A DNA stretch of 64,000 bases from Paenarthrobacter sp. GOM3 (GTDB lineage Bacteria; Actinomycetota; Actinomycetes; Actinomycetales; Micrococcaceae). Below the pieces are notes generated by a model. It was given only the letters and a program-made list of their open reading frames with translations. It ran no database searches and was not told the DNA's origin. The stretch lies in contig NZ_CP136562.1 of the NCBI RefSeq assembly GCF_018215265.2, forward strand, positions 1,612,001 through 1,676,000, written 5' to 3'. Below, piece by piece: positions 1-64,000 of this stretch. A program made the translations under genes and the position numbers. Each line of letters opens with the position of its first letter. Within the stretch, counting starts at the first letter, position 1.

Positions 1-281
1 GTGTCGCCGCCTTGGGCCAGTGGTTCGGTGCCACGCTCCCGAAGATCTGCCAGATACTCGGGGACTTTGTCTTCCAGCGACTGGGTTATGACCTCGGCGC
101 TGCGGCTGCCTACGCCTTTGAGGCTGGTGATGCGGCCGGCGGCCACCAGCTTTGCGAGATCGTCGGGCGGTAGCTGCCGAACGGCTTCGGCCGCTTTGCG
201 GAACGCCTGGACCTTGAAGGTGGGTGCTTGGCTGCGTTCGAGCCAAAAAGAAATTTCGTCGAGCGCCTCGATGGGATCCAT
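1..281 (-). CDS. PHP-domain / helix-hairpin-helix protein, N-terminal fragment
   Basis: The reading frame begins with ATG at 281 (MDPIEALDEI) and runs off the left edge of the window. The visible 93 residues hold a helix-hairpin-helix segment (LVAAGRITSLKGVGSRSAEVI, here about residues 44-64) like the N-terminal domain of PolX-type proteins that carry a C-terminal PHP phosphoesterase domain. In that family the HhH part binds DNA and the PHP part hydrolyses phosphate esters; the PHP part is outside the window, so the family call is inferred. A GTG at 296 in the same frame is an alternative start. Confidence 0.6.
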   Translation of the reverse strand, partial: MDPIEALDEISFWLERSQAPTFKVQAFRKAAEAVRQLPPDDLAKLVAAGRITSLKGVGSRSAEVITQSLEDKVPEYLADLRERGTEPLAQGGD

Positions 282-303
282 GGCTCCATGATCCACGAAC
301 CAA

Positions 304-339
304 GCGCACCATCAACAGTGGGCAGTGTCGATGGTGCGC
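304..339 (-). terminator. Hairpin, likely terminator of the 355-942 gene
   Basis: A perfect 10-bp inverted repeat (GCGCACCATC, 304-313, with GATGGTGCGC, 330-339) and a 16-nt loop lies 16 bp past the stop codon of the membrane protein gene. No strong T-tract follows, as is common in actinobacteria. Confidence 0.5.
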
Positions 340-354
340 CGGTCCGGTCACCGC

Positions 355-942
355 CTAGTGGTGGTGACCCTGCTCCAGGGCGGGATTGGAGCCCTGGCTA
401 TGCTCTCCGTGAGGCACGGCGTGCTGTCCCGCCATCGACGCCGCCAGTCCCGGAGTAGCAACAGTTGCAACAACGACGGCGGCTCCGAACGCGGCTGCCA
501 GAAGCCGCCCGGTCCTTGGCTGGCCGTGGGCGCCGCCGTCGTTGGTCTTGTGTTGCCGCCTCAGCCAGCCCGCTCCGGCGAGAGCCATGAGGGTCAGGCC
601 GAGGGCGGCAAAGTGGCTCACGTCCAACGAGCGTTGGATGCTGATTCCGCTTGCCACGACCGCTACGTGCGCAAGGGCGGCTGCGGCCAAGGCCGGAAGC
701 GCATAGCGGGTGAACACCAGGGAGTTGCGGTGCAGGCCCCACAGCGACCAAGCCAGGAAGGCCAGGCCGGCCGCGAGGGTCGCGGCACCGGAGACCATAA
801 GTCCCGGTGCCGCGGATCCAGCTCCGGTGAGGTACCCGGCGGCCAGGGAGAGTTCGACCATTCCCGCTGCCATGGCGGCGAAATACACGAACAACAGGGT
901 TGCCGCGCTCAGCGTGGGGTGGTTTTTGCTCTCCATGGTCAT
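355..942 (-). CDS. Polytopic membrane protein with His-rich C-terminus
   Basis: I do not recognise a named family. The 195-residue product shows about five hydrophobic segments (for example LLFVYFAAMAAGMVEL near the start and LLAAAFGAAVVVATVATPG near the end), so it is an integral membrane protein. The last 25 residues are hydrophilic and end in GHHH, with further His residues before them, which could bind metal; that is inference. I chose the ATG at 942 because a GAGAGGA ribosome-binding site precedes it; an upstream ATG at 984 in the same frame has no clear site. A DUF4383 membrane protein lies just upstream on the same strand, with its stop about 60 bp away, so the two may be co-transcribed. 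Confidence 0.55.
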   Translation of the reverse strand: MTMESKNHPTLSAATLLFVYFAAMAAGMVELSLAAGYLTGAGSAAPGLMVSGAATLAAGLAFLAWSLWGLHRNSLVFTRYALPALAAAALAHVAVVASGISIQRSLDVSHFAALGLTLMALAGAGWLRRQHKTNDGGAHGQPRTGRLLAAAFGAAVVVATVATPGLAASMAGQHAVPHGEHSQGSNPALEQGHHH

Positions 943-1004
943 GGGTCCTCTCGCTCCGGAGTCGGTGATCAGCTGCTCGGTCATCAGCTCGTGAGTGTTG
1001 GTGC

Positions 1005-1412
1005 CTAGGCGCGGGCGGAGGCTACGGCGGCCTTGTCCTGGGAGAGGGCTACGCCGAGCAGAACCACGGCGCTGGCGAGGTGCAGCACGTTATCGGCGCC
1101 GTTGAGGGCGATGATGTTCAGCGAGCTGCCGACCAGGAAGAGGCCAACGATACCGACCAGCAAGTAGACGCCACCAACCGTGGTGTTGACCGACTTGGAG
1201 AGGGTGACACCGTTCATGCCTGCGTAGAGCAACGCGGCGCCGATGGCCAGGTGGATGATGTTGTGAAGCGGGTTCACAGCGAAAATGATCAGGTTGGCGC
1301 CCTCGGTGGCGAAGAAGCCGATTCCCGAGGTGACAAAGAATCCGAGCACGCCTACCAAGAGGTAAACGGCTCCGAAGATGGTGGCGATCAAGCGATTGGG
1401 CGAAGTACGCAT
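1005..1412 (-). CDS. DUF4383 domain-containing membrane protein
   Basis: The 135-residue product has four hydrophobic segments and the NPLHNIIHLAIGAALL and NVLHLASAVVLLGVAL repeats typical of the actinobacterial DUF4383 family, in which a conserved His sits in each half (IIHLA, VLHLA). The two halves look like an internal duplication of a two-helix unit. Function is unknown. The ATG at 1412 is preceded by GGAAGG; the frame extends further upstream without good start context. The 5' side holds a short GC-rich inverted repeat (1434-1451). Confidence 0.75.
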   Translation of the reverse strand: MRTSPNRLIATIFGAVYLLVGVLGFFVTSGIGFFATEGANLIIFAVNPLHNIIHLAIGAALLYAGMNGVTLSKSVNTTVGGVYLLVGIVGLFLVGSSLNIIALNGADNVLHLASAVVLLGVALSQDKAAVASARA

Positions 1413-1541
1413 TGGTCCGAACCTTCCGATGATGGCCGGGAAACCCCGGCCGTCCTGCTGAACCCCAAGTGGGGATCTCAAGCAGTGATTCGGACCATGT
1501 GCCTGTTCGGATGGGTGGCGGTTGGAAAAAACTTCAAGCAG

Positions 1542-2249
1542 CTATGGGCGCAGCCGGATACTGCTCATTTTGAGGTCGTTGGTGCCCTCGAAAACGTACT
1601 GGAGGTCGATGGTCTTGCCATCGCATTGCAGCTTGCCCGCGAGGTCTGCCGTGTTGTTGCCGTTGGTGGATTTCACGTTCACGGAGTTGTAGTTCGGCTT
1701 GCAGGAGCTGTCCAGCCGCAGGCTTGCAATGCCGTCAATGAAAGATTGCTTGTCCAACTCGTCTTTCAGCGGTTGGCTGAGGTAGTTGTCGTAGGCCTGC
1801 TCCGTTTGGCCGGATACCACCAGGCTGGTGAACTCGTCCGCCAGGGACCGTGCCTTGGACGTAGCGTTGCCCACGAGGTTCACGAAAATCAGGATGCCAA
1901 CAACGGCCAGGACGATGACGCCGGCAACGATGCCAAGGACGATCCACAAGACCTTCCGGCTCTTTTTTGGCGGCAGCTGGCCGTAGGGACCCCCGGGGTA
2001 TTGACCGGGATATTGACCAGGGGAGTACTGGCCCTGGGGATAGGGGTTCTGGCCTTGCGGGTACGGGTTCTGGCCGTACTGTTCGCCGGGTGCCGCGTAC
2101 GGTGGGGTGTTGCCTTGCGGATGGGCGGACGACGGCGGCTGTTGCCACTGCGGCGAACCGCCGGTTTGTGGTGGGTAGCCCGGGCTCGGGGGAACCGGCG
2201 GCTGTGCCTGTCCGGGCTGGTTTGGGTTCGGTTCTTGCGGGTTGCTCAC
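1542..2249 (-). CDS. Pro/Gln/Tyr-rich single-pass membrane protein, DUF4878-like tail
   Basis: The 235-residue protein has three parts. Residues 1-95 are Pro, Gln, Gly and Tyr rich with short repeats (NPYPQGQ twice, then GQYPGQYPGG). Residues about 100-125 form one membrane helix after the basic stretch KKSRK. The C-terminal 110 residues form an extracytoplasmic domain with two Cys residues (SSCKPNY and LQCDGK) that could pair. The fold resembles small NTF2-like DUF4878/DUF4864 domains found behind proline-rich tails in actinobacteria; that assignment is tentative. The start is GTG with AAAGGGG upstream. Function is unknown. Confidence 0.6.
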   Translation of the reverse strand: MSNPQEPNPNQPGQAQPPVPPSPGYPPQTGGSPQWQQPPSSAHPQGNTPPYAAPGEQYGQNPYPQGQNPYPQGQYSPGQYPGQYPGGPYGQLPPKKSRKVLWIVLGIVAGVIVLAVVGILIFVNLVGNATSKARSLADEFTSLVVSGQTEQAYDNYLSQPLKDELDKQSFIDGIASLRLDSSCKPNYNSVNVKSTNGNNTADLAGKLQCDGKTIDLQYVFEGTNDLKMSSIRLRP

Positions 2250-2290
2250 GGTAGTGCCCCTTTCGGCAGCCTCTTCAACGCCACCACCTG

Positions 2291-2317
2291 ACCGGGGACC
2301 TCTGGACGGCCCCCGGT
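2291..2317 (-). terminator. Hairpin downstream of the Lrp/AsnC gene
   Basis: Inverted repeat ACCGGGG (2291-2297) and CCCCGGT (2311-2317) lies in the 121-bp gap after the regulator stop. No T-tract follows. Confidence 0.35.
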
Positions 2318-2370
2318 TCGTCCACTTGAATCAAAGCGCATCCGGCAGTTTGTGTACAGCTAAACCGGTC

Positions 2371-2841
2371 TCACGACTCGGAGCGACGCCCCAGCAATGG
2401 TTGGACGCGGTAGGGGATCATCTCCCGCATTGCCAGCGCTGTATCCGTCCGGTCCACACCGTCACAACCCAGGATTTTGCCGTTGATGCGGTAGAGGTCT
2501 TCGGCATCCAAGGCAACGACCCGGAGCAGGAGGTCAGCTGATCCCGTCAAGCCGAATCCTTCAAGGATTTCCGGGATGTCGGCCAGGTCCTGGGCAAGGG
2601 ACGCGAGCTTCTGCTGTTGCACATGGACGGTGATGAACGCCGTCAGTGGATAGCCGAGCGCGACCGGATTGATGCGCCTCTCGAAGGAGAGGAACGCATG
2701 CTTCTTTTCAAGCTGGGCCATGCGGGCCTGAACCGTATTGCGGGACAACCCCAATTTTTGTGCGAGGGCCACGACGGTCCCGCGGGGATCCTTCGCCATG
2801 GCAGAAAGGAGCCGGGTGTCAGTGCCATCCAAAGGTTGCAT
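2371..2841 (-). CDS. Lrp/AsnC family transcriptional regulator, likely regulator of bkdABC
   Basis: The 156-residue product has an N-terminal winged helix-turn-helix (LAQKLGLSRNTVQARMAQLE, about residues 25-44) followed by the RAM ligand-binding domain (AFITVHVQQ, GSADLLLRVVALD). Lrp/AsnC proteins are octameric or tetrameric DNA-binding proteins that sense amino acids. The gene diverges from the branched-chain keto-acid dehydrogenase genes across 195 bp, the same arrangement as BkdR-type regulators, so control of bkdABC is a reasonable inference. ATG at 2841 starts the canonical MQPLDGTDTRLL sequence. A TAATCT hexamer at 2850-2855 (minus strand) lies 8 nt before the start, suggesting a nearly leaderless transcript. 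Confidence 0.85.
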   Translation of the reverse strand: MQPLDGTDTRLLSAMAKDPRGTVVALAQKLGLSRNTVQARMAQLEKKHAFLSFERRINPVALGYPLTAFITVHVQQQKLASLAQDLADIPEILEGFGLTGSADLLLRVVALDAEDLYRINGKILGCDGVDRTDTALAMREMIPYRVQPLLGRRSES

Positions 2842-2908
2842 AATGCGCAAGATTAGCACGGCACCGGATCCCAAAATAGGGCACATTGCTCAACTTTGGC
2901 GAGGGTAG

Positions 2909-2937
2909 TTGTACCCCATGTAACTTGTGAGTAGGGT
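2909..2937 (+). promoter_or_regulatory. Candidate bkdA promoter
   Basis: TTGTAC (2909-2914) and TAGGGT (2932-2937) are separated by 17 bp in the divergent region between the Lrp regulator and bkdA. They match actinobacterial -35 and -10 patterns only moderately. The predicted transcript would start near 2944, so the hairpin at 2947-2966 would be at its 5' end. Confidence 0.35.
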
Positions 2938-2946
2938 CACAATTAA

Positions 2947-2966
2947 CTCCGGCGAAGGTGCCGGAG
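2947..2966 (+). promoter_or_regulatory. Stem-loop in the bkdA leader
   Basis: Perfect 7-bp stem CTCCGGC/GCCGGAG with a 6-nt loop lies about 70 bp before the chosen bkdA start. It could be an operator half-site pair or an mRNA stem. Its role is unknown. Confidence 0.3.
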
Positions 2967-3036
2967 GGCCGGTCTGCGGCAGGACCACAAGTCCAGCCAG
3001 CGCCGACAAAAACGAGCCGGAAGGTTGCGATCACCT

Positions 3037-4206
3037 GTGTTGACGGATCAGGCGGGCCAGGGAGTGCACCACGACACTCCGGGCCCGGGACAAAGTGCAC
3101 AAAATCCCCTGAGGACTGGCGGCGATCTGCTCCAGCTGGTTTCTCCGGAAGGCGAGCGGATCAGCCATCCCGAATTCGATGTCTGGGTCAAGGACGTCGG
3201 TGATGAGCAATTGTGCTCCTTGTATGAGGACATGACGGTCATCCGCCGCATAGATGCCGAGGCAACGGCGCTCCAGCGACAAGGAGAGCTGGCACTGTGG
3301 CCCCCTCTGCTTGGACAGGAAGCATCCCAGATAGGCTCGAGCCGATCGTTGCGTGACGACGACTTCGTCTTCCCGAGCTACCGCGAAAGCGGAGTAGCCT
3401 ACGTGCGCGGAGCCCACCTCTCCGAAATCGCCAGGGTCTGGCGCGGCAACGCCTCCTACGGGTGGGACCCCCAGCGCATCAACCTGGCGACACCCCAGAT
3501 CATCATCGGTTCCCAGAGCCTGCACGCCACTGGTTACGCCATGGGTGTCCAGCTGGACGGCGCAAACACGGCGGTCCTGGCCTACTTCGGCGATGGTGCC
3601 ACGAGCGAAGGCGACGTCAACGAAGCCATGGTCTTTGCGGCCAGCTACCAAGCCCCCGTGGTGTTTTTCTGCCAAAACAACCACTGGGCCATCTCAGAGC
3701 CGGTCCGGATCCAGTCGCACGTCCAGTTGGCTGACAGGCCCACGGGTTTCGGAATCCCGAGCATGCGGGTTGACGGCAACGATGTGCTCGCCGTCATGGC
3801 TGCAACGCGCGTCGCTTTGGACCGGGCACGTTCCGGCGGCGGCCCCACCTTCATCGAGGCCGTTACGTACCGTATGGGCCCGCACACCACAGCCGATGAC
3901 CCCACCCGCTATCGCGACCCCATCGAGCTGGAGGACTGGGCCGCCAAGGACCCCATCCTCAGGTTGCGAAAGCTCCTGGAAGCCAAGGGACTGCTGACCG
4001 AGGACGTGGAAGCCCGCGTCAAGGCGAAGGCCGACGCTGTGGCTGCGGAACTTCGCTCCAGCTGCATCGGGATGGCCGATCCGCAGCCGCTGGACGTCTT
4101 CAACCACGTCTACAGCACGCCCAATCCCTGGATAGAACGCCAGAAGGACCATTACTCGCGGTACCTGAACAGCTTTAACGAACCCGTCGAGGAAGGTGCA
4201 CTCTGA
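3037..4206 (+). CDS. bkdA: Branched-chain 2-oxo acid dehydrogenase E1 component, alpha subunit
   Basis: This thiamine-diphosphate E1 alpha subunit decarboxylates branched-chain 2-oxo acids (or pyruvate) and passes the acyl group to the lipoyl arm of E2. The TPP-binding motif is visible as YFGDGATSEGDVNEA through FFCQNN (about residues 183-214), and the phosphorylation-loop region YRMGPHTTADDPTRYR follows. Automated annotation often names it PdhA; the neighbouring leucine-degradation genes and the order E1a-E1b-E2 match Rv2497c-Rv2495c of M. tuberculosis, reassigned to BkdABC, so bkdA is preferred. The start is uncertain: GTG 3037 has GGAAGG 12 nt upstream, while TTG 3025 and GTG 3064 are alternatives. 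It overlaps bkdB by 1 bp (TGATG). Confidence 0.88.
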   Translation: MLTDQAGQGVHHDTPGPGQSAQNPLRTGGDLLQLVSPEGERISHPEFDVWVKDVGDEQLCSLYEDMTVIRRIDAEATALQRQGELALWPPLLGQEASQIGSSRSLRDDDFVFPSYRESGVAYVRGAHLSEIARVWRGNASYGWDPQRINLATPQIIIGSQSLHATGYAMGVQLDGANTAVLAYFGDGATSEGDVNEAMVFAASYQAPVVFFCQNNHWAISEPVRIQSHVQLADRPTGFGIPSMRVDGNDVLAVMAATRVALDRARSGGGPTFIEAVTYRMGPHTTADDPTRYRDPIELEDWAAKDPILRLRKLLEAKGLLTEDVEARVKAKADAVAAELRSSCIGMADPQPLDVFNHVYSTPNPWIERQKDHYSRYLNSFNEPVEEGAL

Positions 4207-5216
4207 TGTCCAAGCTCACTTTTGCCCGTGCCATCAACGCCGGCCTCCGGAAGTCCCTCGAAAACGATCCCAAGGTGATCCTCATGGGCGAGGACATTGG
4301 TTCCCTTGGCGGTGTCTTCCGCGTCACGGACGGACTGCAGAAAGACTTCGGAAAGCACCGGGTCATCGATTCGCCACTGGCCGAATCGGGCATTATCGGC
4401 ACCGCGGTGGGCCTGGCCTACCGCGGTTACCGGCCGGTTTGCGAGATCCAATTCGACGGCTTCATCTACCCCGCCTTCGACCAGATCGTCAGCCAGGTAG
4501 CAAAGATGCACTACCGCACCCAGGGGCGGGTGAAGATGCCCATCACCATCCGCGTTCCCTTCGGCGGCGGCATCGGTTCTCCGGAGCACCACTCCGAATC
4601 GCCCGAAGCATACTTCACCCACACCTCCGGTTTGCGGGTAGTGGCGGTCTCCAATCCGCAGGATGCCTACACGATGATCCAGCAGGCCATCGCCTCTGAC
4701 GACCCCGTCCTCTATTTCGAGCCCAAGCGCCGCTACCACGACAAAGGTGACGTGGACGAGACCATCGATCTCTCCACTGCGCTTCCCCTGGACAAGGCCG
4801 CCGTGGTCAGCTCCGGATCGGACGTGACCTTGGTGGCCTACGGTCCTCTGGTCAAGACGGCCAAGGACGCCGCCATGGCCGCCGCCGACGACGGTCTTTC
4901 CGTGGAAGTCATCGACCTCCGTTCCCTGGCCCCCGTGGACTATCCCGTGGTGGAGGCATCAGTCCGCAAGACGGGCCGCCTGGTCATTACGCATGAAGCC
5001 GGCCAATCCGGTGGTCTCGGCGCAGAGATCGCTGCAAGTATCACCGAGCGCTGCTTCCACTACCTGGAGTCGGCCCCGGTTCGGATCACCGGTTTCGACG
5101 TTCCATACCCGTACTCAAAACTCGAAATGCACCACCTGCCCGACCTTGACAGGATCCTCGACGGTGTAGACCGGGCCCTGGGCCGCCCCAACTCCCTGAG
5201 TGGACTGGAAGGATGA
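4206..5216 (+). CDS. bkdB: Branched-chain 2-oxo acid dehydrogenase E1 component, beta subunit
   Basis: The 336-residue beta subunit completes the E1 heterotetramer. Visible family features are GEDIGSLGGVFRVTDGL near residue 28, the DSPLAESGIIG segment, EIQFDGFIYPAFDQIVSQ and the transketolase C-terminal domain beginning near residue 200 (VTLVAYGPLV, ITHEAGQSGGLGAEI). Length matches the family. It overlaps the alpha gene by 1 bp and the E2 gene by 4 bp (ATGA), so the three genes are translationally coupled. Confidence 0.9.
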   Translation: MSKLTFARAINAGLRKSLENDPKVILMGEDIGSLGGVFRVTDGLQKDFGKHRVIDSPLAESGIIGTAVGLAYRGYRPVCEIQFDGFIYPAFDQIVSQVAKMHYRTQGRVKMPITIRVPFGGGIGSPEHHSESPEAYFTHTSGLRVVAVSNPQDAYTMIQQAIASDDPVLYFEPKRRYHDKGDVDETIDLSTALPLDKAAVVSSGSDVTLVAYGPLVKTAKDAAMAAADDGLSVEVIDLRSLAPVDYPVVEASVRKTGRLVITHEAGQSGGLGAEIAASITERCFHYLESAPVRITGFDVPYPYSKLEMHHLPDLDRILDGVDRALGRPNSLSGLEG

Positions 5217-6616
5217 CCGCCACCATGATCAAGGAATTCAGGCTACCGGACCTTGGCGAAGGCCTGACCGAATCGGAAATCCTGAGCTGGAAGGTGGCCG
5301 TGGGGGACACCGTCACGCTGAACCAGGTCATCGCCGAGGTGGAAACCGCCAAGGCTGTGGTGGAGTTGCCCTCGCCCTTCGCCGGAACCGTGGCCGCCCT
5401 TCATGAGCAGCCCGGCACTGTGGTGGAAGTCGGCAAGCCGATCGTGTCCTTCGAGGTGGACGACGCCGGGTCCTCCAACGGTGTCGCCGTCACCGGCGGC
5501 AGTGGCTCGGCCGCCGTCGGACGTGGTGAAGCTGCCGGAAGTGGTGCCCCGACGGAAACTGCAGGCACGGAGGTGAGCCCGGCGAAACGCGAGCCCAACC
5601 TGGTGGGGTATGGGGCCGTCGTCGAACATACCGGCCGTCCCACCCGTCGCGCCCGCGGCGTGATTCGTGAAGCCGTGTCCAAACCTGCAGTTCCCCAGCA
5701 GCCGCGAGCGGTGCCCGTCGCCGCGCCGGAAGTTGGGGCGGTCATCGCTGAGCGGCCCCGCTCCACTCCGCCTGTCCGCAAGCTGGCCCGCGACCTGGGT
5801 GTGGACCTTGAGTCGGTTCCCGGGAGCGGGCCTGGGGGACTCATTACCAGGGAGGACGTCCAGAACTCCCTGGGTGCACCGGAACCGACTACCGGCGCTC
5901 CAGCAGCGCAGGGGGAAAGGGAAACCCGGACGCCAATCAAGGGGGTACGGAAGTTCACTGCCGCTGCGATGGTTCAAAGCGCCTTCACCGCACCCCATGT
6001 GACCGAATTCCTCACGGTTGACGTCACGGCGACCATGGACCTTCTGGCCCGGCTCAAGGGCAACAAGGCATTCGAGGGCTACAAGCTGACGCCGCTGACC
6101 ATCGCATCCAAGGCCGTGCTCGTAGCGCTCCGGAACAATCCCACGTTGAACTCGCGGTGGGATGAGGCCAGTCAGGAGATTGTGCAGTTCAACTACGTGA
6201 ACCTGGGCATCGCCGCTGCAACGCCACGCGGCCTGACCGTCCCGAACATCAAGGATGCGGACCGGTTGACACTGCGTGAGCTGTCAACCGCGCTGACTGA
6301 ACTGACGGACACCGCACGTGCAGGCAAGACGTCTCCGTCGGATCTTTCAGGAGGGACCATTTCCATCACCAACATTGGAGTGTTCGGGATCGATGCCGGA
6401 ACGCCCATTCTGAATCCGGGGGAGGCCGCCATTGTCGCCCTCGGGGCTGTGCGGAAGGCTCCGTGGGTTGTGAACGACGAACTTGCGATCCGCCAGGTCA
6501 TGTCGCTCAGCCTGTCCTTCGACCACCGACTGGTGGACGGCGAACAGGGCTCGCGGTTCCTCGCAGATCTCGGTGCCATCCTGTGCGACCCGGCCATGGT
6601 CATGACCATGATCTGA
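5213..6616 (+). CDS. bkdC: Dihydrolipoamide acyltransferase E2 of the branched-chain 2-oxo acid dehydrogenase
   Basis: The 467-residue core protein carries the acyl group on lipoate and transfers it to CoA. Domains in order: one lipoyl domain (residues 5-80, lipoyl Lys in VETAKAVVEL near residue 43), an Ala/Pro/Gly linker, a peripheral subunit-binding domain (PVRKLARDLGVDLESVPGSG, about 186-205), a second linker, and the catalytic domain ending in SFDHRLVDGEQG (about 431-442), which holds the active-site His and Asp. The E3 lipoamide dehydrogenase gene is not here, as in other actinobacteria. It is the last gene of the bkd operon, with a hairpin after the stop. Confidence 0.9.
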   Translation: MTATMIKEFRLPDLGEGLTESEILSWKVAVGDTVTLNQVIAEVETAKAVVELPSPFAGTVAALHEQPGTVVEVGKPIVSFEVDDAGSSNGVAVTGGSGSAAVGRGEAAGSGAPTETAGTEVSPAKREPNLVGYGAVVEHTGRPTRRARGVIREAVSKPAVPQQPRAVPVAAPEVGAVIAERPRSTPPVRKLARDLGVDLESVPGSGPGGLITREDVQNSLGAPEPTTGAPAAQGERETRTPIKGVRKFTAAAMVQSAFTAPHVTEFLTVDVTATMDLLARLKGNKAFEGYKLTPLTIASKAVLVALRNNPTLNSRWDEASQEIVQFNYVNLGIAAATPRGLTVPNIKDADRLTLRELSTALTELTDTARAGKTSPSDLSGGTISITNIGVFGIDAGTPILNPGEAAIVALGAVRKAPWVVNDELAIRQVMSLSLSFDHRLVDGEQGSRFLADLGAILCDPAMVMTMI

Positions 6617-6633
6617 AGCCCCTGAAGCTGCGC

Positions 6634-6686
6634 CGGCCCATCCCTTTACGAGTGCTTGCAGGAAACTGCAGCCAAGGGGTGGGCCG
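6634..6686. terminator. Bidirectional terminator between convergent bkdC and epimerase genes
   Basis: CGGCCCATCCC (6634-6644) pairs with GGGGTGGGCCG (6676-6686) with one mismatch; an inner GCAG/CTGC stem lies in the loop. The position between two convergent stops supports termination in both directions. Confidence 0.5.
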
Positions 6687-6714
6687 TCGCGCGTCAGGGC
6701 CTCTTTAGGACGCC

Positions 6715-7587
6715 TCAGTCTTCGGTAGGTGTGGTCCGGTTCGAGTGCACGTCACGCCAACTGTGCTCAGGTTCGAATCCCAAGAGCCTACGGGCCTTGT
6801 CGATGGAGAGCATCGTTTCGTGCTCGCCAAGATCCTTCAAAACCTCGACGCCGGGAAAGACTTCCGCGGCCAGTTCGGCGCTGCTCCGACCCATCACGGT
6901 ATCGGCGGCGGCGATGATGAAGGTCTCAAAGCCCGGTTGCGCATGTTCCAGGGCCCGGACCACCGCGAGGGCGCCATCCCGGGCATCGATGTAGCCCCAG
7001 AGGTTCCATTTACGCAAGGATGCATCGGAGTCGAAAGACGGGAACGCCTCGTAGTCTTCCGGGTCCATGACGTTGGAAAAGCGCAGGGCCGTAATGCTCA
7101 AGTCCGGGTCCCAGCGGGTGAGCTGGATTGCCATTTGCTCCTCGAGGTGCTTGACCAACGAGTACGTGCTTTCGGGGCGCGCCGCATACTCTTCATCGAC
7201 TGGAATGTAGGGTGGGTCGACGTCGAAGGGCAGGCCAAGCACCGTCTCGCTTGAGGCGTAGACGACCTTCTTGATCCCGGCTCTACGAGCGGCTTGGAAG
7301 ACGTTGTACGTCGAGACCATGTTGTTCTCGAATATAGCGGCGTCCGGTGCCAAACCCGGTGCCGGGATAGCAGCCAAGTGGACGATTGCGTCCAAGCCGC
7401 TGTGTTGATCGTCCAAGCCCATGATGACGTCAACGACCTGCCCATAATTGCGGAGGTCTACGTTGACATAGCCGCGGCCACGAGCGCCAACTCTGTCCAT
7501 GTTAAGGACTTGGTGACCATCCTGCGTCAGCCGCCGGACCACGCTCCTGCCCAGCTTTCCGCTTCCGCCCGTGACGGCAATCTTCAT
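6715..7587 (-). CDS. NAD(P)-dependent epimerase/dehydratase (extended SDR)
   Basis: The 290-residue product begins with the Rossmann motif TGGSGKLG (residues 6-13), then the acidic residue after the second strand (NMDRVG), and has the SDR catalytic YSLVK and the Ser/Thr-rich ASSETV strand. These are features of extended short-chain dehydrogenases that act on sugars or nucleotide sugars. The substrate cannot be told. ATG at 7587 is preceded by GGAG at good spacing; the frame stays open upstream, but that stretch does not resemble the family. It is flanked by the bkd operon and the DUF222-HNH gene and seems unrelated to leucine catabolism. Confidence 0.8.
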   Translation of the reverse strand: MKIAVTGGSGKLGRSVVRRLTQDGHQVLNMDRVGARGRGYVNVDLRNYGQVVDVIMGLDDQHSGLDAIVHLAAIPAPGLAPDAAIFENNMVSTYNVFQAARRAGIKKVVYASSETVLGLPFDVDPPYIPVDEEYAARPESTYSLVKHLEEQMAIQLTRWDPDLSITALRFSNVMDPEDYEAFPSFDSDASLRKWNLWGYIDARDGALAVVRALEHAQPGFETFIIAAADTVMGRSSAELAAEVFPGVEVLKDLGEHETMLSIDKARRLLGFEPEHSWRDVHSNRTTPTED

Positions 7588-7974
7588 AGTGAGCTCCTGG
7601 TCGATGTCAGTAGGTGGATGGGACTGCTCCCAGCGTATGTGGCGGGTGGTTGGCTGCCCAGCCCCGGGGCTGGCCCTGTGGAACCTAGGTCTCCCGTTCC
7701 CACCCAGGCGCCGGGGCCTGCATGGACACCAGGTCCCCCCAGACGCAGGTCCTGCAAGGTCACCCGGTTCGGCAATGTCATCCGGCCTGAGGCCATCGTC
7801 TGGTTCGGAGAACCGTCCGGGCGCGTTCAATTCGGCCCTCAACGGCTTAAACCAGTCCCCGGGATGAGACTTTGGCTCCGGGATGAAACCTTCACTCCGG
7901 GACCAAGGCAGCGCTGTTTGATTGTCCACCTGCTCGGGCCGTTGTCCTTGTCCCTGCCGCTTGGGGAGGTGTTT
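7588..7974. other. 387-bp non-coding stretch between epimerase and HNH genes
   Basis: No credible gene is seen. The open minus-strand frame that continues from the epimerase up to 7929 lacks family similarity and a good start. The stretch contains a 19-bp tandem repeat (7859-7908) and the presumed epimerase promoter. Confidence 0.5.
7859..7908. repeat. 19-bp imperfect tandem repeat, about 2.6 copies
   Basis: Units begin CCGGGATGA at 7859 and 7878 and CCGGGACCA at 7897, an exact 19-bp period. The first two units differ at a few positions in their second half. It lies in the intergenic stretch upstream of the epimerase gene. Confidence 0.6.
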
Positions 7975-9642
7975 TTATGTTCTGAGGGGTGTGTGGTGGT
8001 GGTTGCGTCGGGGTGTTTGTGTGGGGTGGGGGGATGAACCAGGGGTGCCGTTGGTGTTGGTGATGGTCCATTGTTCTTTGTGGATGAGGTGGTGGTGGTG
8101 GGAGCAGAGGAGGGTTCCGTTTTCTGTTCCTGTGGTTCCGCCGTGGGACCAGTAGGTGATGTGGTGGGTTTCGCACCAGGGTGCGGGCATGGTGCAGTCG
8201 GGGAAGGCGCAGCCGCCGTCGCGGGCGGTGATGGCTTTGCGGATGTGGGGTGGGAAGATCCGGGTGGTGCGGCCGATGTCCAGGACGCGGGAGTCGGTGC
8301 CGAGCAGGACGGGGATGATGTCGGCGTCGCAGGCGATTTTGCGGATGGTGTTGGGGTGGAGGGGGCCGGTGAACGTCGCGGTGCCGGTGCCGAGCGATGG
8401 TGTGCTGGTGCTGGTGTTGAGCGGAGGCAGGGCAGGGCCGGTCCCACGGGGCTGGGTGTGCGGGGCTGGTTGGTCGTGTCCCGTGAGTTGGTCCAGGAGG
8501 TCTTGGTGGCTGATGGTGACGGTGAGTTGGGGTCGGAGTCCGCCGTTGGTGGGGAGTTTGCCGGTGGTCATTGCGAGGTTGCAGGCGCCGACGAGGCCGT
8601 CGAGGAGTTTTTGTGCCCGGGAGCGTCGGTCCAGGTCCGGGCTGGTGGGTTGGGTGGTGTGTCGGGGGTTGGTGGCGGTGTTCATGACGGTGGTGAGGGT
8701 TTCGTATTGTTCGGTGGTGGCGAAGATTTCGAGGTGGTGCAGTCCGTAGCGGCGTCTGCGGCGGAGGAAGGTGCCTTGGAGTTGGTGGAGGGCTTCTTCG
8801 GAGGGTTCGGTTCCGTCGTGGTCGATCCTGTCGGTCCAGCGTTGGGCCGTTTTGGTGAGGAAGTCCGGGTCGCTTTCGGTTGCGGTTCTGGTCAGGGCGT
8901 GTTCCATGCGGGTGATGGTTTCGGTGTCGGTGAGGTGCCGGACTTTATCCAGGGCGGTGCTGATGATCGTGGCTGAGCGGGAGGGTATTTGGGCTGATCC
9001 GATCGCGTCGGCGAGGGCTTCCCGTCGGGCGGGGAGGGGTTGTCCGGCTATTCCGGGCTGGGGGAGGACCTCGGCGGCGAGGGCGAGTCTGCGGCGGGCT
9101 TCGCTGATACTGATCCGCAATCGGGCGCGGAGGAACTGTGCCGTGTTCCGGTAGCCGTCATCGAGCAGGCTAACCTCACTGCCCTGGCTGGTACCAGCCC
9201 GGTCCTGGGTGTTTCCCGGGGCATCGGTCCATCCCGTGCGCCAGCCGGGGTCGGCGGAGGACGGGGCACCTCTAGCTTCATTCCGGGTCCGCTCCACGGT
9301 CTGGGCCGCGACCACCTGCAAATACTCCAACGACCGCGAAAGCTCCTCGACCCGCCCAGCAAAATCCGCAGCCTCCACCAATCCCAGCAGCCCGGACTCT
9401 GCCATCGCGGAGGCGCGCAGCTCTTCCAAAGCCGTGGCGCTGTCCTCCAACGCTTCTGAAAGGCAGCCAAGCGGAGCGATGGTGTCTGGCCTATCCGATG
9501 TCCCTTTGCTAGCGGAGGCTGTGGATCTTCCGGCCGGACCTTCGAGCCGCATCGTTGCCGGGCCTTCATCGGGGGCAACAAGCAGCGTACCGGCGCCCGA
9601 CGAACCCGGCCGCCGCTGCCATACCTGCCCATCGCTTTCCAT
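7975..9642 (-). CDS. DUF222 domain protein with C-terminal HNH endonuclease domain
   Basis: The 555-residue product belongs to the 13E12-repeat/DUF222 family that is abundant in actinobacteria. A long alpha-helical DUF222 region spans about residues 40-400, followed by an HNH nuclease module near residues 465-515 (ITARDGGCAFPDC, CETHHITYWSHGG, LLCSHHHHLIHK) with paired Cys and His metal ligands. The family is thought to be mobile or self-propagating, but the role is unproved. The coding strand is unusually C-rich over G, particularly in the 3' part, unlike the neighbours, which fits acquisition. It lies between the bkd operon and the leucine-degradation operon. Confidence 0.88.
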   Translation of the reverse strand: MESDGQVWQRRPGSSGAGTLLVAPDEGPATMRLEGPAGRSTASASKGTSDRPDTIAPLGCLSEALEDSATALEELRASAMAESGLLGLVEAADFAGRVEELSRSLEYLQVVAAQTVERTRNEARGAPSSADPGWRTGWTDAPGNTQDRAGTSQGSEVSLLDDGYRNTAQFLRARLRISISEARRRLALAAEVLPQPGIAGQPLPARREALADAIGSAQIPSRSATIISTALDKVRHLTDTETITRMEHALTRTATESDPDFLTKTAQRWTDRIDHDGTEPSEEALHQLQGTFLRRRRRYGLHHLEIFATTEQYETLTTVMNTATNPRHTTQPTSPDLDRRSRAQKLLDGLVGACNLAMTTGKLPTNGGLRPQLTVTISHQDLLDQLTGHDQPAPHTQPRGTGPALPPLNTSTSTPSLGTGTATFTGPLHPNTIRKIACDADIIPVLLGTDSRVLDIGRTTRIFPPHIRKAITARDGGCAFPDCTMPAPWCETHHITYWSHGGTTGTENGTLLCSHHHHLIHKEQWTITNTNGTPGSSPHPTQTPRRNHHHTPLRT

Positions 9643-9782
9643 ACGAAAACCCTGTCACGCCGGGCTCCCACAGATCAGCCCCTGATTCGCGTATGTGGAA
9701 AACCCCCATCGCTGCCGGCGTATCCCACGCCGTGCCCAGCAGCTCGCGGGCTGTCTCCCGGGTGGTTGGTGCGGCCACCTAC

Positions 9783-10412
9783 CTACGCGGTCAGCGCTGC
9801 AAATGCCATCTGTTCGAGGATGGGTCGGGCTGATTTCGCGGCGATCTTCCTACCGTGGTGGCGCACCGAATGTGGGGTGGAGTTGATCAAGCCGAAGGCC
9901 GCATGGGCCCGCACCCGTAGGCCGGGAACATCTGCATCCCGGTGAATGCGGGCGAGGACTCCAACCCAGGTTTCAACGTAGGAGCGCTGCAACTGCCGTA
10001 CTTCGGCCTGGTCGGCATCACCGAGGCTGCTGAAATCCCGGTCCTGGACACGGATGACGTCAGGGTTGCTCAGGGCAAAGTCCACTTGGAACCGGATCAA
10101 TCCCTGCAGGGCTTCCGTGGGACTTCCAGCGTCCGAGACCACCCGTAGTCCGCCGTCCAGGAGGTCCCGGCTAACGCTGAGGAGCAGTTCGCCGAGCACG
10201 GCCTGTTTGCCGGGAAAATGGCGGTACACCGCGGGTCCGCTGACGCCTGCTGCCGCGCCGAGGTCCTCAAGGGATACCCGGCTGAAGCCGTTTTCCGCGA
10301 ACAGCCCTGCGGCGGCGGACAGCAAAGCCAACCTGCGTAGCTCCTTTGCGTGGCCGCGTTGGGTCATGGCAGTGCGGCTACCGTCGGTGCTTGTTTCCGG
10401 GCCTACGGTCAC
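9783..10412 (-). CDS. TetR family regulator of the divergent leucine-catabolism operon (BkaR-like)
   Basis: The 209-residue product has a TetR-type helix-turn-helix (SLEDLGAAAGVSGPAVYRHFPGK, about residues 40-62) and a helical ligand domain. Start: GTG at 10412 follows an excellent AAGGAGG; the frame continues upstream to 10433. It diverges from the acyl-CoA carboxylase operon, exactly as Rv2506 (BkaR, a TetR repressor of branched-chain keto-acid metabolism genes) does in M. tuberculosis. It therefore probably represses the 10548-18499 operon and itself, using the repeated TAAC(C/T)(G/T)AAAT elements at 10482-10517. The effector is probably an acyl-CoA intermediate (inference). Confidence 0.85.
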   Translation of the reverse strand: MTVGPETSTDGSRTAMTQRGHAKELRRLALLSAAAGLFAENGFSRVSLEDLGAAAGVSGPAVYRHFPGKQAVLGELLLSVSRDLLDGGLRVVSDAGSPTEALQGLIRFQVDFALSNPDVIRVQDRDFSSLGDADQAEVRQLQRSYVETWVGVLARIHRDADVPGLRVRAHAAFGLINSTPHSVRHHGRKIAAKSARPILEQMAFAALTA

Positions 10413-10481
10413 GTTCTCCTCCTTGGCGCCCACGCCGGCAGAGCGGGCGTTGCTGTGCTGGACATCACAGTTAATAAAGAC

Positions 10482-10517
10482 TAACCTAAATTTCAGTTAC
10501 GTGGCACTAACCGAAAT
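10482..10517. promoter_or_regulatory. Candidate TetR operator cluster
   Basis: Three copies of one decamer are present: TAACCTAAAT (10482-10491), the inverted ATTTCAGTTA (10490-10499) and TAACCGAAAT (10508-10517). The second and third form an inverted repeat matching at 9 of 10 positions around an 8-bp spacer. They sit in the divergent promoter between the TetR gene and accD1. Confidence 0.55.
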
Positions 10518-10547
10518 GGCCTGTGGCCGGGAATGGAACAGGGGTCG

Positions 10548-12158
10548 ATGGAGACAATCGCCAGCTTGACGGGAACCGCCAGCGGCACGTTCGAGGCCAA
10601 CCAGGAAGCGCAGCGCGCCCTGGTTGAGGAGTTGAAGAACCGCTTGGCAAAAGCGGCATTGGGCGGGCCCGCAGCCTCCCGCGAACGCCATATCAAGAGG
10701 GGCAAGCTTCTCCCCAGGGAACGCATCGACTACTTGTTGGACGAAGGAAGCCCGTTCCTGGAGATCGCGCCTTTGGCCGCAAACGGGATGTACAACGACG
10801 ATTCGCCTGGGGCCGGTGTCATTGCAGGCATTGGACTCGTTCATGGCCGCCACGTCCTGGTCATTTCCAACGACGCGACGGTCAAGGGCGGGACCTACTA
10901 CCCGATGACCGTGAAAAAGCATCTCCGGGCCCAGGAGATCGCGCTGGAGAACAAGCTCCCGTGCATCTACTTGGTGGATTCAGGCGGAGCGTTCCTGCCC
11001 AAGCAGGATGAGGTTTTCCCCGACAAGGAGCATTTCGGCCGGATCTTCTACAACCAGGCCCGGATGTCCGCGGCGAAGATCCCGCAGATCGCTTCCGTGA
11101 TGGGTTCGTGCACCGCGGGTGGGGCCTACGTCCCTGCGATGAGTGACGAGACCGTGATTGTCCGCAACCAGGGGACCATCTTCCTGGGCGGGCCGCCCCT
11201 GGTTAAGGCAGCCATCGGCGAGATCGTTACAGCGGAAGAGCTCGGCGGTGGTGACGTGCACTCCAGGATTTCCGGGGTCACCGACCACTTGGCGGAGAAC
11301 GACCAGCATGCGCTGGAAATCGTCCGGGATATCGTTGCGACGTTGCCGAAGCCGGCCCAGCCGGCGTGGGACGTGCTCGACGTCGTCCTGCCGCCTTTGG
11401 TGGAACCGGCTGAGCTTTACGGTGTGGTTCCAACGGACGTCAACGCCCAGTACGACGTCCGCGAAGTGATCGCCCGGCTCGTGGACGGTTCTGAGTTCCA
11501 CGAATTCAAGAAGAACTACGGGACCACCCTGGTCACCGGGTTCGCGCATCTGCATGGGCATCCGGTGGGCATCGTCGCCAATAATGGTGTCCTGTTCAGT
11601 GAGTCCTCGCTCAAAGGCGCCCACTTCATTGAGCTCTGCGATCAGCGGGGAATCCCACTGATCTTCCTGCAGAACCTCTCCGGATTCATGGTGGGCAAGG
11701 ACTATGAGCAAGGTGGCATCGCCAAGAATGGCGCCAAGATGGTCACGGCGGTGGCAACAGCCCGCGTACCGAAACTGACGGTGGTTATCGGCGGATCCTT
11801 TGGCGCCGGCAACTACTCCATGTGCGGCCGGGCGTACTCGCCACGGTTCCTCTGGATGTGGCCGGCCGCCCGTATCTCCGTCATGGGCGGCAACCAGGCC
11901 TCCAGTGTCCTCGCGACGGTCAAAAGGGACCAGTACGAGGCGGCAGGCCAGGAATGGTCCGCCGAGGACGAAGAGGCCTTCAAAGCCCCCATCAAGCAAC
12001 AGTACGAAGACCAGGGGAGTCCGTACTACTCCACCGCACGGCTGTGGGATGACGGCATCATTGATCCCGCTGACACCCGCCGTGTCCTGGGCATGGCACT
12101 TGACGTCGTCTCCCGCCAACAACTGACCGAAACCTCATTCGGTCTCTTCAGGATGTAA
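10548..12158 (+). CDS. accD1: Acyl-CoA carboxylase, carboxyltransferase (beta) subunit; probable 3-methylcrotonyl-CoA carboxylase
   Basis: This 536-residue carboxyltransferase moves CO2 from biotin to an acyl-CoA. Family signatures include [17 protein letters not shown], the N-terminal oxyanion region [35 protein letters not shown] and [20 protein letters not shown]. These features, and pairing with a biotin carboxylase and an isovaleryl-CoA-dehydrogenase-like gene, fit 3-methylcrotonyl-CoA carboxylase (AccD1/MccB/LiuB type) in leucine breakdown. ATG 10548 is preceded closely by AGGGG; ATG 10533 in the same frame is an alternative. It is the first gene of the operon and stops 2 bp before the next gene. 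Confidence 0.87.
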
Positions 12159-12160
12159 CC

Positions 12161-14389
12161 ATGACCTTCCCGACACCAACCACAACCCCGAACGCAAGCC
12201 CAACCCAGTCAACTAGCCCAACCCAGTCAACAACCGCCTCCCGCACCTTCAATGCCGTCCTGGTAGCGAACCGGGGTGAGATTGCCTGCCGGGTCATCCG
12301 TACGCTTAAGGAGATGGGCATCCGCTCCGTCGCCGTGTATTCGGACGCCGACAAAGATGCAAAGCATGTAACGCTCGCCGACACTGCCGTCGCCATCGGC
12401 GGCACCGCGCCCGCAGAAAGCTACCTCCGGATTGACGCCATCATCGATGCGTGCCGTCGCAGTGGGGCCGATGCAGTCCACCCCGGTTACGGCTTCCTGT
12501 CAGAGAACGTGGAGTTCGCCAAAGCGCTGGACGCCGCGGGCATCACGTTCATCGGCCCCGGGATCGGTGCCATCGAGGTGATGGGCGACAAAATCCGCTC
12601 GAAGAACCACGTGATGGCCTACGACGTCCCGTGCGTGCCCGGGATCGCCAAACCCGGACTCACCGACCAGGAACTCATTGACGCTGCTCCGGGAGTGGGG
12701 TTTCCCCTCCTGATCAAGCCGTCAGCGGGCGGTGGCGGCAAGGGTATGCACGTGGTGGAACGGCTGGAGGACATGCCCTCCACCCTCCTCACGGCGAGGC
12801 GTGTGGCTGCATCTGCCTTCGGGGACGACACCCTCTTCCTGGAACGCCTCATCCGGGCTCCCAGGCACATCGAGGTGCAGGTTTTGGCTGACAACCACGG
12901 CAATGTCATCCACCTCGGCGAGCGCGAGTGCTCGTTGCAACGCCGGCATCAAAAGGTCATAGAGGAAGCCCCCTCGGCCCTCTTCGAAGCACTGCCTGGT
13001 GGCCAGGCGCAGCGGGCACGGATCGGCGAGGCAGCATGCCAGGCGGCGCGGAGTGTCAACTACAGCGGCGCAGGCACGGTGGAGTTCCTGGTCTCGGATG
13101 AGCACCCGGACGAGTTCTTCTTCATGGAAATGAACACCCGGCTGCAAGTGGAGCACCCCGTCACGGAAATGGTCACCGGCGTCGACCTCGTTGAATGGCA
13201 GGTGAGGATCGCCGCCGGTGAGGTGCTCACCGTCGCGCAGTCCGACGTCGTGCTTAAGGGTCACGCCGTTGAGGCGCGTGTCTACGCCGAGGTTCCCGAG
13301 CGGAACTTCATGCCGTCGATGGGGCGCATCGTCGCGCTGGCCGAGCAGGGTGCTGACGACGCCGCCGTGTCCGGGCGGCAGAAGGGGTATGCCAACGTCC
13401 GGATCGACTCTGCCATGCGTGAGGGCTTGGAGATCACTGGCGACTACGATCCCATGCTTGCCAAAGTCATTGCGTGGGGCGAAGATCGCGCGACGGCGCT
13501 GGACACCCTCGATGCGGCGCTGGAGCGTTACACGCTGCTGGGTGTCGATACGAACGTCGAATACCTGCGGCTGCTCATCAACGATTCCGAAGTCCGCGCC
13601 GGGCACCTGGATACGGGGCTGATCGAGCGGAAACTCCCGTCCATGACGTTCAGGCACGCCGGGCCGAGCGAACTGATCGCTGCCGCGCTCACGCTGTGGC
13701 TGGATCGCACCGGGCCGGCGCTCGCAGGCAACGCCTGGAAGACTCCTGACTCCTGGCGCGTCGGGGCTCCCGCCGCCTGGACCGCGACGTTGGGCGTTCC
13801 GGGTGGCGCCATGGCAACGGTGTCCATCACCGAACACGACGGTGTCCTCACGGCAAAGCTCGACGGCGGCGACCCCGTCAATGTCGCAGTGGTGGACCGC
13901 AGCGGCGACAGTATCGTCCTCGAGCTCGACGGCGGTGTCCTCACCTACGTGGTGGGCATGGCGCCGGGCGTAGCCCCGGAGCTGTTCGTGGGCAATGACG
14001 GCTGGTCCTGCCGGTTTGACGTCCTTGGCCGTGCCGAACGGCTGCGTCGGGTACTCGCCGGCATCCAGCGCGAAGAGGGTGCCGCGGACCCGGAGGTGCG
14101 CTCGCCGATGCCCGGAACCGTGGTGTCCGTGTCCGTGGCTGATGGCGACACCGTGGAAGAGGGCCAAGTGCTCCTGGCCGTCGAAGCCATGAAGATGGAA
14201 CACCAACTGGTGGCCTCGGTCGCCGGAACCGTCCACCTCACCAGTAAACCCGGGGACCTGGTCAAAGCAGACCAGGTACTCGCCACCATCCACGTAGCCG
14301 CCACCACTGATGTGGCCGGCACAGACCAGGCCGCCACTGACCAGGCCGGCACAGACCAGACCAGCACAGACAAGGAAGTCCAGCCATGA
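12161..14389 (+). CDS. accA1: Acyl-CoA carboxylase alpha subunit (biotin carboxylase plus BCCP)
   Basis: The 742-residue subunit carboxylates biotin with ATP and bicarbonate and carries it. After an odd Thr/Ser/Pro-rich N-terminal tail (residues 1-28, with SPTQST twice) comes the biotin carboxylase: VLVANRGEIACR, the ATP-grasp loop SAGGGGKGMHVV and EMNTRLQVEHPVTE. The C-terminal biotinyl domain has VEAMKMEHQ (Lys near residue 677). After it, a tail repeats TDQAGTDQ-like units. It pairs with accD1 as a probable 3-methylcrotonyl-CoA carboxylase. The stop overlaps the next start (ATGA). Confidence 0.88.
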   Translation: MTFPTPTTTPNASPTQSTSPTQSTTASRTFNAVLVANRGEIACRVIRTLKEMGIRSVAVYSDADKDAKHVTLADTAVAIGGTAPAESYLRIDAIIDACRRSGADAVHPGYGFLSENVEFAKALDAAGITFIGPGIGAIEVMGDKIRSKNHVMAYDVPCVPGIAKPGLTDQELIDAAPGVGFPLLIKPSAGGGGKGMHVVERLEDMPSTLLTARRVAASAFGDDTLFLERLIRAPRHIEVQVLADNHGNVIHLGERECSLQRRHQKVIEEAPSALFEALPGGQAQRARIGEAACQAARSVNYSGAGTVEFLVSDEHPDEFFFMEMNTRLQVEHPVTEMVTGVDLVEWQVRIAAGEVLTVAQSDVVLKGHAVEARVYAEVPERNFMPSMGRIVALAEQGADDAAVSGRQKGYANVRIDSAMREGLEITGDYDPMLAKVIAWGEDRATALDTLDAALERYTLLGVDTNVEYLRLLINDSEVRAGHLDTGLIERKLPSMTFRHAGPSELIAAALTLWLDRTGPALAGNAWKTPDSWRVGAPAAWTATLGVPGGAMATVSITEHDGVLTAKLDGGDPVNVAVVDRSGDSIVLELDGGVLTYVVGMAPGVAPELFVGNDGWSCRFDVLGRAERLRRVLAGIQREEGAADPEVRSPMPGTVVSVSVADGDTVEEGQVLLAVEAMKMEHQLVASVAGTVHLTSKPGDLVKADQVLATIHVAATTDVAGTDQAATDQAGTDQTSTDKEVQP
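12197..12231 (+). repeat. 18-bp direct repeat at the accA1 5' end
   Basis: AGCCCAACCCAGTCAAC occurs at 12197-12213 and again at 12215-12231. The period is in frame and encodes SPTQST twice. Confidence 0.8.
14314..14377 (+). repeat. Repeats at the accA1 3' end
   Basis: GGCCGGCACAGACCAG occurs at 14314 and 14344 (30-bp period), with a related ACTGACCAG unit between. It encodes the TDQA-type tail after the biotinyl domain. Confidence 0.65.
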
Positions 14390-15549
14390 GCACCTTTGAA
14401 CTCAACGAGGAATACCAGGACCTCAGCGACTCCGTCCGCGAGTTCGCGGATGAGGTGGTAGCTCCTGTCTCCGCAAAGCACGACGAAGAGCACAGCTTTC
14501 CCTATGAAGTGGTCAAGCAGATGGGGGAAATGGGGCTCTTCGGGCTGCCGTTCCCGGAAGAGTTCGGTGGCATGGGCGGAGATTACTTCGCCCTGGCATT
14601 GGCTTTGGAGCAGCTGGGCCGAGTGGACCAATCCGTCGCCATCACCTTGGAAGCGGGTGTTTCCTTGGGGGCCATGCCCGTCTACCGCTTCGGCACGGAT
14701 GCGCAAAAGGAACAGTGGCTCCCGGAGCTGGCATCCGGGCGCTCCTTGGCCGGTTTTGGCTTGACGGAGCGCGAGGCCGGTTCCGATGCCGGGGGCACCA
14801 AGACCCACGCGCACACCGAGAACGGCGAGTGGGTCATCAACGGCAACAAGGAGTTCATCACCAACTCCGGTACGGACATCACCACGCTGGTCACGGTCAC
14901 CGCCGTCACCGGCCAAAAAGAGAACGCGGACGGCAGCACCAAGAAGGAAATCTCCACCATCCTTGTGCCCACCGACACGCCCGGTTTCACCGCCGAAAAG
15001 CCGTATAACAAGGTGGGCTGGAACGCGTCCGACACCCACCCGCTCACCCTGGACAACGTCCGCGTCCCGGAAGCGAACCTGCTGGGCGAGCGCGGCCGCG
15101 GCTACGCGAACTTCCTCTCCATCCTTGACGAGGGACGCATCGCCATTGCTGCCCTGGCCACCGGCGCAGCCCAGGGTTGCGTGGACCTGTCCGTGAAATA
15201 TGCCAAGGAACGCAGCGCTTTTGGGCAGAACATCGGGAAGTACCAGGCCATCCAGTTCAAGATCGCGCGCATGCAGGCCAGGGCCCACACAGCCCGCCTG
15301 GCGTACTACGACGCGGCCTCACGGATGCTGGCCGGCAAGCCGTTCAAGACCGAAGCGGCCATCGCTAAGATGGTCGCAGGCGAGGCAGCCATGGACAACG
15401 CGCGGGACGCCACCCAGGTGTTCGGCGGCTATGGCTTCATCAACGAATTCACGGTGGCACGCCATTACCGCGACTCCAAGATCCTTGAAATCGGGGAAGG
15501 CACCACCGAGGTCCAGTTGATGCTCATCGCCCGCGAGCTGGGTCTGTAA
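14386..15549 (+). CDS. Acyl-CoA dehydrogenase, probable isovaleryl-CoA dehydrogenase
   Basis: The 387-residue flavoenzyme oxidises acyl-CoA to the 2-enoyl-CoA and passes electrons to ETF. Signatures include [15 protein letters not shown] (FAD/substrate loop, near residue 123), the [19 protein letters not shown] segment and the C-terminal [18 protein letters not shown] with the expected catalytic Glu position. Context between the carboxylase and CoA-transferase genes, as for FadE19 (Rv2500c), suggests isovaleryl-CoA or a related branched substrate. It starts inside the accA1 stop (ATGA). Confidence 0.87.
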
Positions 15550-15569
15550 CCGTACGGGAAGGATCAAGG

Positions 15570-16361
15570 ATGATTGACAAGGTTGTTGCCAGCGCCGCTG
15601 AAGCGGTGAGGGACATCCCGGACGGCGCCTCGCTCGCCGTCGGCGGTTTTGGCCTGTGCGGTATTCCCGTCGCGTTGATCGATGCGCTCCACAGCCAGGG
15701 CACCACGGACCTGGAGACCGTCAGCAATAACTGCGGGGTGGACGACTGGGGCTTGGGTATCCTCCTCAAGGACGGCCGCATCCGCCGCACCATCAGCTCC
15801 TATGTTGGCGAGAACAAGGAGTTCGCTCGGCAATACCTGGCGGGGGAGTTGGAAGTGGTCCTCACCCCGCAGGGCACGCTGGCTGAGAAGCTTCGCGCCG
15901 GCGGTGCGGGCATCCCGGCTTTCTTCACCAAGGCCGGCGTGGGAACCCAGGTGTCCGAAGGCGGTCTCCCGCAAAAGTACGACGCCGACGGGAACGTTGC
16001 GATCGCCTCCTCGCCGAAGGAGGTGCGCACCTTCAACGACGCCGACTACGTCCTGGAGGAATCGCTGACTCCCGATTTCGGCCTGGTCCATGCCTGGAAG
16101 GGCGACCGGCACGGCAATCTTGTGTTCCATGCGACGGCCATGAACTTCAATCCCCTGTGCGCGATGGCGGCCAGGACCACCATCGCCGAGGTGGAGGAAC
16201 TCGTCGAACCCGGTGAACTGGATCCGGAACATATCCACACACCGGGCATCTTCGTGCAGCGCGTGGTGGTGGCGCCGGCCACGGAGAAGCGGATCGAGAA
16301 GCGGACCGTGGCTTTGGCGGCATCAGCGGCCAACGGCACGAGCGAACAGGCAGGAGCCTAG
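15570..16361 (+). CDS. scoA: 3-oxoacid CoA-transferase subunit A
   Basis: The 263-residue subunit has the glycine-rich N-terminal motif [11 protein letters not shown] and family segments [15 protein letters not shown] and [18 protein letters not shown]. With subunit B it transfers CoA from succinyl-CoA to acetoacetate, the end product of the HMG-CoA lyase step. It lies 20 bp after the dehydrogenase stop with GGAAGGA upstream and is followed 2 bp later by scoB. Confidence 0.9.
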
Positions 16362-16363
16362 CC

Positions 16364-17116
16364 ATGGAATCGAACAGCCTCCAGGACATCCCGCCCCGCC
16401 CGGAAGCCGTGCGCCACGAGTACCGGCGCGCCGACGTCGAACATCACGAAGCCAAAGGCTGGACCCGCAACGAACTGGCAGCGCGCGTCGCCCAGGAGCT
16501 GACCAACGGCCAGTACGTGAACCTGGGAATCGGGATGCCAACCTTGATCCCCAACTACATCCCGGACGGTGTGGAAGTCATCCTGCATTCGGAGAACGGC
16601 ATCCTGGGTGTCGGTCCCTACCCTGCAGAGGACAAAGTGGACCCGGACCTCATCAACGCCGGCAAGGAGACCGTCACCACCAACGCGGGTGCGGCGTTTT
16701 TCGATTCGGCGTCGTCCTTCGGCATGATCCGCGGCGGGCATGTGGATGTCGCTGTCCTGGGCGCCATGGAGGTGGCTGCCAACGGTGACCTCGCCAACTG
16801 GATGATTCCGGGCAAGATGGTGAAGGGGATGGGCGGCGCCATGGACCTGGTGTTCGGCGCCAAGAAGGTCATCGTGATGATGGAGCACGTGGACCGGAGC
16901 GGCAGGCCGAAGATCGTCCAAAACTGTACCCTTCCGCTGACGGGCAAGGGCTGCGTGGACCGAATCATTACGGACCTCGCGGTGATCGACGTCGTCAAGG
17001 ACGAAGGCGACCCGCGTCTGGTCCTGCGCGAACTGGCCCCCAATGTCACCCTCGACGACGTCGTTGCCGCTACAGGGGCCGAGCTGTTCGAAGAAGACCA
17101 GGAACTGACCGTATGA
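16364..17116 (+). CDS. scoB: 3-oxoacid CoA-transferase subunit B
   Basis: The 250-residue subunit carries the catalytic glutamate in [13 protein letters not shown] (about residues 70-82), preceded by [15 protein letters not shown]. An N-terminal extension of about 35 residues ([15 protein letters not shown]) is longer than in many homologs. It overlaps the following MaoC gene by 4 bp (ATGA), so translation is coupled. Confidence 0.9.
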
Positions 17117-17598
17117 CCCGGGTCGTCGAGCAGCGGGGGCTCTACTTTGAAGAGCTTGAAGAGGACGTGGTCTATGCGCACAGGCCCGGACGTACCGTCA
17201 CCGAAACGGACAATGTCCTCTTCACCACCATGACTATGAACACGCAGGCCCTGCATTTGGATGCCGCGTGGAGCGAAGGGCAGCCCTTCGGGCAGCGGCT
17301 CATGAATTCGATGTTCACGCTCTCCACCATGGTGGGGCAGTCCGTCACGCAGCTGACCCAGGGCACCATCATCGCGCAACTGGGGCTGACCGATGTCACC
17401 TTTCCGCACCCGCTCTACCACGGGGATACGCTGTACACGGAGACGGTGATTATCGGAAAAAGGTTGTCGTCCTCCCGCCCCGGACAGGGCGTGGTGACCA
17501 TGCAGCACACCGGCCGCAACCAGGACGGGACCGTCGTGGCATCGGCCACCCGTACCTGCCTCATGTGGACCAAGGAAGCGCACGCCGCGCAATCCTAG
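17113..17598 (+). CDS. MaoC-family (hot-dog fold) enoyl-CoA hydratase-like protein
   Basis: The 161-residue product is a single hot-dog domain. [32 protein letters not shown] matches the family and contains residues around the usual hydratase motif; [16 protein letters not shown] is the conserved later strand. The homologous position in the Mycobacterium cluster is Rv2499c. A plausible job is hydration of 3-methylglutaconyl-CoA to a hydroxymethylglutaryl-CoA, since no crotonase-type hydratase is present; that is inference. Confidence 0.8.
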
Positions 17599-17641
17599 TC
17601 GCCCTCCGTCCGTGTCAGCCCGCCACCACCTAGGAATCCGC

Positions 17642-18499
17642 ATGCCTTCTCCCGATTCGTCTCCCCACCAAGCTGCAGCGCCTTTCACCATGGGCCCGGC
17701 GCTCTTGTTCTGCCCAGCCGACCGGCCGGAGCGTTTCGGGAAGGCCGCCGACCGGTCCGATGCCGTGATCCTGGACCTGGAGGACGCGGTAGCTCCAGCG
17801 GACAAGTCCAGGGCCCGCGACGCTATCATCGGGCAGCCGGACGGGGAGCGTTTGGATCCCGCGAGAACCATCGTCCGCGTCAACCCGGTGGGCACGCCCG
17901 GGTTTGAGGCAGATCTGGAAGCCTTGGCCGCAACGCCGTACCGCACTGTGATGCTGGCCAAAGCGGAAAGCGCTGCGCAGCTTACTGCGTTGGCGGGGTA
18001 CCAGGTCATAGCGCTGTGTGAAACGGCTGCAGGCATCGTGAACGCCGCCGCGATCGCGGCGCAACCGAACGTCGTCGGCCTGATGTGGGGTGCCGAGGAC
18101 CTGCTGGCCTCCTTGGGTGGCCTGTCCAGCAGGAACGACGACGGCGGGTACCGGGCTGTCGCGCTGCACTCACGTTCCGCTGTGCTGCTTGCCGCTAAGG
18201 CTGCGGGCAAGGAAGCCATTGATTCGGTGTATGTCAACATCCCGGACCTTGACGGTCTGGCGGTTGAGGCGCAGGACGCCGTGGCCAGTGGCTTCGGGGC
18301 GAAGGCCTGCATCCACCCCAACCAAGTGGCCGTGGTGCGGGAGGCGTATGCCCCCACTCTCGAAGCAGTCGAGGCGGCCACTGAGCTGCTCGACGCAGCC
18401 GCAGCGGCCGGCACTGGCGTGTTCCAGTTCAAGGGCAAGATGATCGACGGCCCCATCCTCAAGCACGCCCAAGCCACCCTTCGCCGGGCCGGACGCTAA
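17642..18499 (+). CDS. CitE-like CoA ester lyase (HpcH/HpaI aldolase family)
   Basis: The 285-residue TIM-barrel protein has VILDLEDAVAPADKSRARD (metal and substrate site), IALCETAAGIVNA and MWGAEDL, which define the citrate-lyase-beta/CitE-like group. Rv2498c, at the same place in M. tuberculosis, is reported to be a beta-hydroxyacyl-CoA lyase, so cleavage of a 3-hydroxy-3-methylglutaryl-CoA to acetyl-CoA and acetoacetate is the likely role here. ATG 17642 is chosen because TAGGAA precedes it; a GTG at 17612 is in frame but poor. It is the last gene of the operon. Confidence 0.85.
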   Translation: MPSPDSSPHQAAAPFTMGPALLFCPADRPERFGKAADRSDAVILDLEDAVAPADKSRARDAIIGQPDGERLDPARTIVRVNPVGTPGFEADLEALAATPYRTVMLAKAESAAQLTALAGYQVIALCETAAGIVNAAAIAAQPNVVGLMWGAEDLLASLGGLSSRNDDGGYRAVALHSRSAVLLAAKAAGKEAIDSVYVNIPDLDGLAVEAQDAVASGFGAKACIHPNQVAVVREAYAPTLEAVEAATELLDAAAAAGTGVFQFKGKMIDGPILKHAQATLRRAGR

Positions 18500-18507
18500 C
18501 CACAGAG

Positions 18508-18564
18508 CCGGCCCCTGTTCGCCACACCCACCGTGGAACGGCGGGGTGGGCAAACAAGGGCCGG
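18508..18564. terminator. Strong bidirectional terminator hairpin
   Basis: A long stem of about 20 bp (arms 18508-18529 and 18544-18564) with two mismatches and one bulge lies between the convergent ends of the leucine operon and the sugar operon. The left arm starts CCGGCCCCTGTT and the right arm ends AACAAGGGCCGG. Confidence 0.65.
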
Positions 18565-18617
18565 AATGGCGGGACTCAGCTTTCGTGGGCGCGTAGGCGC
18601 GTAAGCGCCGTAGCTCG

Positions 18618-19721
18618 CTAGGCGCGTACCGCCGTCGAGAGTTCCGCCAGATCCACCGTGGCGGGCCGTGCGGCCGTGCTCTTGATGGCTACTGCTTGCC
18701 CGCTGCGGGCAGATTCCAGCACCGACTCCATGACTTCCAAGGCATGGAAGGCCAACTGTCCACCGGCACGTGGCTCCTGTCCTGCCGGTGTGGCCGCGAG
18801 GTCGGCAATGCCAAAGCCCCGTCCCGAGTCCACATAGCCTGCCGATACCGGGAGCGTCTCCCAGTCCTCGGCGCCAAGCGCGAAAAGCTGTACATCGCCG
18901 TCGAAGTAGTTGGGGTCGGGCACAACCAACGAGCCTTTTTCGCCGTGGATTTCGATGTTGGGGCTCTTGGTCTTGACCGCGTCGAAGCTCATGAACAGCG
19001 TGGAAAGGGCTCCTGACGCATGGACCAGGACACCCGTGACGTGCGAGTCAATGGCAACGGGTACTTTTTGGCCTTCACGCGGCCCCGAGCCGATGGTCCG
19101 TTCGTCGCGGGTATGGCTGGCCACGCCGACCACCGAAACCACAGGTCCGAGCAGCGTGACCAGCGCCGAGACGTAGTACGGGCCCATGTCAAGGAGCGGC
19201 CCACCCCCGGGCTGGTAATAGAAATCGGGGTTGGGATGCCACCGCTCGTGCCCGGGAGTCGCCATGCTCGCCGTGGCTGAGATGGGTGCGCCGATCAGGC
19301 CGTCGTCGATCGCCTTACGGGCAGTCTGGATGCCGGTACCCAGCACGGTGTCCGGCGCGCAACCAACCACTACCCCGGCAGCTGCTGCCGCATCGAGTAC
19401 TTCCCGGGCCTCCGCCGTCGTTGCTGCCAGAGGCTTTTCGCCGTAGACGGACTTGCCCGCGGCAATGGCCTTCAACGCAATGTCGGCGTGGGCGGCGGGA
19501 ATGGTCAGGTTGAGGACGAGCTCAACGTCATTTGCGGCCAGGAGCTCGTCCACCGTGAGGGCCCGGACGCCGTCGTAGGATTCGGCGACGGCCTGCGCGC
19601 GGGCAGGATCGAGGTCGGCAACGGCTACCAAATTAATGGCATCCAGCCGACGGAAGTTGCTCAGGTACTGCGCGATGATGGCGCCGCAGCCGATGATTCC
19701 TACATTTAGCGGCTTGCCCAC
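18618..19721 (-). CDS. Gfo/Idh/MocA family oxidoreductase (last gene of the sugar operon)
   Basis: The 367-residue product has the N-terminal Rossmann motif GIIGCGAIIAQYL and the family signature GEKPLAATTAEAREV (about residues 90-104), followed by the alpha/beta substrate domain. The family oxidises or reduces sugars and cyclitols with NAD(P), often at C2 or C3. GTG at 19721 starts VGKPLNVGIIGCG and overlaps the ThuA-like gene by 16 bp. It is the second such enzyme in this operon and differs strongly from the first, so the two probably act at different steps. Confidence 0.85.
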   Translation of the reverse strand: MGKPLNVGIIGCGAIIAQYLSNFRRLDAINLVAVADLDPARAQAVAESYDGVRALTVDELLAANDVELVLNLTIPAAHADIALKAIAAGKSVYGEKPLAATTAEAREVLDAAAAAGVVVGCAPDTVLGTGIQTARKAIDDGLIGAPISATASMATPGHERWHPNPDFYYQPGGGPLLDMGPYYVSALVTLLGPVVSVVGVASHTRDERTIGSGPREGQKVPVAIDSHVTGVLVHASGALSTLFMSFDAVKTKSPNIEIHGEKGSLVVPDPNYFDGDVQLFALGAEDWETLPVSAGYVDSGRGFGIADLAATPAGQEPRAGGQLAFHALEVMESVLESARSGQAVAIKSTAARPATVDLAELSTAVRA

Positions 19722-20407
19722 AGCATGCCCCTTTCGATGATGGTGCGGACGTTGCTGTCCTGGAGGATTTCCACGCGGTGGCCGGGGGTGCAGACGAAGA
19801 TCCTGCCCTTGCCCCACTGGCGGGTCCAGAGAGCCGGAGAGGTGACTTCACGGTTCCACGGATCCCATTCCCGGACTTTCTGGGTGGTGGTTGCCAGGAC
19901 GTCGATGTAGTCGTCGGACAGGACCCAGTACTGCTCCGTGACGAGGTCGAAGTCGCCAATGCCCTGGGTGATGGGGTGTTCGGCGGCCGCTGGAAGCATG
20001 TTCACCGTGTACGGGACGTAGTTGTCGGACTGTTCTCCCGTTAGTTCGTCAGGGTGCTTGCCCGGGTGGCAGGCAAACTGGCCGCCAATCAGGTGCAAAT
20101 AATCCGAGTTGTTGCGGTAGGAATCGGCGATGCCACCGTGCCAGCCCGCGAGTCCCGTGCCATTCTCGACGGCGGTGCGGAGACCCTCGAACTCGTCCTT
20201 CTCGATGGTTGTCATCGTCATGCACTGCACGATCAGGTCGACGCCCGCCATGTAGTCCGGATCGGCGTAGATCTTGGGGGATTCCTCCACCCGGACGTCG
20301 TAGCCGTTGTCCCGCAGGTAGGGGATGAACAGTTCGGTGGCTTCCACCGGCTGGTGTCCGTCCCAGCCGCCGCGAACCACCAGCGCTGTCTTGTTGTTGC
20401 TTGTCAT
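19706..20407 (-). CDS. ThuA-like domain protein
   Basis: The 233-residue product fits the ThuA-like (class I glutamine amidotransferase-like fold) family: TALVVRGGWDGHQPVE at the start, GTGLAGWHGGIADSYRNN in the middle and IFVCTPGHRVEIL at the end. ThuA of Sinorhizobium acts with the Gfo/Idh enzyme ThuB in trehalose use through keto-sugars. Here it likewise sits beside Gfo/Idh genes. The precise reaction is unknown. ATG at 20407 with GGAAACC upstream. Confidence 0.8.
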   Translation of the reverse strand: MTSNNKTALVVRGGWDGHQPVEATELFIPYLRDNGYDVRVEESPKIYADPDYMAGVDLIVQCMTMTTIEKDEFEGLRTAVENGTGLAGWHGGIADSYRNNSDYLHLIGGQFACHPGKHPDELTGEQSDNYVPYTVNMLPAAAEHPITQGIGDFDLVTEQYWVLSDDYIDVLATTTQKVREWDPWNREVTSPALWTRQWGKGRIFVCTPGHRVEILQDSNVRTIIERGMLWASR

Positions 20408-20457
20408 GGTTTCCTTCGTTTCGGGGCGTTGTGTCGTTGGAGTCGGGTTTGTTGCTG

Positions 20458-21462
20458 TCAGCGCGTCGCAAACGCAGCATCGAAAGCTGCCGCCGGGGGA
20501 CGTATGGCGGCGAGCCCCCGAACCATGTCCAGCGCCTGGGGAGCGCCGACCAGCCGGTCCATGCCAGCGTCCTCCCATTCGATGCTGGTGGGTCCTTCGT
20601 AGCCAATGGCGTTCAGTGTGCGGAAGATCGGCTCCCAGTTCACGTCCCCGTGCCCGGCAGTGACGAAGTCCCATCCGCGGCGGGGATCAGCCCACGGCAG
20701 GTGGGATCCAAGGCGTCCGTTGCGGCCGTTAAGTTGTCGGACGGATTCCTTGACGTGGACATGGAAGATCTTGTCCGCAAAGTCCTGGAGGAACATCACG
20801 GGGTCCAGGTCCTGCCACAGGAAATGGGATGGATCGAAGTTCAGGCCAAAACCTTCCCTGTGTCCGATCGCTTCGAGGGCGCGTTTCGCCGTCCAGTAGT
20901 CGTAGGCAATCTCGGATGGATGGACTTCCAACGCAAAACGGACGCCTACCTCATCAAACACGTCCATGATGGGATTCCAGCGGTCGGCAAAGTCCTGGTA
21001 GCCGCGCTCGATCATGGCGTCCGAGGCCGGCGGGAACATCGCCACGCATTTCCAGATGGACGAGCCCGTGAAACCTGTGACCGTCTTGACTCCCAGCCTG
21101 GCGGCAGCGCGGGCCGTGGTCTTCATGCTTTCGGCGGCCCGCTGCCGCACGCCTTCCGCCTGGCCGTCGCCCCAAACCGCCGGCGCAAGTATGTCCCTGT
21201 GCCGCTCATCGATCGGGTCATCGCACACTGCTTGTCCGGTCAGGTGGTTGGCGATGGCGTGCACGCTGAGGTGGTGCTTATCCAGGACGTCCAGTTTTGC
21301 CTGGAGGTAGGCGTCGTCCTCGACAATGCGCTGTGGATCCAGATGGTCGCCCCAGCAGGCGATCTCCAAACCGTCAAAGCCCCACTCTCCAGCCAGCCTC
21401 GCCAGTTCCTCGAAAGGCAGGTCGGCCCACTGTCCGGTGAAGAGGGTGATGGGTCGGGTCAT
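20458..21462 (-). CDS. Sugar phosphate isomerase/epimerase (xylose-isomerase-like TIM barrel)
   Basis: The 334-residue TIM-barrel protein belongs to the AP-endonuclease-2/xylose-isomerase-like fold. Metal-ligand regions are visible: [35 protein letters not shown] and [11 protein letters not shown]. Members isomerise or epimerise sugars, dehydrate inosose, or eliminate from 3-keto-glycosides. ATG 21462 has AAAGGAAC upstream, with the previous gene ending 10 bp away. The substrate is unknown; the neighbouring dehydrogenases suggest an oxidised sugar. Confidence 0.85.
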
Positions 21463-21472
21463 GATGTTCCTT

Positions 21473-22669
21473 TCAGACGTTCTGCCAGCGGCTTGCGTTG
21501 TCAGCGCTCGCCTCGACGGCGGCCAGCACCTTTTGTACCTGCAAGGCATCCGCGAACGACGGTGACGGCTGCTCGCCTGCGCCGATGGCCGTCACGAGGT
21601 CCACTACCTGGTGGGTAAACCCGTGCTCATAACCCAGCCCATGGCCGGTGGGCCACCAGTTGGCGGTGTAGGGATGGGAGGGTTCGGTGACCATGATCTT
21701 CCGGAAACCTGCATCGGGTTCCAGTGCAGCGTCGTAGAACTGCAGGGAGTTCATGTCCTCGAAGTCGAAGGCTACTGATCCCTTGGTGCCATTGAGCTCC
21801 AGGCGCATGGCGTTCTTGCGTCCCAAGGCGAACCGGGTGGCCTCAAAGATACCGATAGGGCCGGCGGCAGCACCGTCGTCGTGGGTTGATTCGAAGCGGG
21901 CGGTGAACAGCGCTGCGTCGTCCACAGTCACAGGGCCCTTGGGGCCGTCCGCGCCACCGTGGCCGCCGAGGCCAACAAAGTCGCCGCCCACTGGGCGCTC
22001 CTTCACGAACGTCTCCAAAAGTGCGGAGACCCCGGTGATGTTGAGCCCAGTAATCCATTGTGCGGCGTCGATGCTGTGCGCACCGATGTCACCCAGCGAA
22101 CCGGACCCGGACTTCGACTTGTCCAGCCTCCAGGTCAACGGGGCGTCCGCGTCGCTGAGCCAGTCCTGCAGGTATTGCGCGCGGACGTGCCTGATCTCGC
22201 CCAAACGGCCGTCATCCACCATCCGCCTGGCGAGGGCCAGTGCAGGTGTCCTGCGGTAGCTGAAGCCGCACATGGACAGCACACCCCGCTCGGCTGCGGC
22301 CTTGGCCACCGCCGTCATCTTCTCCGCCTCTTCCACGGTGTTGGCGAGGGGCTTTTCGCAGAGGACGTGCTTGCCGGCCTCGAGGGCGGCGATGGCGATC
22401 TCGGCGTGGGTGTTGCCGGGGGTGCAGATATCGATGAGGTCGATGTCGTCCCGTTCGATCAACTTGCGCCAATCGGTCTCCACGCTGTTCCAACCGTATT
22501 TGCTGGCTGCTGCCTGGACGCCGTCGGCATTCCTGCCGGCCACTGCCGTGAGTTCAGGGACGAGGGGCAAGTCGAAGAACCGCGGCGCCGTACGCCAGGC
22601 GTGGGAATGCGCGGCACCCATGAACGCGTAGCCGACCATGCCGACCCGCAGCGGTTTCGTTTCAGTCAT
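21473..22669 (-). CDS. Gfo/Idh/MocA family oxidoreductase, sugar dehydrogenase
   Basis: The 398-residue product begins [18 protein letters not shown] (NAD-binding), has [19 protein letters not shown] and the signature [15 protein letters not shown] (about residues 98-112), and a [18 protein letters not shown] segment with the catalytic region Asp and His. Its layout is like that of levoglucosan dehydrogenase and related enzymes that oxidise the C3 hydroxyl of glycosides; I base this on remembered family features, not on a search. It is the first catabolic gene after the transporter genes, 30 bp downstream of a permease. Confidence 0.85.
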
Positions 22670-22699
22670 GACGGATTCCTTTCTGCTGGCAGGTGCCAG

Positions 22700-23599
22700 T
22701 CACTTGCTGAAGCCTGCGGTCAGGCCGCTGAGCAGTTGGCGGCGTGCCACCACGTAGACCACCAGCAACGGAAGGGTAGCGAGGACAACGGAGGCGAGCA
22801 CCGCTGGAATGTTGACGCTGAACTCACCTTGGAACGTCCACAGCGACAGGGGGAGGACCCGGGTATCGGGGCTCTGGGTGAGGATCAGCGGAAACAGGAA
22901 TCCGTTCCAGACGTTGAGTGCGTTGTAAATCCCCACGGTGATGACGGCCGGCTTGGTCATCGGCAAGGCGAGCCGCCACAGCATGGCCCAGTCCGAGCAG
23001 CCATCCAAGCGCATCGACTCGAACAACTCGTTGGGTACGTCCCGCAGGAAGTTGGAAAGGATCAGCACCGAAATGGGAATAGCGAAGGCAATGGAGGGCA
23101 GGATCAAAGCCAGCAAGGTGTCGTACATGTGGGCTTTGGTGATCATCCAGTAGATCGGGATGATCGTGGCGTGAAGCGGAATAGCCAGGCCCAGCAGGAA
23201 GATGTTGTTGGTCAAGCCGAGGAATTTGCCCTTGCCGCGGACGATCGCGTACGCGGCCATGAAGGAGACCAGCAAAGCCGGAACCACACTGCCCAAGGTG
23301 ACGATCAGGCTGTTGGCAAAGTACTTGGCGAAGTCGTTTTCCAGAACCAGTTTGTAGTTGTCCAACGTCGGTTCGGCGGGCGGCAGCATGGGGTTGGACG
23401 TGAAGAAGCCTGCTTGGTTCTTCAAGCTGGTAATGACCACGTAGTAGACCGGCACTATGATCACCGCGAGCCAGGCCCAACCGCCCAGGCCGCCCAGGAT
23501 GTTGGGCCGCGACCTGCCGGGCGGCGGAGTCCGACGGCGGGTGGCGGCTGGCGTTGGCGGTGCTGCCGGTGACGTGGGGAGTTGTGTGGTGGAAGCCAT
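22700..23599 (-). CDS. Carbohydrate ABC transporter permease (MalG type)
   Basis: The 299-residue inner-membrane protein has six predicted helices and the EAA-like loop ELFESMRLDGCSDWAMLWRLALP that contacts the ATPase. An N-terminal Pro/Thr/Arg-rich tail of about 30 residues precedes the first helix. It pairs with the MalF-type permease, whose stop overlaps this start by one base. No ATP-binding subunit is encoded nearby, so a shared MsiK-like ATPase is expected. Confidence 0.9.
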   Translation of the reverse strand: MASTTQLPTSPAAPPTPAATRRRTPPPGRSRPNILGGLGGWAWLAVIIVPVYYVVITSLKNQAGFFTSNPMLPPAEPTLDNYKLVLENDFAKYFANSLIVTLGSVVPALLVSFMAAYAIVRGKGKFLGLTNNIFLLGLAIPLHATIIPIYWMITKAHMYDTLLALILPSIAFAIPISVLILSNFLRDVPNELFESMRLDGCSDWAMLWRLALPMTKPAVITVGIYNALNVWNGFLFPLILTQSPDTRVLPLSLWTFQGEFSVNIPAVLASVVLATLPLLVVYVVARRQLLSGLTAGFSK

Positions 23600-24534
23600 T
23601 ACGCACCTTCCAATTGGCTGGCATTGCGGTTCTTGCCGCCGAGTCGTTGGAGGAACAGGGCCAACGCCAGGCCGATGACCACGAGGATCACTCCCAGGGC
23701 GCTCGCCGCTCCCATGTCGTTGGCTTTGAATCCGGTGAGGTACATGTGCAGTGGCAGCAAGCGGGTGGAATACCCCGGGCCGCCGGCAGTGAGGACGAAG
23801 ACCAGGTCGAAGTAGGCCAGGGAACCAACCACCATCAGGGTGGACGAGGTAATGATCGTGTACTTCAACTGCGGGAGGGTGATGTTGAAGAACTGCTGGA
23901 CCCTCCCGGCACCGTCGATCTGCGCGGCTTCATACAGCGAAGTGGGTATTTGCCTGACGCCGCCTTGGTAGATCAGGGTGTGGAACGGAACGAACTGCCA
24001 GGCGATCACGAAGACCACCACGAACAGCACGAGGTCCGAGTTGCCCAGCCAGTCCTGGGCCAGGAAGGGCAGGCCCAGGCCAGGACCGAGGCCGAAGTTC
24101 GGATCCAGGAGCGCTTTGAAGGCAATGGCCACGGCCGCGGAGGACAGAAGCAGCGGCACAAAGTAGAGCACTGCCAAAGCGGCACGGTACTTCTGGCTGG
24201 CAGCGGTGAAGACACCCAGCAGGAGGCTGATGGGGGCCTGGACGATGAACGAGAAGAACATGATCTTGGCCGTTACCAGCAGGGCGTTACCCGTAACGGG
24301 GTCAGCCAGGACGGTTTGCCAGCTGGAGAGTCCATCGAGCTTAATTTCGCCGAGCCCGTCCCAGCGGGTGAAGCTCAGGAACAGGACGCCCAGCAGGGGA
24401 AGAATCGCAAAAAGCGTGAAGAAAGCGAGGGCCGGGACTGCCAGCCACCCCGACGGACCCTTTTCGAGGGTCCGTCGGGACGGCTGCTCCCGCCGGGAGG
24501 TCTGCTCCCGGGTAGTTGCAGTAATGGTCGACAC
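23599..24534 (-). CDS. Carbohydrate ABC transporter permease (MalF type)
   Basis: The 311-residue protein shows six hydrophobic segments and the EAA loop SLYEAAQIDGAGRVQQFFNITLPQLK near residue 215. It starts 3 bp after the stop of the substrate-binding protein gene and is translationally coupled to the next permease. It forms the membrane channel of a CUT1-type sugar importer. Confidence 0.9.
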   Translation of the reverse strand: MSTITATTREQTSRREQPSRRTLEKGPSGWLAVPALAFFTLFAILPLLGVLFLSFTRWDGLGEIKLDGLSSWQTVLADPVTGNALLVTAKIMFFSFIVQAPISLLLGVFTAASQKYRAALAVLYFVPLLLSSAAVAIAFKALLDPNFGLGPGLGLPFLAQDWLGNSDLVLFVVVFVIAWQFVPFHTLIYQGGVRQIPTSLYEAAQIDGAGRVQQFFNITLPQLKYTIITSSTLMVVGSLAYFDLVFVLTAGGPGYSTRLLPLHMYLTGFKANDMGAASALGVILVVIGLALALFLQRLGGKNRNASQLEGA

Positions 24535-24537
24535 GGA

Positions 24538-25857
24538 TTACTTCCCGATCGTCGCGTTCATGGTTGAGGCGAACTGCTCGGGCGTGATCTTCTTCAGGAA
24601 AATCTGGTCAAGGTTAGCCAGCATCGCGTCGCCCTGTGCCGGGCTGAGGGCCTGGTCCCAGGACAGGGTGAAATCGGGGGCGTCCTTGGCCATGCCGTAG
24701 ACGTACGTCAGGAAGTCCTTGTCCGGGGATGCGGCAAGTTTGTCTTCGATGCCCGTGACCACCGGCACTGCTCCGGAGTCGATCAAGGCCTTGACGTTCT
24801 CGTCATTGAACATCCCGTCCTTGACGTAGTCCAGTGCTGTCTTCTTTTGTTCCTCGGTGGCCTTGGAGGAAACCGACCAGAAGTTGGAAGGATTTCCCAC
24901 GACGTTTGCCGGGTCTCCCTTGCCGCCTTCGATGGTGGGGAAGGGGGTGTAACCGAGCTTGCCGCTCTTGACGAAGTCGGCGGCGTCCTTCTTCATTCCC
25001 TGGTAGATCCAGCTGCCCTGCAGGATCATAGCCGCCTTGCCGGTGTAAAGGAGGGCCTGGTCTGCGTTGCTGTCCGCCGCAATCGAGGAGAACCCGTTGA
25101 TGAAGCCGCCAGCGTCCACCAGCTCCTGGATCTTGGTCAGCGCCTCGATGACTGCGGGATCGGACCAGGCATCCGGCTTGTTGGCTGCGATTTTGGCGAA
25201 GACTTCGGGTCCGCCGATGCGGTCTACGAGGTACTCGAGCCACATGAGGTCCGGCCATTTCGATTGTCCGCCCAGCGAGAACGGAGCTACGCCCGCGGCC
25301 TTGAACTTGGGCACCAGTGCCATGAGTTCATCCCAGGTCTTGGGTGCTTCGGCGCCGATCTTGTCGAAGACTTCCTTGTTGTAATAGAGGACCACCGGCT
25401 GCACTTTATTGTTGGGCAGGGCGTAGGTCTTGCCATCGATGACGCCACTTTCCAGGATCGACGGGAGGTAGCGGCTCTGGACATCTGGGTTCTCTTTGAG
25501 GAATCCGGTCAGGTCATCCACTTGTCCGGCGTCGACGTAGGACTTGAGGACGCCGCCTCCCCAGCCGTAGACCAGCGTGGGACCCTGCCCGGCGCCGACG
25601 GCCGTGCGCACCTTGGTCTTGTAGGCATCGTTTGCGAAGAAATCGAGCTTGATGGAGGAATCGGGGTGTGCCTTGTTCCAGGAGTCCACGGAGGCCTGGA
25701 AGACTGGTTGGTCACCGCCTGTCAGCCCCCACATGGTGGCCGAATCCGCGGAGGCTCCGCTTCCGGCAGGGCCCGAGGAGCCGCAGGCTGCGAGCGAGAT
25801 TGACAAGACGGCTGCCGAGACCGCCATTCCGGCGGTGCGCAACTTCAGATTATTCAT
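24538..25857 (-). CDS. Extracellular sugar-binding lipoprotein of an ABC transporter
   Basis: The 439-residue solute-binding protein has a signal peptide with lipobox ISLAACGSS (Cys near residue 25), so it is anchored to the outer face of the membrane. The mature part matches family 1 binding proteins (SVDSWNKAHPDSSIKLDFFANDAY; LVYGWGGGVLKSYVDAG; AAMILQGSWIY). It is the first gene of the operon and so nearest to the LacI-type operators. The ligand is unknown; the downstream dehydrogenases suggest a sugar, glycoside or cyclitol. Confidence 0.92.
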   Translation of the reverse strand: MNNLKLRTAGMAVSAAVLSISLAACGSSGPAGSGASADSATMWGLTGGDQPVFQASVDSWNKAHPDSSIKLDFFANDAYKTKVRTAVGAGQGPTLVYGWGGGVLKSYVDAGQVDDLTGFLKENPDVQSRYLPSILESGVIDGKTYALPNNKVQPVVLYYNKEVFDKIGAEAPKTWDELMALVPKFKAAGVAPFSLGGQSKWPDLMWLEYLVDRIGGPEVFAKIAANKPDAWSDPAVIEALTKIQELVDAGGFINGFSSIAADSNADQALLYTGKAAMILQGSWIYQGMKKDAADFVKSGKLGYTPFPTIEGGKGDPANVVGNPSNFWSVSSKATEEQKKTALDYVKDGMFNDENVKALIDSGAVPVVTGIEDKLAASPDKDFLTYVYGMAKDAPDFTLSWDQALSPAQGDAMLANLDQIFLKKITPEQFASTMNATIGK

Positions 25858-25965
25858 GTGCTGTTTCCATTCGTCCTACGGGCTCGACGCTGATGGCCCG
25901 GCTGCTCGTATAAAAAGCCGCACTCTGCGGGTAGGGATCAACTTCGATCGCCTGTACCCTGAAAG

Positions 25966-26001
25966 CTTTTTCGAAATGTTTCGGAAGTCCTTTCGAAAGT
26001 G
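25966..26001 (-). promoter_or_regulatory. Tandem LacI-type operators upstream of the sugar operon
   Basis: Three related elements lie head to tail: CTTTTTCGAAATG (25966-25978), ATGTTTCGGAAG (25976-25987) and CCTTTCGAAAGTG (25989-26001). All centre on TTTCGAAA or a one-base variant. They are about 110-145 bp before the binding-protein start. Confidence 0.55.
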
Positions 26002-26116
26002 CCCACCAAATTTAGCCGTGAGGCACGTCACCGTCAAGGGTGTTTTTGCGGAAATTTCCCGCCAGCCTTTCGAGATTGACGCCGTGGAGGACGCTGCTGC
26101 ACACTAAAAACATCCG

Positions 26117-26132
26117 AAACTTTTCGAAAGCA
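26117..26132 (+). promoter_or_regulatory. LacI-type operator upstream of the regulator gene
   Basis: AAACTTTTCGAAAGCA contains the same CTTTTCGAAAG core found in front of the divergent operon and lies 8-23 bp before the lacI start, consistent with autoregulation. A perfect palindrome GGAAATTTCC at 26050-26059 is a different element. Confidence 0.5.
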
Positions 26133-26139
26133 GGCTGCC

Positions 26140-27186
26140 GTGGTCCCCGACGACCGACCCTCAAAAATGACACTGTCCGCCGTGGCCCAAGAGGTCGGAG
26201 TGTCGGTCCCCACGGTCTCCAAGGTGGTCAACGGGCGTGCCGACGTGGCCCAGGGAACCCGTACACGGGTCCTGGAAGCGCTCCAGCGGACGGGCTATAA
26301 GACGCCGCTCCAACGCAAGGGCAAACCCGTGCAAAGGACGGTGGAAGCGGTATTCGACTCGTTGAATTCCGCCTACAACATGGAGATCCTCAACGGTGTC
26401 ATGGAGCAGGCCAATCTCTCCGGCATGGAAGTGGTCCTCTCTGTGACAGGCCTGCAGGCTCCGCCGTCCCTGGGGCCCGAGGAACGGGCGCAGCGCATGA
26501 TTGATGAAGGTCGCAGCGGAATGATCGTGGTCACCTCGGCTTTCGGGGCGACGCAGCTCGAAGCATTCCAGCGACGCCAGATTCCCATCGTGGTGATCGA
26601 CCCCCTCAATCCGCCACCTTCGAACCTGTTCAGCGTGGGTGCGAGCAACTGGGCCGGCGGCAAAGCAGCTGCCATGCACCTCCTCGAACTTGGCCACCGC
26701 CGGATCGCGTTCATCGGCGGCCCGGACACGGCAGAGTGCAGCCAGGCCCGCCTGCATGGCTACATGGCTGCCCTGATGGCCGAAGGCATCACGGTAGAAC
26801 ACGAGTACGTCTCGGCTGGCAAGTTCAGGCCGGAGAACGGAGCCGCTGCCTTCAAGGCGCTGCTGGCTTTGGAGGACCCGCCCACGGCGATCTTCGCAGG
26901 CAGCGACAGTATCGCCCTGGGCGTCCTGGCTGAGGCGCGGCGACAGGACGTGCGGATTCCCGAAGAGATGAGCCTGGTGGGCTTCGACGGGACCTACCAA
27001 GCAGAAGAGTCCATCCCGCCGCTGACTTCAGTGAGCCAGCCGCTGCAGGAGATAGGCCGATCCGCGTTGAACTTCATCCTCCGCCAAATGCAAGGCGAAG
27101 AAATCGACTCCCGAAGGGTGGAACTGGCAACCCACCTCGTGGTTCGCGAGTCCACTGCGCCGCCACGGGCCACAGCGCTACGGTAG
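26140..27186 (+). CDS. LacI family transcriptional regulator of the sugar operon
   Basis: The 348-residue product has the LacI helix-turn-helix (LSAVAQEVGVSVPTVSKVVNGR, about residues 12-33), the hinge region and a periplasmic-binding-like sensor domain (IVVIDPLNPP; HRRIAFIGGPDTAE; IFAGSDSIALGVL; LVGFDGTYQAEE). It diverges from the sugar ABC/catabolic operon. It is expected to bind the TTTCGAAA palindromes between the two and release them on binding a sugar. GTG at 26140 is chosen; ATG 26167 is too far into the HTH region. Its stop overlaps the convergent next gene by 9 bp. Confidence 0.9.
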   Translation: MVPDDRPSKMTLSAVAQEVGVSVPTVSKVVNGRADVAQGTRTRVLEALQRTGYKTPLQRKGKPVQRTVEAVFDSLNSAYNMEILNGVMEQANLSGMEVVLSVTGLQAPPSLGPEERAQRMIDEGRSGMIVVTSAFGATQLEAFQRRQIPIVVIDPLNPPPSNLFSVGASNWAGGKAAAMHLLELGHRRIAFIGGPDTAECSQARLHGYMAALMAEGITVEHEYVSAGKFRPENGAAAFKALLALEDPPTAIFAGSDSIALGVLAEARRQDVRIPEEMSLVGFDGTYQAEESIPPLTSVSQPLQEIGRSALNFILRQMQGEEIDSRRVELATHLVVRESTAPPRATALR

Positions 27187-28638
27187 GTCCCGCCGTCGTG
27201 GGTTCAGCTGCTGTGGCGGGATGGCCTCATACAGCAGCACCCGCACCCATCGGTCCCCGGTTTCGCGGAACTCGGCGCGACTCGCGAAGCGGTACAGGTA
27301 GCTTCGCGCCCGGACCCACCGCGGGCGCCCGCCGTCGAACGGGTCCCGCCGAAGCAGGCCAAGGGTCGGTTCGTCGGCCTCCAGCAGTTTGTCCAGGAAG
27401 GCGTAGAACCAGTCCTCGTGGACGGTCCGCAGCGGCAGGAACCACATCAGCCAGTCCAATCGAAGGTGGTATGGGGCCCATTGCCGCGGAAGCCGCCGGA
27501 CATCCCCGGGCTTGCCCTTGAAGCCGTACTCCAGCCAGCGGTCATCAGGAGCGTCGGGCTCCTCGGCCGTGGTGCCTTCCACCACGATCTCGATCCGCTG
27601 CTTCGTGACCGTCCCGAACGCGCCATAGGCGTTGACCAGCCGCCAACGGTTGAAGCTGGCATTCATCAGTTGGCGGCGGGAGAACAAGTTGAGCAGGGGG
27701 CGGTAGCTCAGCACCAGCAGCAGCGCCGTAACAAGCACGACGACGGCGAGCCACCACGGCGGGGTTGCGGCACCTGGGTGCCACTCCAGCGGGATGGACG
27801 GAAAGACGGCGTGTGCCACAGGATCGCTCACGGCCGCAGAGGCCAAAACGATCGCCACCCAGTTCAGCCACGCGAAGTTCCCGCTTGCCACCAGCCAGAG
27901 CTGTGTCACGATGATGATGCCGGCCGCGACGCTGGCCAAGGGCTGCGGAGCGAACAGGAAGAACGGGACCACGAGCTGCGCAAAATGGTTGCCCAGCACC
28001 TCGACTTTATGCAGGGGACGCGGCAGGAGGTGCGCCTGCCTGCTGAGTGGGCCGGGCATCGGCTGGGTCTCGTGGTGGTAGAACATCGCGGTCAGGTCCC
28101 GCCATTCACGGCCGCCACGCATCTTGATCATCCCCGCGCCGAACTCGAGCCGGAAGACCAGCCACACGATCATGAGCAGGACAGTTGTGGGCGGGGGCGT
28201 CTCGTCCGAGCCCAGGAAAGCCACGGTGAACCCGGCTTCCAGGAGCAGGATCTCCCAGCCGAATCCGTAGAACGTCTGGCCGACGTTGACGATGGACATG
28301 TAGAGCAGCCACAGGGCAAGGAATGCCAGCAACGGCAGCCACGGCGGCCCGGCCTGGGGGAGGCCCCAAACCAACAACGCTGCAACGGCCATGCCCGCCC
28401 AGCACACCATCCGCAGGAGCCCATCCGAGTAGCGCCAGCGAAAAAGGGTGGGCCGTCCCAGCCGGCGCGCCATGTCCAGAAACGCCGGCACGGGAAGCAG
28501 TCCGCGCTCGCCGAGAAGGGCTGGAAACTGGTTCAGCGTGGACAGGAAAGCAACCAGGTACAGCGCGGCCGTGCCGCGCTGCAGGACCTGCCGCGCGAAC
28601 TCGTAGTCCCGAGCATCAAACCAGGCCAGCCACTCCAC
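27178..28638 (-). CDS. Lipase maturation factor family membrane protein
   Basis: The product is a multi-pass membrane protein of about 486 residues matching the lipase maturation factor (LMF) family: FDARDYEFARQVLQRGTAALYLVAFL at the start, the FRLEFGAGMIKMRGG, WRDLTAMFYHHETQPMPGP core and the soluble C-terminal WAPYHLRLDWLMWFLPL. In vertebrates LMF1 helps fold lipases in the ER; the bacterial role is unknown. GTG 28638 gives the usual N-terminus and has a -10 like TACCGT 6 nt upstream; ATG 28674 is the alternative. Confidence 0.85.
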   Translation of the reverse strand: MEWLAWFDARDYEFARQVLQRGTAALYLVAFLSTLNQFPALLGERGLLPVPAFLDMARRLGRPTLFRWRYSDGLLRMVCWAGMAVAALLVWGLPQAGPPWLPLLAFLALWLLYMSIVNVGQTFYGFGWEILLLEAGFTVAFLGSDETPPPTTVLLMIVWLVFRLEFGAGMIKMRGGREWRDLTAMFYHHETQPMPGPLSRQAHLLPRPLHKVEVLGNHFAQLVVPFFLFAPQPLASVAAGIIIVTQLWLVASGNFAWLNWVAIVLASAAVSDPVAHAVFPSIPLEWHPGAATPPWWLAVVVLVTALLLVLSYRPLLNLFSRRQLMNASFNRWRLVNAYGAFGTVTKQRIEIVVEGTTAEEPDAPDDRWLEYGFKGKPGDVRRLPRQWAPYHLRLDWLMWFLPLRTVHEDWFYAFLDKLLEADEPTLGLLRRDPFDGGRPRWVRARSYLYRFASRAEFRETGDRWVRVLLYEAIPPQQLNPRRRDLP

Positions 28639-28644
28639 GGTTCC

Positions 28645-28650
28645 ACGGTA
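28645..28650 (-). promoter_or_regulatory. Possible -10 element for a leaderless LMF transcript
   Basis: TACCGT on the minus strand ends 6 nt before GTG 28638. The match to TAnnnT is weak on its own. Confidence 0.25.
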
Positions 28651-28711
28651 CGCCCGGCCGGGGGTTCTCCACATACGTCCGGGTCCGGTCGCTGCCCTCC
28701 TCGGTGGCTGG

Positions 28712-28717
28712 GATACT
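28712..28717 (+). promoter_or_regulatory. -10 element for a leaderless dxr transcript
   Basis: GATACT is followed by 6 nt and then ATG 28724, which places the predicted transcription start on the A of the start codon. Confidence 0.45.
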
Positions 28718-28723
28718 TAAGGA

Positions 28724-29911
28724 ATGCAGCCGCGCAAGATCGTCATCCTCGGGTCCACCGGTTCCATCGGCACACAGGCGCTTGACGTCGTCGATGCCGC
28801 CCCTCATCGTTTTGAGGTGGTGGCGCTGAGTGCCGGCGGCGGAAACCTTGGACTCATCGCGCAGCAGGCCGTCCACACCCGGGCCCAGGCGGTGGGCATC
28901 GCCCACGGGGATCCGGCGATGCTCCGGCAGCTGATTGATGCCGCGGCCTCCTCCGAAGGTGTCAGGGGATTCGCGCCGGAAATTTTCGTTGGCCCGGACG
29001 CGTCCACCTGGATCGCAGCCATCGCTTGCGACGTGGTCCTGAACGGCATCACAGGTTCCATAGGGTTGGCACCAACGCTGGCCGCGCTCGGCACGGGAGC
29101 CACGCTGGCCCTGGCGAACAAGGAATCACTGATCGTCGGCGGTGCGCTGGTCAAGGCCGCAGCACGCCCCGGGCAGATTGTCCCTGTTGACTCCGAACAT
29201 TCGGCCATCGCCCAATGCCTGCGCTCAGGCACTGAGCAGGAAGTCGAAAAACTGATCCTGACCGCTTCGGGAGGCCCGTTCCGTGGCCGCACGCGTGAAC
29301 AGCTCCATGGCGTCACGCCGCAGGAAGCCCTTGCCCACCCCACCTGGGACATGGGCCTGATGGTCACCACCAACTCAGCCAGCCTCGTCAACAAAGGCTT
29401 GGAAGTGATCGAAGCCCACCTGCTCTTCGATGTTCCCTTGGACAGGATTGAGGTAGTGGTCCACCCCCAGTCGGTGGTGCACTCGATGGTCCAGTTCGTG
29501 GACGGCTCCATCATTGCCCAGGCATCACCTCCGGACATGAGGTTGCCCATTGCGCTGGGCCTGGGATGGCCCGACCGTGTCCCGCACGCCGCGAAGGCCT
29601 GCGACTGGAGCCAAGCCACCAGCTGGACGTTCGAGCCCCTTGATACCGTGGCTTTCCCCGCCGTGGACCTGGCTAAGGATGCCGCGAAGCAAGGAAGTAC
29701 GTTCCCTGCCGTGTTCAACGCAGCCAATGAAGAGGCCGTTGAGGCTTTCCATGCCGGACGTATCAGGTTCACGGACATTGTGGACACGGTGGAGTCCGTC
29801 CTCAGCGAACATTCAGGCTCTTCGGAGCTAACGGTGGAGTCAGTGCTGGATGCTGAGAAGTGGGCACGCGCCCGAACCCACGATCGTTTAGCCAGCAGCA
29901 GCGCCCTGTAG
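28724..29911 (+). CDS. dxr: 1-deoxy-D-xylulose-5-phosphate reductoisomerase
   Basis: This NADPH enzyme makes 2-C-methyl-D-erythritol 4-phosphate, the first committed step of the MEP isoprenoid pathway. The 395-residue protein shows the NADPH motif [28 protein letters not shown], the metal site [20 protein letters not shown], and [28 protein letters not shown]. Length matches the family. It is followed 33 bp later by the site-2 protease and then ispG, a conserved actinobacterial arrangement. Confidence 0.97.
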
Positions 29912-29944
29912 CCTACAAACCCCTACGGAAGCAGTCCCCCCGGC

Positions 29945-31276
29945 ATGAGTCCCGTCCTTCTCTTCATTCTCGGAGTCGTCTTCGTCGCTATTGGCGTTGC
30001 TGTCTCCATCGCGTTGCACGAGGTAGGCCACCTGGTGCCCGCGAAGCTCTTCAAGGTGCGCGTCACCAAGTACATGATCGGCTTCGGGCCCACCATCTGG
30101 TCCCGGAAAAAGGGCGAAACGGAGTACGGCTTCAAGGCCCTTCCCCTGGGAGGCTATGTGGCCATGATCGGCATGTACCCGCCCAACAAGGACGACGGCG
30201 CTGTCCGGCCCTCCAGTACGGGGATGTTCCAGACACTCGCCACCGAGGCGCGTTCGATGGCGCACGAAGAAGTGGGTCCCGGCGACGAAAAGCGCGTGTT
30301 CTACAAGCTGCCCGTCTGGAAAAAGATCATCATCATGCTCGGCGGTCCCGCCATGAACATGATCATCGGCCTCATCCTCCTGGCAGTGCTGCTGATGGGA
30401 TTCGGCGTGGCCCAATCAACCACCACCATTGCCGACGTTTCCAAGTGCCAGGTAGCTGCAGGCCAAACGGTTGACCCCGATTCCGCTGATTGCAAGCTCA
30501 CCCCTGCAGCGGCCGCAGGACTCCAACCGAACGACACCATCACCTCCTTCGATGGCAAGGCCGTGACCAGTTGGGACGAGCTGACCAGCTGGATACGGGC
30601 ATCTGCGGGCAAGGACGTTCCCATCACGGTGCAACGCAACGGCGCGTCAGTGGAGACCACTGTGACACCTGTGCTCTCCTCCCGGCCAGTGGTTGGAGCT
30701 GATGGACGTGCCGAGCAGGACGCCAACGGTGTCCTCAAATACCAGGAAGTCGGATTCCTGGGGATCGGCGCGCAAAGCGCCTTGGTTCCCCAACCGGCGT
30801 CGGCGGTCCTTCCCATGGCAGGCGAAAACATCAAGCAGATCGCCGGTGTGATCTTCAACCTGCCCGCCAGGGTGGTGGGCGTCGCAAAGGCGGCCTTCAG
30901 CGAGGAGCCCCGGGACCCCAACGGTCCCATCAGCGTGGTGGGTGTCGGCAGGGTGGCCGGCGAAGTCGCAGCCATGGAACAGGTGCCCATGCAGGCGCGT
31001 ATTGGAACCCTGGTGGGGTTGTTGGCCGGGCTCAACTTCGCGCTGGCCATCTTCAACCTCATCCCGCTCCTGCCCTTGGACGGCGGCCACGTTGCCGGCG
31101 CCCTGTACGAGGGCGCCCGCCGCCAGGTGGCCAGGTTGAGGGGGAAACCGGACCCCGGGGCCTTCGACATCGCCAAACTGTTGCCTGCCACCTACGTTGT
31201 GGCCGCGTTGCTCATGGCCATGGGTGCGCTCTTGATCTACGCAGACATCGTCAAGCCCGTGAACATCTTTGGCTGA
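29945..31276 (+). CDS. rseP: Site-2 (RIP) metalloprotease, M50B family
   Basis: The 443-residue membrane protease cleaves within or near the membrane and usually degrades anti-sigma factors. The zinc-binding HEVGH lies in the first helix (near residue 22), a PDZ domain spans about residues 170-260 (AAAGLQPNDTITSFDGKAV), and NLIPLLPLDGGHVAGALYEGARR near residue 375 supplies the second catalytic motif. It is the actinobacterial Rip1/RseP type. Its place between dxr and ispG is conserved. The start ATG 29945 begins the first membrane helix region. Confidence 0.93.
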   Translation: MSPVLLFILGVVFVAIGVAVSIALHEVGHLVPAKLFKVRVTKYMIGFGPTIWSRKKGETEYGFKALPLGGYVAMIGMYPPNKDDGAVRPSSTGMFQTLATEARSMAHEEVGPGDEKRVFYKLPVWKKIIIMLGGPAMNMIIGLILLAVLLMGFGVAQSTTTIADVSKCQVAAGQTVDPDSADCKLTPAAAAGLQPNDTITSFDGKAVTSWDELTSWIRASAGKDVPITVQRNGASVETTVTPVLSSRPVVGADGRAEQDANGVLKYQEVGFLGIGAQSALVPQPASAVLPMAGENIKQIAGVIFNLPARVVGVAKAAFSEEPRDPNGPISVVGVGRVAGEVAAMEQVPMQARIGTLVGLLAGLNFALAIFNLIPLLPLDGGHVAGALYEGARRQVARLRGKPDPGAFDIAKLLPATYVVAALLMAMGALLIYADIVKPVNIFG

Positions 31277-31286
31277 GCGGGCGGGA

Positions 31287-31292
31287 TAGGCT
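31287..31292 (+). promoter_or_regulatory. -10 element for a leaderless yciI transcript
   Basis: TAGGCT, then 6 nt, then ATG 31299. The predicted start site coincides with the initiation codon. Confidence 0.55.
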
Positions 31293-31298
31293 AGCTCC

Positions 31299-31592
31299 AT
31301 GACTGTTTTCGCTGTTGAGTACGTATACGTCGCCGATTCCGATGCCCTTCGTGATGAAGCCCGGCCTGCGCACCGTGCCTGGCTCGGCGGACTGGCTGAG
31401 GAAAACACGTTGCTTGCCAGCGGCCCGTACGGTGACGGCGCCGGTGCCCTGTTGATCTTCAAGTCTGCGGATGAAACCCAGCTCAACGACCTCCTCAAGG
31501 AGGATCCGTTCGCTGCCGCCGGCGTTATCGCCGGCATCCGAACCACGGAATGGTCCCCGATCATCGGTGTCCTGGCCGCCCACACGTCCTGA
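31299..31592 (+). CDS. YciI-family protein
   Basis: The 97-residue product has the YciI/YCII-related fold: AVEYVYVADSDALRDEARPAHRAWLGGLAEENTLLASGPYGDGAGALLIFK, with the conserved His and the SGPY segment. Some family members are small dehydrohalogenase-like or unknown enzymes. It seems to have its own leaderless promoter between rseP and ispG. The physiological role is unknown. Confidence 0.85.
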   Translation: MTVFAVEYVYVADSDALRDEARPAHRAWLGGLAEENTLLASGPYGDGAGALLIFKSADETQLNDLLKEDPFAAAGVIAGIRTTEWSPIIGVLAAHTS

Positions 31593-31640
31593 CACGGCCG
31601 TCCTCCACTACATCGCCCCACCCCAACCCAAGGAGTCCAC

Positions 31641-32807
31641 GTGACCTCGGTCAGCCTGGGAATGCCAGCAGCCCCACCACCCGTTCTTGCCCCGCGACGT
31701 AAGACGCGGCAGATCAAAGTGGGTTCAGTGGGCGTTGGTTCTGATTCGCCCATCAGCGTTCAGTCAATGACCACCACGCCCACCACGGACATCAACGCCA
31801 CGCTGCAGCAGATCGCGGAGCTCACAGCATCGGGCTGTGACATTGTCCGCGTCGCCTGCCCGTCCGCCGATGATGCCGAAGCGTTGCCCATCATCGCCCG
31901 CAAGTCCCAGATCCCTGTGATCGCCGACATCCACTTCCAGCCGAAGTACGTCTTCGCCGCCATTGAGGCTGGCTGCGCAGCAGTCCGCGTGAACCCCGGA
32001 AATATCCGTAAGTTCGATGACCAGGTCAAGGAAATCGCCGCGGCCGCCCGGGACCACGGCACTTCCATCCGCATCGGCGTCAATGCTGGCTCCCTCGAGC
32101 CCGGCATCATGAAGAAGTACGGCAAGGCCACACCGGAAGCACTGGTTGAGTCCGCTGTCTGGGAAGCCTCCCTCTTCGAAGAGCACGGATTCCACGACTT
32201 CAAGATCTCGGTCAAGCACAACGACCCCGTCATCATGGTGGCCGCCTACGAGATGCTCGCCGAGAAGGGCGACTGGCCCCTGCACCTCGGGGTAACCGAG
32301 GCCGGGCCCGCGTTCCAGGGCACCATCAAATCGGCAACAGCCTTTGGTGCGCTCCTGTCCCGCGGCATCGGTGACACCATCCGCGTCTCCCTCTCGGCAC
32401 CGCCGGTGGAAGAGATCAAGGTTGGCAACCAGATCCTGCAGTCCTTGAACCTGCGCCCCCGCAAGCTCGAGATCGTGTCCTGCCCATCGTGTGGCCGCGC
32501 CCAGGTTGACGTCTACACGCTGGCCGAACAGGTCACGGCCGGCCTTGAGGGCATGGAGATCCCGCTGCGCGTCGCCGTCATGGGTTGCGTCGTCAACGGA
32601 CCCGGCGAAGCACGCGAAGCGGACCTCGGCGTGGCCTCCGGCAACGGCAAGGGCCAGATTTTCGTGAAGGGCGAAGTCATCAAGACTGTGCCTGAGAGCG
32701 AAATTGTTGAGACACTGATCGAAGAGGCCATGCGCATCGCCGAAGAGATGGGGGAGGCCGATGGCGAAGATGCTGTCAAGGGTAGCCCCGTGGTTAGCGT
32801 CTCGTAA
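31641..32807 (+). CDS. ispG: 4-hydroxy-3-methylbut-2-en-1-yl diphosphate synthase (flavodoxin)
   Basis: IspG (GcpE) reduces methylerythritol cyclodiphosphate to HMBPP in the MEP pathway with an iron-sulfur cluster. The 388-residue protein has the N-terminal [46 protein letters not shown], and the Fe-S cysteines in [12 protein letters not shown] and [16 protein letters not shown]. The start is GTG 31641 with AAGGAG upstream. A GNAT gene starts inside its 3' end. Confidence 0.97.
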
Positions 32808-33648
32808 CGGGACCGGCTTGGGAGTCAGGGTGCTCGGCAGTGCCGACACCCTGGCTCTTCGCGAGCTTGCAAGCGAGGACGTCGTAGCCAACGTCTTCAT
32901 TCTTTCGCACTTGGACAGTACCGGCACGGCGGCACCCACCAGCGGCGGCGCCAGTGTCTTTGGAGTGTTCGACGACGGGACCCTCCTGGGGGCCTGTTGG
33001 GCGGGAGCCAACCTGGTGCCCGTGCAACTCGATCCCGGACTGGCTGGGTACGTAGCCAACGCTGCCCATCAGACGGGTCGACGTTACGCGTCCATCTTTG
33101 GCCCGGCCGACACGGTGCACGCGCTGTACTCCCGTTTCGAGCAATTGGGGCACGCCGCCCATGAAGTCCGCTCCCAGCAGCCGCTCCTTACGATTTCCGG
33201 CAAACCGGCCACAAGCCCCAATCCTTCGCTGACTTTCGGCAGCATGCAGGATTTCGACCGCATCCTGCCCGCCTGCGCGGCGATGTTCGAGGAAGAGGTT
33301 GGCTATTCGCCCTTCCTGGGCGGCCAGGAGTTTTACAGCAGGCGGGTGGCCGGGCTCATCCGCCAGGGTCACTCGCTGGTCCACATCGATGCCACAGGCA
33401 CGGTGGTCTTCAAAGCCGAACTGGGCGCCGTGACCCCGGACGTTACCCAGGTCCAGGGCGTGTGGATGAATCCGGAACTGCGTGGACGCGGCCAGAGCGC
33501 CGGGTACATGGCCGCCGTCGTGAATCTTTCCCGCACCTTCGCACCGGTGACCAGCCTGTATGTGAACGACTACAACGCCAAAGCCCGCGCCACATACGAG
33601 CGGGTGGGCTTCGAACAAGTGGGCACGTTCGCGACCGTTCTTTTCTAA
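32761..33648 (+). CDS. GNAT family N-acetyltransferase with DUF4081 N-terminal domain
   Basis: The product is a two-domain GNAT protein: an N-terminal DUF4081-type half ([22 protein letters not shown]) and a C-terminal acetyltransferase half with [25 protein letters not shown], the acetyl-CoA binding motif RGRGQS, and [17 protein letters not shown]. The substrate is unknown. The ATG at 32761 overlaps ispG by 47 bp; TTG 32818 or GTG 32830 in frame would remove the overlap and start closer to the conserved region, so the start is uncertain. Confidence 0.8.
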
Positions 33649-33735
33649 GTCCGCTACCCGTTCCGGCGCTCGGGACTTGTACTCTTGTCTCGGCTGACGC
33701 CTGTCAGCTCATCACTCGAATTCCCTGGGGAACAA

Positions 33736-34464
33736 ATGAATAAGAATGCTCTGCGTGGATTTGCCGCAGCAGGTTTGCTGGTTGCGGGCCTCACAGGCTG
33801 TGGCGGCGCAGCTACCTCCACCGACGCAGCGTCGGAACCGGCCAGCGAATCAGCGACGCCCACTGCCACACCCACCAAGGCTTACACACTCGAGGAACTC
33901 ACAGCCGTCCTCGGCCAGATCAAGGATCAGCAGGGCGCAAAGCTCAGCGTTATGTCCAGCGCCGACTTGAGCGGTGCCATGGAACAGTCAAAGGCCGTCA
34001 TGGCACAAATGGACATCCAGCCCGCGGCCTGCAAAGAGATGGCTATGGGTTCCACGGCGCAGCCAATTGAAGGCGTCAAAGCAGCTATCGGCGTCAGCCA
34101 GAATGCTGCTTCCGGGGTCATCAGCACGATTTCGCTTGGTACGGGCCTCGGCGACCGGATAGCCGCCAGGGCGCAGGAGGCCAAGAACCAGGTAGCCCAG
34201 TGCGGCACCATGACCATGACGGGCCCCACAGTCAGCGGCACCATCACCGTAACGGATCTGGAAGCCAAGAAGCCGGCAAACGCACTGTTTGCCTACCGCA
34301 TGGACACTGAGCTTTCGACCGGCGGCAAGACTTCGGTCATCCTTTCCCAAGCGGTTGACCAGAACGTACTGATCTCCGTCACGGGCATGGGCGGCAAGTC
34401 CGAGGAAGCGGCATTGGCGAGCGTTACGGGGCTGCTTGACCAAGCCTCTGAGCTCATCAAGTAG
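33736..34464 (+). CDS. Putative lipoprotein
   Basis: The 242-residue product has a signal peptide ending in the lipobox VAGLTGCGG (Cys near residue 21), then an Ala/Ser/Thr/Pro linker, then a soluble domain without a recognised family. It is exported and lipid-anchored. ATG 33736 follows GGGGAA; the frame continues upstream to 33685. It is probably cell-envelope associated. Function is unknown. Confidence 0.75.
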   Translation: MNKNALRGFAAAGLLVAGLTGCGGAATSTDAASEPASESATPTATPTKAYTLEELTAVLGQIKDQQGAKLSVMSSADLSGAMEQSKAVMAQMDIQPAACKEMAMGSTAQPIEGVKAAIGVSQNAASGVISTISLGTGLGDRIAARAQEAKNQVAQCGTMTMTGPTVSGTITVTDLEAKKPANALFAYRMDTELSTGGKTSVILSQAVDQNVLISVTGMGGKSEEAALASVTGLLDQASELIK

Positions 34465-34477
34465 CAGCAGGTCAACC

Positions 34478-34519
34478 GGCAGTCGAGGCCGTTGCCGCAG
34501 GGCGACGACCACGACTGCC
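34478..34519. terminator. Candidate bidirectional terminator
   Basis: GGCAGTCG (34478-34485) and CGACTGCC (34512-34519) are a perfect inverted repeat in the 61-bp gap between convergent lipoprotein and TetR genes. Confidence 0.45.
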
Positions 34520-34525
34520 CGCTGC

Positions 34526-35137
34526 CTAGCCGGGGGAGTGCAGGTCGCCGGTGAGGTAGCGCTGGATATTCGGCGAGACCATCCGGACGACGTCCTCCTG
34601 GCTCGCCGAGGCCAGGGGCTCAAGCCGGATCACGTAGCGGACCAGCATCAGTCCCACCACCTGTGTTGCCACCAGGTTTCCCCGCATCCGGACCTCCTCG
34701 GCGGTTCCCGGAACGTCGGCCATGATCCTGGAAAGAATGGTGCGTTTGACCATTTCCCGCATCAGCGCCGTCTTGGCTGTTGACCCGATGGTTCCGCGGA
34801 CAAAGGCCACCAGGCCGTGCTGTGCCGGCCCTTCCCAGAGGCGAAGTACCGCACGGACGATCGCCTCCGCCCGCGCCGCCGGGTCCAGGACCTCGACGCC
34901 GGCCAGCACCTCGGCAGGATCGGCGGGCAACTCAACGCTGGCGGCAAACAGTTGGTCCTTGCCACGGAAGAAGTGGTGGACCATGGCCGGGTCCACTCCC
35001 GCGTCACGGGCGACCTGGCGGAGGCTTGTCCCCTCGAAGCCCCGTTCGGCGAAGAGCTGGCGGGCCGCAGCGAGGATGGCTTCGCGTGAATGGTCGCCGG
35101 CGTTTCGGCGGCCGCGCCGCACCTGGGGGAGGCTCAC
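34526..35137 (-). CDS. TetR family transcriptional regulator of an ABC exporter
   Basis: The 203-residue product has a TetR-type DNA-binding domain (ILAAARQLFAERGFEGTSLRQVARDAGVDPAMVHHFF, about residues 18-53) and a helical C-terminal domain. Its GTG at 35137 overlaps the permease stop (GTGA), so it is the third gene of the ATPase-permease-TetR operon. It probably represses that operon by binding the palindrome at 36660-36675; that site assignment is inference. Confidence 0.87.
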   Translation of the reverse strand: MSLPQVRRGRRNAGDHSREAILAAARQLFAERGFEGTSLRQVARDAGVDPAMVHHFFRGKDQLFAASVELPADPAEVLAGVEVLDPAARAEAIVRAVLRLWEGPAQHGLVAFVRGTIGSTAKTALMREMVKRTILSRIMADVPGTAEEVRMRGNLVATQVVGLMLVRYVIRLEPLASASQEDVVRMVSPNIQRYLTGDLHSPG

Positions 35138-35889
35138 CGGGTCTGCCTCCGGAGGGTCAACGATGCCAGGACAAGGACGCCAACCACGATCCCGCCCATG
35201 ATCAGTGTGTCCTGCCAGAGTGCTGCCGTGGCTTCGGCGTTCCCGGCTATCTCCTTGAGTGCATCCACGGAGAACGTCAACGGCAGGACGCCTGAGATGG
35301 CTTCGAGGATCTGGTTCATGTCGTCCCGTGCTACGAAAAGGCCACACAGCAGGATCTGAGGCACCACCACGACGGGCATGAACTGCACGGCCTGGAACTC
35401 GGTGCGGGCAAACGCGGAGCACAGCAACCCCAAGGCCACTCCCAGGACGGCGTTGATGACGGCGATCATCACCACGAAGCCGGGGCTTCCCTTGATGTCG
35501 AGGTCGAAGATCCAATACGCCACGGCGGTGGCCACGAGGGATTGCAGGGAGGCCATGATGGAGAAGGCCAGCGCGTAACCGAACAGCAGGTCGGCTTTAT
35601 GGATGGGCGTTGTGAGGAGTCGCTCCAGGGTCCCGGATGTCCGTTCCCGCAGCATGGTGATGGAGGTGACCAGGAACATCACCACGAAGGGGAAGATGGC
35701 CAGCATCATGAGGCCTACGCGATCGAAGGTCCGCGGGAATCCGGGTGGAAGCGTTTCGTTTTCGAACAGGAAATAGACCGCTGCCAGCAGCAAGGCGGGG
35801 ACCACCAGGATCAGCGCGACGCTGCGGTGGTCGTGCCGCAGTTGTTCAAGGACCCGCCGGGTGGTTGCGATGGTCATGCGCACGTTCAT
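35134..35889 (-). CDS. ABC-2 type transporter permease
   Basis: The 251-residue protein has about six membrane helices and the ABC-2 family segments LLTTPIHKADLLFGYALAFS and PVVVVPQILLCGLFV. It pairs with the ATPase gene that overlaps it by 4 bp. ABC-2 systems export drugs, lipids or polysaccharides; substrate unknown. The co-transcribed TetR regulator suggests a drug or toxic compound. Confidence 0.9.
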   Translation of the reverse strand: MNVRMTIATTRRVLEQLRHDHRSVALILVVPALLLAAVYFLFENETLPPGFPRTFDRVGLMMLAIFPFVVMFLVTSITMLRERTSGTLERLLTTPIHKADLLFGYALAFSIMASLQSLVATAVAYWIFDLDIKGSPGFVVMIAVINAVLGVALGLLCSAFARTEFQAVQFMPVVVVPQILLCGLFVARDDMNQILEAISGVLPLTFSVDALKEIAGNAEATAALWQDTLIMGGIVVGVLVLASLTLRRQTR

Positions 35890-36635
35890 GATGCCACCTC
35901 GCTTTCTGCTTGGCCGCGGTCAGCGGCCTTGATGATGGTCAGGAACGCCCGCTCCAGGTCGTCGCTGCCTCCGCGTGCCGCCAGCTCGGCCGGTGAGAGT
36001 TGCGCCAGCAGGAGCCCTTCCCGCAGCAGCAGGAGCGAGGAGCAGTGCGACGCTTCTTCCATGACGTGGCTGGACACCAGCAACGTTGTGCCCGATGCTG
36101 CCATTGCCGCGAAGCGCTCCCACAATTCGGCGCGCAGCACCGGGTCCAGGCCCACGGTGGGCTCGTCCAGGATGAGCAGTTTCGGGTGGGCCACCAGCGC
36201 ACACGCCAGCGAAACCCGGCTGAATTGTCCCCCCGAAAGGTCCGCGGCTTTCTGCCGTGCCAGCGGGGCGAGCCCGACGGCGTCGATCGCCTCCGTGACG
36301 TCGGCCGCCGTCGCGCCGTGCATGGCTCCGAAGTACCTGACGTTCGCTTCGACGCTGAGGTCCCCGTAGACGCTGGCACCTTGGGTGACATATCCGACGT
36401 CGTGCCTTAGCGAGGCGCTGCCGGCCGGGCGGCCCATGACGGTGACGGCACCCCGGGTGATCCGCTGGACGCCCACGATGGCACGCATGAGCGTGGTCTT
36501 GCCGCTGCCGGAGGGGCCCAGTAGTCCGGTGATCCGGCCGGAGTCAACGGTGAAGTCCAGGCCGCGGAGTATTTTTGTCTGCCCGCGGGAGATGTGTAGT
36601 TCCGTGGCCTCGATGGCCGCTGGAGCAGGGGACAT
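35886..36635 (-). CDS. ABC exporter ATP-binding protein
   Basis: The 249-residue ATPase has Walker A GPSGSGKTTL (about residues 40-49), Q-loop, the ABC signature DLSGGQFSRVSLACAL, Walker B LLILDEPTVGLDP and the switch His (VSSHVMEE). ATG 36635 is chosen because GGAGG precedes it at good spacing; the frame is open to 36707. It is the first gene of the exporter operon. Confidence 0.93.
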   Translation of the reverse strand: MSPAPAAIEATELHISRGQTKILRGLDFTVDSGRITGLLGPSGSGKTTLMRAIVGVQRITRGAVTVMGRPAGSASLRHDVGYVTQGASVYGDLSVEANVRYFGAMHGATAADVTEAIDAVGLAPLARQKAADLSGGQFSRVSLACALVAHPKLLILDEPTVGLDPVLRAELWERFAAMAASGTTLLVSSHVMEEASHCSSLLLLREGLLLAQLSPAELAARGGSDDLERAFLTIIKAADRGQAESEVAS

Positions 36636-36659
36636 GATGGCCTCCGGCGATGCTAATAA

Positions 36660-36675
36660 TTCATCAGGTGATGAA
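36660..36675 (-). promoter_or_regulatory. Candidate TetR operator of the exporter operon
   Basis: TTCATCAGGTGATGAA is a perfect inverted repeat (7-bp arms, 2-bp centre) 25 bp upstream of the ATPase start. A -10-like TATTAG lies just downstream of it on the minus strand, so binding would block the promoter. Confidence 0.6.
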
Positions 36676-36820
36676 ATAAAAGTAGAACGCTCCAGTTGGC
36701 CGGTCAAGGGGTGAAGCGAAAGATCAAGGACTGAAAATCCTTGAAAACGTGTCGGCTATCACATAAGTTCTTCCCAAGCCGTGTCGTTGGGGTGCGGGTG
36801 GTTGAGGGGGAATCGTGACA

Positions 36821-36928
36821 ATGACCTTGAAGGGTGCCGTGTGCGCCCGCATCATCCGTGTGTTCGGCAATGACCATTACCTCCCAGCCGCAGGCGATCC
36901 CGTTCCGCTGGAGGGAACGGGGAAGTAG
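36821..36928 (+). CDS. Possible small protein, 35 aa, unrecognised
   Basis: A 35-codon frame begins at ATG 36821 (or GTG 36815) after a strong GAGGGGGAA ribosome-binding-site-like run, uses mostly G/C third positions, and stops at 36928. A stem-loop with arms CCGTTCC and GGAACGG overlaps its last codons. It is the only apparent coding frame in this gap. I see no family and it may be an attenuator peptide or chance. Confidence 0.25.
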   Translation: MTLKGAVCARIIRVFGNDHYLPAAGDPVPLEGTGK

Positions 36929-37086
36929 TCCCCGGACAGAGTCTGCGGCCAGCCGGCCGCTGAGCCACGCCATCGCAGGATGACCAGCCCACAGCGGCCA
37001 GGGGCTTCCACAACGCGACGGCGTGGCTCTTCTGTTTCCGCCGGGGTGGCAGCCGCGCGTGTTCAAGGCGCAGTCCGGTGAGCCGG

Positions 37087-37092
37087 TAGATT
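37087..37092 (+). promoter_or_regulatory. Candidate -10 of the proS promoter
   Basis: TAGATT 50 bp before the proS GTG matches TAnnnT. No clear -35 was seen. Confidence 0.35.
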
Positions 37093-37141
37093 AGTAGGCA
37101 GTTGTTTTTGCCACATCTGCCATAGAAACGGATACGTACCC

Positions 37142-38953
37142 GTGGTCCTTCGCCTTTCCCAGTTGTTCCTGCGCACCCTGCGTGAAGATCCCGTCGACGC
37201 CGAGGTCGCCAGCCACAAGCTGCTGGTGCGTGCCGGTTACATCCGCCGCGCGGCACCCGGTATCTACACGTGGCTTCCGCTTGGCCTGAGCGTCCTGCGC
37301 AAGGTCGAAGAGATCATCCGCCAGGAAATGTCCGCGATCGGAGCCCAGGAAGTCCACTTCCCGGCGTTGCTGCCGCGTGAACCGTACGAGGCCACCAACC
37401 GCTGGACCGAGTACGGCGAGGGCCTGTTCCGACTCCAGGACCGCAAGGGCGCGGACTACCTTCTCGCGCCGACGCACGAGGAAATGTTCACGCTGCTGGT
37501 CAAGGACCTGTACTCCTCGTACAAGGACCTGCCGTTGAGCCTGTACCAGATCCAGAACAAGTACCGCGATGAAGCCCGTCCCCGGGCAGGCCTCCTCCGC
37601 GGCCGCGAGTTCATCATGAAGGATTCCTACTCCTTCGACGTCGACGACGCCGGCTTGGATGCCAGCTACGCTGCCCACCGCGCCGCGTACCTGAAGATCT
37701 TTGCCCGTCTCGGCCTGGAAGTCATTCCCGTTGCGGCGACCGCCGGCGCCATGGGCGGCTCCAAGAGCGAAGAGTTCCTGTTCCCCACCGAGATCGGCGA
37801 GGACACCTTCGTGCGCTCGGCAGGCGGCTACTACGCCAACGTCGAGGCCGTCACCACCGTGGTGCCGGACGACATCGACTTCACCAACGCACCCGCTGCC
37901 CGGGTCCTGGACACGCCGAACACCCCCACCATCGATACTTTGGTGGATGCAGCCAACCAGCTGGCACCCCGCAGCGAGTCCGACGGCGGCGCATGGGCCG
38001 CCGCTGACACGCTCAAGAATGTGGTGCTCGCCGTAACGCTGCCCACCGGTGAACGCCAGATCGTGGTGATCGGCGTACCAGGCGACCGTGCAGTGGATCT
38101 CAAGCGCGTGGAAGCGAACATCGGCGCGTTCCTGCCGATTGCCGGCGAAATCGGACTCGAGGCCGCCAACGAGGAAGACCTCAAGAAGCTGCCGTGGCTG
38201 GTCAAGGGCTACATTGGCCCCGGCCTGTCACTTGACGAGCCGGTCCTGGGGCTCGAGGGATCGTCCAAGGTCCTCTTCCTGGTGGACCCCCGGGTCGTTT
38301 CGGGTACCAGCTGGGTCACCGGCGCCAATGCCGAGGGCAAGCATGTCTTCGGGCTGGTTGCCGGTCGCGACTTCACCTGGGACGGCGTCATCGAAAGCAC
38401 CGAAGTGCGTGCGGGCGATCCCGCTCCGGACGGTTCCGGCCCGCTGGAAACTGCGCGCGGCATCGAAATGGGACACATTTTCCAGCTTGGCCGCAAGTAC
38501 GCTGCTGCGTTGGACCTGAAGGTCCTGGACCAGAACGGCAAGCAGGTAGTGGTCACCATGGGCTCCTATGGCGTGGGTGTCACGCGCGCCGTGGCAGCCC
38601 TGGCTGAAGCGAACCATGATGACCGCGGAATTGTGTGGCCGCGCTCCGTTGCTCCCGCTGACGTCCACGTAGTGGCTGTTGGCCGCGGTGACGAAATTTT
38701 CGAGGCCGCCGAGAAGCTCGCCGCCGAGCTGGAGGCTGCCGGCCTGGACGTCATCCTGGATGACCGCCCTAAGGTCTCCCCGGGCGTCAAGTTCGGCGAC
38801 GCCGAGCTCGTAGGCGTACCCACCATCCTGGCCGTTGGCCGTGGACTGGTGGACGGCGTCGTGGAAATCAAGGACCGCCGTAGCGGCGAAGCAGAGAACG
38901 TCCCGGTGGACAAAGCCGTGGATTACGTGGTCAACGCCGTACGAAACCGGTGA
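37142..38953 (+). CDS. proS: Prolyl-tRNA synthetase, bacterial type
   Basis: The 603-residue class II enzyme charges tRNA-Pro. Motif 1 region [25 protein letters not shown], motif 2 [40 protein letters not shown], an editing (INS) domain between about residues 220 and 400, motif 3 [16 protein letters not shown] and the anticodon-binding C-terminus are visible. The start is GTG 37142. It overlaps the next gene by 4 bp (GTGA). Confidence 0.97.
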
Positions 38954-39747
38954 TCTCCGGCTTCGAGTCGATCCAGCTCACCACTCTCATCCTGATTGTG
39001 GTGGCTGGATTCGCAGCCGGCTGGGTGGATGCAGTGGTTGGGGGCGGGGGACTGATCCAGCTCCCCGCCCTGCTGCTGGTGCCCGGCATCACGCCCGTCC
39101 AGGCTTTGGCGACCAACAAGATGGGTTCCATTTTCGGAACTACCACCAGTGCCGTCACGTACTATCGCCGGGTCCGTCCCGACTTGAAAACGGCCGTACC
39201 CATGGCCGTCATCGCTTTAGCCGGGAGTTTCGGCGGGGCGATCCTGGCAGCGTCGCTTCCGGCCAGTGTTTTCAAGCCCATCATCGTGGCGGCCCTCATC
39301 GCCGTCGCTATTTTCACCGCCTTGCGTCCCACCGCCGGCGAGCTGACAGCACTCCGCCACGATGGCCATAAGCACTACGTCGTTGCGTGCCTGATCGGCG
39401 CCGTGATCGGCTTCTACGATGGCTTGATCGGCCCTGGCACTGGCTCGTTCCTGATCATCGCACTGGTCTCGGCCATGGGCTACGCCTTCCTCGAAGCCAG
39501 CGCCAAAGCGAAGATCGTCAACATGGCCACCAACGCCGGAGCCTTGATCTTCTTCCTCCCGCATGGCTCCCTGCTCTGGGGCGTGGGCCTGGTCCTCGGC
39601 CTGGCGAACATGGCAGGTGGCTACCTGGGCGCCCGAACGGCAGTAGCCAAGGGGAGTGGCTTCGTGCGCGTTGTCTTCCTTATCGTGGTGGCCGCCCTCA
39701 TCATCAAGCTCGGCATGGACGTCTGGAACGACAACTTCGCAGGGTAG
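38950..39747 (+). CDS. TSUP family transporter (TauE/SafE)
   Basis: The 265-residue protein has about eight hydrophobic segments and the TSUP signatures [20 protein letters not shown] near residue 25 and [17 protein letters not shown] near residue 155, the family's repeated halves. TSUP proteins export sulfite, sulfonates or organic anions. The GTG start overlaps the proS stop, so the two are translationally coupled despite unrelated functions. Confidence 0.9.
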
Positions 39748-39755
39748 CCCCGCCC

Positions 39756-40775
39756 CTAAGCCGATTCCCCTGGACCGGGGAGATCGTGCGCGGCGGGAAG
39801 GCCATTCAATGTCCGGCCAGCCAGGGTGCTTGCAACCCAGAGGGAACGGGCCAGATCCCCGCCGTGCGCGGGTTTTCCGGCGTACCACAAAGCATTCTCC
39901 ACCTCACGGGCGATACTCCATTGCCGGGCGGCCTCGGGATCGAGCCCGCCAGCGAGGCTGAATTCGTGGCAGCGGTCGCGCAACGCGGCCTCCGGGTCAG
40001 TCCGTGAAAGATCGCCAATGCGGTTCCAGAGGATCGGTGCGACGGCGAATTCGGCCTCACCAATCTGGGGCTGCGGGTCGATGGCCAGGTAGGCGCCGCG
40101 TCCGGCCTCGCTTGCGTCCAGGGTGGCCAGGATGTTCATGAAATGCAGGTCTGTGTGGACCAGGACGTCTTTTCCGGCGCGACGCCCCACGGCACCCCGT
40201 GTTTGGCACACCTCCAGTGCAGCCTCCAGCAGCCATCGGGGGAAGGGCCGGTCCAGCCGCTCCCATTCGGCAGGCAGCTCGTCGCTCCACCGTTCGGCGG
40301 TGGCGGCAATATGGTCCAGGTCCCGCCATTCAGGCCTGTCGTCAGGCGTGATGGACAGTTCACGCATGATGTTTCCCCACGCATCCCGCGCCTCCACCAG
40401 CGGAGCGTCCTGGAGCCAGCGGGTAGCGTCCAGCCGTTCCAGCAGCATGGAGCAACTCAGGGCATCGGCAGCAAGGAGCCGGACCGCTCCACGTCCTCCC
40501 CACAGCGTGAGAGCGTGGCGTTCCACCCGTGCTTCGTCGTGCGGAAACGCGATCTTCAGGGCTGCCGGCTGTCCGTGCCGCAACACAGGCACCACCAAGG
40601 CTCCGTGGCCGTTCCAAGGCTCGGCGCCCGGAGCGAGGTCCACCGTCAGCTGCCAGCGGTCCAGGGCATCGGAAATAAGCCCGGGGAGGCTGGCCAACCA
40701 GTCCCGGCCCGCAGAGTCACGGTTGTACCGGGCGTGGAGGTCGCCTGGCATCGGAATCATCGCGTGAAGGGTCAC
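39756..40775 (-). CDS. Aminoglycoside/hydroxyurea phosphotransferase family kinase
   Basis: The 339-residue product belongs to the APH(6)/hydroxyurea kinase-like family: the ATP Lys in PAALKIAFPHDEARVE, the catalytic loop LVHTDLHFMNILA (about residues 205-217) and the metal-binding YLAIDPQPQIGE. In related enzymes the phosphate goes to streptomycin. Whether this protein gives resistance is unknown; many chromosomal homologs do not. ATG at 40775 is used; ATGs 5 and 8 codons later are alternatives. It is convergent with the TSUP gene, 8 bp apart. Confidence 0.8.
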   Translation of the reverse strand: MTLHAMIPMPGDLHARYNRDSAGRDWLASLPGLISDALDRWQLTVDLAPGAEPWNGHGALVVPVLRHGQPAALKIAFPHDEARVERHALTLWGGRGAVRLLAADALSCSMLLERLDATRWLQDAPLVEARDAWGNIMRELSITPDDRPEWRDLDHIAATAERWSDELPAEWERLDRPFPRWLLEAALEVCQTRGAVGRRAGKDVLVHTDLHFMNILATLDASEAGRGAYLAIDPQPQIGEAEFAVAPILWNRIGDLSRTDPEAALRDRCHEFSLAGGLDPEAARQWSIAREVENALWYAGKPAHGGDLARSLWVASTLAGRTLNGLPAAHDLPGPGESA

Positions 40776-40809
40776 GCGATCAGCCTAACGCCGCTGCAAC
40801 GCCAGCCTC

Positions 40810-41538
40810 CTAGAAAACGCCGCTGGCACCCAAGAGGGTTCCGATGGAGAACGTTGCCGCCAAGGCAAGTGCGCCGCCAACAACCACGCGTGCTGCTGCG
40901 CGGAACCGGGGAGCGCCACCGATCCAGGCGCCCACTGCGCCGGTGATCGCCAGGGCCAGCAGGACCGCTGCGAAGGTGAGCGGCACGCGCATTTCCGGCG
41001 GCGGAAGCAGGATGGCCAGCATGGGAAGGACGGCGCCCAGCGTGAACGCCACCGCCGAGGCGAGTGCGGCATTCCACGGGCTGACGATGTCGTCCTCGTG
41101 GATGTTCAGCTCGGCGGAAAGATGGGCGGCCAGTGCGTCGTGCTCCGTCAGTTCTTCGGCCACCGTCCGGGCAGTCTTGGGGCTGAGCCCCTTTGACTCA
41201 TAAATGGCCACCAACTCGTTGAGTTCTTCCTCGGGTTCCTCGGCAAGCTCGCGGCGTTCCTTTTCAATCAGGGCCCTCTGCGTGTCGCTTTGGCTGCTCA
41301 CGGATACGTACTCACCCAACGCCATGGAGATGGCACCGCCCACCAGGCCGGCCATGCCCGCGGCGAGGATACTCCCGGAGCTGGTGGTAGCTCCCGCCAC
41401 GCCCACCACGATCGCCGCGACGGAGACAATTCCGTCGTTGGCGCCCAGGACCCCGGCCCGCAACCAGTTCAGGCGGTGCGCCAGATCGTCCCGATGGGGT
41501 TCGTTCTCATGCATGGTCGCAGTTTCTGTGGAAGCCAT
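40810..41538 (-). CDS. VIT1/CCC1 family iron/manganese transporter
   Basis: The 242-residue protein has the VIT family N-terminus RLNWLRAGVLGANDGIVSVAAIVVGVAGA, the GEYVSVSSQSDTQRALIEKERREL cytoplasmic helix with metal-binding Glu residues, and three more membrane segments near the C-terminus. VIT proteins move Fe2+ or Mn2+ out of the cytoplasm. The start is uncertain: ATG 41538, ATG 41514 or ATG 41577 share the frame and none has a clear ribosome-binding site. Confidence 0.88.
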   Translation of the reverse strand: MASTETATMHENEPHRDDLAHRLNWLRAGVLGANDGIVSVAAIVVGVAGATTSSGSILAAGMAGLVGGAISMALGEYVSVSSQSDTQRALIEKERRELAEEPEEELNELVAIYESKGLSPKTARTVAEELTEHDALAAHLSAELNIHEDDIVSPWNAALASAVAFTLGAVLPMLAILLPPPEMRVPLTFAAVLLALAITGAVGAWIGGAPRFRAAARVVVGGALALAATFSIGTLLGASGVF

Positions 41539-41589
41539 AGACCAAGCCAAGCACCGCGGGACGGCCTTGACCAGCATGGCTAGGCTGCC

Positions 41590-42693
41590 CTATCTGCTGC
41601 TGGAAGTGGGGGAGGAGGCGACACTGGGCGTCGGCAGCGAAGGCAGGTCGCCGGCGTCGAGCTCCAAGCCCGGGAGCGCCGGCAAACCGGCGCCCCACGC
41701 GGCGCTCCGCCGGGAAGCGGCCAGCAGGCCGTCGATGGCCCAATCGCGGGTCCCGTCGGCGGACAAGGCCACAAGATCTCCGAAACGCGGCAAGGAGGAT
41801 GATTCGAGGTCAGCCAATGCCGCGGCCGGGTCTTTGGCGAACTTCGCCGGGAGCCGGTATCCCGCCTCACCGGCCGGGACATCTCCGCAGTTCACGCGGG
41901 TCAGGTCCTCGGCCTGCCGGAGCAACACCTCGTGCACCTCGAGGTCACGGGCAGCCGCAGAAACACTGGAAGCGCCGAGCCGTTTGACCGCGACCTGGTA
42001 GACATAGACCGCTTCGTGCTGGGCGCGCACCAGCGACGCCAAGGCCGTGTCCGTGGTTGCTGAATCCGGGTCCGGCGTGGGGCTGGCGGAGGGGCAGGAT
42101 CCGGCGGCCGGCGGAGAAACGGGAACCCTGCTGGTGCTGGGGCGGGAAGGTTCCGGCAGCTTCCACGCGGCGGCCAGCTTTTCGGCGGACAGCAGCTGGG
42201 CGGATCCGACGGCGGCGAGCAGGCGCGCCATGCCGCCGTCGGACCCGCGGGCGTCGTCCAAGCGCTGCTGCCCGCTCCGTGACAACTCCGTGACGAACAA
42301 GGACGCCTTCGCGGACGAAGCAGACGCAACGGGGTCGGTTGGTGACGCCGCGGCAGGGGACGTGGGCAGCAGGCCGGCCGGGTCCAGCAGGGCCCGGGCG
42401 TGGGTTGTCAGCAAAGTCACAGCATCGGCGGCGGCAGGCTTCGCAGCATCCAGTCCGGCGGCGTCAGCCAGCGCAGCGGCCGTATCACGGAGCAGAAGGG
42501 TGTCTTCCAGAGCCGCAATCCGGGCGTTTTCGGAGAAGGACCGGGCTGGGGGAGTCCCGGAATCACGCGGAATAAGCACCATGCCGGTGCCGACTACCAG
42601 CAGGGCCACCACGGAAACGAGCACGAGCCTGCCCCACGCTGGTACTCGTTGCTTTTTGGTTCTCTGCTCGTCCACAACACACCATGGTGTCAT
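41590..42693 (-). CDS. DUF4439 domain-containing membrane-anchored protein
   Basis: The 367-residue product has an N-terminal membrane anchor (VLVSVVALLVVGTGMVLI, about residues 23-40) and a C-terminal ferritin-like DUF4439 domain (ALASLVRAQHEAVYVYQVAVKRLGAS; DLEVHEVLLRQAEDL). The middle is rich in Ala, Pro and Ser and contains Cys residues (SCPSASP). It is exported. Function is unknown. The start codon lies inside a 12-bp palindrome; GTG 42675 is an alternative. Confidence 0.75.
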   Translation of the reverse strand: MTPWCVVDEQRTKKQRVPAWGRLVLVSVVALLVVGTGMVLIPRDSGTPPARSFSENARIAALEDTLLLRDTAAALADAAGLDAAKPAAADAVTLLTTHARALLDPAGLLPTSPAAASPTDPVASASSAKASLFVTELSRSGQQRLDDARGSDGGMARLLAAVGSAQLLSAEKLAAAWKLPEPSRPSTSRVPVSPPAAGSCPSASPTPDPDSATTDTALASLVRAQHEAVYVYQVAVKRLGASSVSAAARDLEVHEVLLRQAEDLTRVNCGDVPAGEAGYRLPAKFAKDPAAALADLESSSLPRFGDLVALSADGTRDWAIDGLLAASRRSAAWGAGLPALPGLELDAGDLPSLPTPSVASSPTSSSR

Positions 42694-42736
42694 GTGGGCG
42701 GCGAAGTCCGTGCACGCAAGTTCCCGCGAAAATCGT

Positions 42737-42742
42737 TAGGCT
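42737..42742 (+). promoter_or_regulatory. Candidate -10 of the rimP-nusA promoter
   Basis: TAGGCT about 40 bp before the rimP GTG. A GGGAGG ribosome-binding site follows at 42775-42780 region. Confidence 0.45.
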
Positions 42743-42781
42743 AGTAGTCACAACAACATCTATCGGGAGGCGGCGGGCAAC

Positions 42782-43393
42782 GTGAGTGACTCGGAAGCCA
42801 CGACTTCACCGGACCGTTCTGAATCGAACTCAACGGCCACCATCCACAACCCGGAAGAGAGCAGGCTTAAAGCCCTGCTCGAACCGGCCGTCCTTGCCAG
42901 CAGGCTCTACCTCGAGGATGTTTCCATCCACGTTGCCGGCTCACACCGGACGGTCCACGTCGTCGTGGACCTGCCGCAGGAGGAGACCGGCGGCGTCAGC
43001 CTTGACGCCATAGCCGACGTATCGCGCGGACTGTCCGATATTCTGGACAACGATCCCAAGGACGACGGCCGCCCGTACGACCTCGAGGTCTCCTCGCCCG
43101 GCGTTGGACGTCCCCTGACGGAACCGCGGCATTGGCACCGCGCCCGGGGCCGCATGGTCAGGGTCAACGTCATCCAGGGCGACAACCTCCTGGGCCGGAT
43201 CGCCTCAGTGGGCGACGACGCCGTGACGCTGATCCCGGAGCACGAGGTCAAGAAGGGCATGAAGCCCAAGCAGGGCGACCCCATCACTATTCCTTTCGAC
43301 AGGATCCGCCAAGGAAAAGTCGAGATTGAATTCAGCCACCTCCACGAGGCTGCGCTGGAAGACGAACACAATGGACCTTCCGAGGAGGCCTAA
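42782..43393 (+). CDS. rimP: Ribosome maturation factor RimP
   Basis: RimP helps assemble the 30S subunit. The 203-residue protein has the N-terminal domain ([31 protein letters not shown]) and the [30 protein letters not shown] hallmark, then the SH3-like C-domain. The N- and C-termini are longer and more acidic than in E. coli, common for actinobacteria. Its stop overlaps the nusA start (TAATG). Confidence 0.93.
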
Positions 43394-44373
43394 TGGATAT
43401 TGACATGAGCGCACTGAGACTCCTGGAGCGTGAGCGTGAAATCCCGCTGGATCTCCTGATTCCCACCATCGAGCAGGCCTTGCTGGTGGCGTACCACAAG
43501 ACGCCCGGCGCCTTTGAAAAGGCCCGCGCTGAGCTGGATCGCAAGAGCGGCCACGTGACCATCTGGGCCACGGAAATCGACGACGACGGCGAGCCGATCG
43601 GCGAGTTCGAGGACACCCCTGCCGGTTTCGGCCGTATCGCAGCGAGCACGGCACGGCAGATCATCCTGCAGCGCCTTCGCGACGTCGAGGATGACAACGT
43701 GCTGGGCGAATTCAAGGGCCGTGAAGGCGAACTCGTCGCCGGCATGATCCAGCAGGGAAACAACCCTCACATGATCCAGGTCAACCTTGGAGCTGTTGAG
43801 GCCCTGCTGCCGCCGCCCGAGCAGGTTCCCGGTGAGAAGTACCTCCACGGAAGCCGCCTGCGTGCCTTCGTGGTGGACGTCCACCGTGGCGCCAAGGGCC
43901 CGTCCATCACGCTGTCCCGTTCACACCCGGGCCTGGTCCGTAAACTCTTCGAAATGGAAGTCCCGGAGATCGCGGACCACTCCGTGGAGATCGTTGCGCT
44001 TGCCCGCGAAGCCGGCCACCGTACCAAGATCGCCGTCAAGGCAAACACTCCCGGCGTCAACGCCAAGGGTGCTTGCATCGGTGAAATGGGTTCGCGTGTC
44101 CGTGCTGTCATGACCGAACTGAACGACGAAAAGATTGACATCGTCGACTTCAGCGACGACCCCGCGACGTTCATTGCCAACTCGTTGTCGCCGTCGCGAG
44201 TGAATTCCGTCACTATCACCGACGAGTCGACCCGCTCGGCACGCGTAGTGGTACCGGATTACCAGCTCTCCCTGGCGATCGGCAAGGAAGGCCAGAACGC
44301 ACGCCTTGCAGCCAAGCTGACTGGTTGGCGGATCGACATCGTCTCCGACGCAGCACCGGCCAAGGCCGAATAG
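43393..44373 (+). CDS. nusA: Transcription termination/antitermination protein NusA
   Basis: NusA binds RNA polymerase and RNA to tune pausing, termination and antitermination. The 326-residue actinobacterial form has the N-terminal RNAP-binding domain ([25 protein letters not shown]), an S1 domain (residues about 100-180), two KH domains ([50 protein letters not shown]) and no C-terminal acidic repeats. It is coupled to rimP. Confidence 0.95.
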
Positions 44374-44443
44374 CGTCCCAGCCGGGGTCGGCTTAACGCC
44401 GCGCTGGCGGTGTGCCCGGTTTCGGGAGTCCGGAGCCGGGGGC

Positions 44444-44449
44444 TAGACT
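44444..44449 (+). promoter_or_regulatory. Candidate -10 upstream of ylxR
   Basis: TAGACT, with TTCGGG 17 bp upstream, about 110 bp before the ylxR start. It would give infB expression independent of nusA. Confidence 0.35.
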
Positions 44450-44559
44450 AGATGGAACCGGGCTTACGTCCGGTATCCGCGCGCCTTGGCGTGCCTCAGC
44501 TGCATTCGCAGGACCGGGGCCCGTCGGGTGCCAGTAGCGTAAGGCAGGTTGGACACGTC

Positions 44560-44901
44560 GTGGCTGAACTGCTTGAGCAAGGCCATGGGCCTGTTCGCAC
44601 GTGCATCGGATGCCGGAAGCAAGGCTCCCGGTCCGAGCTTGTCCGGCTGGTCGCCCAAGGCGCCAGTTCGTCCACCGTCGTGGTGGATGAACGACGCCGG
44701 ATGGCCGGCAGGGGTGCGTGGCTGCACCCCAGCGAAAAGTGCTTGGCATTGGCGATCAAGCGGCGCGCTTTCGGAAGGGCCCTTGCGGGCGCTACCGAGA
44801 CAACCGCCGTCGAACGCTACCTGATGCCGGGCGCGCCACTCGTGGAGGCCCACGCTTCCACTGGCAAACCGTCCAAACCTGAAAGCGGGTCAGAAAACTG
44901 A
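44560..44901 (+). CDS. ylxR: YlxR family RNA-binding protein (DUF448)
   Basis: The 113-residue protein contains the YlxR core GPVRTCIGCRKQGSRSELVRLVAQG and RMAGRGAWLHPSEKCLALAIKRRAFGRALAG, a small RNA-binding fold usually found between nusA and infB. I chose GTG 44560 (VAELLEQGH); the frame is open to 44452 but the upstream part is not family-like. Function is linked to RNA or nucleoid binding. Confidence 0.85.
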   Translation: MAELLEQGHGPVRTCIGCRKQGSRSELVRLVAQGASSSTVVVDERRRMAGRGAWLHPSEKCLALAIKRRAFGRALAGATETTAVERYLMPGAPLVEAHASTGKPSKPESGSEN

Positions 44902-44965
44902 TGGAAACCCGATGAGTTCCCAGCGATGAGTGCGTAACGATGACAACTTTGTTGCGCTCTGCAAT

Positions 44966-44997
44966 GGGCCTTTCCGCCGTTCAAACGGCTGAGGCCC
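44966..44997 (+). promoter_or_regulatory. Stem-loop in the infB leader
   Basis: GGGCCT (44966-44971) pairs with AGGCCC around an inner GCCGTT/AACGGC stem. A second stem CTCGGT/ACCGAG (45027-45042) lies just before the AGGAG ribosome-binding site. Confidence 0.35.
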
Positions 44998-45053
44998 GCA
45001 TAAAGAAGTAGACGGTTCGTGCCTGGCTCGGTGCGGACCGAGACAGGAGAAAT

Positions 45054-47942
45054 GTGGCCAAGGTCCGCGTACATGAGCTCGCCAAAGAGCTCGGTATTAC
45101 TTCCAAAGATGCAGTGACAAAACTGCAGGAATTGGGCGAATTCGTTCGCTCCGCCTCTTCCACCATTGAGGCCCCCGTCGTGAAGAAGCTTCGCGACGCC
45201 TACCCGGGTGCCGGCGCTGCAAAGTCCGCCGCCCCCGCAGCCGCTCCCGCGGCAACCCGTCCCGCAGCATCCCGCCCGGCCGCTCCGGCACCGGGCCCGG
45301 CAGCACCGAAGGCTCCGGCCCCGGCGCCTGCTGCTCCGTCGTCGGCAACCCCGTCGTCAGCAACCCCGGCACCGGCCGCTCCGGCTCCCGCGGCACCTGC
45401 TCCGGCAGCCCCGGCAGCGCCCGCTGCTTCCAACCCTGTTTCGGCCAAGCCCGGTGCCCGTCCTGCCCCCAAGGCAGAGACTCCGGCTCCGGCACGCCAA
45501 GGCGGCCAGGCTCCTCGTCCCGGCGGTCCCCGCCCGGGCAACAACCCGTTTGCTACGTCCCAGGGCATGCCCCGTGGCCGTGGTGGCGATGGAGACCGTC
45601 CGCCGCGTCCGGGTAACAACCCGTTTGCTCCGTCGCAGGGCATGCCCCGTGGCGAGCGTCGCAACGACGGCGAACGTCCCGGTGGTCCCCGTCCCGCAGC
45701 TAGTGCCGGCGGACCCCGTCCGGCAGCAGGCACTGGCGGTCCCCGTCCGGGCGCCCCGCGTCCGGGTGCACCCCGTCCGGGCGCTCCGCGTCCCGCCGGT
45801 GGTCCCGGTGGCGGAAACCGTCCTACTCCGGGCATGATGCCCAACCGCACTGAGCGTCCGGCTCCGGGTGGCGCAGGCCGTCCCGGTGGCGCAGGCCGTC
45901 CGGGTGGCGGACCGGGTCGTCCCGGTGGCGCGCCCGGTGCAGGTACCGGTGGCGGAGCTCCCGCCGGCGGTGGCTTCGGCAAGGGTGGCCGCGGTCGCGG
46001 TGGTACCCAGGGTGCCTTCGGCAAGGGCGGCGCCGGTCGTGGCAAGCAGCGCAAGTCGAAGCGTGCAAAGCGCCAGGAACTGGAGCAGATGAGTGCTCCG
46101 TCGCTGGGTGGCGTATCGGTACCCCGCGGCGATGGCGAGACCATCATCCGCTTGCGTCGTGGCTCGTCCATCACGGACTTTGCCGAGAAGATCGATGCGA
46201 ACCCCGCGTCGCTGGTAACCGTTCTGTTCCACCTCGGTGAAATGGCCACGGCTACGCAGTCCCTCGACGAAGACACCTTTGGCCTGCTTGGCGCCGAACT
46301 TGGCTACAAGCTCCAGGTTGTTTCGCCGGAAGACGAAGAGCGTGAGCTCCTCGACCAGTTCGACATCAACATCCAGGACGAACTGGACGCCGAAGGCGAT
46401 GACGTCCTTGAGGCCCGCGCACCGGTTGTCACCGTCATGGGTCACGTTGACCACGGTAAGACCCGCTTGCTTGACGCTATCCGCAACTCCAACGTTGTGG
46501 CCGGCGAGCATGGTGGAATCACCCAGCACATCGGTGCTTACCAGATCAGCCACGTCCACGAGGGCAACGCCCGCGACATCACCTTCATTGACACCCCCGG
46601 TCACGAGGCCTTCACGGCCATGCGTGCACGTGGTGCCAAGGTCACTGACATCGCGATCCTGGTTGTAGCAGCCGACGACGGCGTTATGCCGCAGACGGTG
46701 GAAGCACTCAACCACGCACAGGCAGCCAACGTGCCGATCGTTGTCGCAGTGAACAAGATCGACAAGGAAGGCGCCAACCCTGACAAGGTCAAGGGCCAGC
46801 TGACCGAGTACGGCCTGGTTCCCGAGGAATACGGTGGCGACACCATGTTCGTTGAGGTCTCTGCCCGCCAGAACCTCAACATCGACGAACTGATCGATGC
46901 TGTCCTGTTGACGGCCGATGCTGCACTGGACCTGCGTGCCAACCCGGACAAGGACGCTCGAGGCATTGCCATCGAAGCGAACCTGGACAAGGGCCGCGGT
47001 GCTGTTGCTACCGTCCTGGTCCAGTCCGGCACCTTGGCCGTTGGCGACACGATCGTGGCCGGTACGGCCCACGGCCGCGTCCGCGCCATGTTCGACGAGA
47101 ACGGCGAGGCACTCGATGTCGCACTGCCGTCCCGTCCGGTCCAGGTCCTGGGCCTGTCCAACGTCCCGCGTGCAGGTGACACCTTCCTGGTGACTCCTGA
47201 CGAGCGTACGGCCCGCCAGATCGCCGAAAAGCGTGAAGCAGCAGACCGCAACGCCGCGCTGGCCAAGCGTCGTAAGCGCATCAGCCTGGAAGACTTCGAC
47301 CAGGCCGTCGCCGAAGGCAAGATCGACACCCTCAACCTCATCCTCAAGGGTGACGTGTCCGGTGCCGTGGAAGCCCTCGAAGACGCCTTGCTCAAGATCG
47401 ACGTCGGAGACGACGACGTTCAGCTCCGTGTCATCCACCGCGGTGTGGGTGCCATCACGCAGAACGACGTCAACCTCGCCACGGTGGACAACGCCATCAT
47501 CATCGGCTTCAACGTCAAGCCTGCTGAGCGCGTTGCGGAACTGGCTGACCGTGAAGGCGTGGATATGCGCTTCTACTCGGTCATCTACGCTGCGATCGAC
47601 GACATCGAGATGGCCCTCAAGGGCATGCTCAAGCCGGAGTACGAAGAAGTCCAGCTCGGCACCGCCGAGGTCCGCGAAGTCTTCCGTTCCTCCAAGTTCG
47701 GCAACATCGCAGGCTCGATCGTCCGCACGGGCATCATCCGCCGTAACTCCAAGGCACGTGTCAGCCGCGACGGCAAGGTCATCGGTGACAACCTCACCGT
47801 TGAGACGCTCAAGCGCTTCAAGGATGACGCCACCGAAGTCCGCACCGACTTCGAGTGTGGTATCGGTCTTGGCTCCTTCAACGACATCAGCGAAGGCGAC
47901 ATCATCGAGACCTTCGAGATGCGCGAAAAGCCGCGCGTCTAG
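45054..47942 (+). CDS. infB: Translation initiation factor IF-2
   Basis: IF-2 is the GTPase that places initiator tRNA on the 30S subunit. The 962-residue protein has an N-terminal IF2_N helix ([22 protein letters not shown]), a very long Ala/Pro then Gly/Pro/Arg-rich linker (about residues 55-345), a second IF2_N domain, then the G domain: G1 GHVDHGKT, G3 DTPGHEAF, G4 NKID, and domains II-IV. The start is GTG 45054 with AGGAG upstream. The long low-complexity linker is typical of actinobacteria. Confidence 0.97.
45533..45655 (+). repeat. In-gene repeat in the infB linker
   Basis: Two copies of a unit encoding RPGNNPFA(T/P)SQGMPRG begin near 45533 and 45608, a 75-bp period, inside a larger stretch of [17 protein letters not shown] repeats (to about 45820). 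Confidence 0.7.
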
Positions 47943-47951
47943 GTTCCCTGT

Positions 47952-47989
47952 GGAACGGGTCCGTCGGGTAGCCCCGGCGGACCCGTTCC
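47952..47989 (+). terminator. Hairpin between infB and rbfA
   Basis: Perfect 12-bp stem GGAACGGGTCCG/CGGACCCGTTCC followed by GTACCCTTTT. It looks like an intrinsic terminator or attenuator inside the operon. Confidence 0.65.
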
Positions 47990-48019
47990 GTACCCTTTTC
48001 TACTTTCCAGGAGGAAGTC

Positions 48020-48523
48020 ATGGCTGATCCCGCACGCGCTGCCAAGTTGGCACAGCGGATAAAGGTCGTCGTTGCTGAGGCCCTCGGACGTCGGGTCAAG
48101 GATCCGCGCGTCGAGTCCATTACGGTCACCGACGCCCGCGTCACCAACGACCTTCAGCACGCAACCATCTACTACACCGTCTTTGGCGATGAAGTGGCCC
48201 ACACCGACGCCGCCAAGGCGCTGGAGAAGGCCAAGGGTGTGCTGCGCCAGGAAGTTGGCCGCAACATCACCGTCCGGTTGACCCCGACCTTGGAGTTCGT
48301 CGCCGACCAGATTCCGGTTAACGCCTCGAACCTTGAGGAACTGTTGCGCGAGGCCAAGCGTCGCGACGCTGAGGTAGCTGCTTTGGCTGCCGGTGCCAAG
48401 CCGGCAGGCGAGGCCGACCCGTACAAGAGCGACTCCCCGGCCGACATCGACGAAGACGACTTCGACGAAGAGGACATCGACCTCTCCGTCGACGACGAAC
48501 TCGACGAAGACGCCAACCGCTAA
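48020..48523 (+). CDS. rbfA: Ribosome-binding factor A
   Basis: RbfA matures the 16S rRNA 5' end in the 30S subunit and aids cold adaptation. The 167-residue protein shows RAAKLAQRIKVVVAEALGRRVKDPR, ITVTDARVTNDLQHATIYYTVFG and RLTPTLEFVADQIP. A strongly acidic tail (about residues 130-167, rich in Asp and Glu) is an extra common in actinobacteria. ATG 48020 follows GGAGGAAG. Confidence 0.95.
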   Translation: MADPARAAKLAQRIKVVVAEALGRRVKDPRVESITVTDARVTNDLQHATIYYTVFGDEVAHTDAAKALEKAKGVLRQEVGRNITVRLTPTLEFVADQIPVNASNLEELLREAKRRDAEVAALAAGAKPAGEADPYKSDSPADIDEDDFDEEDIDLSVDDELDEDANR

Positions 48524-48544
48524 GACCTCAGAGTTTTTTGTTCA

Positions 48545-48581
48545 GATAATGCCCCTAAGAGACGCTCTTAGGGGCATTATC
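48545..48581 (+). terminator. Perfect 16-bp hairpin after rbfA
   Basis: GATAATGCCCCTAAGA (48545-48560), 5-nt loop, TCTTAGGGGCATTATC (48566-48581). No T-tract follows; a run of six T lies before the stem at about 48533. Confidence 0.7.
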
Positions 48582-48596
48582 CGTTTACAAACTGGT

Positions 48597-48602
48597 TAGG
48601 AT
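48597..48602 (+). promoter_or_regulatory. -10 element for a leaderless deaminase transcript
   Basis: TAGGAT, 6 nt, then ATG 48609. Confidence 0.5.
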
Positions 48603-48608
48603 CGGAGC

Positions 48609-49091
48609 ATGTCGGCGCACGATGCTCAGCAGCGGGATGAATATTTGAACCGGGCCATTCGGTTGGCGGTGCAAAACGTTTCCGACGGCGGCGGCCCTTT
48701 CGGCGCCGTCGTGGTCACCGCGGACGGAACCGTCCATGAGGGGGTCAACCGGGTCACACGCGACCACGATCCCACGGCGCATGCAGAAGTGGTGGCCATT
48801 CGTCGAGCGGCTGCCGAGCTGAGGAAGTTCGACCTCACCGGTTCCGTTCTCTACGCAAGCTGTGAGCCTTGTCCGTTGTGCCTGTCGGCGACGCTTTGGG
48901 CCAGGATCGGACGCGTCTACTTTGCCGCGGACAGGCACGGCGCGGCGCGGGCCGGCTTCGACGACGCAGTGTTCTATGAGTATTTCGCCGGCAGCAGGCC
49001 GGAACTGCTGCCCGTGGAGCACGCCCAGTTGGCAGCGGCGGAGGACCCGTTCGAGGCATGGAAGCACCATACGCGCCGGACTAGGTATTAG
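48609..49091 (+). CDS. Nucleoside/guanine deaminase family protein
   Basis: The 160-residue zinc deaminase has the HAEVVA active-site motif (His and catalytic Glu, near residue 60) and the second zinc motif ASCEPCPLCLSA (two Cys, near residues 84-95). Closest in character to guanine deaminase of the GuaD cytidine-deaminase-like type, which turns guanine into xanthine; TadA and CMP deaminases are alternatives. It seems to have its own leaderless promoter. Confidence 0.85.
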   Translation: MSAHDAQQRDEYLNRAIRLAVQNVSDGGGPFGAVVVTADGTVHEGVNRVTRDHDPTAHAEVVAIRRAAAELRKFDLTGSVLYASCEPCPLCLSATLWARIGRVYFAADRHGAARAGFDDAVFYEYFAGSRPELLPVEHAQLAAAEDPFEAWKHHTRRTRY

Positions 49092-49106
49092 GTACTAGGT
49101 CCGGCG
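49074..49106. terminator. Bidirectional terminator between deaminase and aminotransferase
   Basis: CGCCGGAC (49074-49081) and GTCCGGCG (49099-49106) form a stem that overlaps the deaminase stop codon. Confidence 0.5.
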
Positions 49107-49110
49107 GCAG

Positions 49111-50265
49111 CTAAACCTTCGCTGGAAGGCGATTGACGCCGTCGAGCAGGTCCTGGTGACCGCCACAGAGGGCGATCCTGATCCAGCCCTCGCCGATCGA
49201 CCCGAACGCCGTGCCCGGCGCGAACGAGACTCCCGATTCCGCCAGGAACTTGCGCACCCACGTGCGGACGTCCCCGCCGCTTACGTGCGATACGTCGGCC
49301 CAGAGATAGAACGCGCCTTGTGCCCCGAGGAACGGAATACCCTTGGCTTCCAGAACGGCCGAGGCTGCGTCGCGGTTGTTCCGGTAATGATCGCGGGCCT
49401 GGGAAACGTAGTCCTGCGGCCCGGTCAATGCGGCCAACGCAGCGTACTGCGAGGGAGACGCGACGCAGGAGACGATCGATTCCATGACGTTGTTCATCTT
49501 CTGCTCAATCCCCGGAGGGCAGATCAGAGCCCCGATGCGCAAGCCTGTCAGTCCGTACGTCTTGGACAGCGTCAGCGAGGTGAACACGCGGGCTTCCCCC
49601 GGGACGTTGCTGTCGAAGCGCGCCGGGCTGACGTGCGGGACGTCGAAGGTGAAGGCTTCGTAGCATTCGTCCGAGATGATCCAGAGGTCGTGCCGGACGG
49701 CCAGGTCCACCAATTCCCGGGTGGCTTCTTCGCTGATGACCGCCCCCAACGGGTTGGACGGAGAATTCAGCACCAGGACACGGGTCCGCGGCGTGATAAG
49801 TGCTTCGATGTCCTCGATGTGCGGCTGGAAGTCGTTCGTGGGATACAGCGGATACTGCACAGGCACGGCGTGAAGCAGTCGGCTGGTCATGGCAAACGTG
49901 GGGTAGCCGGGGTTCGGAATGAGGATCTCGTCGCCGGGGGAGAGGAGAAGGCTCATGGCGAAATGCAGCCCTTGTTGGGCGCCGTCCACCACATAAACCC
50001 GTTCAGCACCGATCCCTACGCCCTGCTGTTCGCGGAAGCGGGCTGCGAACGCTTCCCGGAGAGCGGGTATCCCCGCGTTGGGTGTGTAGTTGGTCTCATC
50101 CCGGTCCAGGCAGGCAATGCCGGCGTCGAGGACGTGCCGTGGCAGCGCAAACCCCGGTTCGCCGATGCTCAGGACGATCGCACCGGGGGTGGCCCAGGCG
50201 GCCTCGGTGATTTCGCGGATCTGGTTCACGGGGACGTCACGGACGTGCAAGGCAAGCTCAGGCAT
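49111..50265 (-). CDS. Class I/II PLP-dependent aminotransferase
   Basis: The 384-residue fold-type I enzyme has the PLP Lys motif SLTLSKTYGLTGLRIGALI (about residues 223-241) plus NSPSNPLGAVISEEATRELVDL and ISDECYEAFTF. It transfers an amino group from an amino acid to a 2-oxo acid; the substrate cannot be told from sequence. ATG 50265 (MPELALHVRD) is chosen. It is divergent from truB, whose start lies only 34 bp away. Confidence 0.87.
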   Translation of the reverse strand: MPELALHVRDVPVNQIREITEAAWATPGAIVLSIGEPGFALPRHVLDAGIACLDRDETNYTPNAGIPALREAFAARFREQQGVGIGAERVYVVDGAQQGLHFAMSLLLSPGDEILIPNPGYPTFAMTSRLLHAVPVQYPLYPTNDFQPHIEDIEALITPRTRVLVLNSPSNPLGAVISEEATRELVDLAVRHDLWIISDECYEAFTFDVPHVSPARFDSNVPGEARVFTSLTLSKTYGLTGLRIGALICPPGIEQKMNNVMESIVSCVASPSQYAALAALTGPQDYVSQARDHYRNNRDAASAVLEAKGIPFLGAQGAFYLWADVSHVSGGDVRTWVRKFLAESGVSFAPGTAFGSIGEGWIRIALCGGHQDLLDGVNRLPAKV

Positions 50266-50272
50266 GGGAGCC

Positions 50273-50278
50273 ATCCTA
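50273..50278 (-). promoter_or_regulatory. -10 element of the aminotransferase gene
   Basis: TAGGAT (minus strand) 7 nt before ATG 50265, giving a transcript with almost no leader. Confidence 0.4.
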
Positions 50279-50286
50279 GCCACCCA

Positions 50287-50292
50287 TATACT
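50287..50292 (+). promoter_or_regulatory. -10 element of truB
   Basis: TATACT 7 nt before GTG 50300, giving a transcript with almost no leader. Confidence 0.5.
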
Positions 50293-50299
50293 GGTAAGC

Positions 50300-51223
50300 G
50301 TGCTTTCTGGACTGGTAATCGTTGACAAACCGCAGGGATGGACCAGCCACGATGTGGTTGGCCGGATGCGGCGGCTGGCTGGTACCCGGAAAGTGGGGCA
50401 TGCGGGGACGCTCGATCCCATGGCCACCGGCGTCCTGGTGCTCGGCATCAATAAGGCGACGCGCCTGCTGACTTACATCGTGGGGACCTCCAAGACCTAT
50501 ACAGCCACCATCAGGCTCGGCGAAACCACCATCACGGACGACGCCGAGGGCGACGTCACGGAGGCCCGCAGCGCCGCGGACGTCACCGATGAAGCCATAG
50601 CGGCCGGGGTTGCCACGCTCACGGGCCCTATCCAGCAGGTGCCCAGCAGCGTGAGTGCAATCAAGGTCAACGGCGAACGCTCCTACGCACGGGTCCGCTC
50701 CGGTGAAGAAGTGAAGCTCGCAGCGCGCCCCGTGACGATCCACCGCTTCGACGTGCACGCCATCAACAGGCTCGACGGCGGCAGGGTAGTTGACGTGGAC
50801 GTCACCGTGGAATGTTCTTCAGGAACTTACATTCGGGCGCTGGCCCGGGACCTTGGAAACGACCTGGGCGTCGGCGGCCACCTCACGGCCCTGCGCCGGA
50901 CCCAGGTGGGTCCCTATACCCTCGAGCAGGCCAGGACCCTGGAGGAACTGGCGGAAGAGCTCAACGTCCTGGACATGTCCCTTGCTGCCCGGTCCCTCAT
51001 GCCAAACCGTGAGCTCACCGAGGACGAAACAACGGAGATCTCGTTCGGCCGCCGGATTGCGGCCGGGCCGGGAGCAGGCACCGCCGAGGCTGCCACGGCC
51101 GAAAACCCCGCAGCAGCCTTCGCGCCCTCGGGGGAACTCGTGGCATTGCTGGCTGACACCGGGAGCTTTGCCAAGCCCGTGTTGGTGTTCGCCCCGGGAA
51201 CCGGTTCAGGGGAGGCGAAGTAG
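50300..51223 (+). CDS. truB: tRNA pseudouridine(55) synthase
   Basis: TruB makes pseudouridine 55 in the T-loop of tRNAs. The 307-residue protein starts VLSGLVIVDKPQGWTSHDVV and holds the catalytic GHAGTLDPMATGVLVLG (Asp near residue 42), KTYTATIRLGETTITDD, and SGTYIRALARDLG. The C-terminal PUA-like region has an Ala/Gly insert (GPGAGTAEAATAENPAAAFAP). GTG 50300 is set by the conserved N-terminus; the frame is open far upstream in the aminotransferase gene. Confidence 0.95.
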   Translation: MLSGLVIVDKPQGWTSHDVVGRMRRLAGTRKVGHAGTLDPMATGVLVLGINKATRLLTYIVGTSKTYTATIRLGETTITDDAEGDVTEARSAADVTDEAIAAGVATLTGPIQQVPSSVSAIKVNGERSYARVRSGEEVKLAARPVTIHRFDVHAINRLDGGRVVDVDVTVECSSGTYIRALARDLGNDLGVGGHLTALRRTQVGPYTLEQARTLEELAEELNVLDMSLAARSLMPNRELTEDETTEISFGRRIAAGPGAGTAEAATAENPAAAFAPSGELVALLADTGSFAKPVLVFAPGTGSGEAK

Positions 51224-51225
51224 TC

Positions 51226-51579
51226 ATGGACGGATACTTTTACGCCCTCCTGGTGATCGGACTGGTGTCCACCATCATGTGCGTGGTGGCCGGGCTGATG
51301 AAGAAGGCCCCCAACGACCCCACCATCTATTCGGTACTTGCCGTTGAAGTGGTGCTGGTGGTGTACCTGGTGGGTTCCATCATCCGGGTTGCCATGGGCG
51401 AGCAGATTGCGGGGGAAGCATGGGAATTCTGGGGCTACTTGATAACGGCCCTGATGATCCCGCTGGGTGCTGTGTACTGGGCCATCCTTGAACGCACCCG
51501 CTGGAGCAACTTCGTCCTCGCTGCGGTAGGCGTCACGGTCCTCGTCATGGGCGCGCGCATGAACCAGATTTGGTACTGA
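51226..51579 (+). CDS. Small membrane protein, unrecognised family
   Basis: The 117-residue product has four hydrophobic segments (FYALLVIGLVSTIMCVVAGLM, YSVLAVEVVLVVYLVGSIIRVAMG, FWGYLITALMIPLGAVYWAIL, FVLAAVGVTVLVMGARMNQ). Homologs without function are usual between truB and ribF in Arthrobacter-like genomes. It starts 2 bp after the truB stop, and is in an operon with it. Confidence 0.75.
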   Translation: MDGYFYALLVIGLVSTIMCVVAGLMKKAPNDPTIYSVLAVEVVLVVYLVGSIIRVAMGEQIAGEAWEFWGYLITALMIPLGAVYWAILERTRWSNFVLAAVGVTVLVMGARMNQIWY

Positions 51580-51599
51580 CCTTGAAAGAAGAACCCATC

Positions 51600-52031
51600 G
51601 TGACTGGAACTGAGACCAATCCGGCAACCCCGCAGCCGCAGAAGGATACCCGGAACACCGGGCCGGGCCGCCTCCTGATCGCGGTGTACGCCGTTTTCGC
51701 CCTCTCGGCGACCGCGCGCGCCGGCTATCAGATCGCTACGAAGTTCGCCGAAGCACCGCTGGCGCATATCCTCTCGGCCTTTGCCGCCGTCGTCTATATC
51801 GTGGCGACCATCTCCCTGGCCAAGCCGGGCCGCACGTGGTTCAAGGTTTCCCTGGCCGCCGTGCTCACGGAACTGATCGGCGTGCTGGTGGTGGGTGCCA
51901 TCAGCCTTTTCGACCCCGTAGCGTTCCCGCACGATACCGTTTGGTCGCTGTTCGGCCGCGGTTACGGTTTCGTCCCGCTTGTCCTGCCCATCCTTGGCCT
52001 CCTGTGGCTGAACAAGCGCCGCCCGTCCTGA
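51600..52031 (+). CDS. Small integral membrane protein
   Basis: The 143-residue product has a polar N-terminus, then four membrane segments (LLIAVYAVFALSATARAGYQ, HILSAFAAVVYIVATISLA, SLAAVLTELIGVLVVGAI, FVPLVLPILGLLWL) and a basic end KRRPS. GTG 51600 with AAGAA upstream is chosen; TTG 51570 would overlap the previous gene by 10 bp. Function is unknown; it follows the preceding membrane gene closely. Confidence 0.75.
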   Translation: MTGTETNPATPQPQKDTRNTGPGRLLIAVYAVFALSATARAGYQIATKFAEAPLAHILSAFAAVVYIVATISLAKPGRTWFKVSLAAVLTELIGVLVVGAISLFDPVAFPHDTVWSLFGRGYGFVPLVLPILGLLWLNKRRPS

Positions 52032-52055
52032 GCCAACCGCCCTTGCGGGTAACCT

Positions 52056-52061
52056 TAGAAT
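52056..52061 (+). promoter_or_regulatory. Candidate -10 of ribF
   Basis: TAGAAT about 60 bp before the ribF ATG. No convincing -35. Confidence 0.35.
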
Positions 52062-52119
52062 GTTCCGGCGCCGGGAGGTTGCCGGGCGCACCGAACATCT
52101 GCAGTAAAAGGCGAGGTTG

Positions 52120-53103
52120 ATGGTCCACATCTGGAACGATCCCACTGAAGTCCCCAAGGACTTCGGACCTACTGTCGTTACCATCGGGAACTTTGACGGC
52201 GTCCATCGCGGGCACCAGCATGTCCTTTCCCAACTCACCGGCACCGCCAAGCGGCATGACATTCCATCGGTTGCCGTGACTTTCGATCCCCACCCGGCCC
52301 AGGTCCACAGGCCGGATTCCGCTCCCGAACTGATCATGGGGCTCCAGGATAAGCTCGATGCCCTCGGGGAAACCGGCGTCGATGCCGTGCTGGTCATGAA
52401 GTACACCTTGGACCTGGCGGCGATGACTCCCATCGAGTTCGTCCGCGAAGTCATCCTTGACGGACTTCATGCAGCACATGTCGTTGTAGGCCACGACCTC
52501 CGCTTTGGTGCCGGGAACGTCGGCGACGTGGTCACCATGCAGGAACTGGGTGAGGAGCTCGGGTTCGGCGTGCAGGTTGTCAACGAGTACGGGGCGGGAG
52601 GCTTTCCCGTCCACGACGACGGCGACACTGACCGCCGCTGTTCCTCCACTTGGGTGCGGGAAGCCTTGTCCGAAGGCGACGTCGTGACCGCCGCCGCTGT
52701 GCTTGGCCGCCCGCACCGCATGCGCGGCGAAGTGGTACACGGAGCTGCCCGCGGACGCGATCTCGGCTTCCCCACAGCCAACCTTGCCCACGATTCCACA
52801 GGGTACGTCCCCGCGGACGGCATCTACGCGGGTTGGTTGATCGACCAGTCCGGGACGCGGTGGCCTGCCGCTATTTCCGTTGGTTCCAACCCCACTTTCG
52901 ACGGCGTGAGCCGCCAGGTGGAGGCCCACGTGATCGATCGTCCCGAGGAAAAAGTGGAGGACTTCGACCTCTACGGGCAGACCGTGGCTGTCGAATTCAC
53001 GCAGCGCCTGCGCGGCATGGTTGCCTACCGTGGGCCTGAGGCCTTGGTGGAGCAAATGTGCCTTGACGTAGCCCAGGCGCACGAGCTGCTGACCCGGCGC
53101 TAG
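52120..53103 (+). CDS. ribF: Bifunctional riboflavin kinase / FAD synthetase
   Basis: RibF turns riboflavin into FMN and then FAD. The 327-residue enzyme has the adenylyltransferase half (TIGNFDGVHRGHQHVLSQL near residue 24; VVVGHDLRFGAGNVGD; SSTWVREALSEGDV) and the kinase half (GRDLGFPTANLAHDSTGYVPADGIYAG; PTFDGVSRQVEAHVID; MVAYRGPEALVEQM). ATG 52120 is chosen; TTG 52117 precedes it directly. Confidence 0.96.
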   Translation: MVHIWNDPTEVPKDFGPTVVTIGNFDGVHRGHQHVLSQLTGTAKRHDIPSVAVTFDPHPAQVHRPDSAPELIMGLQDKLDALGETGVDAVLVMKYTLDLAAMTPIEFVREVILDGLHAAHVVVGHDLRFGAGNVGDVVTMQELGEELGFGVQVVNEYGAGGFPVHDDGDTDRRCSSTWVREALSEGDVVTAAAVLGRPHRMRGEVVHGAARGRDLGFPTANLAHDSTGYVPADGIYAGWLIDQSGTRWPAAISVGSNPTFDGVSRQVEAHVIDRPEEKVEDFDLYGQTVAVEFTQRLRGMVAYRGPEALVEQMCLDVAQAHELLTRR

Positions 53104-53110
53104 GCGGATT

Positions 53111-53140
53111 TCGACAACACTGCTGACCTGCCGGTAAACT
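53111..53140 (+). promoter_or_regulatory. Candidate rpsO promoter
   Basis: TCGACA (53111-53116) and TAAACT (53135-53140), 18-bp spacing, about 120 bp before rpsO. Confidence 0.45.
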
Positions 53141-53262
53141 GGTGAATGGATCCGGCCGCAGTCCGTGGCAGCTGGACCTGTTTTTGTGTGCGGCAACGCA
53201 CCAAGGGCAACCCGTCAGCGAGGCGCTGCACCGGGACGCACGGCACAACTCTAGGAGTTCAC

Positions 53263-53532
53263 GTGGCACTTGACGCCGCTGTAAAGCAGTCCATCATCAA
53301 GGAATACGCAACCTCTGAAGGCGACACCGGTTCGCCCGAGGTCCAGGTTGCAGTTCTGACCCAGCGGATCAAGGATCTGACTGAGCACATGAAGGAGCAC
53401 AAGCACGACTTCCACACCCAGCGCGGTTTGCTGGCCATGGTTGGTCGTCGCAAGCGCATGCTTTCCTACCTGAAGAACACTGACATCGCCCGCTACCGTT
53501 CGCTCATCGAGCGCCTCGGCCTGCGCCGCTAG
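53263..53532 (+). CDS. rpsO: Small ribosomal subunit protein uS15
   Basis: The 89-residue protein matches S15 throughout: [60 protein letters not shown] and [13 protein letters not shown]. It binds 16S rRNA early in 30S assembly. GTG 53263 follows TAGGAG. A long leader precedes it, and a terminator follows before pnp. Confidence 0.98.
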
Positions 53533-53544
53533 TCTGCCTTTAGG

Positions 53545-53580
53545 GGCGGCCCGCTCCTTTCCGGAACGGGCCGCCTTCTT
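53545..53580 (+). terminator. Intrinsic terminator after rpsO
   Basis: 9-bp stem GGCGGCCCG/CGGGCCGCC followed by TTCTT. Confidence 0.75.
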
Positions 53581-53701
53581 CACCAACAACTAAAAACAGG
53601 AATCAACCGCATCGCGCATTCGCGGTCCTCGGTAGTGATTCCCGGGAAGCTCATCTGTGGTGATGAGGCCCGTGGATCTCGATCGATGACCGGGTGTCGT
53701 A

Positions 53702-53728
53702 CAGGCCAGGAAAAAAGAAGAGGCCTGG
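53702..53728 (+). promoter_or_regulatory. Stem-loop in the pnp leader
   Basis: CAGGCC and GGCCTG flank an A-rich loop (AAAAAAGAAG) in the roughly 190-nt stretch before pnp. In E. coli the pnp leader is an autoregulatory hairpin; the same role here is only possible. Confidence 0.3.
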
Positions 53729-53773
53729 GTTGATGCGGCGGACTTCCGCTAACAGAAACGGAGGTGACTCTCT

Positions 53774-56026
53774 ATGGAGGGTCCCGAAATCCAGTTCTCC
53801 GAAGCCATTATCGACAACGGCCGTTTTGGCAAGCGCGTCATTCGCTTCGAAACCGGCCGCCTTGCCAAGCAGGCAGCCGGCGCCTCGATGGTCTACATCG
53901 ACGAAGACACCGCACTGCTCTCCGCAACCACCGCAGGCAAGCAGCCGCGCGAAGGTTTCGACTTCTTCCCCCTGACGGTTGACGTTGAAGAGCGCATGTA
54001 CGCAGCCGGCCGTATCCCGGGTTCGTTCTTCCGCCGCGAAGGCCGCCCGTCCACGGAAGCCATCCTGGCCTGCCGCCTCATGGACCGTCCGCTGCGCCCC
54101 GCGTTCGTCAAGGGCCTGCGCAACGAAGTCCAGATCGTCGTCACTGTCCTGGCGATCAACCCGGACGAGCTCTACGACGTCGTCGCCATCAACGCGTCCT
54201 CGATGTCCACGCAGCTTTCCGGCCTCCCGTTCTCCGGCCCGATCGGTGGCGTCCGCGTCGCCCTCATCGCCGACGAACACGGTTCGCAGTGGGTCGCTTT
54301 CCCCAAGCACTCCCAGCTTGAGAACGCCGTCTTCAACATGGTTGTTGCCGGCCGCATTGCCGGTGACGACGTCGCCATCATGATGGTGGAAGCCGAAGCC
54401 ACCGACAACTCCTGGAACCTCATCAAGGAACAGGGCGCAACAGCTCCTACCGAAGAGGTTGTTTCCGAGGGCCTCGAGGCTGCCAAGCCGTTCATCAAGG
54501 CGCTCTGCGAAGCACAGGCAGACCTGGCGGCACGCGCCGCCAAGCCGACCGTCGAGTTCCCGGTCTTCCTTGACTACCAGGACGACGTCTACGCAGCTGT
54601 TGAAGCCGCTGCCGCTGACAAGCTTGCTGCTGTCTTCCAGATCGCCGACAAGCAGGAGCGCGACAACGCCTCCGACGCACTCAAGGACGAAGTCCTCGGC
54701 TCACTTGCAGGCGACTTCGAAGGCCGCGAGAAGGAACTCTCCGCAGCGTTCCGCTCCGTCACCAAGCACGTCGTGCGCCAGCGCATCCTCAAGGACCAGG
54801 TCCGCATCGACGGCCGTGGCCTGACGGACATCCGCCAGCTGACCGCAGAGGTAGAGGTTCTGCCCCGCGTTCACGGTTCGGCTATCTTCGAGCGCGGCGA
54901 GACCCAGATCATGGGTGTCACCACGCTGAACATGCTCAAGATGGAGCAGCAGATCGACTCGTTGTCGCCGGTAACGCGCAAGCGCTACATGCACAACTAC
55001 AACTTCCCGCCGTACTCCACCGGTGAGACCGGCCGCGTCGGTTCCCCGAAGCGCCGCGAAATCGGCCACGGTGCCCTCGCAGAGCGCGCCCTGGTTCCGG
55101 TGCTGCCCAGCCGTGAAGAATTCCCGTACGCCATCCGCCAGGTATCCGAGGCACTCGGTTCCAACGGTTCGACGTCCATGGGTTCGGTCTGTGCCTCGAC
55201 GCTCTCCATGCTCAACGCTGGCGTGCCGCTGAAGGCAGCTGTTGCCGGTATCGCCATGGGCCTGGTTTCCGACCAGGTTGACGGCCAGACCCGCTACGCA
55301 GCGCTGACCGACATCCTCGGCGCCGAAGACGCTTTCGGCGACATGGACTTCAAGGTTGCCGGTACGTCCGAGTTCGTCACGGCCATCCAGCTGGACACCA
55401 AGCTCGACGGCATCCCCGCTTCCGTGCTGGCAGCAGCACTGAAGCAGGCCCGCGAAGCCCGCCTCCACATCCTCGAGGTCATCAACGCAGCGATCGACAC
55501 CCCGGATGAGCTCTCCGAGTTCGCACCGCGCGTCATCGCCGTCAAGATCCCCGTTGACAAGATCGGCGAGGTCATTGGCCCCAAGGGCAAGATGATCAAC
55601 CAGATCCAGGAAGACACGGGCGCGGACATCTCCATCGAAGATGACGGCACGGTCTACATTGGCGCCACCAACGGCCCGTCTGCTGACGCAGCACGTTCCG
55701 CCATCAACGCCATCGCCAACCCGCAGGTTCCGGAAATCGGCGAGCGTTACCTGGGTACGGTCGTCAAGACCACCACCTTCGGCGCCTTCGTTTCCCTGAC
55801 CCCGGGCAAGGACGGCCTGCTGCACATCTCCGAGCTCCGCAAGCTGGCCAACGGCAAGCGCGTGGACAACGTTGATGACGTCGTATCCGTGGGCCAGAAG
55901 GTCCAGGTCGAGATCACCAAGATCGACGACCGCGGAAAGCTCTCCCTCTCGCCGGTTGTTGCCGACGAAGAAGGCGCAGCTTCCGAGGACGCTCCGGCCG
56001 AGGTCGTTGAAGAGTCCGCAGAGTAG
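53774..56026 (+). CDS. pnp: Polyribonucleotide nucleotidyltransferase (PNPase)
   Basis: PNPase degrades RNA 3' to 5' with phosphate and can also add tails. The 750-residue protein has two RNase PH-like domains (first with [23 protein letters not shown] and [29 protein letters not shown]; second with RDVRIDGRG-type region and [39 protein letters not shown]), then KH ([19 protein letters not shown]) and S1 ([26 protein letters not shown]) domains. ATG 53774 follows GGAGG. Confidence 0.97.
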
Positions 56027-56048
56027 TCTGTAAGCAGTACACCCGGCG

Positions 56049-56084
56049 GGGCCGGTGGGCTTGAAAAAGCTCCACCGGCCCTTC
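56049..56084 (+). terminator. Terminator after pnp
   Basis: 10-bp stem GGGCCGGTGG/CCACCGGCCC with an inner GCTT/AAGC pairing and an A-rich loop, then TTCC. Confidence 0.7.
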
Positions 56085-56108
56085 CGGCCTTAACCCTGAA
56101 AGGCCTTA

Positions 56109-57452
56109 ATGACTGTCGTACCCTTGCCGCTGGAGCAAACCCTTCCCGGCGGCGAACTGATCCATGGTGCCGAGGGCGGTTCCGTCGTGCGGCGCTCCGT
56201 CCTTCCCGGCGGCGTGCGCGTCCTGACCGAGGCGATGCCCGGGCAGCGTTCGGCCACCATAGGTTTCTGGGTGGCAGTGGGTTCGCGCGACGAAGCGGAC
56301 GGCCAGCATGGTTCCACACACTTCCTTGAACACCTGCTGTTCAAGGGCACCAAGAGGCGCACAGCCCTGGAGATTGCGTCGGCGTTCGACGAGGTGGGCG
56401 GCGAATCCAACGCGGCCACCGCCAAGGAAAGCACCTGCTACTTCGCCCGGGTCCTCGATACGGACCTTCCCATGGCCATTGATGTCATCGCCGACATGGT
56501 CACCGGCGCCGTCCTTGACCCTGCCGAACTGGAGCAGGAACGCGACGTCATCCTCGAGGAAATCGCCATGGACAGCGACGACCCCACCGATGTGGCCCAC
56601 GAGAAATTCGTCGCAGCAGTGCTCGGCAGCCACCCGCTGGCCCGGCCGATCGGCGGAACCCCGGATGCGATCAAGGCTGTGGCAAGGGACTCGGTGTGGG
56701 AGCACTACCAGCGCTACTACCGTCCCGAGGAACTGGTCATCACCGCAGCAGGCGGCCTGGACCACGACGTCGTCTGTGAACTTGTCCTTGATGCGCTGAA
56801 GGCTGCCGGCTGGCAACTGGATCCCGGTGCAGCGCCCGTGGAGCGCCGTGGGACGGAGAGGGCTGTCATCACCGGCACGTCCGGCCTCCACGTCGTGAAG
56901 CGTCCCGTGGAGCAGGCGAACATCATCATGGGTTGCCCCACGATCGTCGCCACCGATGATCGCCGCTTCGTCATGAGCGTGCTCAACGCAGTCCTGGGTG
57001 GGGGCATGTCCTCCAGGCTCTTCCAGGAGATCCGCGAGAAGCGGGGCCTGGTGTACTCCACCTACTCCTTCACCGCCGCTTACGCGGACGCGGGGTACTT
57101 CGGCATGTATGCCGGCTGCACCCCGTCCAAGGTCCGCCAGGTGCTGGAACTCCTGGGCGTGGAGCTGGACAAGCTCGCTAAGGACGGCATTACCGAAGAA
57201 GAGCTCAGGAAGGCCGTGGGCCAGCTCAGCGGTGGCATCGTGTTGGCCCTTGAGGACACGGGTTCGCGGATGTCCCGGCTGGGTCGGGCTGAACTGGTCT
57301 CCGGAGAGTTCCAGGACATCGACGAGACCCTGGCGCGGATCCAGGCCGTCACCGTGGACGACGTCCAGGAGCTCGCCCGCGAACTCGCAGCAGCTCCGCG
57401 CACCATCACCGTTGTGGGTCCGTTTGAGGAAACCGAGACGTTCGGTCTCTGA
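56109..57452 (+). CDS. M16 family zinc metallopeptidase (PepR / processing-peptidase-like)
   Basis: The 447-residue protein has the inverted zinc motif HFLEHLLFKGT (HxxEH, about residues 73-77), the downstream glutamate region and a second, inactive-type M16 half (SGLHVVKRPVEQANIIMGCP; GGGMSSRLFQEIREKRGLVYS). Such proteins often follow pnp in actinobacteria. It is a cytoplasmic or membrane-associated peptidase of unknown substrate. Confidence 0.92.
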   Translation: MTVVPLPLEQTLPGGELIHGAEGGSVVRRSVLPGGVRVLTEAMPGQRSATIGFWVAVGSRDEADGQHGSTHFLEHLLFKGTKRRTALEIASAFDEVGGESNAATAKESTCYFARVLDTDLPMAIDVIADMVTGAVLDPAELEQERDVILEEIAMDSDDPTDVAHEKFVAAVLGSHPLARPIGGTPDAIKAVARDSVWEHYQRYYRPEELVITAAGGLDHDVVCELVLDALKAAGWQLDPGAAPVERRGTERAVITGTSGLHVVKRPVEQANIIMGCPTIVATDDRRFVMSVLNAVLGGGMSSRLFQEIREKRGLVYSTYSFTAAYADAGYFGMYAGCTPSKVRQVLELLGVELDKLAKDGITEEELRKAVGQLSGGIVLALEDTGSRMSRLGRAELVSGEFQDIDETLARIQAVTVDDVQELARELAAAPRTITVVGPFEETETFGL

Positions 57453-57499
57453 CTCTGGACCGCTTCTGACTCTGGACTGTCTCTGACTCTGGACTAGCG
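57449..57499. repeat. 17-bp tandem repeat, three copies
   Basis: CTGACTCTGGAC begins at 57449, 57466 and 57483, an exact 17-bp period with variable last five bases. The first copy contains the stop codon of the M16 peptidase gene. Confidence 0.85.
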
Positions 57500-57562
57500 C
57501 ACTCCCGGCAGGGCAGCATGATCACACAGTGATGATGCTGCCCTGTTGACGTTGGAGATGTG

Positions 57563-58039
57563 ATGGAACTGCCCCCACGCGGCCACGCCGCGGAGATGCT
57601 GCAGGACTTCATCGGCCATTGGCGTGGCATCACGGAGATCGCCCCATCGCCGTGGGGGAGTGCCCGGACTGCCGAGGCCGAGGTGGTGTTCAGCAGGGCC
57701 GCCAGCGGCTACGCCGTCGTGCAGAGCTACCGGCACCGTGAAGCGGATGGGACACACTTCGAGGGTCATGGCATGTTCACTGTTGACCGCGAACACGGTG
57801 ACACGCTCTGGTACTACGTGGACAGCATGGGCCGGCCACCGGCGAGTCCCGTCAGGGGTTCGTGGAACGCAGGGATTCTGACGCTGGACCGGCGGACGGC
57901 CGACGGCGTGGCCAGGCACACGTTCCGCGTCGAGGACGGGGTACTGGTGCACACAGCCGATCTGCGGCTCGAAGGAACATCCGGCTTTAGTCCGTTGCTG
58001 AAAAGCGTCTTCCGGAGGGTTGCAACGCCCGGCGCCTAG
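57563..58039 (+). CDS. DUF1579-like / lipocalin-type small protein
   Basis: The 158-residue product has the pattern of DUF1579-type proteins: FIGHWRGITEIAPSPWG near the start (W-R-G), then beta-strand repeats (VVFSRAASGYAVVQSYRHREADGTHFEGHGMFTVDREHGDTLWYYVDSMG). It is probably a small barrel that binds a hydrophobic ligand. Function is unknown. ATG 57563 has GGAG 5 nt upstream; a GTG at 57560 overlaps it. It is convergent with moaD; the stops overlap by 4 bp. Confidence 0.65.
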   Translation: MELPPRGHAAEMLQDFIGHWRGITEIAPSPWGSARTAEAEVVFSRAASGYAVVQSYRHREADGTHFEGHGMFTVDREHGDTLWYYVDSMGRPPASPVRGSWNAGILTLDRRTADGVARHTFRVEDGVLVHTADLRLEGTSGFSPLLKSVFRRVATPGA

Positions 58040-58323
58040 CCCCCGGCAAAAGGCGGCAGGACGTCGATGACGTCATGCGGGCTCAGCGGAGCCGAACGGT
58101 CGCGCACAGCCACTTCGTTGCGCAGGAAGCTACTGCGTGCGACGACACGCGCCAGGGTCGGCGTGCCTTCCGGGGGCACTGGACGTTCGACGGCGAGGGC
58201 GGCTTCCAGCAGCGCCTCCAGGCTGGTCCCTTCCGGCAGGTGATGGAATTCTTCTTCGACTCCTGCGGCCGAGCGTGCGGCAGCGAAGTAACGGACAAGC
58301 AAGGTTTCAGCCTCCGATTGCAC
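58036..58323 (-). CDS. moaD: MoaD/ThiS family ubiquitin-like sulfur carrier
   Basis: The 95-residue product ends in LPPFAGG. The C-terminal Gly-Gly is adenylated and thiocarboxylated in MoaD and supplies sulfur for molybdopterin. The beta-grasp pattern (LLVRYFAAARSAAG at the start; VAVRDRSAPLSPHDVIDVLPP) fits MoaD. The gene overlaps moaA by 17 bp, so they are co-translated; that neighbour supports MoaD over ThiS. Confidence 0.85.
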   Translation of the reverse strand: MQSEAETLLVRYFAAARSAAGVEEEFHHLPEGTSLEALLEAALAVERPVPPEGTPTLARVVARSSFLRNEVAVRDRSAPLSPHDVIDVLPPFAGG

Positions 58324-59446
58324 TCATGCTGCGGTCCGGCTGGACGAAGTCCGCTGCGCCGAGACCGGTGTGGTCCATTCCGTGGGCCTTGGGCTTGACC
58401 CACATGGCGTCCTGCCATCGCTGTGCAAGTTCCTCGTCCGTGGCTCCCTCGCGAAGGATGCCGAGGAGGTCGAATTCCTCGCGGGAGAAGAGGCAGCTCA
58501 TGATTTTGCCTTCCGCTGTGATGCGCGTGCGGCGGCAGTCGGAGCAGAACGGCTCGGTGACCGAGGCGATGATGCCGACGGTACCGAGGACCGGACCGGT
58601 GGCAAGACCGGAAGCCGTGTCCCGGCGTCGTACTTCAAAGCGTTCCGCTGGGGCGCCGTCCCGTTCGCGAGGGTCGTGGTCCAGGACGTAGTCGCGTGAC
58701 AGCAGCGTGCGGATCTCGGCGGCCGTGATCATGTTGCGCCGGGTCCAGCCGTGATCGGCATCCAAGGGCATCTGCTCGATGAAGCGAAGTTCGTAACCGC
58801 GGCCCAAGGCCCAGGCCAGGAGGTCCGGCGATTCGGCGTCGTTGATGCCGCGCATCAGCACGGCGTTCAGCTTTACGGGGCCCAGGCCGGCCGCCCAGGC
58901 AGCATCGACGCCGGCCAGGACGCGATCCAGGAACGGGCGGCGGGTGAGCTTGGTGAACGTTTCTTCGTGCAGGGAATCCAGCGAGACGTTGATCCGGGTG
59001 AGCCCGGCGGCCTTCAACGTTGCGGCTTTCTTGTCCAACCCGACGCCGTTGGTGGTCATGGAGATGGGGAGGTCGGGATGATTGCTACGAATGCCGGAGA
59101 TAATGTCCACCAGGTCGGCGCGCACCAAGGGCTCGCCGCCGGTAAGGCGGAGTTCCCGCACACCCAGGGCCGTAACCCCGACGCGCACAATGCGGATGAT
59201 TTCATCCTTGGTCATCACGGCCTGCTTGGACAACCACTCCAGGCCCTCGGCGGGCATGCAGTAGGTGCAGCGCAGGTTGCACTTGTCCGTCAGTGACAGG
59301 CGCATGTCCGTGGCGCGCCGCCCGTAACGGTCCCACAACCCTGCGGGCGTGCCCGCGGGACGCGGCGGCGGAACCCCCACGCCACTTTCCTTGCTGCCTG
59401 CGGCGGCACCCGACGGGGGCACCGGCATGCCCAGCTGAACAGTCAT
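58307..59446 (-). CDS. moaA: GTP 3',8-cyclase MoaA
   Basis: MoaA is the radical SAM enzyme of the first molybdenum-cofactor step. The 379-residue protein has the N-terminal cluster motif CNLRCTYC (about residues 56-63), the LRLTGGEPLVRADL segment, C-terminal [4Fe-4S] cysteines (FCSDCRRTRITAEGKIMSCLF) and the C-terminal Gly-Gly (SAIGG) needed for GTP binding. The first 40 residues are a Pro/Gly-rich extension. A TAGCCT -10 lies 6 nt upstream, so the transcript is probably leaderless. Confidence 0.95.
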   Translation of the reverse strand: MTVQLGMPVPPSGAAAGSKESGVGVPPPRPAGTPAGLWDRYGRRATDMRLSLTDKCNLRCTYCMPAEGLEWLSKQAVMTKDEIIRIVRVGVTALGVRELRLTGGEPLVRADLVDIISGIRSNHPDLPISMTTNGVGLDKKAATLKAAGLTRINVSLDSLHEETFTKLTRRPFLDRVLAGVDAAWAAGLGPVKLNAVLMRGINDAESPDLLAWALGRGYELRFIEQMPLDADHGWTRRNMITAAEIRTLLSRDYVLDHDPRERDGAPAERFEVRRRDTASGLATGPVLGTVGIIASVTEPFCSDCRRTRITAEGKIMSCLFSREEFDLLGILREGATDEELAQRWQDAMWVKPKAHGMDHTGLGAADFVQPDRSMSAIGG

Positions 59447-59452
59447 AAATTC

Positions 59453-59458
59453 AGGCTA
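59453..59458 (-). promoter_or_regulatory. -10 element for a leaderless moaA transcript
   Basis: TAGCCT on the minus strand, 6 nt before ATG 59446. Confidence 0.5.
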
Positions 59459-59568
59459 CGCCACCCCAGCCGGATCAGTGACACCAGTTACAGTCACAGA
59501 GTTCTTACGGATTCAATACGCTTCCCCCGCCGACGCCACGATCGGGTGCCGGGTGACGCCGGCAAACC

Positions 59569-59574
59569 TATGCT
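59569..59574 (+). promoter_or_regulatory. -10 element for a leaderless response-regulator transcript
   Basis: TATGCT, 6 nt, then GTG 59581. Confidence 0.5.
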
Positions 59575-59580
59575 GAAAGC

Positions 59581-60315
59581 GTGACCATAAATACGGCATC
59601 AGCAGCGGAACCAGGGAACCGCCGCGTCCTCCTGGTCGAGGACGAACAGACCATCGCCGATGTCGTCCGCGACTACCTGCTGAAGGCAGGCTTCCAGGTG
59701 GACATGGCTGCGGATGGCTTCACCGCGCTCAAGGTTGCAGCGTCCCGGCAACCGGACCTGGTGATCCTGGACCGCATGCTGCCCGGGCTGGACGGTGTTG
59801 AGGTCTGCAGGCGGCTGCGCCAGACCATGAGCGTGCCGGTCATCATGGTCACGGCCCTGGGAACCGAAGACGACCGGATCCTCGGCTTGGAGATGGGCGC
59901 GGACGACTACGTCACCAAGCCCTTCTCGCCCCGGGAACTGGTCCTTCGGGTCAAGTCGGTCCTCCGCCGCAGCGTCAAGGAGTTTGCGCCGGAACCATCG
60001 GTGGAGGCCGCCGGACTCGAACTCGATCCCGCGTCCAGGACGGTCACCCACAACGGCACTCCCTTGGCGCTGACGGTCCGCGAATTCGACCTCCTGGCGT
60101 TCCTGATGCGCCGGCCAAACCAGGTATTCAGCCGGGAGGAACTGATCAAGGCCGTCTGGGGCTGGGACTTCGGTGACCTGTCCACCGTCACCGTGCATGT
60201 CCGGCGCTTGCGGGAAAAGATCGAAGCCAATCCCACGACGCCGGAGCTGATCAAGACGGTCTGGGGCGTTGGTTACCGTTTCGATGACACGGGAGGTGGA
60301 CATGGAAGGCAGTGA
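59581..60315 (+). CDS. OmpR/PhoB-type response regulator
   Basis: The 244-residue regulator has a receiver domain (LLVEDEQTIADVVRDYLLKAG; phosphoryl Asp in LVILDRMLPGLDG near residue 62; ADDYVTKPFSPREL) and a winged-helix DNA-binding domain (LTVREFDLLAFLMRRPNQVFSREELIKAVWGWD; VTVHVRRLREKIE; IKTVWGVGYRF). The kinase starts inside its 3' end. Targets are unknown; the molybdoenzyme gene next door is a candidate. Confidence 0.95.
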   Translation: MTINTASAAEPGNRRVLLVEDEQTIADVVRDYLLKAGFQVDMAADGFTALKVAASRQPDLVILDRMLPGLDGVEVCRRLRQTMSVPVIMVTALGTEDDRILGLEMGADDYVTKPFSPRELVLRVKSVLRRSVKEFAPEPSVEAAGLELDPASRTVTHNGTPLALTVREFDLLAFLMRRPNQVFSREELIKAVWGWDFGDLSTVTVHVRRLREKIEANPTTPELIKTVWGVGYRFDDTGGGHGRQ

Positions 60316-61525
60316 ACTGTGGACCATCCTCGCCTGGGTCCTGTTTTGGGCCGTCCTCATCGGTGCCACCACGTTGGTGCTCCTGCGGTTGCTCCGCCGC
60401 GCCTCTGTGCTCGCGCAGATCTGCCTGGTGGTGGTGGCTACGGTGGCTGTCCTGGTGGCCGGGATGGTCAGTGCCTTCAACGCCATGTTCATCTCCGCCA
60501 GGGACCTCGAGGTGATGTGGTACATTCTGGCCACCGCCTCCGCTGTTGCCGTTGCGCTTTCCCTGATGCTCGGTGCGGGTGTCTCCCGTAACGCGGCCCG
60601 GTTAGTGGACGCGGCCCGCCGGCTGGGGCGGGGCGAGACCCTGGACAACACCATGGAGTCCCGCCGGGGGAGCGCTCCCGCCATGACCTCCGAGCTAGCC
60701 GAACTTGCCCAGGAACTTGAAGCGAGCAGCCGTAGCCTTGCCGAGTCCAGGGAACGCGAAGCCGCCATCGAGACAGCCAGGCGTGAACTCGTGTCCTGGA
60801 TTTCGCATGACCTGCGCACACCGCTGGCCAGCATGCGCGCCATGACCGAAGCGCTCGAGGACGGCATGGCGTCCGATGTCCCCGGCTACTACCGGAAAAT
60901 CATTGGGCAGACCGAACAGATGACTGCGATGGTCAACGACCTCCTGGAACTGTCCAAGATCCAGGCGGGCAGCCTCCGCCTCCGCGCCGAACCACTGGAC
61001 CTTTACGACCTGGTCAGCGATGCCCTCTCCGACCTGGCCCCGTTGGCCGCGAAGCGGGGAATCAAGCTCGACGGTGGTGGGGACCGCGAGTGCATGGCCG
61101 TCGCCGATGGGCCCAGCCTCGCAAGGGCCGTACGAAACATCCTGCTCAACGCCATCATCTACAGCCGGCCGGACAGCGAAGTGCACGTTAGCGTCGGCCG
61201 GGACAACGGGAACGCCGTGGTCGCTGTGCAGGACCAGTGCGGCGGCATCCCCGACGACGACCTACCCCACTTGTTTGAAACCGGCTGGCAGAAGAACCCG
61301 GCGCGCGGAACACCCGCCGAGTTGCAGGGCAGCTACAGCGGTGCCGGCATCGGCCTGAGCATGGTGGCCGGCATCGTCAAGGCCCACGGGGGAACAGTCG
61401 GCGTCACCAACCTCGACGGCGGCTGCCGCTTCGCGCTGTCACTCCCCGCCGGATCCACCCGCGATGGCAGCCCGTCGGCCTCCACCCTTACTTCAGCTGA
61501 CAATCGCCCAGGAGGCGCATCATGA
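60302..61525 (+). CDS. Membrane sensor histidine kinase
   Basis: The 407-residue kinase has two N-terminal membrane helices (LWTILAWVLFWAVLIGATTLVLL; MWYILATASAVAVALSLMLGAG) with a very short loop between them, a HAMP-like stretch, the phosphoacceptor His in SWISHDLRTPLASMRAM, and HATPase boxes (ARAVRNILLNAIIYS; YSGAGIGLSMVAGIVKAHGG). ATG 60302 follows GGGAGG and overlaps the regulator gene by 14 bp. With almost no sensor loop, it probably senses the membrane or a partner protein such as the molybdoenzyme encoded next. Confidence 0.92.
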   Translation: MEGSELWTILAWVLFWAVLIGATTLVLLRLLRRASVLAQICLVVVATVAVLVAGMVSAFNAMFISARDLEVMWYILATASAVAVALSLMLGAGVSRNAARLVDAARRLGRGETLDNTMESRRGSAPAMTSELAELAQELEASSRSLAESREREAAIETARRELVSWISHDLRTPLASMRAMTEALEDGMASDVPGYYRKIIGQTEQMTAMVNDLLELSKIQAGSLRLRAEPLDLYDLVSDALSDLAPLAAKRGIKLDGGGDRECMAVADGPSLARAVRNILLNAIIYSRPDSEVHVSVGRDNGNAVVAVQDQCGGIPDDDLPHLFETGWQKNPARGTPAELQGSYSGAGIGLSMVAGIVKAHGGTVGVTNLDGGCRFALSLPAGSTRDGSPSASTLTSADNRPGGAS

Positions 61526-63150
61526 GCATGCCCAGCAGCATGAACAAACCCAGTCCGCACGTGGACCCGCCGGACCCCGGAATGTCCCTTCCACGCCGCA
61601 GCAGCATCCACCCGCGCCTCTGGGCCGCGGCGGCCGGGGTTGCCGCTGGGGCAGCCGGGATAGCTGCGGGGGAACTCACCGCCGGCCTCGCTAGCCCCTT
61701 GGTCTCGCCTGTGACTGCCTTGGGCGGAGCTGTCATCGATGCTGTGCCACCTGGCGTCAAGGACCTGGCCGTGGAACTGTTCGGCACCGCCGACAAGATC
61801 GTGCTGATCGCCTCCATCGGGCTCGTCGCTGGGATCCTTGCGGGTTTGGCTGGAGTCCTGGAGCACCGCCGGACCGGATGGGGCCTGGTGCTGGCCGGGC
61901 TGGCAGGCGTGGCCGGGCTGACCGCCGTCGTTACCCGCGCGCAGGCGGGACCGCAAGCTGCCCTCGCTCCCATCGTCGCGGCTGTGGTCACCATGCTGCT
62001 GCTGCGCACCCTGATCCGGAGGCTGGCCACCTGGGCTCCTTCCCGGGGAACACCCGGGCAGGACGAAGGCGAGCCCGCACCCCTGGCCCGGCGCAGCTTC
62101 CTCAACGCCCTTGCGGGGACCTCCATCGCCGCCGTCGTGGCCGGAACGGTGACCGCTGTCCTGACGCGTGCCACAGCGGCAGCATCGGGTTTCCGGAAAT
62201 CGTTGGCGCTGCCGCAACCCACGACGCCCAGCCAACCCATCCCTGCGGGCGCAACGCTTGCTGTGGACGGGATCAGCCCCTTGGTAACCCCCAATGCCGA
62301 CTTCTACAGGATCGACACTGCCTTGGCGGTTCCTGCTATCGACCCGCCTGGTTGGAAGCTGAAGGTCACCGGAATGGTGGAGCGGGAAGTCGAACTGGAT
62401 TTCGCGACACTCCTCGCCAAGCCCATGACGGAGCGGCACATCACCATCGCCTGCGTGTCCAACAACGTCGGCGGGGACCTCATTGGCAACGCACTCTGGC
62501 TGGGCTGGCCGGTCCGCGAACTCCTCGCCATGGCAGGCCCCAAAGCGGGCGCGGACATGGTGCTCTCCACCAGCAACGACGGATGGACTGCCGGTACGCC
62601 CCTGGAAGCACTCACGGACGACAGGGATGCACTGCTCGCTATCGGCATGAACGGTGAACCGTTGCCCCTGGAACACGGGTTCCCCGTGCGCATGATCGTG
62701 CCCGGACTCTACGGATTTGTGTCAGCCACGAAATGGCTGACGGAACTGAAAGTCACCCGCTTCGCCGACGACATCGGGTATTGGACACCCCGCGGCTGGA
62801 GCGACCACGGACCCATCAAAACCCAGTCCCGCATCGACGTACCCCGCAACGGCCGGACAGTTAAGGCAGGCAAGGTCCAATTCGGCGGCGTGGCCTGGGC
62901 CCAGCACCGGGGCATCAAACGGGTAGAGCTCCGCGTCAACCGGGGCCCCTGGCAACAGGCCACCCTCGCAAACGGCATCTCCACCGACACCTGGTACCAG
63001 TGGCAGCTCGGCATCGACCTCACGTCGGGCGACTACGAAGTCCAGGGTCGGGCTACCGATTCCACCGGCGAACCCCAGACAGAAGACAAGGCCCCAGTAG
63101 CTCCCGATGGTGCCACCGGCTACCACACCATCAGCGTCAAGGTCGCCTGA
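61522..63150 (+). CDS. Membrane-bound sulfite-oxidase-family molybdoenzyme with internal Tat-like motif
   Basis: The 542-residue protein has about four membrane helices (residues 30-175), then a twin-arginine-like ARRSFLN (R190-R191) before a fifth helix, then a sulfite-oxidase-fold molybdopterin domain with the Mo-ligand Cys in ITIACVSNNVGGDLIGN (C311), and a C-terminal dimerisation domain (KVQFGGVAWAQHRGIKRVELRVNRGPW). It oxidises or reduces a small S- or N-oxide compound outside the membrane; the substrate is unknown. The start overlaps the kinase stop by 4 bp (ATGA). Confidence 0.88.
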   Translation: MSMPSSMNKPSPHVDPPDPGMSLPRRSSIHPRLWAAAAGVAAGAAGIAAGELTAGLASPLVSPVTALGGAVIDAVPPGVKDLAVELFGTADKIVLIASIGLVAGILAGLAGVLEHRRTGWGLVLAGLAGVAGLTAVVTRAQAGPQAALAPIVAAVVTMLLLRTLIRRLATWAPSRGTPGQDEGEPAPLARRSFLNALAGTSIAAVVAGTVTAVLTRATAAASGFRKSLALPQPTTPSQPIPAGATLAVDGISPLVTPNADFYRIDTALAVPAIDPPGWKLKVTGMVEREVELDFATLLAKPMTERHITIACVSNNVGGDLIGNALWLGWPVRELLAMAGPKAGADMVLSTSNDGWTAGTPLEALTDDRDALLAIGMNGEPLPLEHGFPVRMIVPGLYGFVSATKWLTELKVTRFADDIGYWTPRGWSDHGPIKTQSRIDVPRNGRTVKAGKVQFGGVAWAQHRGIKRVELRVNRGPWQQATLANGISTDTWYQWQLGIDLTSGDYEVQGRATDSTGEPQTEDKAPVAPDGATGYHTISVKVA

Positions 63151-63212
63151 GGACCTAGTCTGGGTACGTCCGGGTAATTCCCGCACGCCAACGTATCCAC
63201 AGGAGGATGTCC

Positions 63213-64000
63213 GTGCCCCGATCTGTTGCAGCCCATCGCCAGGCCGTGGTGGAACTGCTGACCACTGCGAGGGCTGCCAAGGGCAACCTCCGCCTGCCGT
63301 TGCTCGAAGCGCTGGGAAAGGCGCTCGCCGGCGACGTCTACGCGCCCCTCTCCTTGCCGCCGTTCCCCAATTCCCAAATGGACGGGTTCGCCGTTCATTC
63401 CGGAGGGATTCCCGACGGCGGTGCGGAGCTCAGGGTCGCGGCGCCCGTCCCGGCAGGTGCCTCACCAGCGACACTGAAGGCCGGCTTCGCCGCCCCCATC
63501 ATGACCGGCGCCATGATCCCGGACGGGGCCGACGCCGTCGTGCCTATCGAAAAGGCGACGCCAAACACGTTTCCCGAGCCCACAGCCGCAGACGCCATGG
63601 TCCGGCTGCCGCCGGTCGCTCCCGGAACCTATGTTCGACACAGCGGCAGCGACATCGAAACAGGTGACTTGGCGCTGGCCGCCGGTACGCTCCTGGGGCC
63701 TGCACAACTTGGCTTGCTGGCCGCATTGGGCTTGGACGCCGTAGAAGTCCGCGAACCATTCCGCGTCCTGCTGGTCACTACGGGCGACGAAGTGGTGGAG
63801 CCAGGGCAGGAACTGGCGCCCGGCAAGATCTACGATTCCAACGGAACGCTCCTTGAAGCCTCCATGCGCCAAGCCGGCCTGGAGGTGATGCGGACGGGCA
63901 TCTCCGACGACAACCCCGACACCCTCCTGTCAGTCCTCCACCGCTACACCCAGGATCCCCGGAACCCGGTGGACATCATCGTCACCACCGGTGGCGTGAG
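63213..64000 (+). CDS. moeA: Molybdopterin molybdotransferase MoeA, 5' part
   Basis: The frame runs off the right edge with 262 codons visible. MoeA inserts molybdate into adenylylated molybdopterin. Family marks are FPNSQMDGFAVHSG (MDGFA), IMTGAMIPDGADAVVPIEK, the PVAPGTYVRHSGSDIETGD region, LLVTTGDEVVEPGQEL and VDIIVTTGG. GTG 63213 lies 6 nt after AGGAGG; ATG 63207 directly abuts that site. It follows the molybdoenzyme by about 60 bp. Confidence 0.93.
   Translation, partial: MPRSVAAHRQAVVELLTTARAAKGNLRLPLLEALGKALAGDVYAPLSLPPFPNSQMDGFAVHSGGIPDGGAELRVAAPVPAGASPATLKAGFAAPIMTGAMIPDGADAVVPIEKATPNTFPEPTAADAMVRLPPVAPGTYVRHSGSDIETGDLALAAGTLLGPAQLGLLAALGLDAVEVREPFRVLLVTTGDEVVEPGQELAPGKIYDSNGTLLEASMRQAGLEVMRTGISDDNPDTLLSVLHRYTQDPRNPVDIIVTTGGV

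What the first reader, a model, noticed from the sequence alone, without database searches (positions are those of the whole stretch)
18618..27186. Seven-gene oxidative sugar or glycoside system without hydrolase or kinase
A sugar-binding lipoprotein, two permeases, two dissimilar Gfo/Idh/MocA dehydrogenases, an isomerase-fold protein and a ThuA-like protein form one tightly spaced operon under a LacI regulator. The combination fits 3-keto-glycoside chemistry (oxidise, eliminate or isomerise, reduce), as in ThuAB and levoglucosan routes, but this set and its substrate are not one I can name.
Basis: inference. Interest (0 to 1): 0.7.

Follow-up and report, generated by a model that had tools for sequence, protein, structure and literature searches.

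The report
Oxidative sugar-cleaving operon using ThuA
A soil bacterium carries a tightly regulated set of genes that most likely takes up a sugar-containing compound and splits it by oxidising it first instead of using an ordinary hydrolase; the probable cutting enzyme, ThuA, belongs to a large family whose chemistry I could not find established.

Summary
Seven - strand genes (18618-25857) and a divergent LacI gene (26140-27186) form one unit. The operator CGAAANNTTTCG occurs exactly twice in the 4.46 Mb genome, both times in the LacI/transporter gap, and is conserved.

GfoA is related to levoglucosan dehydrogenase but below that family's cut-off; the genome has a true one elsewhere. The TIM barrel is related to a 2-hydroxy-3-keto-glucal hydratase.

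Main new evidence: at 99 loci of the second dehydrogenase (GfoC), the gene directly upstream is ThuA at 67, an eliminase-type TIM barrel at 24, neither at 8. This genome has both versions.

Best reading: a variant of the oxidise/cleave/hydrate/reduce glycoside pathway in which ThuA does the cleaving. The substrate is unknown.

Against: two loci carry both ThuA and the eliminase type in one gene run; the split is one event on the GfoC tree; 0 of 15 ThuA loci with longer flanks have the hydratase; no catalysis was tested. I found no paper giving ThuA's reaction in the held library; the key 2013 paper is not held.

The parts
26140..27186 (+). LacI-family regulator
   Evidence: Pfam LacI + Peripla_BP_3; divergent from the operon; the gap between holds both operators
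25972..25983 (.). operator O1, CGAAATGTTTCG
   Evidence: exact CGAAANNTTTCG; one of only two exact sites in the genome
26115..26126 (.). operator O2, CGAAACTTTTCG, next to the LacI start
24538..25857 (-). sugar-binding lipoprotein (SBP)
   Evidence: SBP_bac_1, 128.5 bits
23599..24534 (-). ABC permease PermF
   Evidence: BPD_transp_1
22700..23599 (-). ABC permease PermG
   Evidence: BPD_transp_1
21473..22669 (-). GfoA, LgdA-like Gfo/Idh/MocA dehydrogenase (proposed C3 oxidation)
   Evidence: NF052479 levoglucosan DH 359.6 bits, cut-off 650; PDB 4h3v 577 bits, 6a3f 306 bits (6a3f shares its sequence with 6a3i, which PMC10066097 names as LGDH of P. phenanthrenivorans)
20458..21462 (-). HYD, TIM barrel (proposed 2-hydroxy-3-keto-glycal hydratase)
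   Evidence: PDB 2zds 531.5 bits (that it is SCO6571 is recalled), 8ro4 (2-hydroxy-3-keto-glucal hydratase) 131.3 bits
19706..20407 (-). ThuA (PF06283), proposed 3-keto-glycoside cleaving enzyme
   Evidence: Pfam ThuA 156.9 bits; slot analysis; H90, H144, H210 invariant in 25 sequences; model pLDDT 88.5
18618..19721 (-). GfoC, second Gfo/Idh/MocA protein (proposed 3-keto-sugar reductase)
   Evidence: Pfam; 43% identical to GfoC' of the paralogous set; EKP and DMGPYY motifs

Best explanation
This is a dedicated, LacI-controlled operon for uptake and non-hydrolytic cleavage of a glycoside. The lipoprotein and permeases import it (the ATPase is encoded elsewhere). GfoA oxidises the C3 hydroxyl of the glycosyl unit with NAD+. 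ThuA then breaks the glycosidic bond of the 3-keto compound, most likely by elimination, giving the aglycone or second sugar and a 2-hydroxy-3-keto-glycal. HYD adds water to give the 3-keto-sugar, and GfoC reduces that to the plain sugar, returning NAD+. Shown here: gene set, order, conservation, dedicated operators, family relationships, and that ThuA and the eliminase-type TIM barrel take the same place upstream of GfoC. Inferred: every catalytic step and the substrate.
For: (1) Families: GfoA near levoglucosan dehydrogenase; HYD related to 8ro4, with E-x-H-P, D-P-S-H-F and E-W-E segments shared in the alignment. (2) The same genome has a paralogous set SBP/2 permeases/short TIM/GfoC'/GfoA'/HYD' (L099), whose short TIM matches PDB 8bvk at 82 bits (8bvk has 259 residues like AtOGE in PMC10628242, that they are the same is my inference); no ThuA was found in those 19 kb. 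(3) Of 99 GfoC loci the upstream slot holds ThuA at 67, the short TIM at 24, neither at 8, both at 0. (4) Of 80 HYD loci ThuA lies within 10 kb at 41, the short TIM (cut 45 bits) at 5, both at 0. (5) Of 10 ThuA proteins from HYD loci that were scanned, 2 are fused to PF06439 3-keto-disaccharide hydrolase (L074 beside HYD, L078 about 6 kb away). (6) Priestia plasmid L097 has LacI, a GfoA relative (48%), ThuA and GfoC (48%) in a row in another phylum. (7) Operators: a site in 15 of 18 gaps, all 15 with an exact one, against 0.135 of 18 expected in shuffles; exactly two in the genome.
Against: Two of the 24 loci with the short TIM in the slot also carry ThuA on the same strand: L179 reads short TIM, GfoC, ThuA, HYD, GfoA in a row, and L170 ThuA, HYD, short TIM, GfoC. 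There ThuA is an addition, not a replacement, so the two may differ in substrate or in step. The ThuA/short-TIM split needs only one change on the GfoC tree with the 8 'neither' rows left out (7 with three labels): one event kept by descent. Of 15 ThuA-slot loci with about 11 kb read, 0 have HYD and 1 has GfoA (L201); of 21 short-TIM-slot loci in the same set (L163, L173 and L174 are shorter) 6 have HYD and 5 GfoA. The Priestia row also lacks a HYD match. So ThuA-GfoC often stands without a linked hydratase; if ThuA were a hydrolase, HYD would not be needed. LgdB2, a hydratase, was suggested to be bifunctional (PMC7676230, discussion), so HYD might do the cleaving. 34 of 80 HYD loci have neither ThuA nor short TIM. 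A fusion with a hydrolase domain can also mean that ThuA does another step.
Confidence: 0.46

Rival explanations
1. Two self-contained modules in one operon: ThuA-GfoC acts like thuAB (GfoC itself oxidises and later reduces, ThuA cleaves), while GfoA-HYD treats another substrate or the other half of it.
For: 0 of 15 ThuA-slot loci with about 11 kb have HYD and 1 has GfoA; ThuA with GfoC on plasmids of Phyllobacterium and Deinococcus, no HYD match; 58 of 80 HYD loci lack the four-enzyme set. L179 holds both cleaving candidates.
Against: All four enzymes stay together at 22 of 80 HYD loci, mostly Micrococcaceae, three Curtobacterium (L039, L053, L060, in another order) and L084; the paralogous L099 set joins GfoC', GfoA' and HYD' with an eliminase-type TIM.
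Confidence: 0.25
2. HYD both eliminates and hydrates, as suggested for LgdB2, and ThuA does a side step (for example handling the other product).
For: LgdB2 bifunctionality (PMC7676230, discussion); 34 of 80 HYD loci have neither ThuA nor short TIM; L170 and L179 hold ThuA beside the short TIM.
Against: ThuA takes the eliminase-type gene's slot next to GfoC at 67 of 99 loci; AtHYD was inactive on 3-keto-phlorizin (PMC10628242).
Confidence: 0.17
3. A levoglucosan pathway.
For: GfoA is 41% identical to the genome's own levoglucosan dehydrogenase.
Against: GfoA 359.6 bits against cut-off 650; a protein at 750.5 bits with an LgdB1-like TIM neighbour lies elsewhere (L101); the operon's one TIM barrel is of the HYD type.
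Confidence: 0.04
4. Cyclitol or ordinary monosaccharide catabolism (dehydrogenases plus isomerase).
For: The Gfo and TIM families include inositol enzymes (weak hits); a xylose isomerase cluster lies near HYD at 17 of 80 loci.
Against: IolG and IolE models score far under cut-off (68 and 108 of 355; 43 of 290); no kinase or aldolase in the unit.
Confidence: 0.06

Closest known systems
Levoglucosan pathway LgdA/B1/B2/C of Bacillus smithii (PMC7676230; abstract and discussion read)
   Same: Order of steps as proposed here; Gfo dehydrogenase; hydratase; second Gfo reductase
   Different: Cleavage there is by LgdB1; here no LgdB1-type gene, ThuA instead; GfoA under the LgdA cut-off
Levoglucosan loci of Paenarthrobacter LG01 and LG02 (PMC10066097; abstract, results and discussion read)
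   Same: Same genus as the nearest named relatives; LgdA, LgdB1, LgdC and orphan TIM barrels LgdB3, LgdB4, LgdB3 proposed as an LgdB2 substitute
   Different: Main text does not contain ThuA; whether HYD equals LgdB3 or LgdB4 was not tested (their sequences were not at hand)
Agrobacterium tumefaciens AtOGE/AtHYD pathway (PMC10628242; abstract, three sections and passages read)
   Same: HYD relative (8ro4, 131 bits); final Gfo reductase
   Different: First enzyme there is a flavoprotein GlycDH; cleavage by AtOGE; main text does not contain ThuA
thuEFGKAB of rhizobia (Ampomah 2013, not held; known from passages of citing papers, and recall)
   Same: ThuA plus Gfo with SBP and permeases under a LacI relative; 3-keto derivatives
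   Different: S. meliloti ThuA only 26% over 89 residues; ThuB nearer to GfoA (108 bits) than to GfoC (57 bits), no HYD match in 40 kb; an ABC ATPase ORF there (read by eye)
DUF1080 3-ketotrehalose/3'-ketolactose hydrolases (PMC9007349; passages)
   Same: Cleavage after oxidation at C3; the domain is fused to ThuA in L074 and L078
   Different: No DUF1080 among the operon proteins
Paralogous set L099 in the same genome
   Same: SBP, two permeases, GfoC', GfoA', HYD'
   Different: Short eliminase-type TIM, no ThuA found; a ROK-family gene nearby

Membership tests
Levoglucosan (Lgd) pathway | LgdA above NF052479 cut-off (650 bits) | tested here: not met
   359.6 bits; the genome's other copy 750.5
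Levoglucosan (Lgd) pathway | LgdB1-type eliminase beside it | tested here: not met
   one PF01261 gene in the unit, and it is the HYD type
Oxidise/cleave/hydrate/reduce glycoside pathway (wide sense) | sugar 3-dehydrogenase | tested here: inconclusive
   GfoA relative of LgdA; activity not tested
Oxidise/cleave/hydrate/reduce glycoside pathway (wide sense) | hydratase of 2-hydroxy-3-keto-glucal | tested here: inconclusive
   homology to 8ro4, E 4.3e-37; activity not tested
AtOGE pathway | AtOGE-type eliminase | tested here: not met
   the operon's only TIM barrel is the HYD type; the short TIM is in the L099 set
thuAB system | ThuA family protein | tested here: met
   PF06283 156.9 bits, cut-off 33.4
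thuAB system | orthology to S. meliloti ThuA and ThuB | tested here: not met
   no ThuA match at 1e-5 by tblastn, 28.5 bits pairwise; ThuB nearer to GfoA than to GfoC
thuAB system | growth on trehalose, maltitol, sucrose isomers | not testable with these tools
   needs growth tests

The most novel reading that the evidence does not exclude
ThuA is a new kind of glycosidic-bond-cleaving enzyme: a class I amidotransferase-like fold whose nucleophile-elbow position holds an invariant histidine (H90), which with H144 and H210 cleaves 3-keto-glycosides, and which has taken the place of the unrelated TIM-barrel eliminase in a reductase-linked slot.
Probability: 0.38. Interest if true: 0.68.

Novelty: new variant of a known kind. 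Interest (0 to 1): 0.5.

Why it matters
ThuA (PF06283) is a large family (6420 proteins at E 0.001 or better among 6827 candidates); the three solved relatives found by sequence are named ThuA-like, putative ThuA-like or hypothetical. If it cleaves 3-keto-glycosides, thousands of bacterial genes get a reaction, and another structural solution to oxidation-driven glycoside cleavage is added beside TIM-barrel eliminases and DUF1080 hydrolases. The operon is a clean test case: dedicated regulator, unique operators, and a paralogous eliminase-type set in the same genome.

Tried and rejected
Levoglucosan operon: rejected by score and by a better copy elsewhere. Direct thuAB orthology: rejected. Substrate from transporter: the SBP gave only hits under cut-off. 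Substrate from neighbours: a xylose isomerase cluster near HYD at 17 of 80 loci; 6 of those 17 were scanned and all 6 exceed the TIGR02631 cut-off; none in the window, L094-L102 or the 40 loci L162-L201 at 1e-30; no background rate was computed, so it stays a hint. An iterated short-TIM profile drew in unrelated TIM barrels and was dropped for a single-sequence search. With the 45-bit cut two weaker short-TIM hits were left out: L033 (37 bits) and L066 (40 bits); L066 also has ThuA, so 'both = 0' there depends on that cut. The structural second look at Foldseek's best 1000 chains listed ThuA-like structures and other amidotransferase-like domains, no assigned 3-keto enzyme among the 50 shown; a family absent there is not excluded. 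Sigma-70 and terminator scans gave 2 sites each, against 1.1 and 6.9 in shuffles. Searches for ThuA's reaction: (listings), then passages of PMC6683767 and PMC4765114; none gave it. Searches were on the pathway and SCO6571. Most subscription journals are not held.

How the 99 GfoC loci arose: 59 (L103-L161) are the tool's best matches; 40 (L162-L201) were picked by hand by identity before their neighbours were seen: 20 at 42-47% identity to look for short-TIM partners, 20 at 44-63%. The ratio 67:24 is therefore not a frequency. L103-L161 are at most about 4.1 kb, so they show the slot but not the wider unit. Some genomes give two loci; L103 is the window and L110 its paralog.

They set the ThuA-slot loci with long flanks at 15 (I had counted 13) and showed that L170 and L179 carry both genes in one same-strand run; I lowered the main and the novel odds for that (0.50 to 0.46, 0.42 to 0.38) and raised two rivals.
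Full report
OBSERVATION. Starts were refined with homologues. Among the proteins scanned there is no hydrolase, kinase or ABC ATPase. Downstream of the operon lies a convergent ORF ending at 18499; beyond LacI a gene with lipase maturation factor domains. The genome is a 4.46 Mb single contig, with the window at 1612001-1676000; the nearest named proteins are from Paenarthrobacter and Arthrobacter. All eight genes recur at 17 of 80 named loci.

REGULATION. An inverted repeat CGAAANNTTTCG lies at 25972-25983 and 26115-26126. In the window alone three matches with up to one mismatch are not surprising (17 of 100 shuffles reach three). The strong evidence is conservation and place: 18 LacI/SBP gaps were examined (17 of the 23 loci L009-L031, where both genes were found within 800 bp, plus the window); 15 hold at least one site, all 15 an exact one, against 0.135 expected per round in 200 mononucleotide shuffles with up to one mismatch; L022, L028 and L031 hold none. 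In the whole genome the exact pattern occurs at two places, both here, and the reversed control at none. So LacI is very likely a local, dedicated regulator.

FOUR RELATED SYSTEMS IN ONE GENOME. L101: LgdA above cut-off, LgdB1-like TIM and an interrupted LgdC-like Gfo, beside what reads like an ABC cassette and LacI (by eye). L099: SBP, two permeases, short TIM, GfoC', GfoA', HYD', a ROK gene, the short TIM matching 8bvk at 82 bits and 8tcs at 74 bits, no ThuA found. L100: LacI, SBP, two permeases, Gfo, ThuA of another subfamily, and a third GfoA relative. And the window. The window and L099 share three enzymes and the transporter type, and differ in ThuA against short TIM.

SLOT TEST. At 99 GfoC loci the same-strand gene within 400 bp upstream is ThuA at 67, short TIM at 24, neither at 8 (L105, L106, L108, L123, L164, L196, L199, L200), both at none. 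L199 has ThuA on the downstream side. But L179 reads short TIM, GfoC, ThuA, HYD, GfoA in one run, and L170 ThuA, HYD, short TIM, GfoC: 2 of 24 short-TIM loci also carry ThuA. On the GfoC tree the two labels need one change, with the 8 'neither' rows left out (quick method, SH-aLRT 99 on the split); counting three labels it needs 7. This is strong coupling but one exchange. It fits replacement of one cleaving enzyme by another, and also two reductase lines whose partners differ in substrate (for example alpha against beta) or in duty.

HYD-ANCHORED LOCI. Of 80 loci, GfoA lies within 10 kb at 67 (same strand within 300 bp at 54), ThuA at 41 (same strand within 3 kb at 37), GfoC at 23, short TIM at 5; ThuA and short TIM together at 0, neither at 34 (Fisher p 0.024, but the loci are related, so p is only a guide; see the cut-off note under tried and rejected). 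The four enzymes are together at 22 of 80. ThuA appears in several forms: window type with GfoC, a second type directly after HYD (L042, L043, L048, L059), and large multidomain proteins between or beside GfoA and HYD, probably secreted (by their domains; no signal-peptide tool was run). Of 10 ThuA proteins scanned, 2 carry PF06439 3-keto-disaccharide hydrolase, 5 carry a GSDH domain, 3 are ThuA alone. This repeated company ties ThuA to 3-keto-sugar chemistry beyond the one exchange on the GfoC tree.

MECHANISM AND LIMITS. The best reading is oxidation (GfoA), cleavage (ThuA), hydration (HYD), reduction (GfoC), matching pathways in PMC7676230 and PMC10628242. HYD's presence argues for elimination by ThuA. 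Against that, 0 of 15 ThuA-slot loci with about 11 kb have HYD and 1 has GfoA, and the Priestia row LacI, GfoA relative, ThuA, GfoC has no HYD match, so ThuA may hydrolyse, or HYD is supplied elsewhere. No reaction was measured. The papers seen here do not give ThuA's reaction; thuAB of Paenibacillus JDR-2 are listed under maltose use and proposed to form 3-keto-maltose (PMC4765114, passages).

VERDICT. A real, conserved and dedicated operon, a new variant of a known pathway type. Its value is that it turns the open question of what ThuA does into a direct bench test.

Noticed in passing
L010, L011, L013, L017, L027 against L009, L012: SBP (56-60%) and permeases (68-73%) are much more diverged from the window than the enzymes (72-96%); in L010 the enzymes are 92-96% identical. 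The transporter part seems to have been exchanged.
   Followed up: no
L101:9986-11137 (genome C1 about 2152063-2153124): The LgdC-like gene of the genome's levoglucosan cluster is interrupted (one TAG inside; two pieces). Described only.
   Followed up: partly
L100:5574-5855 and 5856-9628: A C-terminal fragment of a GfoA relative (126 bits) and a stretch without called genes follow the thu-like cluster, as if part was duplicated and something inserted.
   Followed up: no
17 of 80 HYD loci; between GfoA and HYD at L081, L082, L087: A xylose isomerase cluster recurs beside GfoA/HYD (6 of 6 scanned above cut-off), a hint that the released sugar may be xylose or glucose.
   Followed up: partly
L179 and L170: Both ThuA and the short TIM in one same-strand run with GfoC and HYD.
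   Followed up: partly
L028 and L071: Records titled Vibrio cholerae 35D and UNVERIFIED_ORG Bacillus sp. AZ43 carry loci that look actinobacterial; probably mislabelled or contaminated. Both were kept in the counts.
   Followed up: no
window 18618-25857: No ABC ATPase gene in the unit; probably a shared ATPase elsewhere.
   Followed up: no
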